Part shown: positions 1 through 43,508 of the stretch, one piece after another | Numbering within the stretch: position 1 is the stretch's first letter | How the letters are laid out: each line of letters starts with the position of its first letter | NCBI GenBank assembly: GCA_028282005.1 | Contig: JANQIV010000250.1 | Span: 1 to 43,508 of the forward strand | Length of the DNA stretch: 43,508 bases | Source: Melioribacteraceae bacterium | Lineage (GTDB): Bacteria > Bacteroidota > Ignavibacteria > Ignavibacteriales > Melioribacteraceae | Direction: 5' to 3' | Program-made: the position numbers and the translations under genes | The notes under the pieces: generated by a model | Databases searched by the model: none | What the model was told of the DNA's origin: nothing | Seen by the model: only the letters and a program-made list of their open reading frames with translations

Positions 1-132
1 CTAATAAATAACTTTTCAATCCACAAAATAAATGGTGTTGATGATAATATTTGTACTATCTCGTCCGACGAAGCTTTAAGAGAAGGCGGATTAACTGAAA
101 ATTCTGAAATGGAAAACAAATTAGCCGGGTAA
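1..132 (+). CDS. 3' end of an unidentified protein-coding gene (partial)
   Basis: An open frame runs from base 1 to a TAA at 130-132 and ends in the residues MENKLAG. It is cut by the window edge, so only about 43 C-terminal residues are visible. The next gene starts 3 bp after the stop in the same direction, which suggests one transcript. I recognise no domain in this tail. The frame is supported by its lack of stops, by codon use like its neighbours and by the tight spacing. Confidence 0.6.
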   Translation, partial: LINNFSIHKINGVDDNICTISSDEALREGGLTENSEMENKLAG

Positions 133-135
133 ATA

Positions 136-864
136 ATGAAAAATATTATCATCATTGCATTACTTTTTACAACGATAATTACTGCTCAAGAAAATCAAAC
201 TAAAAGTTTACTTGAACTTCGAAATGAAATTTCCTTAAATGTTGACGATAATCAAAATTTTGAAGCACTTCCGACAATTGAAAAAAAGAGTGTGGGGCTC
301 GCTATAATTTATTCTTTACTATTACCCGGAATGGGGGAATTATACGCTGGCGATTACAGCACCGGAAAATATTTTACTATTGCTGATGCCGTTTCTTGGG
401 GATTTGTTGCCGGATTTAGTATCCATGGTAATAATCAAAAAGACAACTATAAAGCTTTTGCAAAAACCCACGGTGGGATTTTGGATCCTGATGGAAAAAG
501 TGACGAATATTTTGCAGACATTGGTAACTATTTGAATATTGACGACTTCAATTTGGAAAAAGAACAACTCCGTAACTTTGACGAAACTTACAATGTAGAT
601 ACCCACTTTTGGAAATGGGAAAATAATACCGTCCGCGAAGAATACCGCAGTATTTGGACTAGCAGTGAAGAATCCTTTGATAAAATTCAATTTGCTGTTG
701 GCGCACTTGTAATTAACAGAATAATCAGTGCGATTAATGCTGCAAGAACTGTCGGAAGAATGAACGAAAAAGCTGATGAAATGAGTTGGAATGTGTCCGT
801 TGGCATGTCCCAAAGACGAAATTTACCTGCAGCTCTTGAAGTGAATTTGTTTACAGCGTTTTAA
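136..864 (+). CDS. DUF5683-like membrane protein with signal peptide
   Basis: This 242-residue protein has an N-terminal signal peptide (hydrophobic stretch at residues 4-16, ending near TAQ). Around residues 53-75 it has the segment LLLPGMGELYAGDY, which resembles the 'PGxGQxYxG' hairpin typical of DUF5683 proteins of Bacteroidota. Hydrophobic segments follow at about 80-98. No catalytic residues are recognisable. Members are usually small envelope proteins of unknown role. It follows the partial upstream gene by 3 bp. Family assignment rests on the glycine-rich hairpin only and is moderate. Confidence 0.65.
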   Translation: MKNIIIIALLFTTIITAQENQTKSLLELRNEISLNVDDNQNFEALPTIEKKSVGLAIIYSLLLPGMGELYAGDYSTGKYFTIADAVSWGFVAGFSIHGNNQKDNYKAFAKTHGGILDPDGKSDEYFADIGNYLNIDDFNLEKEQLRNFDETYNVDTHFWKWENNTVREEYRSIWTSSEESFDKIQFAVGALVINRIISAINAARTVGRMNEKADEMSWNVSVGMSQRRNLPAALEVNLFTAF

Positions 865-909
865 TCAAATTTAATTCTTATTATTGGTTTTGACGATTAA
901 TCAAATTTA
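861..909. repeat. 13-bp direct repeat between two genes
   Basis: The sequence TTAATCAAATTTA occurs at 861-873 (overlapping the stop codon of the upstream gene) and again at 897-909, just before truA. The copies are identical and 23 bp apart. It may be a small tandem duplication or a protein-binding site; nothing else supports a function. Confidence 0.4.
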
Positions 910-914
910 GTTTC

Positions 915-1649
915 ATGCTGAATTATAAACTTGAAATCAAATATGACGGCACTGATTTTGCTGGTTGGCAGATTCAAAAAAGTGACGTTACGGTTCAGGG
1001 AAAGATCACTGAAGCACTTGAAACAATTACCAATCAAAAAATAAATTTAATTGGTTCGGGTAGAACTGATGCCGGTGTTCACGCTCTAGGACAAGTTGCG
1101 AATTTCCAGTCTGAAAAAGAATTAGATATCTACAAATTTGCCCACTCATTAAATTCGATGCTTCCCGAAAGTATTTCGATAAATCATATTGAGATTGTCC
1201 AAGATGAATTTCACTCCCGGTTTGATGCAAAACAAAGAAGCTATATTTATTTGATTAACACGGTCAAATCGCCGTTTTATTTTAAGTATGCTTGCTTTTA
1301 TCAGCCTATAAAAAATTACTCAATAAATGATCTAAACAATTTGAGTAAAACAATTTTGGGCAAACATGATTTTACTTCTTTATCCAGAAAGAATATTGAA
1401 ATAGAAAGCAAAGAGTGTGAAATCTTTGATATTCATTGGCGAAAAAGCAATGACTTATATTATTTTTATATCAATGCTAATCGTTATTTACACGGAATGG
1501 TGCGTACAATTATTGGGACAATTTTAGAAGGTATAAAAAATAATTGTGATGAAAATTATATGCTAAAAATTTTAGAAAAAAAGGATCGCGAAGCTGGTGG
1601 TAAAGCTTCCCCCGCAAAGGGATTGTTCCTTTATAAAGTGAGGTATTAA
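915..1649 (+). CDS. truA: tRNA pseudouridine(38-40) synthase TruA
   Basis: TruA converts uridines 38-40 in the anticodon stem-loop of many tRNAs to pseudouridine. The 244-residue length matches the family. Near the N-terminus is YDGTDFAGWQIQ, followed by GSGRTDAGVHALGQVANF at about residues 48-65, which carries the catalytic Asp (GRTDAGVHA). HGMVRTIIGT near residue 193 and GKASPAKGLFL near the C-terminus are also family signatures. The stop codon overlaps the start of the next gene (TAATG), which indicates translational coupling. This is a housekeeping gene. Although it acts on tRNA, nothing links it to the tRNA-like genes 13 kb away. Confidence 0.97.
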   Translation: MLNYKLEIKYDGTDFAGWQIQKSDVTVQGKITEALETITNQKINLIGSGRTDAGVHALGQVANFQSEKELDIYKFAHSLNSMLPESISINHIEIVQDEFHSRFDAKQRSYIYLINTVKSPFYFKYACFYQPIKNYSINDLNNLSKTILGKHDFTSLSRKNIEIESKECEIFDIHWRKSNDLYYFYINANRYLHGMVRTIIGTILEGIKNNCDENYMLKILEKKDREAGGKASPAKGLFLYKVRY

Positions 1650-2404
1650 TGAAAATTGATTTATCCAACAAAGTAGTTTTAATTACAGGCGGATCACGCG
1701 GAATTGGGGCTGCTTGCGTAAAATTATTTTGCGAAGCAAACGCAAAAGTAGCTTTCACTTATAATAGAAACGAAGAAGCTGCGGAAAAGTTGGCAATTCA
1801 ATTCAAGAACTTTGAAACTAAATCTTATCAAAATGATATTACTTCCGAAGAAAGTATAAAAAATACTGTTGAAAAAGTTTTAACAGATTTTGGAAAAATT
1901 GATATTCTTGTGAACAACGCCGGAATTTGGGAAGAAGGGAAAATTAGTGAATTAACTTTGCAAGACTGGAATAAAACAATCACAATAAATTTAAGTAGCA
2001 TGTTTCTATTTTGTAAATACGTTATCCCTTCAATGAAAGAAAATGAATTCGGCAGAATCATAAACATAAGTTCAACAGCCGGTCAAAGGGGAGAAGCGAA
2101 TTACTCTCATTATGCATCATCGAAAGGGGGAATGATTTCATTTACAAAATCTCTCGCGGCTGAAATTGGGAAGTACAATATTACAACAAACTCTGTTGCA
2201 CCCGGATGGGTTTTAACTGACATGACTTCAGATGTTTTTAATGATAAAAATTACTTGAAAAATGAAGCTGAAAAAATCCCTATAAAAAGAATTGCTTTGG
2301 CTAAAGATATTGCCGGTCCAGTTTTGTTTTTAGCATCCGATTTAGCAAATCATATAAATGGTGAAATATTGAATGTTAATGGTGGATCAGTACTCTGCGG
2401 ATAG
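1649..2404 (+). CDS. Short-chain dehydrogenase/reductase, FabG-like
   Basis: This 251-residue classical SDR has the Rossmann nucleotide motif TGGSRGIG at about residues 14-21. It also has the NNAG motif near residue 89, a catalytic Ser in IINISSTAG near 142, the catalytic YASSK (YxxxK) near 155-159, and the PGWV segment that follows. It probably reduces a 3-oxoacyl substrate with NADPH, like FabG, but SDR substrate specificity cannot be read from sequence. The start codon overlaps the truA stop by one base. A C-terminal 'NGEILNVNGG' is typical of FabG-type SDRs. Confidence 0.9.
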   Translation: MKIDLSNKVVLITGGSRGIGAACVKLFCEANAKVAFTYNRNEEAAEKLAIQFKNFETKSYQNDITSEESIKNTVEKVLTDFGKIDILVNNAGIWEEGKISELTLQDWNKTITINLSSMFLFCKYVIPSMKENEFGRIINISSTAGQRGEANYSHYASSKGGMISFTKSLAAEIGKYNITTNSVAPGWVLTDMTSDVFNDKNYLKNEAEKIPIKRIALAKDIAGPVLFLASDLANHINGEILNVNGGSVLCG

Positions 2405-2473
2405 AATTCATTTTAGCTCTTATAACTTCGAATAAAATTTAATAAATTGCTTATCTAATAATCCGAAAGATTT

Positions 2474-2938
2474 ATGCAATTTTTAGCTGATTTACATCCA
2501 ATGATTGTGCATTTCCCAATTGCAATATATCTAGTTTATGTAGTTTTTGAGGTTGTCGGCCTTTTTATGCAAGAAGAGCATTTTGCTAAAACGGCTCAGT
2601 ATTTATTATTTATTGTCTTATTAACATCAGTTCTCTCTGCATTAACCGGGAATCAAGCAGCAGATATGATTAATGATCTTAAGTTGAATAATTATGAAAA
2701 CATTGCAATAGAAATTGAAGAACACGAAAGCATCGCAAACCTATTTATATGGTTCACAGTTTTTTTATTCGTCAGCAGAACATATCTTTTACTTAAAAAA
2801 AATCTCATTAGGAAATATAGAATTATAATCGCCGTCATTTCAATTATAGGTGTTTTTCTTATTTGGGAAACTGCTGAACATGGCGGGAAATTAGTTTATA
2901 AATTTGGTGTTGGTACTGATTTAATCAAAGAAAAATGA
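2474..2938 (+). CDS. DUF2231-type four-helix membrane protein
   Basis: This 154-residue integral membrane protein begins with FLADLHPMIVHFPIAIYLVY, the signature of DUF2231 proteins (LHPMxVHFPIA). Four hydrophobic segments are visible at about residues 14-34, 42-60, 90-106 and 117-132. The two histidines of HPMIVHF are conserved in the family and could bind a cofactor or metal; function is unknown. Its last codons overlap the next gene by 4 bp (ATGA), so the two are probably co-translated. Confidence 0.8.
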   Translation: MQFLADLHPMIVHFPIAIYLVYVVFEVVGLFMQEEHFAKTAQYLLFIVLLTSVLSALTGNQAADMINDLKLNNYENIAIEIEEHESIANLFIWFTVFLFVSRTYLLLKKNLIRKYRIIIAVISIIGVFLIWETAEHGGKLVYKFGVGTDLIKEK

Positions 2939-3522
2939 AAAGAACGGTCGTTATATTAGTTTTATTATTTTCCGTTGCTTCGGCTCAGGAATTTAGATTT
3001 GGACAAGCCAAAGGTTTATTTATGTCTTTTGGTGTTGGGCCTCGTGTGCCCATTGGCGAGATGTCAAAATTCCAAAACCTCGGTTCAGGATTTAATGTTG
3101 CTTTTTCATACACCGACAATGAAATTATGCCTTTTTTTATTTACGGTAAAATAGGTTATTCTCATTTCCCTGGAAGACAAAGTTTATACGAGGATACGGA
3201 TTACTCTTCGTTTTCGAGTAATGCTTTTCTTGGCGATTTTGGTTTAAGATATTATTTACCTCCTCTTGCCGAGCAGGTCGTTATTTTTATGCCAATTGTT
3301 GAAGCCGGATTTTCAGTTTCGTTATTTGAAAAATTCCATCAATTCAAAATTGGAAGAGGGAAAAATAGTTTTACTGAAGATGATTTCAATGCCGGTTTTC
3401 ATTTAGGTGTCGGTATTTCAATGTTTCTACTTGAAGCTGTTGCAAACTATAACTACTATAGTGCTAACCAATATTTATCTTTTGACCTAAAATTAAGAAT
3501 ACCAATCTTTACCGCTATTTAA
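2935..3522 (+). CDS. Outer-membrane beta-barrel-like protein
   Basis: This 195-residue protein has a signal peptide (KRTVVILVLLFSVASAQ). Alternating hydrophobic/polar segments rich in Gly and aromatic residues run through to the C-terminus, as in small outer-membrane barrels. There is no catalytic motif. It overlaps the DUF2231 gene by 4 bp, and the crotonase gene follows after 10 bp with a strong ribosome-binding site. Exact family not recognised. Confidence 0.65.
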   Translation: MKRTVVILVLLFSVASAQEFRFGQAKGLFMSFGVGPRVPIGEMSKFQNLGSGFNVAFSYTDNEIMPFFIYGKIGYSHFPGRQSLYEDTDYSSFSSNAFLGDFGLRYYLPPLAEQVVIFMPIVEAGFSVSLFEKFHQFKIGRGKNSFTEDDFNAGFHLGVGISMFLLEAVANYNYYSANQYLSFDLKLRIPIFTAI

Positions 3523-3532
3523 AGGAGGATAG

Positions 3533-4315
3533 ATGGATTATCAAAATTTATTATTTGAAGTAAAAGACTCTATCGCAATAGTTACAATCAATAGACCAGA
3601 CAAACTAAACGCATTGAATATCCAAACAATGCAGGAATTAAAAACTTTATTTACAGAATTAAAGGATGACGAAAATGTTAAAGTAGTCATTTTAACCGGT
3701 GCCGGAGGAAAAGCATTTGTTGCAGGTGCAGATATTTCAGAGCTAAACAAATTGGATATTTTAACAGGAAAGGAGTTTGCTGAAAATGGTCAAGCAGTAT
3801 TTAATACAATTGAAAATCTCGAAAAACCGGTAATTGCAGCAGTCAACGGGTTTGCACTCGGTGGCGGTTGCGAACTTGCTCTTGCTTGCCATATCAGATT
3901 AGCCTCGGAAAAAGCAAAATTTGGCCAGCCGGAAGTTAACCTTGCAATAATTCCCGGATATGGCGGAACACAAAGATTGGCAAGACTAATAAATAAGGGC
4001 AGAGCAATTGAATATATTCTAACCGGGGATATGATTTCTGCTGAAGAAGCTTACAGAATTGGTTTGGCAAATAAAGTTTATGCTGCTGACGAGTTAATGG
4101 CAAAAGCGTTTGAAATGGCTGAAAAAATAATTACAAAAGGGCCGATTTCGGTTAAGATGGCATTAAAGGCTGCGTTGGCAAGTGCTGAACTGTCTTTGGC
4201 AGAAGGTCAAAAATTAGAAGCTAGTTTATTTGGTGCATGCTGCGGATCAGAAGATTTTAAAGAAGGAACTTCGGCTTTCCTTGAAAAGAGAAAACCGGAA
4301 TTTAAAAATAAGTAG
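3533..4315 (+). CDS. Enoyl-CoA hydratase/isomerase family protein (crotonase)
   Basis: The protein is 260 residues, the usual length for the family. The first oxyanion-hole segment is GKAFVAGADISELN near residues 60-74. The second is NGFALGGGCELALACH near 105-120, with the first catalytic Glu (GGCEL). The second catalytic Glu lies in FGQPEVNLAIIPGYGGTQRL near 131-150. Both glutamates of true hydratases are present, so trans-2-enoyl-CoA hydration is likely. The start is well supported by AAAGGAGG 6-7 bp upstream. It could act in fatty-acid beta-oxidation or butyrate-type metabolism; the neighbours do not decide this. Confidence 0.93.
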   Translation: MDYQNLLFEVKDSIAIVTINRPDKLNALNIQTMQELKTLFTELKDDENVKVVILTGAGGKAFVAGADISELNKLDILTGKEFAENGQAVFNTIENLEKPVIAAVNGFALGGGCELALACHIRLASEKAKFGQPEVNLAIIPGYGGTQRLARLINKGRAIEYILTGDMISAEEAYRIGLANKVYAADELMAKAFEMAEKIITKGPISVKMALKAALASAELSLAEGQKLEASLFGACCGSEDFKEGTSAFLEKRKPEFKNK

Positions 4316-4326
4316 CCCCAGAATTT

Positions 4327-5292
4327 ATGCAGAAATTAAACATACTGCTAATTTTGCTTTCCGTTAATCTCGCCCTACTTCTGGGTAATATTATTGTTCC
4401 ACACTTTTCAAAGGAGGAGCCGGTTACTCCTCCTAAAAATCAAATTACCAACCTCGATAGTTTACTAATAATTGAGTTGTTTGAAAACGGACTTAAGGAA
4501 GAATGGATAGACGAAAGAATTACTTTTCAGAAAGAGCCATTTTATAACATAACTGTTCCTAATGATTTATCAATAACAACGCTTTTAAGAAACTTAAATC
4601 ACAAACTAAAAGACAGCAATCTTGAAGTTAAAACCAATGAACTTATTGAAAATGGAAAAACCAAATATGAGATTTTCGAAAATGAAGATCGTAAGTCATT
4701 ATATTTTTTCTTCTATGATGATTCTTTAGAAAGGGAATCAACAGAATTATCATTTTTGATTAGAGTTTCTAATGAAGAAAAGTTATCAACAGAATTGTTA
4801 AATGCAAGTATTCCGCTAACGTTTTTAATAAATATTCACGAAGGCGCTGACAGCATTATTGCACAAATATCTGAAAGCTCCCATAAATATTTTGTTTATT
4901 TGGATGATGAAATTGATGAAGAAAAATACGTTTTGAATTTAGAATTCAGTAAAATTCGCTTGAGGGCTATAGTAGAAAATATATGCAATGCTTTTGAGTA
5001 TTGTCAGTATTTTGTTATCGATAATAATTCTATTTTGGCCCGTTCAAATTTATTTGAGTTCATTGCAAAGGAATTCCGAAAGAGGAAGAGAAAAATCATA
5101 TTTGCAAATACATTCAAAGAAATTAATGGAAGTGAAATTCTAATTAAATCCGGATTCAATTATTACTTAGGCAATAATATAGAACTACACAAAATTATAA
5201 TTGATCAAAATAGTTTTTCCCTTTTAAGAAACGATATAGAAAAAAGTTTAAAGAAAGGCGATAAATACTACTTAATTGAAAAATCTCTTTAA
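4327..5292 (+). CDS. Membrane-anchored protein of unknown function
   Basis: This 321-residue protein has a single N-terminal hydrophobic helix (LNILLILLSVNLALLLGNII) and then a soluble domain on the outer side of the inner membrane. The central part (SFLIRVSNEEKL to IPLTFLINIHEGAD) resembles the opening strand pattern of divergent polysaccharide deacetylases (YibQ type). The expected DDxG and H motifs are not convincing, so I do not assign that function. It follows the crotonase by 11 bp. Its stop codon overlaps by 4 bp the stop of the convergent M16 peptidase gene. Confidence 0.55.
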   Translation: MQKLNILLILLSVNLALLLGNIIVPHFSKEEPVTPPKNQITNLDSLLIIELFENGLKEEWIDERITFQKEPFYNITVPNDLSITTLLRNLNHKLKDSNLEVKTNELIENGKTKYEIFENEDRKSLYFFFYDDSLERESTELSFLIRVSNEEKLSTELLNASIPLTFLINIHEGADSIIAQISESSHKYFVYLDDEIDEEKYVLNLEFSKIRLRAIVENICNAFEYCQYFVIDNNSILARSNLFEFIAKEFRKRKRKIIFANTFKEINGSEILIKSGFNYYLGNNIELHKIIIDQNSFSLLRNDIEKSLKKGDKYYLIEKSL

Positions 5293-6653
5293 TCTAATTG
5301 ATTCCCTTCTTTATCCAATTCAATAATTTCAATATCGAACAATGAAGAAAGTTGCTTAACAATTACATTTTTGTCACCAACCACAACTATTTTAAGATGA
5401 TCAGGAACAATATATTTTTGTGCCGTACTTAAGCAAGAATCCAAGTTAACTGAATTAATGTTTTCAATAAAATTGTCAAAATAATCATCAGGTAAATTGT
5501 AAAGAACTTGGGTCCCAATGTTTCTCACCATATCCCCATAAGTCTCAAATGTTGAAGGGAATTTTTTGATCAAATAAGATTTTACGAATTCCAATTCTTC
5601 TTCCGTTACATTTTGTCTTATCAAATCTATTTCTTTTAAAATTTCAAAAACTGATTCACCAGTATTTTTACTTTCAACAGCAGTGGAAATTTCAAATGCG
5701 CCTTTAGTTAGATTATAATAAAATCCGGAATAAATACCGTAAGTAAAACCCTTTACTTCACGCAAGTTATGATTGAGTCTGCTTGTAAACTGTCCGCCAA
5801 GTATTGCGTTCACAAGCCTTTTGGGAAAGTAATCGCCATTGTTTCTTTCGTTTGTTAAATGCCCAACTCTAATTTCACTTTGAACGGATCCTTCGTTATG
5901 AACTACATAAATTTTGTTTGAAAGATCATCAGTAATTCGAAAATCTATTTTACTATTTTCTGTTCTGTTCAATCGAGAAAAATATCTATCAACCAATTTT
6001 TTTAATGATTCAGTCTGAAGGTTGCCTACGGAAATCAACCGAATGTTTTGCCAAGTGAACTTTGTGTTATAATATTCTTTAACATCTGCTAAACTAATTT
6101 GGGAAACAGTATTGCTGTAACCCATGGTCGGCTTAGAATAACAGGAATCATTGAAAACAATTTTCTCAAAAATAGTTGAAGCTAAATAACCCGGTTCGTT
6201 TAATGATTGTAGAATTTTATTTTTGTGCTTGTTTAATTCTCTTTCAAAATCATTTTCATGAAATGAAGGTTGTCCCAAAATTAAAGCAACAAGTTCAATC
6301 GTCCTTTCGATATTTTCAGTTAAAGATGAAGCTGAAATATTTATTGAATCATGATCAACTGTAATTTTTATGCTCGAGCCCAGAAGTTCGATCTCATTAT
6401 CTAACTCAAGTGAAGAATATTCTCCTGCTCCTTCATCAATTAACATCGAGGTTTGATAAGCCAATCCCAATTTACCATTGGAATCATACTTATTCCCGGC
6501 ATCAATAATGAGGTTGAGATTGACGATTGGCAAATCGTCTTTATAAACATTGAATATTTTTATTCCGTTTTCTGAAGAAGATTTGATAACTTCAGGAAGC
6601 GAGAATTCTATTTCACCATTTTGTCTGGGTTTAATTTTTCTATCAATTAGCAT
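5289..6653 (-). CDS. M16-family peptidase, non-catalytic subunit
   Basis: This 454-residue protein has the two-lobed M16 fold: the FNVYKDDLPIVNLNLIIDAG strand pattern near the N-terminus and the R...Y region (LREVKGFTYGIYSGFYY) in the second half. At the position of the zinc-binding HxxEH of active M16 enzymes it reads GLAYQTSMLIDEG, so both histidines and the glutamate are absent. It should therefore be an inactive partner, as in other two-subunit bacterial M16 peptidases. It starts 1 bp after the stop of the active subunit gene, so the two are one operon. Confidence 0.88.
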   Translation of the reverse strand: MLIDRKIKPRQNGEIEFSLPEVIKSSSENGIKIFNVYKDDLPIVNLNLIIDAGNKYDSNGKLGLAYQTSMLIDEGAGEYSSLELDNEIELLGSSIKITVDHDSINISASSLTENIERTIELVALILGQPSFHENDFERELNKHKNKILQSLNEPGYLASTIFEKIVFNDSCYSKPTMGYSNTVSQISLADVKEYYNTKFTWQNIRLISVGNLQTESLKKLVDRYFSRLNRTENSKIDFRITDDLSNKIYVVHNEGSVQSEIRVGHLTNERNNGDYFPKRLVNAILGGQFTSRLNHNLREVKGFTYGIYSGFYYNLTKGAFEISTAVESKNTGESVFEILKEIDLIRQNVTEEELEFVKSYLIKKFPSTFETYGDMVRNIGTQVLYNLPDDYFDNFIENINSVNLDSCLSTAQKYIVPDHLKIVVVGDKNVIVKQLSSLFDIEIIELDKEGNQLD

Positions 6654-6654
6654 A

Positions 6655-7923
6655 TTATTTTTCTTTTGGGATTATGTTCAATTCTACAAAATTTGATTTC
6701 AAATATTTTTCTGCAACAGAAGTGATATCATCTAATTGAACTTTAGCGTATCTCTCAACATCAAAATTAAATGAATTTGGATCACCCAAAGTGCAATTGT
6801 AATTGTTCATTAAATCAGCGACAGTTCCGATTTCTTGCAATGAAAAAATAAAAGAAGATTTGATACTGTTTTTTGAACGTAGTAACTCTTGTTCTGAAAT
6901 TCCATTATTAATCAACTTATTTATTTCATTAAAAATATTTTCCTTTAATGTATTAAGGTCAAAACCTGGTTTAGCAGTTGCTACTATTAAAAAAGAGCCG
7001 TTTAATTTTGCAGAATATTGGAATGAAAAAATATCCTGAGCAATTTGTTTATCAAATATTAATGATTTATACAAACGCCCGTTTTTTGATCCGGTTAATA
7101 AATCCGAAAGGATGTCAAGAGCTGCATCATCATTTCCGAAAATTTTATCACTATTCCAGGCCAAATAAATTCTTGAAAGGTTTACATTATCCTCATGAAT
7201 TATTTTTTTGCTTTCTGATAAAACATTTGGCTTGGGGGATAACTTATCAACTTCATTACCGTTTAGAATTTCACCAAAATATTTTTCGGTCAATTGTATT
7301 GCATTTTCAAAATCGATATCACCTGCAATTACTAAGCTTGCATTACTTGGCGAATAGTATTTCTTAAAAAAATTTGTTACATCTTCTAAATTATAGTTTT
7401 CAATATCTTCCATCCAACCAATAGTTGGCCAATGATAGGGATGATTAGGGCTATAAAGATTTGAAAACAATTTTTCCCACGCCAAACCATATGGTTTGTT
7501 TTCGTAAGATTGCCTGCGTTCATTCATCACTACTGATTTTTGATTATCCAACTTCTCTTGCGAAAGTGCGGGGAGAAGAAACCCCATTCTATCAGACTCT
7601 AACCAAAGTGCAAGTTCTACATAATTTGAAGGTACAGTTTCGTAGTAATTTGTTCGGTCTATACTCGTTGACCCGTTTAACGAACCACCAGCCTCCTGGA
7701 CATATTTGAAGTGCATTTCTTTATCAACGTTTTCTGATCCCTGAAACATCATATGTTCAAATAAATGGGCAAAACCGGTTTTGCCTTTTGTTTCATTAGC
7801 AGAACCAACTTTATACCATAAATTAACAGCTACTATTGGTAAAGAATTGTTTTGGTGAAGAACTACTTCGAGTCCGTTAGATAGTGTGAATTTTTTACAT
7901 TCAAAGTTGAGTTTTATCGACAT
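6655..7923 (-). CDS. M16-family zinc peptidase, active subunit
   Basis: This 422-residue processing-peptidase-like protein keeps the inverted zinc motif HLFEH at residues 53-57 (in GFAHLFEHMMFQG). The downstream Glu ligand region is near residue 134 (SVVMNERRQSYENKPYG). It has the usual R/Y segment in the C-terminal half. There is no signal peptide, so it is probably cytoplasmic or periplasmic by an unseen route. It is the first gene of a two-gene operon with the inactive homologue. M16 pairs degrade peptides; the substrate is unknown. Confidence 0.92.
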   Translation of the reverse strand: MSIKLNFECKKFTLSNGLEVVLHQNNSLPIVAVNLWYKVGSANETKGKTGFAHLFEHMMFQGSENVDKEMHFKYVQEAGGSLNGSTSIDRTNYYETVPSNYVELALWLESDRMGFLLPALSQEKLDNQKSVVMNERRQSYENKPYGLAWEKLFSNLYSPNHPYHWPTIGWMEDIENYNLEDVTNFFKKYYSPSNASLVIAGDIDFENAIQLTEKYFGEILNGNEVDKLSPKPNVLSESKKIIHEDNVNLSRIYLAWNSDKIFGNDDAALDILSDLLTGSKNGRLYKSLIFDKQIAQDIFSFQYSAKLNGSFLIVATAKPGFDLNTLKENIFNEINKLINNGISEQELLRSKNSIKSSFIFSLQEIGTVADLMNNYNCTLGDPNSFNFDVERYAKVQLDDITSVAEKYLKSNFVELNIIPKEK

Positions 7924-8432
7924 AAATTTATTTTTTCTTTTTAATATAACGAAAAATTTGTTTGCTACTTTACAGTATTATTTTGAAAAATAAATGTAGT
8001 GCTTTTGAGAGTTAAATTGCATTAATAAACTAATTGTTTATTAAATTCATATTTCAGAGAATAGTAATATTTTTGCTAAATCAATGAGTAGTTAAATTCA
8101 ACTTCAATACTTAAATGACTAAGACTATGAATGAAAAATCTAATAGCCTCGTTATGGGCAGTATTAGATAAATCTACATCGGAGATAATGATAGAGTTTT
8201 ACAAGAATATGTTAGACGAAAAGAATCATTTGGAATCTTTAAGGCAAGCAAAGTCAGCAACAATAGAGTAAGTGCTTATGCGGCTCCATTCTTATTGCAC
8301 CATTTGTTCTGATTGAAAATTAAATAATACTTAGAGTCTATATTAAATTTTTATACTAAGCTTGAATATTATTTGCAACTTTGTTTAAGTTTATCTGAAG
8401 TGAATAATATTGTTTACTAAAAAAAATCCCCT
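7924..8432. other. Intergenic region between divergent genes, containing a decayed CHAT fragment
   Basis: This 509-bp stretch separates the divergently transcribed M16 operon and TPR-CHAT gene. It must hold promoters for both, but I see no confident promoter match. The only recognisable content is the pseudogene fragment at 8131-8323. The rest is AT-rich without clear hairpins. Confidence 0.6.
8131..8323 (+). pseudogene. Decayed 3' end of a CHAT-domain gene
   Basis: In the frame starting at 8131 the DNA encodes NLIASLWAVLDKSTSEIM and continues to SLRQAKSATIE before a TAA at 8269-8271. The same region of the intact neighbour reads NLVVTLWEVLDKSTSDLM and SLRKSKLAFIE. After the stop, a shifted frame gives AYAAPF and, after another shift, APFVLI. 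These match SAPFFWAPFVLV at the C-terminus of the neighbour. So this is a frameshifted remnant of a second copy of the CHAT C-terminus, with no upstream part visible. It probably reflects a partial duplication or deletion next to the intact gene. Confidence 0.8.
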
Positions 8433-11237
8433 ATGAATTGTTTGAAATTTGCTGTACTGCTTATTTCCATACCATTTATTTTGAAAGCGCAGATTGAAAA
8501 TGCTGCTCATTATTCGAATGATATAGTTAATTTTCGAAATAACGACATTACTTCGCTAGTCCAAACATCTGAATCTTATGAGAATCATGGTAATTTAGAT
8601 CATATGATACAATCAAGTAATCAAATCGGAATTAATATTTTTTACAGAGAAGATTTTGAAAGCTTCTTCCTTTATTTTTTAAGAGGCTTGGAAAAAAGCA
8701 GTAATGCATTAACTAATAAACATGATAAAATTATAACCGGTTATAATATTCTTGGGTGGGCTTATTTTATCCAGGGATACTTTAAGAATGCTGTTCATTT
8801 TTGGGGAAAGGGAATAAAATTAATTGAATCTTCTTCAAGAGAAGATGAATTAGCCAAATGCTACTTTTATATTAATCTTGCATTAGCATTTAACCAAAAA
8901 GGGGACAATGGTTTAGCTACTGAATATTATGAAAGAGCCTTGCCTGTATTAAAGAGAAATTATAATAAACTAGAATTTTCTGAAGAAAAAATAATCTGTG
9001 GAATTTATTTAAGCCATAATTTCAATGTTTTTTCTATGTATGAAAATTCGTTGGAAATACTAAGCGAACTTGGACAAGAAATTAATTATAAATTAAGAGG
9101 AAATAAAAATTTAATATCATCAATTTACTATTTAATTGGTCATACTTATAAGAACATGGGGTTGTTGGTTAAATCTCTTCAAAGCTTTTCTAAGTCTTAT
9201 ATCTTTTTACGATCAAATAATATTGAAGACAGTTATATGACTTTTCAAGTTTATAGAAGTCTAGCCGAGATTTATTACAGTCAAAATAAAAAAGAAATGG
9301 CTATAGAAGAAATGATCAGAGCTTTGAATACAGCTAAAAACTTATTGGGGGAATACCATGCTGAGACACTAAGTTGCTATGAATGGTTAGGTCATATTTA
9401 CCAAGAAGAAAATAATTTAATTGAGGCATTGAAGTACTATGAATTGTCGATAGAAGGAAATTTAAACAGAAATATAAATTCAAAAAATAAGTTTGTCGAG
9501 GATGATTATTTTTTAGATTCTTTTTTAAATAAAGCAAAGATACTTACTGAAATTTTAGAAGACACTTTTAATGAAGAAAAAAATTTAATACAAGCGTTTA
9601 ACCTATATAAACTAGCATCCGAGTTAATAGAAAAAATTAGGAGAAGTTATAAAACGGATGAATCCAAATTACTTTTATCTGAAAGAGCAAGTAAGCTTTA
9701 CAAGGGCGCTGTAAACACATCATTAAAATTATTTAAAATTACCGGGATTGATGAATATAAAGAAGAAGCATTTATTTTTGCTGAGAAAAACAAAGCAGGA
9801 ATATTAAATGAATCTTTAACTGAAACACTAGCTAAAACTTTTGGTAATATCCCGGATTCATTACTTAAAAAAGAAAAGGAATTGAGAACTTCTTTAACTT
9901 TTTATGAAACCGAAATAAATAAAGAAGAAGCTAAAGGCAAATTAAAAGATAGTTTAATACTAATTAGGTATAAAAAGATTTTTTTTGATATAAATATTGA
10001 GCACCAAAAACTACTCTCAGATTTTGAAAATAATTATCCGGATTATTTTGAAATAAAGTATAAAATTAATGACTTATCTGTAAAAGATATTCAAGATGAC
10101 CTGCTAGATAAAAACACAACTTTAGTTGAATACTTTATTGCAGATAGTATTCTTTATATTTTTGTGATTAATAAAAGTGCTTGCGATGTATACACAACTG
10201 ATTTGATTGATGATAAATTGGTTACTAATTTCAATAATGCAATTTATAATATTGATACTGAGGAATATGTTGAAATAGGTTATTCACTTTATAAAAAATT
10301 GATTGAAACTATTAATGGGGATTTAAAAGAAAAACTAATAATTATTCCAGATGGCAATATTCACAATATTCCTTTTGATGCTTTACTAACAAAAAGAATC
10401 GATTATAGCTCTGACATCAATTTTAGAAAATTACCTTATTTAATAAACAAATTTGAATTAAGCTATTCATATTCTGCAAGCATGAAATGTTACAGTAATA
10501 GTAATACGAATCATAGAAATTATAAAACTGAGTTTATAGGTTTTGCTCCAGTTTTTGAAGAGAATCGAAAAACAACTATACCGAGATATATAGCTTCTTC
10601 CTTACGCAATGAAATTACTACAGAGAAAAAAGTAAGCAGAAGATCTGTACTAAACAATGACGGAAATTTTAAATGGTTACCTTCAAGCGAAATGGAATTG
10701 GTGAATATTTACAATATGTTTGCTGAAAAAGATCTACCTGCAACAATATATTTGAATTTAGATGCATCAGAAGATAGAGTAAAAAAAGAAATGGATCATG
10801 ATTCAAAGTTTGTACATTTTGCTACACATGCTTTTATAAACTACAAAAATATTGAGCTTTCAGGTATAGCACTTTATCCAGATTATGAAAATAATGAAGA
10901 TGGAATTTTGTATATAAATGAAATTCATAATTTTAATCTGAATGCTGATTTAGCAGTATTGAGTGCTTGTGAGAGTGGATTAGGCAGTTATGCAAAAGGT
11001 GAAGGAATAATTGGACTTACCAGAGGTTTTATTTATTCCGGGGCAAATAATCTTGTTGTAACTTTATGGGAAGTTTTGGACAAATCAACTTCTGATTTAA
11101 TGACTAATTTTTATTCCAGCATTTTAGAGGGAGAAACATATTCTAGTTCTTTGAGAAAATCTAAATTGGCTTTTATTGAATCGGATATTTATTCTGCACC
11201 CTTCTTTTGGGCACCATTTGTTTTAGTTGGTAATTAG
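8433..11237 (+). CDS. Secreted TPR-CHAT protein (caspase-like peptidase domain)
   Basis: This 934-residue protein has a signal peptide (LKFAVLLISIPFILKAQ). Helical TPR-like repeats span about residues 80-330 (e.g. GYNILGWAYFIQGYFKNAV and AKCYFYINLALAFNQKGDN), followed by a helical linker. A C-terminal CHAT domain occupies about residues 640-934. The predicted caspase-type dyad is His in FVHFATHAF (near residue 796) and Cys in AVLSACESGLG (near 847). The ending SAPFFWAPFVLVG is typical of CHAT proteins. TPR-CHAT proteins are predicted proteases; a signal peptide here points to an extracytoplasmic role. It converges on the anti-sigma-like gene with a 4-bp overlap. Substrate unknown. Confidence 0.88.
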   Translation: MNCLKFAVLLISIPFILKAQIENAAHYSNDIVNFRNNDITSLVQTSESYENHGNLDHMIQSSNQIGINIFYREDFESFFLYFLRGLEKSSNALTNKHDKIITGYNILGWAYFIQGYFKNAVHFWGKGIKLIESSSREDELAKCYFYINLALAFNQKGDNGLATEYYERALPVLKRNYNKLEFSEEKIICGIYLSHNFNVFSMYENSLEILSELGQEINYKLRGNKNLISSIYYLIGHTYKNMGLLVKSLQSFSKSYIFLRSNNIEDSYMTFQVYRSLAEIYYSQNKKEMAIEEMIRALNTAKNLLGEYHAETLSCYEWLGHIYQEENNLIEALKYYELSIEGNLNRNINSKNKFVEDDYFLDSFLNKAKILTEILEDTFNEEKNLIQAFNLYKLASELIEKIRRSYKTDESKLLLSERASKLYKGAVNTSLKLFKITGIDEYKEEAFIFAEKNKAGILNESLTETLAKTFGNIPDSLLKKEKELRTSLTFYETEINKEEAKGKLKDSLILIRYKKIFFDINIEHQKLLSDFENNYPDYFEIKYKINDLSVKDIQDDLLDKNTTLVEYFIADSILYIFVINKSACDVYTTDLIDDKLVTNFNNAIYNIDTEEYVEIGYSLYKKLIETINGDLKEKLIIIPDGNIHNIPFDALLTKRIDYSSDINFRKLPYLINKFELSYSYSASMKCYSNSNTNHRNYKTEFIGFAPVFEENRKTTIPRYIASSLRNEITTEKKVSRRSVLNNDGNFKWLPSSEMELVNIYNMFAEKDLPATIYLNLDASEDRVKKEMDHDSKFVHFATHAFINYKNIELSGIALYPDYENNEDGILYINEIHNFNLNADLAVLSACESGLGSYAKGEGIIGLTRGFIYSGANNLVVTLWEVLDKSTSDLMTNFYSSILEGETYSSSLRKSKLAFIESDIYSAPFFWAPFVLVGN

Positions 11238-12133
11238 AGTTTATTTATCAGGAAGAATTTATTTTTCTGCTTAACACGATTATTTAATCTGACATCCCAA
11301 TAGTACAATCCATCTGAAAGAGAGTCTCTAAAAATATACTCTTTAGTTTCTGTAAAGCTTTTTTCCCAAACCTTTTGGTTTTTATTATTTTTTATAACTA
11401 TTGTTACTTGTCCTGAGTTGACATTCCATTTAAAATTTATTGGTAAACTTGATATACTTAAATTCTGAGGGGAAATGTTAATGTCTTCATTAATGGATCT
11501 CAGATAAGATTCATTAATTTGAATCTCTTGTAATTCATCTTCAATATAATTTTTTGGCAGATCAAAATTTTTCGCAATTGAGTATTCAAATAAATTTATC
11601 TCAACACTGTCATGATTTAATTTTTTGTAGGAGTTTAGTAAATCAAACAGTGTAATTGATTTATCAACTTGTTGAAACGGTATTCCATCTAATTCTGAAT
11701 GTTCTGCCAATTGATCACTTGCTTCTGTGGATTTATTAATAAGTGATGAGTCAATAGATGCATTAATAGGGATATCTGTTTGAGACGGTTTATTAAGGAT
11801 AATGGGATTTGATCCGGTAATAGTTGAATCTTCAGTAAACTTTTTATCAGTAACAGATTCCGGTAAAAAAAGAAAATAAATTAGAAAAATTGTAACTGTA
11901 CTTGCGATTAATGAATTTCTAACTGTTTTGCGCTTTTTATAGGTATCAACCTCATTAAAGTAAATTTCTTTTAAGGCATCAAATTCCTCTTTGCATATTT
12001 TACATTTATCCAGATGATTTTTTATTTCATGATATTTTTTCAATTCGTTTTCATTTAGACTAGTTCTCTTTTTTGAAGCAGCAAAGAAAAAATTAAAGTC
12101 CTCAGAGGAGAGATGTTCATTTAGTTCTGGCAT
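11234..12133 (-). CDS. Anti-sigma-factor-like membrane protein with zinc-binding motif
   Basis: This 299-residue protein has near residues 42-55 the motif HLDKCKICKEEF (HxxxCxxC), as in zinc-containing anti-sigma factors. One transmembrane helix follows (SLIASTVTIFLIYFLFLP). The periplasmic part is Ser/Thr/Asn-rich and ends in a beta-rich domain (FKWNVNSGQVTIVIK). Such ZAS proteins normally hold an ECF sigma factor, but no recognisable sigma gene is adjacent. The gene upstream (12165-13805) encodes an unusual LRR protein instead. It probably forms an operon with that gene (31-bp gap) and converges with the CHAT gene. Confidence 0.65.
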   Translation of the reverse strand: MPELNEHLSSEDFNFFFAASKKRTSLNENELKKYHEIKNHLDKCKICKEEFDALKEIYFNEVDTYKKRKTVRNSLIASTVTIFLIYFLFLPESVTDKKFTEDSTITGSNPIILNKPSQTDIPINASIDSSLINKSTEASDQLAEHSELDGIPFQQVDKSITLFDLLNSYKKLNHDSVEINLFEYSIAKNFDLPKNYIEDELQEIQINESYLRSINEDINISPQNLSISSLPINFKWNVNSGQVTIVIKNNKNQKVWEKSFTETKEYIFRDSLSDGLYYWDVRLNNRVKQKNKFFLINKL

Positions 12134-12164
12134 ATAACAAACTTACGCAACTTTTTTTCTAATC

Positions 12165-13805
12165 TCAAAAAGTAATTCTGCAATCCTTAAGTTGTTCGTA
12201 AAAGTAGTCCATGTTAATGCCGTTATCAAAATTTGCAACTTTTTTAGATCGGATTACTTTCTTTCCATAAACCTGGTCTTTGAAGTTGATTGTTTTTAGA
12301 TTCTTAAGTTTTATTATATTCTTAGGAAATTTTTCAAACTTATTTTTACTTAAGTCAATTTCAATTAAATCTTTCACCAGAAATATTTCTTTAGGCAGTT
12401 CACTAAATTTATTGTTACTTAAATCAATGATCTTAAGATTAGAAATAAATTTATTACTGTAGAATAAATCCAAAAATCTAGGTTCTTCTATTTTTAAAAA
12501 GATTGGTGGTTTATCGAATAAGTTTTCATCAAGATTTTTTGTAAACCACAGCAGCAAATCACTAAACAAATCAATTTTATAATATTTTTTGATTTTCTTT
12601 AAATCTTTATTTATTCTTCTTTGTATTGAAGATTGTTTTACATTTTTATTTGTATCAAGATTATTTTTTAAGAAAATAAAAACCTGCTCATAAAACTTAT
12701 TTTTGTTTTCCAAGCCTGCTAACAAGATTAGATTATGGATTTCTTTAATAAGAGATAAATTCACAGAATTTTCAAAAATTACGTCTATTTCATTATTTAG
12801 GTAATTGATGTTTATTCCTAAATATGTTTTCAAAACAAATCTATAGATTGGATTGCTTTCAATAGTTAACAAATTCTTTAAAAAATTCTTTCTGGAGTTT
12901 TGTGAAATATATTCAACATCAATTTCATTTGAATATCTTAGCATTGCTTTTGAATCAAGCTTTTTATTCAAACTCTCAGTCATATACTTATAACCTTCTT
13001 TGTTTTTGGTATAACTGAAAATTTTATCTTTATAATTATCGAATGACTTTTCGTCAATAATATTTCTTAACCAAACAATTACTTCGTCTTTTGAAAAGAA
13101 GATATTTGTTTCCGGAATTAGATTACATGAAAGCATAGAACATTCAATTCCATATGATTCAACAAAACTTTCAAACGACTTCCTGGTTAATTCAAGATAT
13201 CTGAATTCCATTTTCTCTTCTCTGAAAGTACTTATTGAACATAAAATTATATCTGTATAGAGGTATGTCTTAATTTTTGCTTTAGTGCTATTATAGTTTT
13301 GGTAGTACTTATAATTATCAATTATTTTGGAAACGATTTTATCATAAATAATTATTCTATTTTCTTCATTCAGTTTTTCGTAAAATCTAAACTTTCTATT
13401 GAGAATATTTAATATAAAGTTTCCGAAACAGAAGTTGATTAGGACCATAAATTTATTTTTGTCGTCAGTAAAACTCATTAAAAGTTCTTTTGGTTCATTG
13501 TGTGAAATGAATTGATAAGAGGTTTCTCTGACTTTCCTAATGATATTTAGAGTATTATCCAACCCTAATATTGATTGTAAATTTATTTTCCCAAGTGAAA
13601 AATTATCAATGTTTGCCATTAATTTTTTAAGAAAAGAATGCTTGATTTGGTCTTGGATGATGGAATCTAAATATGGATCAAGTTGCAATATAATTTCATC
13701 GGACAAGCTGATTCCGTATGAATTATAATGGTTTTTCAAATATTTTACTAAATGCTCTTTTAAGACTTTTATAGTCTTCTTTAACACGCTATTATTTTCT
13801 CTCAT
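12165..13805 (-). CDS. Large helical protein with C-terminal leucine-rich repeats, function unknown
   Basis: This 546-residue protein has no signal peptide or transmembrane helix. The first ~430 residues are Lys/Asn/Ile-rich and predicted helical, with no family I recognise. Near the C-terminus are two to three leucine-rich repeats: LKIIDLSNNKFSELPKEIF, LIEIDLSKNKFEKFPKNI and LKTINFKD. Its position upstream of an anti-sigma-like gene is where an ECF sigma factor would be expected. I see no sigma-70 region 2 or 4 signature, so I do not call it one. The start at 13805 has only a weak ribosome-binding site. Confidence 0.6.
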   Translation of the reverse strand: MRENNSVLKKTIKVLKEHLVKYLKNHYNSYGISLSDEIILQLDPYLDSIIQDQIKHSFLKKLMANIDNFSLGKINLQSILGLDNTLNIIRKVRETSYQFISHNEPKELLMSFTDDKNKFMVLINFCFGNFILNILNRKFRFYEKLNEENRIIIYDKIVSKIIDNYKYYQNYNSTKAKIKTYLYTDIILCSISTFREEKMEFRYLELTRKSFESFVESYGIECSMLSCNLIPETNIFFSKDEVIVWLRNIIDEKSFDNYKDKIFSYTKNKEGYKYMTESLNKKLDSKAMLRYSNEIDVEYISQNSRKNFLKNLLTIESNPIYRFVLKTYLGININYLNNEIDVIFENSVNLSLIKEIHNLILLAGLENKNKFYEQVFIFLKNNLDTNKNVKQSSIQRRINKDLKKIKKYYKIDLFSDLLLWFTKNLDENLFDKPPIFLKIEEPRFLDLFYSNKFISNLKIIDLSNNKFSELPKEIFLVKDLIEIDLSKNKFEKFPKNIIKLKNLKTINFKDQVYGKKVIRSKKVANFDNGINMDYFYEQLKDCRITF

Positions 13806-13990
13806 TGAATCAGTCCATTAACTGAGGTAGTAATGTGTCTGAAAAATTATAATTGGCTAAAATAGGTAGGGTATTTTATCTATAAATATCTCCTAAAAGT
13901 ATTTTAATATTTTAATAAAAAATCCAAAAAAAGATTGCCCAAAATTTCTCCATTTTCGATATCAATAATAAAACAATGAACAATCAACAT

Positions 13991-14020
13991 CTATGTTAAA
14001 GATATTGATTTCTAACATAG
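13991..14020. repeat. Spaced inverted repeat, possible operator
   Basis: CTATGTTA (13991-13998) and its exact reverse complement TAACATAG (14013-14020) are separated by 14 bp. Two perfect 8-bp arms at this spacing would suit a dimeric regulator bound two helical turns apart. It lies about 240 bp upstream of the first precursor gene and 190 bp upstream of the divergent LRR gene, so it could serve either. No regulator gene is visible in the cluster. Confidence 0.4.
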
Positions 14021-14180
14021 CTTGCAATTCTAATATGAAGTATTGTTAAATTATTGGGAATATAGTGAATAATCAAGACATATCACATTATTGTATTTTC
14101 AAGTCTCTAAATCTTAATAGTAAGAATAATATCTATAATATGAATTAATACATATCTAATTGATATTATCTGAATATAGA

Positions 14181-14226
14181 TAGAGTAGAATGATATACTC
14201 TAGATTGTTGAGAAAACCTCAATAAT
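14181..14226 (+). promoter_or_regulatory. Two tandem hairpins in the leader of the first precursor gene
   Basis: TAGAGTA (14181-14187) pairs perfectly with TACTCTA (14196-14202) around an 8-nt loop. One base later, ATTGTTGAG (14204-14212) pairs with CTCAATAAT (14218-14226) around a 5-nt loop, with one G-U pair. They lie 31 bp upstream of the start codon and have no T-run, so they are not terminators. They may stabilise the mRNA or bind a regulator. Confidence 0.45.
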
Positions 14227-14257
14227 CATATTCTATAAAATAATAAATGGAGACTTT

Positions 14258-14512
14258 ATGAAAAAGCTCAAATTGAATTTGAAAGACTTAAAAGTTGAGT
14301 CTTTTGAAACTGCTGATGAAGTAAGAGAAAAAAAAGGTACAATTCATGGAAATTTACCTTGGACCGAGACTTGTGACGGGCCTACATGTAATAATGATAC
14401 TTGTTGGGGAACATGTCCAATGAATACTCATTGTGTGCCAACATGTAGACAAACTTGCCCTATAGAACCAACTAACACATGTCTTCCAGGTGAATGGCCT
14501 TGCGGTTCTTAA
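14258..14512 (+). CDS. Lanthipeptide precursor peptide 1 (pinensin-like leader)
   Basis: This 84-residue peptide has the leader MKKLKLNLKDLKVESFET, shared almost exactly with the two other precursors. The L-x-L-x-DLKVESF pattern is that of pinensin-type class I lanthipeptide leaders from Bacteroidota. A short variable linker and KGTIHGNLP precede the core. The core has 9 Cys, seven of them in Thr-Cys pairs (ETC, PTC, DTC, GTC, PTC, QTC, NTC), plus a final PCGS. Thr should be dehydrated by the LanB pair and joined to Cys by LanC. GGAG lies upstream of the ATG. A tRNA-Glu-like gene begins 16 bp after the stop. Confidence 0.9.
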   Translation: MKKLKLNLKDLKVESFETADEVREKKGTIHGNLPWTETCDGPTCNNDTCWGTCPMNTHCVPTCRQTCPIEPTNTCLPGEWPCGS

Positions 14513-14528
14513 GTTAGATTAAGTTTTT

Positions 14529-14599
14529 GGCGCGTTCGTCTAGTGGTAGGACGCCAGTTCTTCAGACTGGAAATGGTGGTTCAATTCCATCACGCGCTA
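14529..14599 (+). tRNA. tRNA-Glu-like gene 1, anticodon UUC, with C33
   Basis: A full cloverleaf folds. The acceptor stem is GGCGCGT/ACGCGCT (7 pairs, with G1-U72). The D arm is GTCT/GGAC with G18-G19. The anticodon stem CCAGT/ACTGG closes the loop TCTTCAG, so the anticodon is UUC at 14561-14563. The variable loop has 4 nt (no base 47, a Glu feature), and the T arm GGTGG/CCATC has loop TTCAATT. A73 is the discriminator base and CCA is not encoded. Position 33 is C, whereas nearly all elongator tRNAs have U33. It starts 16 bp after precursor 1, on the same strand. Confidence 0.9.
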
Positions 14600-14724
14600 C
14601 GAGTTTTTGGTAATAAGATAGGTGTATTCAATAATAATATAATTAATCAAACCTACTGCTGTTAAAAATAGAATAAGTTTTAGTTGTATTTCTGATTCAA
14701 TGAAATAAAATATAGAGGTGAATT

Positions 14725-17670
14725 TTGGCTGAACTCTTCTCAGGCTTTGTCTGCAGAGTTAGTGGCTCTGCAACTAATCATTTTAATAACTTAATTGCTT
14801 CAAAATCATTAGAGATACTTAAAAAAATCAAAGAAAAAGAAGAAGAAATCTCATCATTTAAAGAAGAGATATCAAGACAATTATTTGAAGAAATCTCTAA
14901 CAGTACAAAACAAGTAAATAAAAACAAATTACTCAAAATACGCAGGAAAGCATATAATTTAAAAAAGTTAAAAATAGAAGAACAGAATTTAATAAAAAAT
15001 AAAGACGTGTTTGGAAAGTATAAATTATTATTAACTGCAATTGATGCTAAGAAAGATTTATTGGATAAGTATTACGAAAGCTTTGATTCTGATTATGTGA
15101 GTATAAGAAAACAGTTCAAAGAAGTTATAAAAGAACAGGACTTTCAAAAAGGATTATTGATTTCAAGTAAAGCTTTGTATCAGAACCAGGATATTTATGA
15201 TAAATGTAATAAAACAACATTAAATAGAAAAGAAGAACAATTAGAGAGGGGGTTGCTCAGGTATTATTCTAGAATGAGCATGAAAGCAACACCTTTTGGC
15301 ACCTTTTGCTCAATATTACCTGGTGAGATTATTAATGAAAATAATAAATCAAATGAAATAGTTTTAACTCTTGACCCAACATTAAAGGAAAGCATTGTAA
15401 TAATAAACAAAGGCTTATATGGTAGTATTCTTAGTTACATTGTTAAGAAAAAAGAAATAAAGAAAAACCTTCCTGTAGAATTAAATCAAACCATTGTTAA
15501 TAAAGATGATAAGCTGGTATACTTAACTGCAATTGAAGAGAAAGAAATTTTTCAGCACTTAGATAATAATGAGGTTTTGGAACTCTTTGTTGAGAAATTG
15601 GAGAAATATGATTCTGTATTGTTTAATGATTTGATAAAATTGGTTTGTAGCTTCGAAGAACTTGAAGCCACTGAAGATGAGGCTGAAGAATATATTGATA
15701 AATTAGTTGAAATAGGATTTCTAAGGTTTAAGTTAAATATTCCTGAACAACTCGTTGATTGGGTAGCACCTCTTATTCAACTACTAAATGGAATAGATGA
15801 TCCAGATGCAGTACAAATCAAAGGCCTGCTATTAAACCTTCGCGTAAAAATTGAAGCATACGTTGATGCAGATGTAAAAAGGCGTCAGGAATTACTAATT
15901 GAAATGGATGATGAAGTTAAAAAACTTTTTGAGGATTTAACCATTGAATCTCAGTTAAAAGCAGATCTACCCTTCTATGAAGATGCTACTTCAAAAAGTA
16001 ACTTAATAATTAATGAAGAATATTTAGAATCTGCCTCTAACATATTTTCCGAACTTATAAAAATTACCCAAAAATCGGCGTTCCCAATTACTGATAGCAT
16101 TACAATGAGGCATTTTTACGATGAGCATTACAAAGAAAGTTCAGAGGAAATTTCTTTATTAAAGTTTTATGAAGATTACTACAGAGAACATTACAAAGAA
16201 CATATTGAAAAACAAAGGAAAATTCAGTCAAACCAAAAAGATGACACTCTAAAAGATTATGATGTAACAAATCCATTCAAATTGGATTCTGTTAAAAAAG
16301 TATTAAATGCTCCAAAACAATTCCGCAATCTTATCTCGAAAAAATGGATAAAGAATGGCGAAAATGAAATCCACATTACTTTGAAAGAAATTAAAGAATG
16401 CTACAAAGATATTCCTGAATTAGCAGATTCTTCTTGTTCAGCATCAGTTTTCTCACAAGTAATTTTGCAAAACGGCGGTGATCAAAAAGAAAGAATATTT
16501 ATTCCCGACGCAAAGTACTTGTTGGGCTATGGTAAATATTTTTCGAGATTCCTGAGACTAATGAGTGATGAAGTTCAAAGTAAACTTTATGATGAAAATA
16601 ACTCTATGTCAGATGAAATTATTGCGGAAATTAGTGGCGACGCAAATTTTAACGCAAATCTGCATCCACCGTTAGTAAAATATGAGATCAGTTACCCAAC
16701 AAGTGAAGTTGGTTTAGCAGAAAAACAAATTAAATGTGAGGATTTACTTGTTGTTCCCGATCCGCATAATAAGTTTACACTGAGATTAAAACAAAAAAGC
16801 AGTGGAAAATTTGTTCTGCCTGTCGATTTAGGATTTCTCAATCCGACAATGAGACCACCGCTATTTCAATTGATTGCGAAATTCACTCCCCCTTCAAACT
16901 ATTCACTAGCAATTCCGGATGTACCGGTAATTGATAACTTTGATAAAAATGGGAAAGAATTTAAAGAAAAAATTCAAACAAAAAGAAATAAAGCAGCACA
17001 GCAAATAGTTTTTCGACCACGAATAATTATTGAAGATCAAATTGTAGTTTCAAGAAAAAGCTGGATAATTCCTAAAAAGCATTTTCCGGAAATCGGAAAG
17101 AATGAATCCCTAGCAGACTATTTTATAAAATTAAATAATTGGCGTGAAGAAAATAATATACCAAAAGAAGTGTATCTCAGAATTAAACCATTGCCTTTGC
17201 CGCAGAAAGCAATGTCAGAAAACAAAGAGGATAATAACGAGAACGAAAATGTAAAAACAATTGCTGAGGATAAAAAAGAAGTAAATAATGAAAAAGAAGT
17301 GAAGGAAAAAGAAGAAGTAAATACTGAAAATCAGAACAAAGAAAATGAAGAATCGCAAGAGCAAAATACTGATGACAGTCAGGAGAAGAAAAAGACTAAA
17401 TTTCCAAAGCAATCAAGGGATTATTATAAACCCCAGTATATAAATTTCTTAAATCCGCTTTATGTAAATCTATTCGGAAAACTAACTGTCAATTTGCAAA
17501 ATTATTCTGTAACAATTGAAGAAAGATATCCGGCAGAAAACCAACTATTGTCATTTGATGGGAAGTATTTTGCAAATGAGCAGATCTTTCAAATAAACTT
17601 TCCGAAAAAAAATAATTCAAAATCTAAAAATGTTGTGGAGTTGGCAGATGCAGAAATTACAGGAAACTAA
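14725..17670 (+). CDS. lanB: Lantibiotic dehydratase, glutamylation protein (LanB N-terminal part)
   Basis: This protein transfers glutamate from glutamyl-tRNA(Glu) to Ser/Thr of the precursor. Its 981 residues show the family motif SRMSMKATPFGTFCS at about 182-196 and continue to the SWIIPKKHFPE and PKEVYLRIKP segments of the lantibiotic dehydratase N-terminal domain. The elimination (SpaB_C) domain is missing and encoded by the next gene, a split LanB as reported for pinensins. Residues ~831-895 form a Glu/Lys/Asn-rich insertion before the final YINFLNPLYVNLF strand. The start is TTG, supported by AGAGGTG 5 bp upstream and by an in-frame stop just before it. An unusually charged helical region lies at ~30-100. 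Confidence 0.93.
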   Translation: MAELFSGFVCRVSGSATNHFNNLIASKSLEILKKIKEKEEEISSFKEEISRQLFEEISNSTKQVNKNKLLKIRRKAYNLKKLKIEEQNLIKNKDVFGKYKLLLTAIDAKKDLLDKYYESFDSDYVSIRKQFKEVIKEQDFQKGLLISSKALYQNQDIYDKCNKTTLNRKEEQLERGLLRYYSRMSMKATPFGTFCSILPGEIINENNKSNEIVLTLDPTLKESIVIINKGLYGSILSYIVKKKEIKKNLPVELNQTIVNKDDKLVYLTAIEEKEIFQHLDNNEVLELFVEKLEKYDSVLFNDLIKLVCSFEELEATEDEAEEYIDKLVEIGFLRFKLNIPEQLVDWVAPLIQLLNGIDDPDAVQIKGLLLNLRVKIEAYVDADVKRRQELLIEMDDEVKKLFEDLTIESQLKADLPFYEDATSKSNLIINEEYLESASNIFSELIKITQKSAFPITDSITMRHFYDEHYKESSEEISLLKFYEDYYREHYKEHIEKQRKIQSNQKDDTLKDYDVTNPFKLDSVKKVLNAPKQFRNLISKKWIKNGENEIHITLKEIKECYKDIPELADSSCSASVFSQVILQNGGDQKERIFIPDAKYLLGYGKYFSRFLRLMSDEVQSKLYDENNSMSDEIIAEISGDANFNANLHPPLVKYEISYPTSEVGLAEKQIKCEDLLVVPDPHNKFTLRLKQKSSGKFVLPVDLGFLNPTMRPPLFQLIAKFTPPSNYSLAIPDVPVIDNFDKNGKEFKEKIQTKRNKAAQQIVFRPRIIIEDQIVVSRKSWIIPKKHFPEIGKNESLADYFIKLNNWREENNIPKEVYLRIKPLPLPQKAMSENKEDNNENENVKTIAEDKKEVNNEKEVKEKEEVNTENQNKENEESQEQNTDDSQEKKKTKFPKQSRDYYKPQYINFLNPLYVNLFGKLTVNLQNYSVTIEERYPAENQLLSFDGKYFANEQIFQINFPKKNNSKSKNVVELADAEITGN

Positions 17671-18637
17671 TAAGTGGGAAAGTGTACATATTTTTTTCAA
17701 AGGTGATATTTATTCATACGAATGTGACAGAATAATTTTAGAAGTTGTTTCTCCTTTCGTAAATGAGTGCTTTGATAAAAAAATGATAGAAAAATTTTTC
17801 TTTATCCGGTATTCTGAACTTGGCACGCATGTAAGGCTTAGATTTTGGGGCAAAGAAAAAAACTTGAATGATGAATTCAAGCGATGTTGTTGTGACTATA
17901 TTATTAACTCCATCCCAAAAGAACTAATCAACTATCCATTCAAAAAATTAAATACAATCACAGCAGACAAAATAGAAAAAGAGGACACACCTTATCTGTG
18001 GGTTCCCTATGAGCCTGAGATTGAAAGATATGGTGGTGATGAAGCAATATCTGTTGCTGAAGATTTCTTCTTTTATTCAAGTAATATCGTAATTGATTTA
18101 TTGAACAAAATTGAAAAAGGAAATAATTCTTCCAGGTTAGGTTTTGGCCTTATTTTAATGGTGATTAAGCTATTCAGTTTTTTTGAAGATATAGAGATTG
18201 TAAAGACAATCTTAAATTATTATTCAAAAGGGTATTTAAGTGCTAGAGTGCAAGATGAATCTGAAATTAAAAACATTCAGAATTTATTTGATAGTAGTTT
18301 TGAAAAACAGTCAGAGCACTTGGTTGAATATGTAAATACAATTTGGGAAGCACTAAGTGAAAAAACTGAGCTTGGAGAACCTTTTGACAGCTTTAAAGAT
18401 TATTGCAAGCAAATAAGAGCCCGCCTAGAAATTCTTGCAGAAGAAAATAAAATTATAAAACACAATCAGAAGATTGATGGGACTAAGAATTCACTTTCGA
18501 GAATTTTACCCAGCTATATACATATGACAAACAACAGAATGGGAATTACAATTCCTGAAGAAGCTTATCTCGCTCATATAATTGCACTCGCTTTTGATAA
18601 TTCACTAATTCAAACTAAAACTTATGGTGAACAATGA
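17648..18637 (+). CDS. LanB elimination-domain protein (SpaB_C / thiopeptide-type domain)
   Basis: This protein removes the glutamate from glutamylated Ser/Thr to give dehydroalanine/dehydrobutyrine. Its ~329 residues begin with KWESVHIFFKGD, followed by FFFIRYSELGTHVRLRFWG, the start signature of the SpaB_C domain (W-x-x-x-HIFF and RY...G.H.RLRF). The C-terminal SRILPSYIHMTNNRMGI also fits the family (S...HM..NR). I choose the ATG at 17648 because GGAG lies 7 bp upstream. An alternative ATG at 17630 adds six residues. It overlaps the glutamylation gene by 23 bp and the cyclase gene by 4 bp, so the three should be made together. Confidence 0.9.
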   Translation: MQKLQETNKWESVHIFFKGDIYSYECDRIILEVVSPFVNECFDKKMIEKFFFIRYSELGTHVRLRFWGKEKNLNDEFKRCCCDYIINSIPKELINYPFKKLNTITADKIEKEDTPYLWVPYEPEIERYGGDEAISVAEDFFFYSSNIVIDLLNKIEKGNNSSRLGFGLILMVIKLFSFFEDIEIVKTILNYYSKGYLSARVQDESEIKNIQNLFDSSFEKQSEHLVEYVNTIWEALSEKTELGEPFDSFKDYCKQIRARLEILAEENKIIKHNQKIDGTKNSLSRILPSYIHMTNNRMGITIPEEAYLAHIIALAFDNSLIQTKTYGEQ

Positions 18638-20925
18638 ATAAAGAAATATTAATAAACACCGCGGAAAAAATAGGAAACAGACTTATAAACAATGCCTTAT
18701 GGGAAGGCAATGAATGTACCTGGGAAGTAATGGCTCCAAATAGAGAGGATAGAAGTGCGAAATCTGCTGTTAAAGCTGTTGCCGATGCTGCAGTTTATCA
18801 GGGTGTGGCCGGAATAGTTTTGTATTTAGTGGAATTATTTAGGATTACAAATAATCCTAAAATTAAAGATTGCATAAATGGCGCTTTGGAATATTCATAC
18901 AGAATAGGTAAAGATATGTCAAATGCCTCTTTCGGTTTTCATAGCGGGAGGGTAGGCATTGCTTATGCTTTATTTAAGGCTGGTAGTTTATTTAATGATG
19001 ATAAATTGTTGAATAGATCCGTTGAAGTAATTACACCATTGTATGGAAATGCAAATTCAGATTTAGGGATAGATGTTATTGGTGGAGCAGGTGGGTCTAT
19101 TCAGCCTTTGTTGGTAATTTATGAGTCATTAAATGATGAGAGCATTCTTCAATTAGCTAAAGATCTCGGAGACAATTTAATTCATATTGCCAAAAAGGAA
19201 CAAGTTGGTTTTGCCTGGGGATTTTCGGATACAGATTTTAAAAGACTTTGTGGATATGCTCACGGAGTATCCGGAATTGGTCAAGCCCTACTTGAACTTT
19301 ATAATGTTACCGGTGAAGGGAAATATTTATACGGATTTGAGCAAACAATTGCTTATGAAAATCAATACTACAGTAATGAAAATTTAAATTGGCCGGATTT
19401 TCGGTATAGGCAAGTTAGTGAGTATGTTTATGAAGGAAGAATTGAACAATTAAAACAAGATTTAATAGCTGAAAAAATCCCCCCTTATAACTATAACTAC
19501 ATGTCTGCGTGGTGTCATGGTGCTCCAGGAATAGCATTAAATAGATTGAGAGCTTATGAACTGTTGCATAAAGAAGAATATAAAATTGACGCTATAAATT
19601 CTATTAAAGGAACTGCTCATTCGTTTTGTGAAAATCATAGAAATAACTATTCACTTTGTCATGGGAATGGAGGAAACTGTGAACCTTTGATTTATGGTTC
19701 ACAAGTTTTGAATAATTCAAAATATTATGAAGACGCATTTGAAATTGCAGTAAATGGAATTAAGAAATTCGAAGAAGCAAATGTGCCGTGGCCTTGCGGA
19801 ACAATGGGTTCAGTTTCAGATCCTAGTCTCATGCTCGGCGAAGCGGGCATCGGATATTATCTATTAAGGCTATACTCATCAGATGTCCCATCAGTATTGG
19901 TAATTTCAAGTACAAATAAAATAACCGCCGAATCAGAAGTTGATCAAAGTTACAATACCTTAAAAGAAGATCACATAAAATTTTACTTTGGTGATACTTT
20001 AGAAGGATTAAAGAAATTAAAATTAAATTTTGAATTTGAACTTGAAGATACTGCAAAATGCTACAGAGAAATCACAAACTTTCTTGAAAATCTTGATCCT
20101 GAAATTAAACAATATGCTGAAGATTTATTCCAAGTAGATAAAATTAGATTTCTAAAAACTATCGGAGTTTTTGATTATTCGGAAGAATATAGAGATAGTC
20201 TTATTAAAGAACCGCTTTTTGATATCTCATGGAAAACTTCACAATTTATGTTAGACCCTTTTTCAAAATTAATAGAATGCAAATATGATTGGCAAACTTA
20301 TTTTACTGAAGACGATGAATTAAATCTACCGAATGAAGAAGAGACTTATGTTTTATTGTTTAGAAAAAATAATACAATTCAAAAATCGGTAGTTGGTTCG
20401 CTTCCCGCATTAGTGTTATCCATTCTTAACTCTCCAAGTTCTTTGGAAGAAACTACACGAGAGGTATCAGAATATTTTGATGGTTCGGTTGATTTAAAAA
20501 TGCTTGAAGAAAAAGTCTTGGAACAAATTCAACAGTTCTATCAAGCCGGATTAATAAAGGTTATCAAACATGATGAGGATTTTGAAAAGTTAGTCTCAAA
20601 AATTTCCGATAACCTAAGTTTAGAATACGAAGATACACCTCATTACATTCAAGCTTTTCACAAAATTTTGCAAACAATAAGACACAGCAAAAGCATTTTT
20701 GAGAGTGAAGATGAATTAAATCGATTACATCAATATAGTATGCATATCTCTGATCTAAAGAGGTCATTAAACTTACTTAAGCTAGAAAAACCATTTGAAC
20801 AATTAATCAATAGATTTTTTGATTCTGAGGATATGATTTTGAAAGAGGTTTTATATAAAGAACTGATTTCTGAGCTTGAAATATCGTTTGGTTTTCAATT
20901 TGAATCTTTAGCAGTAAATCAATAA
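18634..20925 (+). CDS. lanC: LanC-type cyclase with ~340-residue C-terminal extension (RRE-like)
   Basis: The 763-residue protein is about 1.8 times the usual LanC length. Residues 1-425 are LanC-like: GYAHGVSGIGQ (His210), SAWCHGAPGIA (Cys294) and LCHGNGGN (Cys342-His343) supply the zinc ligands and catalytic His for thioether formation. The extension carries at ~565-648 a three-strand then helical pattern (EETYVLLFRK, then LPALVLSILNSPSSLEE, then FYQAGLIKVIK). It resembles a PqqD-type RiPP recognition element that could hold the leader. The region between is unrecognised, and a helical tail follows. It overlaps the upstream gene by 4 bp (ATGA). The LanC call is firm; the RRE call is inference. 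Confidence 0.9.
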   Translation: MNKEILINTAEKIGNRLINNALWEGNECTWEVMAPNREDRSAKSAVKAVADAAVYQGVAGIVLYLVELFRITNNPKIKDCINGALEYSYRIGKDMSNASFGFHSGRVGIAYALFKAGSLFNDDKLLNRSVEVITPLYGNANSDLGIDVIGGAGGSIQPLLVIYESLNDESILQLAKDLGDNLIHIAKKEQVGFAWGFSDTDFKRLCGYAHGVSGIGQALLELYNVTGEGKYLYGFEQTIAYENQYYSNENLNWPDFRYRQVSEYVYEGRIEQLKQDLIAEKIPPYNYNYMSAWCHGAPGIALNRLRAYELLHKEEYKIDAINSIKGTAHSFCENHRNNYSLCHGNGGNCEPLIYGSQVLNNSKYYEDAFEIAVNGIKKFEEANVPWPCGTMGSVSDPSLMLGEAGIGYYLLRLYSSDVPSVLVISSTNKITAESEVDQSYNTLKEDHIKFYFGDTLEGLKKLKLNFEFELEDTAKCYREITNFLENLDPEIKQYAEDLFQVDKIRFLKTIGVFDYSEEYRDSLIKEPLFDISWKTSQFMLDPFSKLIECKYDWQTYFTEDDELNLPNEEETYVLLFRKNNTIQKSVVGSLPALVLSILNSPSSLEETTREVSEYFDGSVDLKMLEEKVLEQIQQFYQAGLIKVIKHDEDFEKLVSKISDNLSLEYEDTPHYIQAFHKILQTIRHSKSIFESEDELNRLHQYSMHISDLKRSLNLLKLEKPFEQLINRFFDSEDMILKEVLYKELISELEISFGFQFESLAVNQ

Positions 20926-20939
20926 TTGGGCGGATTGTA

Positions 20940-21647
20940 ATGAATAATAAATCTGTTTTAGAAAATGAAACTGGTATCAATACTAATGACTTGCACTTAA
21001 AAATAGTAAATGATCTTACAAAAAAGTTGAAAACCAACTTCCCTAATGCCGGAATAGGGATATCAGGCTCAGTTGCAGCAAAAAAACATTCGAGGAAAAG
21101 TGATATTGATTTATTGCTGGTTGATAAAACCTTTAAAAAAAATAAACAGTTTACTTTCTTCAATTATGGTGTAGATATTAATCTTCTTTGTTTAAATCCT
21201 AACTTACTTGAGAATCAAATAAGTGTTTGGAGTTTTTTATTTAACTCACAGCATTTAGGCTATATAACCAGCGCAAATATAATTTTTGACCCAGAAAGCT
21301 CCCTTGGTGAACTGAAAGAAAAAACAAAAGAAATAATTATTCAAAGGAAATCTTCCGCACAACAAGTATTAATGATCGTAGAAGAACAAAAAGAAATAAT
21401 TATTAAAGAAATAGAAAACAATGGTTGTAACTGTTCAAAGTCTGTTGAACTGATTAACCTTCTTATTAGCCAATGGTTTTTGCTTGAAGGGATTTTGCTA
21501 AATAATAAGAGAGAACATCAGAATTCGTTTAATCTTATAAAAAAGTATGATTACAAAATGTACGAATCCTTGAAGCTGGCATTGTTGCAATCAATTAAAA
21601 ATGAGGAAGTTTTGAATCACATTGAAACCCATTTGCAAAAGAAATGA
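20940..21647 (+). CDS. Nucleotidyltransferase-fold protein in the lanthipeptide cluster
   Basis: This 235-residue protein shows the nucleotidyltransferase core motif GISGSVAAKKHSRKSDIDLL at about residues 40-59. That gives GS and the DxD metal-binding pair, with a third acidic residue in YGVDINLL near 76. All three carboxylates of an active enzyme are therefore present. The C-terminal half is helical. Related folds adenylylate small molecules or proteins, or add nucleotides to RNA ends; the sequence does not tell which. It starts 14 bp after lanC with GGGCGG-like spacing and precedes the second peptide-tRNA cassette. Given the tRNA genes without CCA, an action on tRNA is one testable idea. 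Confidence 0.8.
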   Translation: MNNKSVLENETGINTNDLHLKIVNDLTKKLKTNFPNAGIGISGSVAAKKHSRKSDIDLLLVDKTFKKNKQFTFFNYGVDINLLCLNPNLLENQISVWSFLFNSQHLGYITSANIIFDPESSLGELKEKTKEIIIQRKSSAQQVLMIVEEQKEIIIKEIENNGCNCSKSVELINLLISQWFLLEGILLNNKREHQNSFNLIKKYDYKMYESLKLALLQSIKNEEVLNHIETHLQKK

Positions 21648-21696
21648 AAGCAAATTATTAGGACTTTGAGCAAAATCGTATATAAAAGTATTGTGT

Positions 21697-21760
21697 TAAG
21701 TAAAAAATAGTTGATAAAGGGGCTGTGCTGACAGCCTAATAACCAACTAAAAACAAATAA
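21697..21760 (+). promoter_or_regulatory. Hairpin in the leader of the second precursor gene
   Basis: GGCTGT (21721-21726) pairs with ACAGCC (21731-21736) around the tetraloop GCTG. Flanking GTTG and CAAC can extend the stem with an internal loop. It is the most GC-rich spot in this AT-rich gap and lies about 36 bp upstream of precursor 2. There is no T-run after it, so it is more likely an mRNA 5' structure or processing site than a terminator. Confidence 0.4.
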
Positions 21761-21772
21761 AAAGAGGTTTTT

Positions 21773-22099
21773 ATGAAAAAGCTAAAACTTGATTTGAAAG
21801 ATTTGAAAGTTGAATCTTTCGAAGCAGTAACACTAAGGAATATTAAAAAAGGAACTGTAGCTGCTAATGCGCCATTGACAGAAGGTTGTCCGCCTACAGA
21901 TGGTCAAACATGCCCGAACACTTGCTATAATACTTGTGCAAACACATGTGCAAATACATGTGGCGGAACTTGCCCAAATAATACTTGTGCTAATACTTGT
22001 CCTGATACTTGTTGGCCTGAAACTCAAGCTGAATGCGATCCTGATACTTATGCAACATGTCAAGACCCGACATATTGCGGATCATGGTTATGTAGTTAA
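21773..22099 (+). CDS. Lanthipeptide precursor peptide 2 with NTC-repeat core
   Basis: This 108-residue peptide has the leader MKKLKLDLKDLKVESFEA, then KKGTVAANAPLTEG. The core has 14 Cys, ten of them in Thr-Cys pairs. Its centre is a near-regular run of NTC units (QTCPNTCYNTCANTCANTC) followed by more GTC/NTC/DTC units, and it ends GSWLCS. The spacing suggests nested or ladder-like methyllanthionine rings between a dehydrated Thr of one unit and a Cys of another. GAGG lies upstream of the ATG. A tRNA-Glu-like gene starts 9 bp after the stop. Confidence 0.9.
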   Translation: MKKLKLDLKDLKVESFEAVTLRNIKKGTVAANAPLTEGCPPTDGQTCPNTCYNTCANTCANTCGGTCPNNTCANTCPDTCWPETQAECDPDTYATCQDPTYCGSWLCS

Positions 22100-22108
22100 T
22101 CAACTACG

Positions 22109-22180
22109 GGCGCGTTCGTCTAGCGGCCAGGACGTCAGTTCTTCAGACTGGAAACAGTGGTTCGAATCCACTGCGCGCTA
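22109..22180 (+). tRNA. tRNA-Glu-like gene 2, anticodon UUC, with C33
   Basis: The acceptor stem is GGCGCGT/GCGCGCT (G1-U72 and U7-G66 wobble pairs). The D arm is GTCT/GGAC with loop AGCGGCCA. The anticodon stem TCAGT/ACTGG closes the same loop, TCTTCAG, as copy 1, giving UUC at 22142-22144 and C33. The variable loop is 4 nt. The T arm AGTGG/CCACT has a standard TTCGAAT loop. A73 is present; the next bases are CAG, so CCA is not encoded. It starts 9 bp after precursor 2 on the same strand. Confidence 0.9.
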
Positions 22181-22235
22181 CAGGTTAAAATTATAACAAA
22201 GTGTAGTTGAAGTAAATCCAGAAATATTTTGCCAA

Positions 22236-22946
22236 ATGAACATAAATGATAACTATAAAAAGTATCGAGAAGATACTATAAACATTGAAGGCATTCCTTA
22301 CCCAATTTATGATGGTGGTTTGAGATTTTTTGAGCAGACAAGAAGAATAAAAAAATGGCCTATCAATAACGGTGATTTAGTTGTTGATGTTGGATGCGGC
22401 CATTTACCATTTCCATATGCTACCATATTACTTGACAAAGATATGAAAGATGGCAAAGAAAGGTTTTACTTTCCAATTCCGCATGATGAAAGACAGTTAA
22501 TAGAAGCTGATATTGAACAAGGATTACCATTTAAAAATAAAGAAATAGACTTTTTGTATTGCAGTCATACACTTGAACACTGCAATGACCCGGGATTTGT
22601 AATTAGCGAAATAGAAAGAGTAGCTAAAAGAGGTTTTATAGAAACTCCAAATTTAATATTTGAAATTCTCTTTGGTGGAAATGATGACACTCATAAATGG
22701 GTTACAGATTACTGTGAAGATTCTGATGTTTTGAATTTCAGGAAACTTAAGAGAAAAGAATTATCAGCAATTAAAAGAAGAAAAGAATTAGGGAATGTCA
22801 TTTATAAATTATTTAAGGATAATGAAAAACCTTTTAGGCTTCACCTAACAGCATATTGGAAAAACCAGGATGTTTTCACTGAATGTTTTTTGTGGGAAGA
22901 TAAAATAAATTTTAATGTTGTTAAAGAGGGGGTGCTTAGCTATTAA
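22236..22946 (+). CDS. Class I SAM-dependent methyltransferase
   Basis: This 236-residue protein has the SAM-binding motif LVVDVGCGHLPFP near residues 48-60. The following segments are IEADIEQGLPFKNKEIDFLY near 87-106 and SHTLEHCNDPGFVISEIERV near 108-127, typical of Methyltransf_11-type folds. It lies between cassettes 2 and 3, 55 bp after tRNA 2 and 41 bp before precursor 3. It may methylate the lanthipeptide (N-terminus, C-terminus or side chain) or another molecule. Substrate cannot be read from the sequence, and a tRNA substrate is also conceivable. Confidence 0.85.
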   Translation: MNINDNYKKYREDTINIEGIPYPIYDGGLRFFEQTRRIKKWPINNGDLVVDVGCGHLPFPYATILLDKDMKDGKERFYFPIPHDERQLIEADIEQGLPFKNKEIDFLYCSHTLEHCNDPGFVISEIERVAKRGFIETPNLIFEILFGGNDDTHKWVTDYCEDSDVLNFRKLKRKELSAIKRRKELGNVIYKLFKDNEKPFRLHLTAYWKNQDVFTECFLWEDKINFNVVKEGVLSY

Positions 22947-22987
22947 GCAACCGGACTAATAATAACAAAAAACTAAAGGAGGCTTTT

Positions 22988-23257
22988 ATGAAAAAGCTAA
23001 AATTAAACTTGGAAGACTTGAAAGTTGAGTCTTTTGAAATCAATAATTCTAAAAACATGAAAGGTACCGTTAATGGCAATTTACCACCTCAATGTGATGA
23101 CAATTCTGGCGGTGGCGGCGGTGGCGGTGGCAGCTTGACAGGAGGGTGTACTTGCTTGGGGAATTCTTGCGGATATAGTAGATGTCCTGAAATGTGTGTA
23201 TCACAATACACTGATTGTGGTTCATGCCCGACAGAATGCGGTTATCCTTGTGTTTGA
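22988..23257 (+). CDS. Lanthipeptide precursor peptide 3 with polyglycine stretch
   Basis: This 89-residue peptide has the leader MKKLKLNLEDLKVESFEI and the shared MKGTVNGNLPP segment. The core differs from the other two: eight consecutive Gly (23107-23130 region), then SLTGGCTCLGNSCGYSRCPE and a Cys-rich end, with about 10 Cys in total. Unlike cores 1 and 2, only one Thr-Cys pair is present and Ser is as common as Thr, so both lanthionine and methyllanthionine are possible. AAAGGAGG lies 7 bp before the ATG. A tRNA-Glu-like gene starts 18 bp after the stop. Confidence 0.88.
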   Translation: MKKLKLNLEDLKVESFEINNSKNMKGTVNGNLPPQCDDNSGGGGGGGGSLTGGCTCLGNSCGYSRCPEMCVSQYTDCGSCPTECGYPCV

Positions 23258-23275
23258 TTGACAGATAAAATCTTT

Positions 23276-23348
23276 GGCGCGTTCGTCTAGTGGCTTAGGA
23301 CGTCCCGTCTTTAGCGGGGAAACAGTGGTTCGAATCCACTGCGCGCTA
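23276..23348 (+). tRNA. tRNA-Glu-like gene 3 with UUU anticodon and C33
   Basis: The body matches copy 2: acceptor GGCGCGT/GCGCGCT with U72, D arm GTCT/GGAC, T arm AGTGG/CCACT with TTCGAAT loop, 4-nt variable loop, A73 and no CCA. The anticodon stem is TCCCG/CGGGG (U27-G43) and the loop is TCTTTAG. The anticodon is thus UUU at 23310-23312, again with C33. A tRNA finder may label it Lys by anticodon, but the body is of the Glu type. It starts 18 bp after precursor 3 and 66 bp before the ABC exporter gene. Confidence 0.85.
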
Positions 23349-23414
23349 CAAAATTAATAAAATAGTTAAAAATCCAAAGATAAAAACTAATAATAATTGT
23401 AAATTACAGTAATT

Positions 23415-32643: not shown

Positions 32644-33750
32644 ATGAAAAAACTTTTAACTGTTGTACTATTGTTACTACTTACTGTTTCAACACAAGCG
32701 CAATTAGCGAAAGATAGTTGGGCTTTTGGTTTTGGTTTCTCATACCCGAGATATCAAAGCTCTAACTTGGTGCCATCAATGTCTAATTATGGTGCTTATC
32801 TAGAAGTAAAAAGAAGTTTGTCAGAACATATTGCATTAAGAGGACAAGCTAAGTTTTCACATCTTGAAGGCAAAAGACCAGGTAGAGTAGGAGATAATGT
32901 GACTGGTACTACAACAACTACTGATCTTATCTCCGGTAATTTTGATTTGATTTATACTTTTGTCCCGTGTGAACCCGTTTCTCCGTATTTTCATATTGGT
33001 ATTGGTGCAGCTTTTCAAAGTCTAGATAATCAATTTAATACCACAATTGATGATACTAAAATTGATGGTCAAATTAGCACAGGATTTGGTGTTGATTGGA
33101 ACTTAGATGATGAATGGAAAATTAAAACAGAATTGACTTACTATTCATACAATTCTTCAGAATTAGATGGACATAACGCATTAAGTGATGGTGGTGGGCT
33201 TTTTGGTAATGGTAAAGACTCCTACGTAACACTTGACCTTGGTTTGCTTTATTTCTTTGACAAAGGTGAGCCTTCAAAATTATGTCAATTATATGATGGC
33301 GTAAGAATTGAATACGAACCAATTGATTATGAAAGAGTTGAAAACATTGTTAAGAAAAATATTCCACGTGAAGTAGTTAAAGAAGTTGTTGTTGAAAAAC
33401 CTGTTGAGAAAAAACAAAATTGGGTATTAGTTGGACTGAATTTCGCATTTGCTAGTTCAAAATTAAATGATGAAGCTTTCCCAGTATTGTTCCACAACTT
33501 AATGGTACTATTACAAAATCCTGACCTTAAAGTAGAAATTGGTGGCCATACTGATAACGTTGGTTCAGAAAAGAACAATACCAAATTATCTATTGAAAGA
33601 GCTGAAACAGTTAAGAAATACTTAGTTGCTCGTGGTGTTTCTGCTGACAGATTAACTGTTAAAGGTTATGGCGAATCAATGCCGGTTGCTGATAACAAAA
33701 CTGCTGAAGGAAGAGCTCTTAACAGAAGAATTGAATTCAAAGTTAAATAA
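32644..33750 (+). CDS. OmpA-family outer-membrane protein
   Basis: This ~368-residue protein has a signal peptide (KKLLTVVLLLLLTVSTQAQ) and an N-terminal beta-barrel of about 200 residues. A linker (EVVKEVVVEKPVEKKQ) leads to a C-terminal OmpA peptidoglycan-binding domain with IGGHTDNVGSEKNN and the ending GRALNRRIEFKVK. I chose the ATG at 32644 because AGGAGG lies 7 bp upstream (32631-32636); an upstream TTG at 32638 would overlap the optimal spacing. It anchors the outer membrane to peptidoglycan. A terminator follows directly. Confidence 0.93.
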   Translation: MKKLLTVVLLLLLTVSTQAQLAKDSWAFGFGFSYPRYQSSNLVPSMSNYGAYLEVKRSLSEHIALRGQAKFSHLEGKRPGRVGDNVTGTTTTTDLISGNFDLIYTFVPCEPVSPYFHIGIGAAFQSLDNQFNTTIDDTKIDGQISTGFGVDWNLDDEWKIKTELTYYSYNSSELDGHNALSDGGGLFGNGKDSYVTLDLGLLYFFDKGEPSKLCQLYDGVRIEYEPIDYERVENIVKKNIPREVVKEVVVEKPVEKKQNWVLVGLNFAFASSKLNDEAFPVLFHNLMVLLQNPDLKVEIGGHTDNVGSEKNNTKLSIERAETVKKYLVARGVSADRLTVKGYGESMPVADNKTAEGRALNRRIEFKVK

Positions 33751-33770
33751 AAACTTATTTGAATTTTTTC

Positions 33771-33800
33771 AAAAAGGCTGCTGAATAAGCGGCCTTTTTT
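33771..33800 (+). terminator. Rho-independent terminator after the ompA-like gene
   Basis: AAAAAGGC plus GCT pairs with AGC plus GCCTTTTTT around GAATA (33783-33787), with one T-G pair inside the stem. The T-run is at 33795-33800. Confidence 0.85.
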
Positions 33801-33812
33801 ATTTTAAAACTC

Positions 33813-33843
33813 TTGTCTTTTCAATTAATTTAATCTACATTTG
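33813..33843 (+). promoter_or_regulatory. Bacteroidota-type promoter of the pyr operon
   Basis: TTG at 33813-33815 is followed by a 20-bp spacer and TACATTTG at 33836-33843. This is a full match to the TTG-N(19-21)-TAnnTTTG consensus of Bacteroidota sigma factors. It lies 110 bp upstream of pyrR, right after the preceding terminator, leaving a leader of about 100 nt. Confidence 0.65.
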
Positions 33844-33911
33844 AAACCAAAATATTCCTTTAACTTTATCCGGGAGATAAATAAGGATTGAAAACAAATT
33901 TCAAAAATTAA

Positions 33912-33941
33912 AGAGGACCTCTGCGACGAAAGTCAAGGAGG
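33912..33941 (+). promoter_or_regulatory. Leader hairpin that covers the pyrR ribosome-binding site
   Basis: CCTC (33918-33921) can pair with GAGG (33938-33941), the core of the pyrR Shine-Dalgarno. Inside, GAC (33925-33927) pairs with GTC (33932-33934) around a GAAA tetraloop. A competing AGAGG (33912-33916) just upstream can pair with the same CCTCT. This arrangement could switch access to the ribosome-binding site, and PyrR is known to bind RNA hairpins in pyr leaders. Binding by PyrR here is inference. Confidence 0.45.
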
Positions 33942-33952
33942 ATTTTTTGTAT

Positions 33953-34510
33953 ATGGAAATAAAAGCAACTATAATTGATGAAGAAGGTTTGAACCGAACC
34001 GTTACAAGACTTGCACATGAAATACTTGAAAGAAACAAAGGTTCAGAAAATTTAGTAGTACTTGGGATGAGAACACGTGGCGAATTCCTTGCTCAAAGAA
34101 TTCATAAAAAAATTATGGAAATTGAGAATAAAGAAATACCACTCGGAGTTCTTGATATCACTTTATACCGTGATGATTTCAGAACAAGATTAAAACAACC
34201 TGAAGTATCAACAACCAATATTACTTTTGATCTAAACGAAAAAAATGTCGTTCTTGTTGATGATGTACTTTATACAGGCAGAACAATTAGGGCCGCTTTA
34301 GATGCAGTTATGGATATTGGTCGTCCCAGCACAGTTCAGTTTTGCACATTGGTTGACCGCGGACACCGTGAACTACCAGTTAAAGCAGACTTTATAGGAA
34401 AGAATATTCCTACCTCATTTAATGAAGAAGTAAAAGTTAAAATGAAAGAAATTGACGGTGAAGACGCTGTCTACTTAGTGGAAATTAAAAAAGAAAATAA
34501 TGAGAGTTAA
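33953..34510 (+). CDS. pyrR: PyrR bifunctional pyr regulator / uracil phosphoribosyltransferase
   Basis: This ~185-residue phosphoribosyltransferase has the PRPP-binding motif VVLVDDVLYTGRTIRAAL near residues 99-116. The VLGMRTRGEFLAQRI and TLYRDDF segments are typical of PyrR. It senses UMP/PRPP and can regulate pyr mRNA, besides making UMP from uracil. ATG 33953 gives the usual N-terminus with AAGGAGG 11 bp upstream. A TTG at 33947 (two residues longer) has closer spacing and cannot be excluded. It is the first gene of pyrR-pyrB-pyrC, 3 bp before pyrB. Confidence 0.93.
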   Translation: MEIKATIIDEEGLNRTVTRLAHEILERNKGSENLVVLGMRTRGEFLAQRIHKKIMEIENKEIPLGVLDITLYRDDFRTRLKQPEVSTTNITFDLNEKNVVLVDDVLYTGRTIRAALDAVMDIGRPSTVQFCTLVDRGHRELPVKADFIGKNIPTSFNEEVKVKMKEIDGEDAVYLVEIKKENNES

Positions 34511-34513
34511 ATT

Positions 34514-35434
34514 ATGCCGTTATCTAGTAAACATTTATTAGGTTTATCTGGAGTTCCTAAAGAGGATATTCAACTTATCCTTGATACCGCAGTTACCTTT
34601 CGGGAAATCCTTGAAAGGCCTATCAAAAAAGTCCCCACTTTAAAAGGAAAAACAATTGTAAATTTATTTTTCGAGAATTCAACAAGAACCAGAATATCAT
34701 TTGAACTTGCTCAGAAAAGGCTTTCTGCTGACACAGTGAATTTTACAACTTCGTCTAGTAGTACCAAAAAAGGAGAAACATTTAAAGATACCGTCCTCAA
34801 CATTGAAGCAATGAAAATCGATATGATTGTGGTCAGGCATCAGTCGGCTGGTGTTCCGCAATTTTTAACAAAAATTTCTAACGCGAGTATTATCAATGCT
34901 GGCGATGGAAGGCATGAGCACCCAACTCAGGCTTTGCTTGATATGTACTCGATTAAAGAAAAGATTGGTAAAATTGATGGACTCAAAGTTTGTATAGTTG
35001 GAGATATTGCTCACAGCCGTGTTGCAATTTCAAACATTGCCGGTTTAATTTCAATGGGGGCTAAAGTTTCAGTATGTGGACCTGCAACGATGATTCCAAA
35101 AAGCATTGAATCACTTGGAGTAACAGTTCATCATGATATAAACAAAGCAATTGCTGAAAATGATGTGCTCAATATTCTTCGCATACAGCTTGAAAGAAAG
35201 GCCGGAACAAATATTCCATCATTAAGAGAATATCACAATTACTTTGGTGTAACTGAAGAAAGGTTAGAAAAAAATAACAAAGATATTTTAATACTTCATC
35301 CGGGCCCAATTAACAGAGGAGTTGAGATTTCTTCTGAAGTAGCTGATGGACCTTATCAAGTTATTTTAGATCAAGTAACAAATGGTGTTGCAGTCAGAAT
35401 GGCTGTTCTTTATCTATTAGGAACAATGAATTAA
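34514..35434 (+). CDS. pyrB: Aspartate carbamoyltransferase catalytic subunit
   Basis: PyrB joins carbamoyl phosphate and aspartate, the first committed step of pyrimidine synthesis. The 306-residue length is standard. The carbamoyl-phosphate motif FFENSTRTRISFE is near residues 52-64, HPTQALLD near 136-143, and the substrate loop includes SSSTKKGETFKD. HPGPINRGVE near 260 is also conserved. It sits between pyrR and pyrC with short gaps (3 and 15 bp). No pyrI regulatory subunit is present. Confidence 0.97.
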   Translation: MPLSSKHLLGLSGVPKEDIQLILDTAVTFREILERPIKKVPTLKGKTIVNLFFENSTRTRISFELAQKRLSADTVNFTTSSSSTKKGETFKDTVLNIEAMKIDMIVVRHQSAGVPQFLTKISNASIINAGDGRHEHPTQALLDMYSIKEKIGKIDGLKVCIVGDIAHSRVAISNIAGLISMGAKVSVCGPATMIPKSIESLGVTVHHDINKAIAENDVLNILRIQLERKAGTNIPSLREYHNYFGVTEERLEKNNKDILILHPGPINRGVEISSEVADGPYQVILDQVTNGVAVRMAVLYLLGTMN

Positions 35435-35449
35435 AACTAAAGGTGTTAA

Positions 35450-36739
35450 ATGAAAATTGCTATTAAAGGATTAAAAATTCTAAATCCTCAGCAAGACCTT
35501 AATATAAAAGGGGATTTGTTGATTGAAGATGGAATAATTAAAAAAGTTGGTGACTTAACTGATGAAGAGTTGTCTGGTGCAAAAATATACGAACTTGATA
35601 ACCATTACTGTGTACCCGGACTTTTTGATATGCATGTGCATTTGAGAGAACCTGGCAGAGAAGATGAAGAAACAGTTGAAACCGGTTGTAATGCTGCAGC
35701 AAACGGCGGATTCACTGCCATAGCTTGCATGCCGAATACAAGTCCTAATGCTGATTCATCTGAAGTTGTAAGATATATAAAAGATCAAGCCGCAAATCAT
35801 TTGGTAAATGTTTATCCGATTGGAGCAGTAACTGTTGAAAGAAAAGGAGAAAACCTTGCACCCATAGCAGAAATGTTTGATGCAGGTGCTGTAGGTTTTT
35901 CAGATGATGGTGTTGCTGTTAAGTCTGCTGGAATTTTGAAAAGTGCAATGGAATACACAAAAATGTACGATGCGCCAATTATTGAACACTGTGAAGATGA
36001 GTCTTTGTCAGACGGGCATATGAATGAAAGTGCAGTTTCAACCCTTTTAGGTATTCCACCTTTACCGAGTGTATCAGAAGATTTGATTGTTATGCGTGAT
36101 ATTCTTATTGCCGAATATGTTGGCGCAAGAGTTCACATTGCACATATTAGTTCAAAAAATGCAGTAGATTTAGTTAGGCAAGCAAAGAAAAAGGGAATTC
36201 AAGTAACAGCTGAAGTAACACCTCATCACTTTACTTTAACAGATGAATCTTTGAAAACTTACGACACAAACTATAAGATGAATCCGCCATTAAGAGAAGA
36301 GAAAGATGTTGAAGCAATGATAGAGGGCTTAAAAGATGGAACGATTGATTGTATCGCAAGTGACCACGCTCCGCATTCATCTGAAGAAAAAGAATTTGAG
36401 TTTATATATGCTCCTAACGGAATTTTAGGATTAGAAACTCAGCTTGGAATAGCGCTCACTGAGCTTTATCATAAAAAAGTATTAACTATGGAACAAATGG
36501 TTGAAAAGCTTTCAATCAATCCAAGGAAGATATTAAATATTCCAATTCCTGAAATTAAAGAAGGCGAAAAAGCAGATCTTACTATTTTTGATGCTGATGC
36601 TGTCTGGACAGTAGATTTAAAAAAGCAAAAAAGTAAATCAAAAAATTCTCCTTTCGATAAAAAACTCTTAACTGGAAAACAGACCGCTACGATTTGTAAT
36701 CAAAAAATGTTTATCGATAATGAGTTTATGGATATATAA
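35450..36739 (+). CDS. pyrC: Dihydroorotase (class I)
   Basis: PyrC cyclises carbamoyl-aspartate to dihydroorotate. The 429-residue protein has the metal motif DMHVHLREPGREDEET near 59-74, further metal-ligand regions IIEHCEDESL near 179, VHIAHISSKNAV near 231 and the catalytic Asp in ASDHAPHS near 303. This is the full set of a class I zinc dihydroorotase. It is the last gene of the operon and is followed by a terminator. Confidence 0.96.
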   Translation: MKIAIKGLKILNPQQDLNIKGDLLIEDGIIKKVGDLTDEELSGAKIYELDNHYCVPGLFDMHVHLREPGREDEETVETGCNAAANGGFTAIACMPNTSPNADSSEVVRYIKDQAANHLVNVYPIGAVTVERKGENLAPIAEMFDAGAVGFSDDGVAVKSAGILKSAMEYTKMYDAPIIEHCEDESLSDGHMNESAVSTLLGIPPLPSVSEDLIVMRDILIAEYVGARVHIAHISSKNAVDLVRQAKKKGIQVTAEVTPHHFTLTDESLKTYDTNYKMNPPLREEKDVEAMIEGLKDGTIDCIASDHAPHSSEEKEFEFIYAPNGILGLETQLGIALTELYHKKVLTMEQMVEKLSINPRKILNIPIPEIKEGEKADLTIFDADAVWTVDLKKQKSKSKNSPFDKKLLTGKQTATICNQKMFIDNEFMDI

Positions 36740-36780
36740 ATTACGACTCACGACTGTACACTTTATTAGACATTTTTTTG

Positions 36781-36808
36781 AAAGGGACTAAATAAAGTCC
36801 CTTTTTAA
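36781..36808 (+). terminator. Rho-independent terminator of the pyr operon
   Basis: AAAGGGACT (36781-36789) pairs with AGTCCCTTT (36796-36804) around AAATAA, followed by more T. It closes the pyrR-pyrB-pyrC operon 41 bp after pyrC. Confidence 0.9.
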
Positions 36809-36879
36809 ATGAATTTTACCCAATTTCTATTTGGCACTCTGTTTGAATTTATTGTTATAAATTTTAATGGAGGCTGAAA

Positions 36880-37719
36880 ATGTTAAAGAAAATAATTACC
36901 CCGCTTATTTTAATAGTAGTAGTTGGATTTTACGGTTGCGATGATGACAGATATATTGACACTACTCCTCCTGCACCGCCAGTAAATGTAGACACATATG
37001 TTGCTGATGGAGAAGTAGAAATAATTTGGGATCACAATAGAGAATCAGACCTTGCCGGATACAACATTTATTATAGTTACGCTTACAACGATCCTTATAC
37101 TCTGATAGGCAGCACTGGCAGTAATGTTAACAGATTTGTTGATTTTGATGTAAACAATGGTGTAAAGTACTACTATGCAGTAGCAGCTTATGACTTAAAT
37201 GGAAATGAAAGTGAATTAAGTTATGATGAAGTTTATGGCGTACCAAGACCGGAAGGAATGAATCAATCAGTATTCGATTATATTAAGTTCCCGGCTTCTG
37301 CAGGCTATGATTTTAGTGAATATCAAATAGGTTCTTACAATGAAGTTACAGATGATTATTCTGCAGATTTCTTTTTCGAAAACTTTGAAGGTACGTTTTA
37401 TCTAAACGTTTGGGATGATAGTGATATTCAAAGTATGGGCAGCACAAATAATATTTATGATATTATTTATGCACCGTTAACCGGTTGGGTACCACTCGTA
37501 GAAGGAGAAAATGTAAAATACATTGAAGCAAGAGTTGGTCACACATATGTAGTTTATACTTGGGACAATCACTTTGCCAAAGTAAGAATAAACGCCATAA
37601 CAAATGAAAGAGTAATTTTTGATTGGGCTTACCAGTTAATTGAAGGAGAAAGACAATTAAAAACAAATACGAAAACCAAAAGAGATGAACTTCCAAAAGA
37701 AATAATCAAAAATAGATAA
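36880..37719 (+). CDS. Lipoprotein with fibronectin type III domain
   Basis: This 279-residue protein has a lipoprotein signal peptide (hydrophobic stretch then VVGFYGC, Cys20 as the lipid site). A fibronectin type III-like domain spans about 29-120 (PPAPPVNVDTYVADGEVEII, DLAGYNIYYS, YYYAVAAYDLNGNES). The C-terminal half is not recognised. Expected location: anchored in the inner or outer membrane facing the periplasm or surface. GGAG precedes the ATG, and a terminator follows the stop. Confidence 0.8.
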   Translation: MLKKIITPLILIVVVGFYGCDDDRYIDTTPPAPPVNVDTYVADGEVEIIWDHNRESDLAGYNIYYSYAYNDPYTLIGSTGSNVNRFVDFDVNNGVKYYYAVAAYDLNGNESELSYDEVYGVPRPEGMNQSVFDYIKFPASAGYDFSEYQIGSYNEVTDDYSADFFFENFEGTFYLNVWDDSDIQSMGSTNNIYDIIYAPLTGWVPLVEGENVKYIEARVGHTYVVYTWDNHFAKVRINAITNERVIFDWAYQLIEGERQLKTNTKTKRDELPKEIIKNR

Positions 37720-37744
37720 TTGCCCCTCGCATTTCTACTTGACC

Positions 37745-37776
37745 AGCATGCCGGATTTTACGGCATGCTTTTTTTA
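37745..37776 (+). terminator. Rho-independent terminator after the FN3 lipoprotein gene
   Basis: AGCATGCCG (37745-37753) pairs perfectly with CGGCATGCT (37761-37769) around a 7-nt loop and is followed by a T-run. This is a strong terminator. Confidence 0.92.
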
Positions 37777-37805
37777 TCTTATTTGATTATTTTCAGAAAG
37801 ATAAT

Positions 37806-38255
37806 ATGAAACCTCTATTCAAAATATTTCCATGCTTGTTAATACTTTTTGTCACCAGTGTTTTTGGGCAGATTAATAATTTAATGGATACAAAATCAAT
37901 TAATACTTTAGATAATCAAGCTCAAGAGGTTTTAAAACTCTTTGAAGAAGGTGTAAATGAAGGGGAAGTAAAAAAGTTTTCCACTTATTTTAATGATGAA
38001 ACTTATGTGAGCCTTAAAAGTTCTGTAAGTGGAACATTTAGCTCAAACCAATTATATCATATTATTCAAGATTATTTTAATGTGTATCACCCCTATAGTT
38101 TTAGGCTGACAAACATTATTACAAATACAAAATTTCCTTATGCCACTGGTGAAATGAATTACAGCTATCATTCAATTAAAGGTAAAGCAAAAGTATATAT
38201 CTCTTTAGATTATTTAAAAGATAGCTGGCGAATCGTTCAAATTTCAATTCAATAA
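37806..38255 (+). CDS. DUF4783-like secreted protein
   Basis: This 149-residue protein has a signal peptide (LFKIFPCLLILFVTSVFGQ) and one compact domain with the pattern LFEEGVNEGEVKKFSTYF, then SLKSSVSGTFSSNQLYHIIQ and ending KDSWRIVQISI. This is an NTF2/SnoaL-like fold seen in DUF4783 proteins of Bacteroidota. There are no catalytic residues. It is followed after 4 bp by the histidine kinase gene, so the two probably share a transcript. Confidence 0.7.
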   Translation: MKPLFKIFPCLLILFVTSVFGQINNLMDTKSINTLDNQAQEVLKLFEEGVNEGEVKKFSTYFNDETYVSLKSSVSGTFSSNQLYHIIQDYFNVYHPYSFRLTNIITNTKFPYATGEMNYSYHSIKGKAKVYISLDYLKDSWRIVQISIQ

Positions 38256-38259
38256 TGAA

Positions 38260-41200
38260 ATGACAAAACTATTTAACCTCTCCCGCAAATTTTACACTAT
38301 CGTAACAATTTTTTTTGTGACAACAATTATTGCCCTTGGTTTACTTTCCCCTATAATTTTGAATTCTTATGAAGAAAATTGGGAGGAAAGATTAGCAGAA
38401 AAAATTGATGAAATTGAAGAGAGAGTAAAATCTAAATTTGCACAAAAAGAAAAGTTTGTTGTTGAAAAAAGTAATTCAGTTGAAAAAGAGATTCAAACAA
38501 TATTAAGTGAAAGAGAAAGCTCCCACTTATTTGAATATTTTAAGAATTATCATGCTGTAGAAAATGAAATTCTTTTAATCGTTAATAAAGATAACGAATT
38601 GCTGGCTTGGTCAGTAAATGGAGTCTCTTTTAATTTTGATTTATTAGAAAATAATTCTCTTACTTTTATCGAGTTAGATTTATTCACATTTCTCGCTGCG
38701 AGGAAAAAAATTGACGAATTTCATGATTTAATTTTTTTACTGCCGATGGAGAAAAACTATTTTCTATCAAACGATTTTTATGAAAAAATCAGTTTCACGG
38801 AATCATTAGTCAATAGTTTTAGTACTCCATTTCAAATTAATTATTTCAGCAATAATGGTTTTTCTGTTGATGGTAGAAATCACTCGTTTTACCTGATTAG
38901 TAGTGAAGGTGAAAAAATTGGTGCAGTTACTTTTAGAAAACCTTCCCTAAATTCTGAATTACTAAATGTGTCAGATTTTGTTATTGAGTTGCAGCTAGTA
39001 TTTACAATAATGTTATTACTGGTTTTGAGTATCCTGTATTTTTCCTATTTCAAAAAATATAATAATGATTTACTCAAACTCGCTTCAGTAATAACCTACT
39101 TTGTTTGTCTGAGATTTATTTTATTCTTTCTTAAAATACCGGCAAAATTTTTTGATAATGATTTAATCAATCCATCTTATTTTTCTTCAACCTTTGCGTT
39201 TGGGATAGTCAAGTCTCCGCTTGAATTTTTTATTTCTGTTTTTTTAATCCTGTTGATTGCGTTAAGTCTTTATAATTATGCAATAAAAAATTTGTTAAAA
39301 ACAAATTCACACTCATCAAACTGGACTAAATTCTTTGTAACATTTGTTGCATGTTTATCATTATACTTACTCACACTTAGGGGTTTGGGAGCAACTGTTC
39401 GCAGCGTTATTTATGATTCTTCAATTGCATTTTTTAAGAATCCTCAATTACTGCCTGATAATCCCACTATATTTATGCACTTAAGTGTATTAATGGTTAG
39501 TGTATCAATTATAATTTTTTGCTTGGTAATGTTAATTGCAATTTTCAACAGCTTACCGAAAAATATAAATCGAAAAAACTTATTAGTTTTTTTCCTCTTT
39601 TTTGTCGCACTACAATTTTTAGGTTATGCATATGATGAACTGCAGAATTTGCCGCAAGGTACGCCATTTATTAGAAGTATTTTTATAACAATTTCTGTTC
39701 TTTTACTAATTAGCCATGTTTACTTTCCCAAACGTAAATTAAGTAATTACATTTATTTCCTATTCTTTGCTTCTTTTATTTCAATAAATTTATTAAAGCA
39801 TTACAACTCGGAAATTGAAAAAGATTCATTAAAAATAATTGCAAATAGTTTGAATAGGCCAAATGAAGGAATTGTAAAATTTAATGTAGATGCTGCAATT
39901 TCAAATGAAATTAATAATCCGGATTTGATTGATAAACTTAAGTCTGGCTACTCGAATTTAAATTCGGAAGCTTTCAAGATTTTTGTTAATAGTGGAATAG
40001 CAAGAGTAGCAAATAAATCTTTTGTTTTAGTTCAAAACTCTGTCGGGCAGAATGTCGGCGAATTTAAATTTCCAAATAATAGTTCTACTACAAGTATTTT
40101 TGCACAAAAAAATTTTTACACACAACGGCAAACAGTGACGGAAGCTAATCAGATACTAGGTTATTTAGTTATTGGAGCTTCTCTCGAAAATAATAAAATA
40201 GAAAATTCATTCGAAAGTATTTTTTTCACTCATCCAAATTCATTGTCGCAGTTGGTCCTCGATTTAGATAAGATATCAACTTTTATTTTTGAAAACGATG
40301 AACTAGTATCTCGTCACGGTGAATATATTCTTAATGATAAAAACTATTATTTAATCAAAAATTCAATTGCAAATTCATCTGACTCGTTTGTTACTATAGA
40401 TAATAATGGAAAATTGTTTTTAACCTACGTGCTAAAAAATGAAAATCAAGACCGATTAATTAGTGTGTCATTGCATGAAAAAGACTTAGCCTGGAATCTG
40501 TATGACTTTTTTAAAGTCTTTTTTATACATTCGCTATTGATATTATTAGTGATTCTAGGTTTTGTAACATTTCAAATAGGCAAGTACCGTAAAATCAATT
40601 TCACGTTTAGATTTCAGTTGCTGACCGCATTTTTAATTATTGCAATTATTCCATTGATTTTTCTTGCAAATTATTTTCGTGAACTTACCGACGATAAAAA
40701 CAACTACGCACTGAATTATAAATTAGGTAAGCGTGCTGCCCGGATTGAAAAATACGTTTCAGATTACTACTCGGGGTCTAATATCGATTTGAAGAATATT
40801 TTTCGAAAAGCTAATAATGATCTGGGAATAGATTTTACTGTATTCCGAAATAATGAATTAGTTTTTACTTCTTTGGGGAATATTTATAACGTTGGTTTAT
40901 TACCAAATTTAATTAACCCGGAAGTTTTATATCAGTTGGAAATCCTAAAATATAAAGAACATGTAGTTGAAGAGAAGATAGAAAATTTCGTTTTCAATTC
41001 ACTTTATTATAAATCTAAAATACTAGGTGACGATTATATCATTAAAGTGAACAATGCTTTCAATAATATTCTTTTACCACTTTCAGCAATTGAACTGGAT
41101 ACTTTCCTATTTGGCAGTTATTCTCTCGCAGTAATATTGATAGTAATTATCAGTACCTTGTTGGCAAGCCAGATTTCACAACCAATCAGAAAATTAACAA

Positions 41201-41991
41201 ATGCAACGAAGTCCTTAGCAAGTGGTGATTTAAATGTTAAAGTGGAAGAAAATTATCAAGGTGAAGTTAGAGATTTAGTTCACGGTTTTAATAACATGGT
41301 TAGTGAACTGAAGAAAAATCAAGTTGCAATTACCGATCTTGAAAGGGAAATGGCTTGGAAAGAAATGGCCAGACAAGTTGCACACGAAATCAAAAATCCG
41401 TTAACCCCAATGAAATTGGCCGTCCAACAATTAATCGCAGTTTACGATGATAAATCGAAAAAATTTGATGAAGTTTTTAAGAAAGTCACTGGAACTGTAA
41501 TCGGTCAAATAGATACTTTAACAAACATAGCTTCAGAATTCTCTGCCTTTGCAAGAATGCCTAATATCAAAATGGAAAGAGTTTCAATTTATGATGTGAT
41601 TAAAAAAGTCAGCGATTTATTCATTGATGAAAAAATTAAAATCAGAATTGAAAATATAAATCAATCTATAACTGTAATTGCTGATAAAGACCAGTTAAAT
41701 AGAGTATTTATTAACTTGATTAGAAATGCAATACAAGCTTCAGCAAAGAATATTGAAATAAATTATAAAGAAAATGAAGTCCATCATTTAATCTTTATTA
41801 AAGACGATGGAACAGGGATCAAACCTGAAATTGCAAACAAGATTTTTGATAAGAACTTCACAACAAAAAATAGAGGCATGGGGCTAGGCTTAAACATGGC
41901 TAAAAATTTTATGAATTCTATTGGCGGAGCAATTGAGCTTGTCGAAACATCTGAAAAAGGAACTATATTGCAATTAAAATTCAATAAATAA
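38260..41991 (+). CDS. Large membrane sensor histidine kinase (NtrY-like)
   Basis: This 1243-residue kinase has an N-terminal helix near 12-32 and an extracytoplasmic region to ~240. A block of several transmembrane helices follows (~245-505), then a second extracytoplasmic region. The last helices (~755-775, ~790-815, ~950-970) lead into a HAMP linker (ISQPIRKLTNATKSLASGDL). The phospho-acceptor is His1042 in VAHEIKNPLTPMKLA. The ATPase domain has NLIRNAIQAS (N box), DDGTGI (G1) and GMGLGLNMAKNF (G2). The 'HEIKNPLTP' box is of the NtrY/NtrB type. No response regulator is in the window. The stop overlaps the helicase start by one base (TAATG). Confidence 0.9.
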   Translation: MTKLFNLSRKFYTIVTIFFVTTIIALGLLSPIILNSYEENWEERLAEKIDEIEERVKSKFAQKEKFVVEKSNSVEKEIQTILSERESSHLFEYFKNYHAVENEILLIVNKDNELLAWSVNGVSFNFDLLENNSLTFIELDLFTFLAARKKIDEFHDLIFLLPMEKNYFLSNDFYEKISFTESLVNSFSTPFQINYFSNNGFSVDGRNHSFYLISSEGEKIGAVTFRKPSLNSELLNVSDFVIELQLVFTIMLLLVLSILYFSYFKKYNNDLLKLASVITYFVCLRFILFFLKIPAKFFDNDLINPSYFSSTFAFGIVKSPLEFFISVFLILLIALSLYNYAIKNLLKTNSHSSNWTKFFVTFVACLSLYLLTLRGLGATVRSVIYDSSIAFFKNPQLLPDNPTIFMHLSVLMVSVSIIIFCLVMLIAIFNSLPKNINRKNLLVFFLFFVALQFLGYAYDELQNLPQGTPFIRSIFITISVLLLISHVYFPKRKLSNYIYFLFFASFISINLLKHYNSEIEKDSLKIIANSLNRPNEGIVKFNVDAAISNEINNPDLIDKLKSGYSNLNSEAFKIFVNSGIARVANKSFVLVQNSVGQNVGEFKFPNNSSTTSIFAQKNFYTQRQTVTEANQILGYLVIGASLENNKIENSFESIFFTHPNSLSQLVLDLDKISTFIFENDELVSRHGEYILNDKNYYLIKNSIANSSDSFVTIDNNGKLFLTYVLKNENQDRLISVSLHEKDLAWNLYDFFKVFFIHSLLILLVILGFVTFQIGKYRKINFTFRFQLLTAFLIIAIIPLIFLANYFRELTDDKNNYALNYKLGKRAARIEKYVSDYYSGSNIDLKNIFRKANNDLGIDFTVFRNNELVFTSLGNIYNVGLLPNLINPEVLYQLEILKYKEHVVEEKIENFVFNSLYYKSKILGDDYIIKVNNAFNNILLPLSAIELDTFLFGSYSLAVILIVIISTLLASQISQPIRKLTNATKSLASGDLNVKVEENYQGEVRDLVHGFNNMVSELKKNQVAITDLEREMAWKEMARQVAHEIKNPLTPMKLAVQQLIAVYDDKSKKFDEVFKKVTGTVIGQIDTLTNIASEFSAFARMPNIKMERVSIYDVIKKVSDLFIDEKIKIRIENINQSITVIADKDQLNRVFINLIRNAIQASAKNIEINYKENEVHHLIFIKDDGTGIKPEIANKIFDKNFTTKNRGMGLGLNMAKNFMNSIGGAIELVETSEKGTILQLKFNK

Positions 41992-43508
41992 TGTCATTAA
42001 CTCCTGATCAACAAAAAGCACTCAATTATAAAAAACACATTGCTGTAACAGCAAATGCTGGCAGTGGTAAAACATTTGTGCTATCTAAACGTTTTGTCGA
42101 AATTGCCTTAGACAATGAAACAAAACTCAATAATATTGTAGCGATCACCTTTACAGATAAAGCTGCTGGTGAACTTTACACTAAAATTCATAAAGAAATT
42201 AATGAACGAATTTCATCTGAAAAGGATGAAGAAAAATTAAAAAAATACGAGAGAATGAGGCGTCAATTAATCTCTGCAAATATTTCTACCATCCATTCAT
42301 TTTGTATCAGTCTATTAAAAGAGTTTTCACCTGAAGCAAATCTCGATGCAAATTTTACACCGATTGACCAAGAAACTGCTGACGAACTTTCCTCTTTTGC
42401 CATTGAAGAAACAATAAATGAAATGTTGAACAGCGAAGAACCGGAAAGTCTGAAAGAATTAATGAGGTTATTTGGTTCAAAGAAAAATATGATCGAACAG
42501 CTGAAAACAATTTTAGCAAAAAGGAAATTGTTAGAAAGCAGTGATGGTATTTTGCGTAATGAAACTAAATATTACGATGAATTATTTGTAAATGAATTTG
42601 AAGAAATATTTTCGAATAAACTGGATGATTTGTTAGAAGCTATTGAATTGGTTAATTCAAAAGTTTTGGATAGTGATTCACAAAATGATTTAGCGCTGAA
42701 AGTTGAATATATTTTCGATAAAGAAAATCGAACTGTAGCTAAAAAAATATTTTCTACATTTCAAATTCTTTCAAAAATATTAACAAAAGGTAAATTAAGA
42801 CAAAGGGGATATCTCAGCAAAAAAGAAGCTGCCAATTTTGAAAACGAAATAAGAATAATTGAAGATTCTTTTTCTTGGGTAAGTTTTTTTGATTTACCTG
42901 AAGATTACAATCAATCACTAAATAAAATGCTGCTGTTAAAAAACAAGTTGCTCACTTTTTACAAATTAATTGAAACTAAATATGAAGACCTAAAATTTGA
43001 AGAAGGTTATCTCGATTTTGAGGATATACTTTTATTCACAAAAAGAATTTTATCGAATGAATATGTTCTTAAAAAGCTCTCCGAAAAATATAAATATATA
43101 ATGATTGATGAGTTTCAAGATACGGACGACCTTCAATATAAAATTTTTATGCCGATACTTGATGATTTAGAGAAGGGGAATTTATTTGTAGTTGGAGATG
43201 AAAAGCAAAGTATATATATGTTCCGTGACGCAGAACTTGAAGTTTTCGAAAACACGAAAAAGGAATTCAAATACACTCCTGAAAGGTCTCAGGTAGTTAC
43301 TTTACCACACAGTTTTAGAATGTATCCACAAGTTGCAGCTTTTGTTAATAGCATATTTGATAGATTGTTTGCTGAAAGTAATCCTAAGTTTAATGAAGTT
43401 AAACCGCAAAAATTAATCTGTACAAAAGATATTAGCGAAGAGGGAGGTGTAGAACTTTTATTTGCTTGGAAAGAAAAAGAAGTTAGTGAAAGTGAACTAG
43501 TGGTAAAA
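41991..43508 (+). CDS. UvrD/RecB-family helicase, AddA-like (5' part, runs off window)
   Basis: The open frame starts at ATG 41991, overlapping the kinase stop by one base, and continues 506 codons to the window end. The helicase motifs are clear: QQKALNYKKH (Q motif), TANAGSGKT (Walker A), ITFTDKAAGEL (Ia), ISTIHSFC (Ib), YIMIDEFQDTD (II) and VGDEKQSIYMFRDA (III). The order and the ISTIHSFC segment fit the AddA/RecB group of recombination helicases, which usually have a C-terminal nuclease domain beyond this window. The exact member cannot be fixed from the N-terminal part. Confidence 0.9.
   Translation, partial: MSLTPDQQKALNYKKHIAVTANAGSGKTFVLSKRFVEIALDNETKLNNIVAITFTDKAAGELYTKIHKEINERISSEKDEEKLKKYERMRRQLISANISTIHSFCISLLKEFSPEANLDANFTPIDQETADELSSFAIEETINEMLNSEEPESLKELMRLFGSKKNMIEQLKTILAKRKLLESSDGILRNETKYYDELFVNEFEEIFSNKLDDLLEAIELVNSKVLDSDSQNDLALKVEYIFDKENRTVAKKIFSTFQILSKILTKGKLRQRGYLSKKEAANFENEIRIIEDSFSWVSFFDLPEDYNQSLNKMLLLKNKLLTFYKLIETKYEDLKFEEGYLDFEDILLFTKRILSNEYVLKKLSEKYKYIMIDEFQDTDDLQYKIFMPILDDLEKGNLFVVGDEKQSIYMFRDAELEVFENTKKEFKYTPERSQVVTLPHSFRMYPQVAAFVNSIFDRLFAESNPKFNEVKPQKLICTKDISEEGGVELLFAWKEKEVSESELVVK

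Follow-up and report, generated by a model that had tools for sequence, protein, structure and literature searches.

Results

Gene content of the cluster

The window, by which we mean the whole 43,508-nucleotide stretch of DNA analysed, belongs to the 4.09 Mb genome of a Melioribacteraceae bacterium (phylum Bacteroidota; G000) and carries a plus-strand gene cluster in which each of three small precursor genes is followed by a tRNA gene (Table 1). Judged by its genes, namely a split dehydratase, a LanC-like cyclase, and a leader attached to a Cys-rich core with Ser and Thr, the cluster qualifies as a class I lanthipeptide cluster of the pinensin type. The Cys-rich precursors have the leader MKKLKL(N/D)L(K/E)DLKVESFE and, by residue counts, 13–20 Ser and Thr each; only 5–7 codons per precursor specify Glu. 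Two of the three exceed the cut-off of the pinensin leader model NF038180; precursor 2 has no match to this model, but the same MKKLKLDLKDLKVESFE leader is recognizable by eye. The sequence-only reading of this DNA had described a split LanB, and the PF04738 and PF14028 matches, representing the glutamylation and elimination domains of the dehydratase, indeed lie on adjacent ORFs. The ABC exporter gene is directly 3′ of a cassette tRNA in all three clusters considered here (the window, G018 and G024), and the subtilisin-like protease is the probable leader peptidase.

Table 1. Features of the lanthipeptide gene cluster in the window.
Feature	Position	Strand	Remarks
Lanthipeptide precursor 1	14258..14512	+	84 aa, 9 Cys, pinensin-type leader; NF038180 36.3 bits (cut-off 24)
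Cassette tRNA 1	14529..14600	+	Glu-like, anticodon UUC, loop UCUUCAG (C33), G1·U72, A73, U51-A63
LanB glutamylation part (Lant_dehydr_N) of split LanB	14725..17670	+	PF04738 135 bits
LanB elimination part (Lant_dehydr_C)	17630..18637	+	PF14028 147 bits
LanC-like cyclase, ~340 additional C-terminal residues	18634..20925	+	PF05147 199 bits
Nucleotidyltransferase-fold protein (predicted)	20940..21647	+	PF01909 25.3 bits
Lanthipeptide precursor 2	21773..22099	+	108 aa, 14 Cys
Cassette tRNA 2	22109..22181	+	Glu-like, anticodon UUC, C33, G1·U72, A73, U51-A63
Class I SAM methyltransferase-like protein, separating cassettes 2 and 3	22236..22946	+	PF08241 37 bits
Lanthipeptide precursor 3	22988..23257	+	89 aa, 10 Cys, Gly-rich spacer; NF038180 32.2 bits
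Cassette tRNA 3	23276..23349	+	Glu-like body, anticodon UUU, C33, G1·U72, A73, U51-A63
ABC exporter	23415..25211	+	ORF; 67% identical in G018; G024 counterpart L268:4849-6639
HlyD-like adaptor	25208..26386	+	ORF and sequence matches
Subtilisin-like protease	26389..27192	+	NF049966 (QhpE) 113 bits, below cut-off 165; conserved in G018

A tRNA gene follows each precursor

ARAGORN and Rfam model RF00005 agree on exactly three tRNA genes in the window, all on the plus strand, with Rfam scores of 58, 46.7 and 45.1 bits for cassette tRNAs 1–3 (cut-off 29), confirming the earlier observation that each precursor is followed by a foldable tRNA gene. All have a complete cloverleaf and an acceptor compatible with a CCA end. 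The spacing of 9–18 bp on the same strand had also been read correctly: from the precursor stop codons, which end at the last position of each precursor in Table 1, the gaps to the tRNAs measure 16, 9 and 18 bp. The description of all three as tRNA-Glu-like stands for the body of each molecule but not for the anticodon of cassette tRNA 3, which is UUU, and ARAGORN calls this gene Lys. No terminator-like site was found on the plus strand between a precursor and the next gene. A chance arrangement was dismissed because only 23 of the 26 tRNAs detected in the genome lie outside the window, the arrangement recurs in two other genera, and the tRNA helices covary.

Conservation in related clusters

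The precursor-tRNA arrangement is conserved across three genera of one family, in a small sample of three clusters from metagenome draft assemblies. Within the order as searched, G018 is the one other genome with a close LanB (46% identity). Its genes run LanB-N, LanB-C, LanC, nucleotidyltransferase, precursor, tRNA, ABC exporter, HlyD and protease, with the tRNA 22 bp from the sole precursor. A search with the pinensin leader model recovered the G024 cluster (L268), in the order precursor, tRNA (12 bp on), LanC, precursor 2, S41-like peptidase, tRNA 2, ABC exporter, HlyD and protease; one of its two precursors adjoins a tRNA, and the second tRNA of the same cluster lies 2 kb on. The S41-like peptidase gene (L268:2736-4721) is located between precursor 2 and tRNA 2, which starts 4 bp after the peptidase stop codon. 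No LanB is visible in the G024 cluster because its contig begins at the first precursor, and none was found elsewhere in that assembly. A tRNA-Glu pattern with C33 that also required U34, and so was blind to G024 (C34), matched only G000 and G018 among 395 genomes of the phylum; these are the two genomes with closely related LanB proteins.

Eleven pinensin-type precursors from more distant clusters in the class (two in L182, three in L185, one each in L186 and L187, and four in G353) have no adjacent tRNA. The trait therefore marks a subtype rather than pinensin-type clusters in general, and the need for such tRNAs would be specific to that subtype. The sequence-only reading would have been refuted had related clusters not shared the link between precursor and tRNA; the link holds in the two closest clusters (1 of 1 precursors in G018, 1 of 2 in G024) and fails in the more distant ones.

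Selection on the tRNA fold and origin of the cassette tRNAs

Of the 21 cloverleaf pairs, 20 are intact in all six cassette tRNAs, and 98.4% of pair cells are kept, with 15 cells in which both sides have changed and a covariation score reached by none of 500 shuffles; the helices also covary when only a four-copy set is used. The sole failing pair, 51-63, is broken in both G024 copies (C·C and G·A). In the anticodon stem, pairing is conserved, the sequence less so. This pattern indicates that the cassette RNAs are under selection as tRNAs.

As a housekeeping reference we used 42 distinct tRNA-Glu sequences of the order, among the matches listed. The order's housekeeping tRNA-Glu(CUC) has the acceptor GGCGCGU/ACGCGCU with G1·U72 and A73 (27/27 distinct sequences among the matches listed), and its tRNA-Glu(UUC) has C72 (15/15, among the matches listed). 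The cassette tRNAs match the acceptor and D-arm of tRNA-Glu(CUC), and by this comparison derive from the lineage's tRNA-Glu(CUC) as specialised copies, an origin not noted in the sequence-only reading. Import from another class together with a foreign LanB had been suspected, as the genome's tRNA-Glu(UUC) has C72, and was rejected once a search across the order showed this acceptor stem, with U72 and A73, in the lineage's tRNA-Glu(CUC); with both acceptor and D-arm present in the order's tRNA-Glu(CUC), import is unnecessary. Ordinary CUC and UUC tRNA-Glu genes are still present in G018. An ordinary tRNA-Glu(CUC) was not found in the G000 assembly, perhaps owing to missing data in an incomplete assembly, or else to replacement.

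Changed and retained positions

The cassette tRNAs depart from their housekeeping relatives at two sites. Positions 32-33 are U32-C33 in 6/6 cassettes versus C32-U33 in 42/42 housekeeping sequences among the matches listed, and all copies have in common the unusual anticodon loop UCYUYAR. Pair 51-63 is U-A in four copies, C·C in one and G·A in one, versus G-C or C-G in 42/42 housekeeping sequences among the matches listed. All six lack both U33 and the standard 51-63 pair, two features expected of a translation-competent tRNA and present in the lineage's housekeeping tRNAs. U33 gives the anticodon loop its U-turn. This turn has a role in A-site acceptance (PMC11231383), and EF-Tu binding is most strongly influenced by pairs 49-65, 50-64 and 51-63 (PMC8219837). 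In the staphylococcal tRNA-Gly used for cell-wall synthesis, A51-U63 replaces G51-C63 and EF-Tu binding is weak (PMC4052509, PMC8007984). By analogy with A51-U63, U51-A63 would weaken EF-Tu binding, and loss of the strong pair at 51-63 is a property that the cassettes share with this dedicated tRNA (PMC4052509).

We had considered C33 alone as proof of exclusion from translation, but this argument is weakened by tRNA-Glu with C33 in Sulfurimonas, in scattered bacteria and on phage contigs. More weight therefore falls on positions 33 and 51-63 having changed together in this lineage. In each of two Sulfurimonas genomes, a single tRNA-Glu fits the pattern, and it carries C33. The Sulfurimonas/Sulfuricurvum loci (L028, L033 and others) contain an apparent housekeeping tRNA-Glu(UUC) with C33 and the loop ACUUCAU, which departs from the near-universal U33, and tRNA-Glu with C33 also occurs in other scattered bacteria. 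Some viral contigs (L144-L163) carry tRNA-Glu with C33, several also with G1·U72 and A73.

Other positions are retained: U72, A73, U35, A37, U11-A24, U13-G22 (an augmented D-stem) and G18-G19 in 6/6 cassettes, and C36 in 5/6, copy 3 having U36. The anticodons are UUC, UUU and CUC, so that 5/6 copies retain a Glu anticodon (U/C34, U35, C36). The variable region has four bases in 5/6 and five in the first G024 copy (G024a), against the Glu determinant delta-47. U72 and A73 are reportedly determinants for the dehydratase MibB. Glutamyl-tRNA is the co-substrate of class I dehydratases, with the acceptor stem as a major recognition element (PMC9993889). The identity elements of GluRS include U35, C36, A37, U11-A24, U13-G22 and delta-47 (PMC9976931). 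Since U36 removes a strong GluRS determinant, copy 3 may accept Glu poorly, carry Lys instead, or stay uncharged. There is one GluRS gene (gltX) and one GlnRS-like gene per genome and no dedicated synthetase; charging must therefore use the housekeeping GluRS.

Discussion

Taking these features together, we favour, with a probability of roughly two in three, an account in which the cassette tRNAs are reserved for donating glutamate to the LanB dehydratase that the cluster encodes. The precursor and tRNA would be co-transcribed and the tRNA excised by tRNA processing enzymes, such that each substrate transcript also yields a tRNA, which the single cellular GluRS would charge with Glu. With the changes at pair 51-63 and position 33, EF-Tu and the ribosome would use it only poorly, and translation would not drain the resulting Glu-tRNA; the split LanB would recognise the U72/A73 acceptor end and spend the Glu on activating the many Ser and Thr residues of the cores. 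The sequence-only reading had proposed a dedicated pool of glutamyl-tRNA, and this proposal gains support, at the level of sequence, from the retention of GluRS and acceptor-stem features alongside changes at sites used in translation (33; 51-63). With slightly less assurance, we consider that the cluster has probably domesticated a housekeeping tRNA as an encoded cofactor: a glutamate tRNA per peptide gene, altered at the EF-Tu and decoding sites and serving a tailoring enzyme rather than the ribosome.

Proximity of the tRNAs to the precursors could also reflect RNA processing. If the fold were kept for cutting by RNase P and RNase Z, the cuts would free from the operon a short precursor mRNA whose 3′ end is fixed and so set precursor dosage, and charging would be irrelevant. 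The tRNA position 9–22 bp after the stop codon, the lack of a terminator-like site between precursor and next gene on the plus strand, and the conservation of anticodon-stem pairing over sequence are all consistent with such punctuation. However, any tRNA would do for this purpose, yet all copies are Glu-like with U72/A73, the loop UCYUYAR and an altered 51-63 pair; cutting does not need mature-like features in the loops and discriminator, and the second G024 tRNA follows a peptidase gene rather than a precursor. We regard this explanation as unlikely.

Less likely still is that the tRNAs work by another route, either as regulators that bind GluRS or LanB uncharged, or as carriers of another amino acid (Lys, for copy 3) in some transfer reaction, PEARL-like or otherwise. 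Compatible with this idea are the UUU anticodon of copy 3 and the unexplained nucleotidyltransferase-fold protein, which is encoded in both LanB-linked clusters and was not seen in distant ones; PEARLs, moreover, use aminoacyl-tRNA in peptide extension and read the acceptor stem and anticodon arm (PMC12550832). That LanB-derived ligases read the anticodon arm may explain the conserved unusual loop of the cassettes. Nevertheless, glutamylation and elimination are divided here between two LanB proteins, in keeping with an ordinary dehydratase, whose chemistry needs Glu-tRNA, and the Glu anticodon is kept in 5/6 copies.

It is very improbable that the cassettes are extra decoding tRNAs supplying Glu (or Lys, for copy 3) to translation of the cluster. 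Their anticodon triplets (UUC, UUU, CUC) are intact, and C33 does occur in what appears to be the housekeeping tRNA-Glu of Sulfurimonas. Against this, the precursors have just 5–7 Glu codons to decode, U33 and the strong 51-63 pair are lost in 6/6 cassettes and kept in 42/42 housekeeping tRNAs among the matches listed, and G018 also has normal CUC and UUC tRNA-Glu. Least credible is a scenario in which the cluster integrated at a tRNA-Glu gene and left recent duplicates of it as attachment-site debris, or in which the tRNAs arrived with the cluster from another class. In its favour, tRNA genes often serve as integration sites, and U72/A73 is also found in many tRNA-Glu from other classes of the phylum. 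Conservation and covariation nonetheless largely refute this origin: the copies are complete, covary and sit at corresponding positions in clusters with LanB proteins of just 46% identity, and the order's tRNA-Glu(CUC) itself has this acceptor and D-arm.

To our knowledge, no described cluster of the pinensin type encodes a tRNA per precursor, and we know of no cluster-encoded tRNA in PEARL systems. In the open-licence literature searched, there was no description of cluster-encoded tRNAs in RiPP or other clusters. Pinensin-type class I clusters resemble that of the window in leader (NF038180), split LanB, LanC and exporter, and glutamyl-tRNA-dependent dehydration is established LanB chemistry; unlike the window cluster and its relatives, the eleven other precursors examined lack a tRNA. 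The activity of MibB, a LanB, is reportedly limited by the acceptor stem of tRNA-Glu and rescued by supplying the right tRNA. The heterologous MibB and epilancin systems, in which the producer's tRNA-Glu and GluRS are co-expressed, are comparable in that a LanB limited by this acceptor stem is rescued by the right tRNA (PMC9993889), but they represent laboratory engineering with an ordinary housekeeping tRNA, whereas here the cluster carries altered tRNAs. PEARLs are LanB-derived, consume aminoacyl-tRNA and read its acceptor stem and anticodon arm, but are without the elimination function (PMC12550832). The non-proteinogenic tRNA-Gly of S. aureus, used for the peptidoglycan bridge, is likewise a specialised isoacceptor for a non-ribosomal tRNA-dependent enzyme and has lost the EF-Tu pair G51-C63 (PMC4052509, PMC8007984). 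It differs in amino acid (Gly rather than Glu), is not reported to be linked one-to-one to a peptide substrate gene, and has an altered G18-G19, which the cassettes keep; a change at its position 33 is not reported. Class I lanthipeptide biosynthesis occurs here in a variant form whose tRNA is likely dedicated; this tRNA would act like the staphylococcal tRNA-Gly, with no relation to it in amino acid or genetic linkage.

Tailoring enzymes that depend on tRNA have to secure it in charged form in the face of abundant EF-Tu. Their competition with EF-Tu has been discussed (PMC4810233), and the diversion of charged tRNA from translation has been called "somewhat unclear" (PMC4052509); the pathway described here, a natural one, seems to have solved this problem with private tRNAs encoded beside the substrates. 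The donor account can be tested through what it predicts for EF-Tu binding, decoding and LanB specificity and, if correct, would provide ready-made tRNAs for class I lanthipeptide production in other hosts, where tRNA is a known bottleneck (PMC9993889). Genes for tRNAs near RiPP precursors deserve examination during cluster annotation.

Two other proteins of the cluster have unusual features. The nucleotidyltransferase-fold gene lies between LanC and a precursor both in the window and in G018 (L025:7768-8487), the only two among the clusters examined to contain it; it was not found in the distant pinensin clusters examined. Its product matches NTP_transf_2, with weak ANT(4′)-like and HalB-like matches; a PDB search gave no significant match, and the structure prediction, with a mean pLDDT of 48.9, was too poor for use. 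This protein could act on tRNA. The ~340 C-terminal residues of the LanC-like cyclase match no Pfam family, and similar long forms of the cyclase are encoded in G018 and G024.

Follow-up and report, generated by a model that had tools for sequence, protein, structure and literature searches.

The window analyzed here, a stretch of 43,508 nucleotides in its full length, carries a class I, pinensin-type lanthipeptide cluster with a split LanB and with LanC, in which each of the three precursor genes is followed by a tRNA gene. With slightly better than even probability, these cassette tRNAs are dedicated, non-ribosomal glutamyl donors for LanB, and the third copy, which has a Glu body and the Lys anticodon UUU, would tolerate U36 since decoding has been given up. 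The cluster contains three precursors, the split LanB, a LanC-like cyclase, a nucleotidyltransferase, a methyltransferase, an ABC exporter, an adaptor, and a subtilase; the tRNA genes lie on the same strand as the precursor genes, 16, 9, and 18 nt behind the stop codon in cassettes 1 to 3. The features are as follows:

14258..14512, + strand: precursor 1, 84 aa, pinensin leader NF038180, 16 nt 5' of tRNA 1
14529..14599, + strand: cassette tRNA 1, Glu(UUC), C33
14725..17670, + strand: LanB glutamylation protein, Lant_dehydr_N (Pfam PF04738, 2.8e-39), predicted glutamyl-tRNA user
17630..18637, + strand: LanB elimination protein, Lant_dehydr_C / thiopep_ocin (PF14028), actual start probably further in
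18634..20925, + strand: LanC-like cyclase with C-terminal extension (PF05147, 8e-59)
20940..21647, + strand: nucleotidyltransferase, Pol-beta type (ANT/HalB-like), conserved in one relative's cluster
21773..22099, + strand: precursor 2, 108 aa, TC-rich core, 9 nt 5' of tRNA 2
22109..22180, + strand: cassette tRNA 2, Glu(UUC), C33
22236..22946, + strand: methyltransferase-like protein, between cassettes 2 and 3
22988..23257, + strand: precursor 3, 89 aa, pinensin-type leader, Cys-rich core with Gly tract, stop codon 18 nt 5' of tRNA 3
23276..23348, + strand: cassette tRNA 3, Glu body, anticodon UUU at 23310-23312, C33 at 23309, A73 at 23348, CCA not encoded
23415..25211, + strand: ABC exporter, directly 3' of tRNA 3, order kept in both relatives
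25208..26386, + strand: HlyD-like adaptor
26389..27192, + strand: subtilase, candidate leader protease

In class I lanthipeptide biosynthesis, Glu is placed onto Ser/Thr, a second LanB protein performs the elimination, and LanC forms the rings. The window encodes the glutamylation (PF04738) and elimination (PF14028) domains on separate proteins, and the glutamylation protein resembles the solved dehydratase 6ec7/6ec8. The pinensin leader model NF038180 was matched above its cut-off by precursors 1 and 3; no match with this NCBIfam model was reported for precursor 2, the leader of which resembles those of the other two. Precursor 3 has a single TC dipeptide as compared to 7 and 10 in precursors 1 and 2, and its core is still rich in Ser/Thr and Cys. 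This core is opened by a run of eight glycine codons (23100-23140) absent from the other precursors. The nucleotidyltransferase gene (20940-21647) sits between LanC and precursor 2, and the GS...DxD motif of the protein is intact. A 37% identical protein is encoded in the cluster of one relative (G385), and none in the tRNA-less clusters of the class. The structure predicted for it has low confidence (pLDDT 61) and suggests no more than a relation to ANT/HalB-like enzymes; the protein might act on the cassette tRNAs.

Copy 3 was called as tRNA-Lys(ttt) at 23276-23349 by ARAGORN and matched Rfam RF00005 at 45.1 bits (cut-off 29); with these two calls and helices free of mismatches, a chance tRNA-like match is ruled out. 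The body of copy 3 is of the Glu type. The Glu D-arm determinants U11-A24, U13-G22:A46, and the absence of base 47 are all present, the variable loop consists of four bases, and A37 and A73 are in place. Sequence identity amounts to 86% with cassette copy 2, 72% with the cellular Glu(UUC), and 58% with the cellular Lys tRNA, which bears out the initial annotation of a Glu body with a UUU anticodon. A normal tRNA-Lys is ruled out by C33, G38, and the Glu body.

The same annotation had described copy 3 as sharing acceptor, D arm, and T arm with copy 2 and differing in the anticodon stem-loop. Acceptor stem, D stem, and T arm are indeed identical; in the D loop, there are C-to-T changes and one additional base. 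Within the anticodon stem, three of the five pairs are swapped on both sides (A-U, G-C, and U-A in copy 2; C-G, C-G, and G-C in copy 3), and the loop has a single change at base 36 (C to U), as U32 C33 U34 U35 and A37 G38 are common to both copies; the described difference is thus correct for three stem pairs and U36 and does not extend to the rest of the loop. Differences between the two copies affect 7 of 17 positions of the anticodon arm vs 2 of 55 elsewhere (Fisher p = 4e-4). Borrowing of the arm from another tRNA was rejected, as no matching arm occurs in the 23 other tRNAs read from the genome. C33 proved to be a genuine departure: all 23 non-cassette tRNAs read from the source genome, including the cellular Glu(UUC) and Lys(UUU), have U33. 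The tRNA list of this genome comprises 26 matches and is incomplete, and no cellular Glu(CUC) tRNA is among the matches listed.

When 395 genomes from the phylum were searched for the pinensin leader, two further genomes had a leader gene adjoining a tRNA-Glu gene, both from the same family and from other genera (locus L083 from G385 and locus L084 from G031). All three cassette-bearing genomes are draft assemblies. Gene order in the relatives is as in the window, with a tRNA directly before the same ABC/HlyD/protease genes. The window has three cassette tRNAs, G385 one (UUC), and G031 two (CUC), giving six over three genera, each separated by 4-22 nt from the gene before it. The counterpart of copy 3 by position, immediately ahead of the ABC exporter gene, has the anticodon UUC in G385 and CUC in G031. 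The UUU copy is not conserved in these relatives, and U36 is therefore most simply a lineage-specific change. LanB was not found in G031, the contig of which starts at precursor 1. CCA follows A73 in both G031 cassette tRNA genes (L084:347-423 and 4726-4801) but is not encoded in the window and G385 cassettes. Between precursor 2 and tRNA 2 of G031 lies a gene for a 661-aa protein (L084:2736-4721) that by eye is S41-type (tail-specific) peptidase-like.

Further searches were carried out with patterns including C33. A narrow pattern gave zero matches in 84,980 species genomes, and a looser one gave 28 stretches: two with the cassettes of the relatives, seven other C33 Glu-like tRNAs, and a remainder that is not tRNA-Glu. 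No further cassette was found with the loose pattern in 79 family genomes or in the 84,980 species genomes, and none in the viral contigs searched. The seven other C33 Glu-like tRNAs (L049, L052, L053, L057, L063, L074, L075) lie mostly in long tRNA arrays; their hosts include a Pseudomonas plasmid, Planctomycetota, Lachnospiraceae, and Streptosporangiaceae. C33 by itself is therefore rare, not unique. Pinensin-leader matches in a further genome (G283) had neither LanB nor a cassette nearby, and in six genomes of the same class the stretches read around distant pinensin-like LanB-type clusters contained no tRNA and no nucleotidyltransferase gene.

The six cassette tRNAs were compared with each other and with cellular tRNA-Glu. 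All six have the acceptor stem GCGCGU, the block from G2-C71 through G6-C67, U72, and A73, and the anticodon-loop bases U32, C33, U35, and A37. The Glu D stem is mostly constant, with U11-A24 and U13.G22 in each of them. The anticodon is UUC, CUC, or UUU; position 34 is U or C, C36 occurs in five of the six, and U36 only in copy 3. Four of the five anticodon-stem pairs vary on both sides and no broken pair was found in 30 cells, so that the fold is kept while the sequence is free. Base 38 is G in five cassettes and A in one and can pair with U32 in all of them; this U32/R38 pair (23308-23314 in window copy 3; U.G five times, U-A once) leaves an anticodon loop of five bases. Pair 51-63 is never G-C (U-A in four cassettes, mismatched as C.C and G.A in two), U51-A63 being known in ordinary tRNAs as well; U33 and G51-C63 are found throughout the cellular tRNA-Glu sampled from these three genomes. 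The cell's Glu(UUC) has C72. The cellular Glu(CUC) tRNAs of G385 and G031 have the acceptors GGCGTGT and GGCGCAT, G1.U72, and D arms nearly identical to those of the cassettes. By sequence, these cellular tRNAs look ancestral to the cassette tRNAs, which would thus be duplicates of tRNA-Glu(CUC). A constant acceptor block together with a varied, paired anticodon arm is the pattern that would be expected under selection by LanB and GluRS, not by codons. The suggestion that copy 3 is drifting because its anticodon is free agrees with the varied anticodons and the unconserved U36; drift does not extend to the fold, C33, U35, A37, A73, the Glu D arm, and the acceptor stem, all of which are kept.

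Almost all tRNAs have U at position 33, and translation drops markedly when this base is mutated (PMC3664417). Pair 51-63 is one of three T-stem pairs setting the affinity for EF-Tu (PMC11231383) and is also altered in staphylococcal cell-wall tRNAs-Gly (PMC9976931). C33, the loss of G-C at 51-63, and a 32-38 pair that would narrow the loop all argue against decoding, and the cassette tRNAs look retired from protein synthesis. The initial annotation had proposed a tRNA not used by the ribosome on the basis of C33; this gains support from C33 in six of six cassettes, in three genera and inside lanthipeptide clusters, and from the lost G51-C63. It had also warned that Glu placed at Lys codons would be harmful. 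For the t6A modification, U36A37A38 is required, and the bacterial enzyme is hindered by C33 (PMC9654439). A decoding-competent Lys loop has U33 and U36A37A38; copy 3 has C33 and U36A37G38, is therefore expected to read Lys codons poorly, and such harm is unlikely.

Apparently, the determinants for charging of copy 3 are mixed. Class I LysRS requires G2.U71; since the source genome has class II LysRS and no class I enzyme, this requirement cannot exclude charging with Lys. When compared with the determinants listed in PMC9976931, copy 3 has the complete class II LysRS set (U34, U35, U36, and A73). From the Glu set of the anticodon loop it retains U34, U35, and A37, with U36 in place of C36, a base that contributes strongly to Glu identity in E. 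coli (PMC9976931); the weak acceptor-stem determinants G1-C72 and U2-A71 are missing from copy 3 and from the other cassettes. GlnRS is present in the genome, and the one GluRS detected retains the equivalent of Arg358 of discriminating GluRS; a non-discriminating GluRS that ignores base 36 was rejected on these grounds, bearing in mind that the same Arg change was without effect in H. pylori GluRS1 (PMC3927822). With C36 lost and a single GluRS of this kind next to GlnRS, reduced glutamylation of copy 3 is plausible. The sequence is compatible with charging by Glu, Lys, or both; on balance, copy 3 probably remains a glutamyl donor, possibly a weaker one.

The mechanism we propose is as follows. 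Each cassette tRNA would be co-transcribed with its precursor gene, processed, and provided with CCA. The only GluRS detected in the cell would charge it with Glu, and LanB would recognize the acceptor stem GCGCGU together with U72 and A73 and load Glu onto Ser/Thr residues of the precursor; the LanB elimination protein would then remove Glu, and LanC would close the rings. MibB reportedly reads U72 and A73. LanB enzymes pick tRNA-Glu, even among isoacceptors, via the acceptor stem (PMC9993889; PMC10877564). C33, the 32-38 pair, and the altered 51-63 pair may keep the cassette tRNAs off EF-Tu and the ribosome. With decoding gone, positions 34 and 36 would be relaxed and copy 3 could have acquired U36, a one-base change tolerated because no codon needs to be read. 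The precursor-tRNA layout, which occurs three times in the window and in two more genera, supports dedicated donors; the restriction of the cassette to three genomes and the distant pinensin-like clusters of the class without a tRNA gene count against them.

Alternatively, the class II LysRS could put Lys on copy 3, which would then be idle or a competitor rejected by LanB for not carrying Glu, with copies 1 and 2 supplying Glu for all three precursors. UUU and A73 form the class II Lys set (PMC9976931), the matching enzyme is the only LysRS class present, and copy 3 is the sole cassette without C36. We nevertheless consider this unlikely, as the Glu-type body is only 58% identical to the cellular Lys tRNA, a natural Lys loop has neither C33 nor G38, and a useless Lys-charged copy would not be expected to retain C33, A73, and a perfect fold. 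Copy 3 might instead be a functionless duplicate in decay, with UUU as the first sign. Against this, all helices are paired, the three stem-pair changes are compensated without exception, every cassette-specific feature is kept, and the position beside the ABC exporter is kept across genera. Decay is thus quite improbable, even though U36 is absent from the positional counterparts and the core of precursor 3, with its one TC, is atypical too.

A lower probability still is given to the tRNA-like elements acting mainly as RNA structure, as a processing site or stable 3' end of the precursor mRNA and not as donors. The short gap behind the preceding gene in all six cassettes and the lack of a terminator-like site in 20900-23500 would suit such a role, which leaves unexplained the Glu determinants, the constant acceptor stem, A73, and the link to an enzyme using tRNA-Glu. 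The initial annotation also considered that copy 3 may be charged with another amino acid for a different modification of precursor 3. Here, Lys or another amino acid would be added to precursor 3 by a cluster enzyme, and U36 and an unusual core do coincide in the third cassette of the window; we found little room for this idea, because only one LanB glutamylation protein is encoded and the scan of the cluster proteins showed no further obvious user of aminoacyl-tRNA, precursor 3 shares the ordinary pinensin leader and has a core rich in Ser, Thr, and Cys, and the counterparts in the relatives retain the Glu anticodons UUC and CUC. It is equally improbable that LanB or a partner uses Lys-charged copy 3 on precursor 3, so that the paired tRNA decides the modifying amino acid. 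Least probable of all is an ordinary translation tRNA, for Lys or Glu, located here by accident. ARAGORN does call copy 3 a tRNA-Lys, but C33 at a base that is nearly always U and whose mutation cuts translation (PMC3664417), G38, a body of the other specificity, the repeated linkage to the cluster, and a normal Lys(UUU) tRNA gene elsewhere in the genome all speak against it.

The window cluster shares the leader family, split LanB_N/LanB_C, LanC, and Ser/Thr/Cys cores with pinensin-type class I clusters (NF038180; PMC7268733), and it includes tRNA genes, which are missing from the stretches read around other pinensin-like clusters of the class. NisB, MibB, and TbtB, like the window LanB as predicted, use a glutamyl-tRNA donor whose acceptor stem decides its use (PMC9993889, PMC10877564); these systems rely on the cell's translation tRNA-Glu, whereas the window cluster seems to supply tRNAs of its own, which carry non-ribosomal features. 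Dedicated tRNA-Gly copies that escape EF-Tu, with changes including pair 51-63, are known from staphylococcal cell-wall pentaglycine synthesis (PMC9976931), and the cassette tRNAs may be similar in this respect. Unlike these tRNAs, the cassettes have Glu identity, C33, a site behind RiPP precursors, and one copy with an anticodon departed from its amino acid. LanB-related enzymes of related fold read acceptor stem and anticodon arm (PMC12550832); in contrast to their systems, the window has no scaffold peptide or second LanB_N, and its LanB_N is accompanied by an elimination protein and LanC. A PEARL is recognized as a LanB-like enzyme without an elimination partner together with a scaffold peptide; in the window, the elimination protein is adjacent. 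In the open-access literature searched, we found no report of tRNA genes belonging to a RiPP cluster and none of a RiPP-cluster tRNA with an anticodon departed from its amino acid.

If cassette tRNAs are dedicated donors, a peptide-antibiotic pathway would separate its tRNA supply from translation by means of its own tRNA genes, and the UUU copy would be a natural test of which tRNA traits are kept or lost once no codon constrains them. The choice of tRNA by LanB and the separation of Glu-tRNA pools for translation and modification would become directly testable. Furthermore, cassette tRNAs would be useful for peptide production in other hosts, where a tRNA-Glu mismatch is a known bottleneck (PMC9993889).
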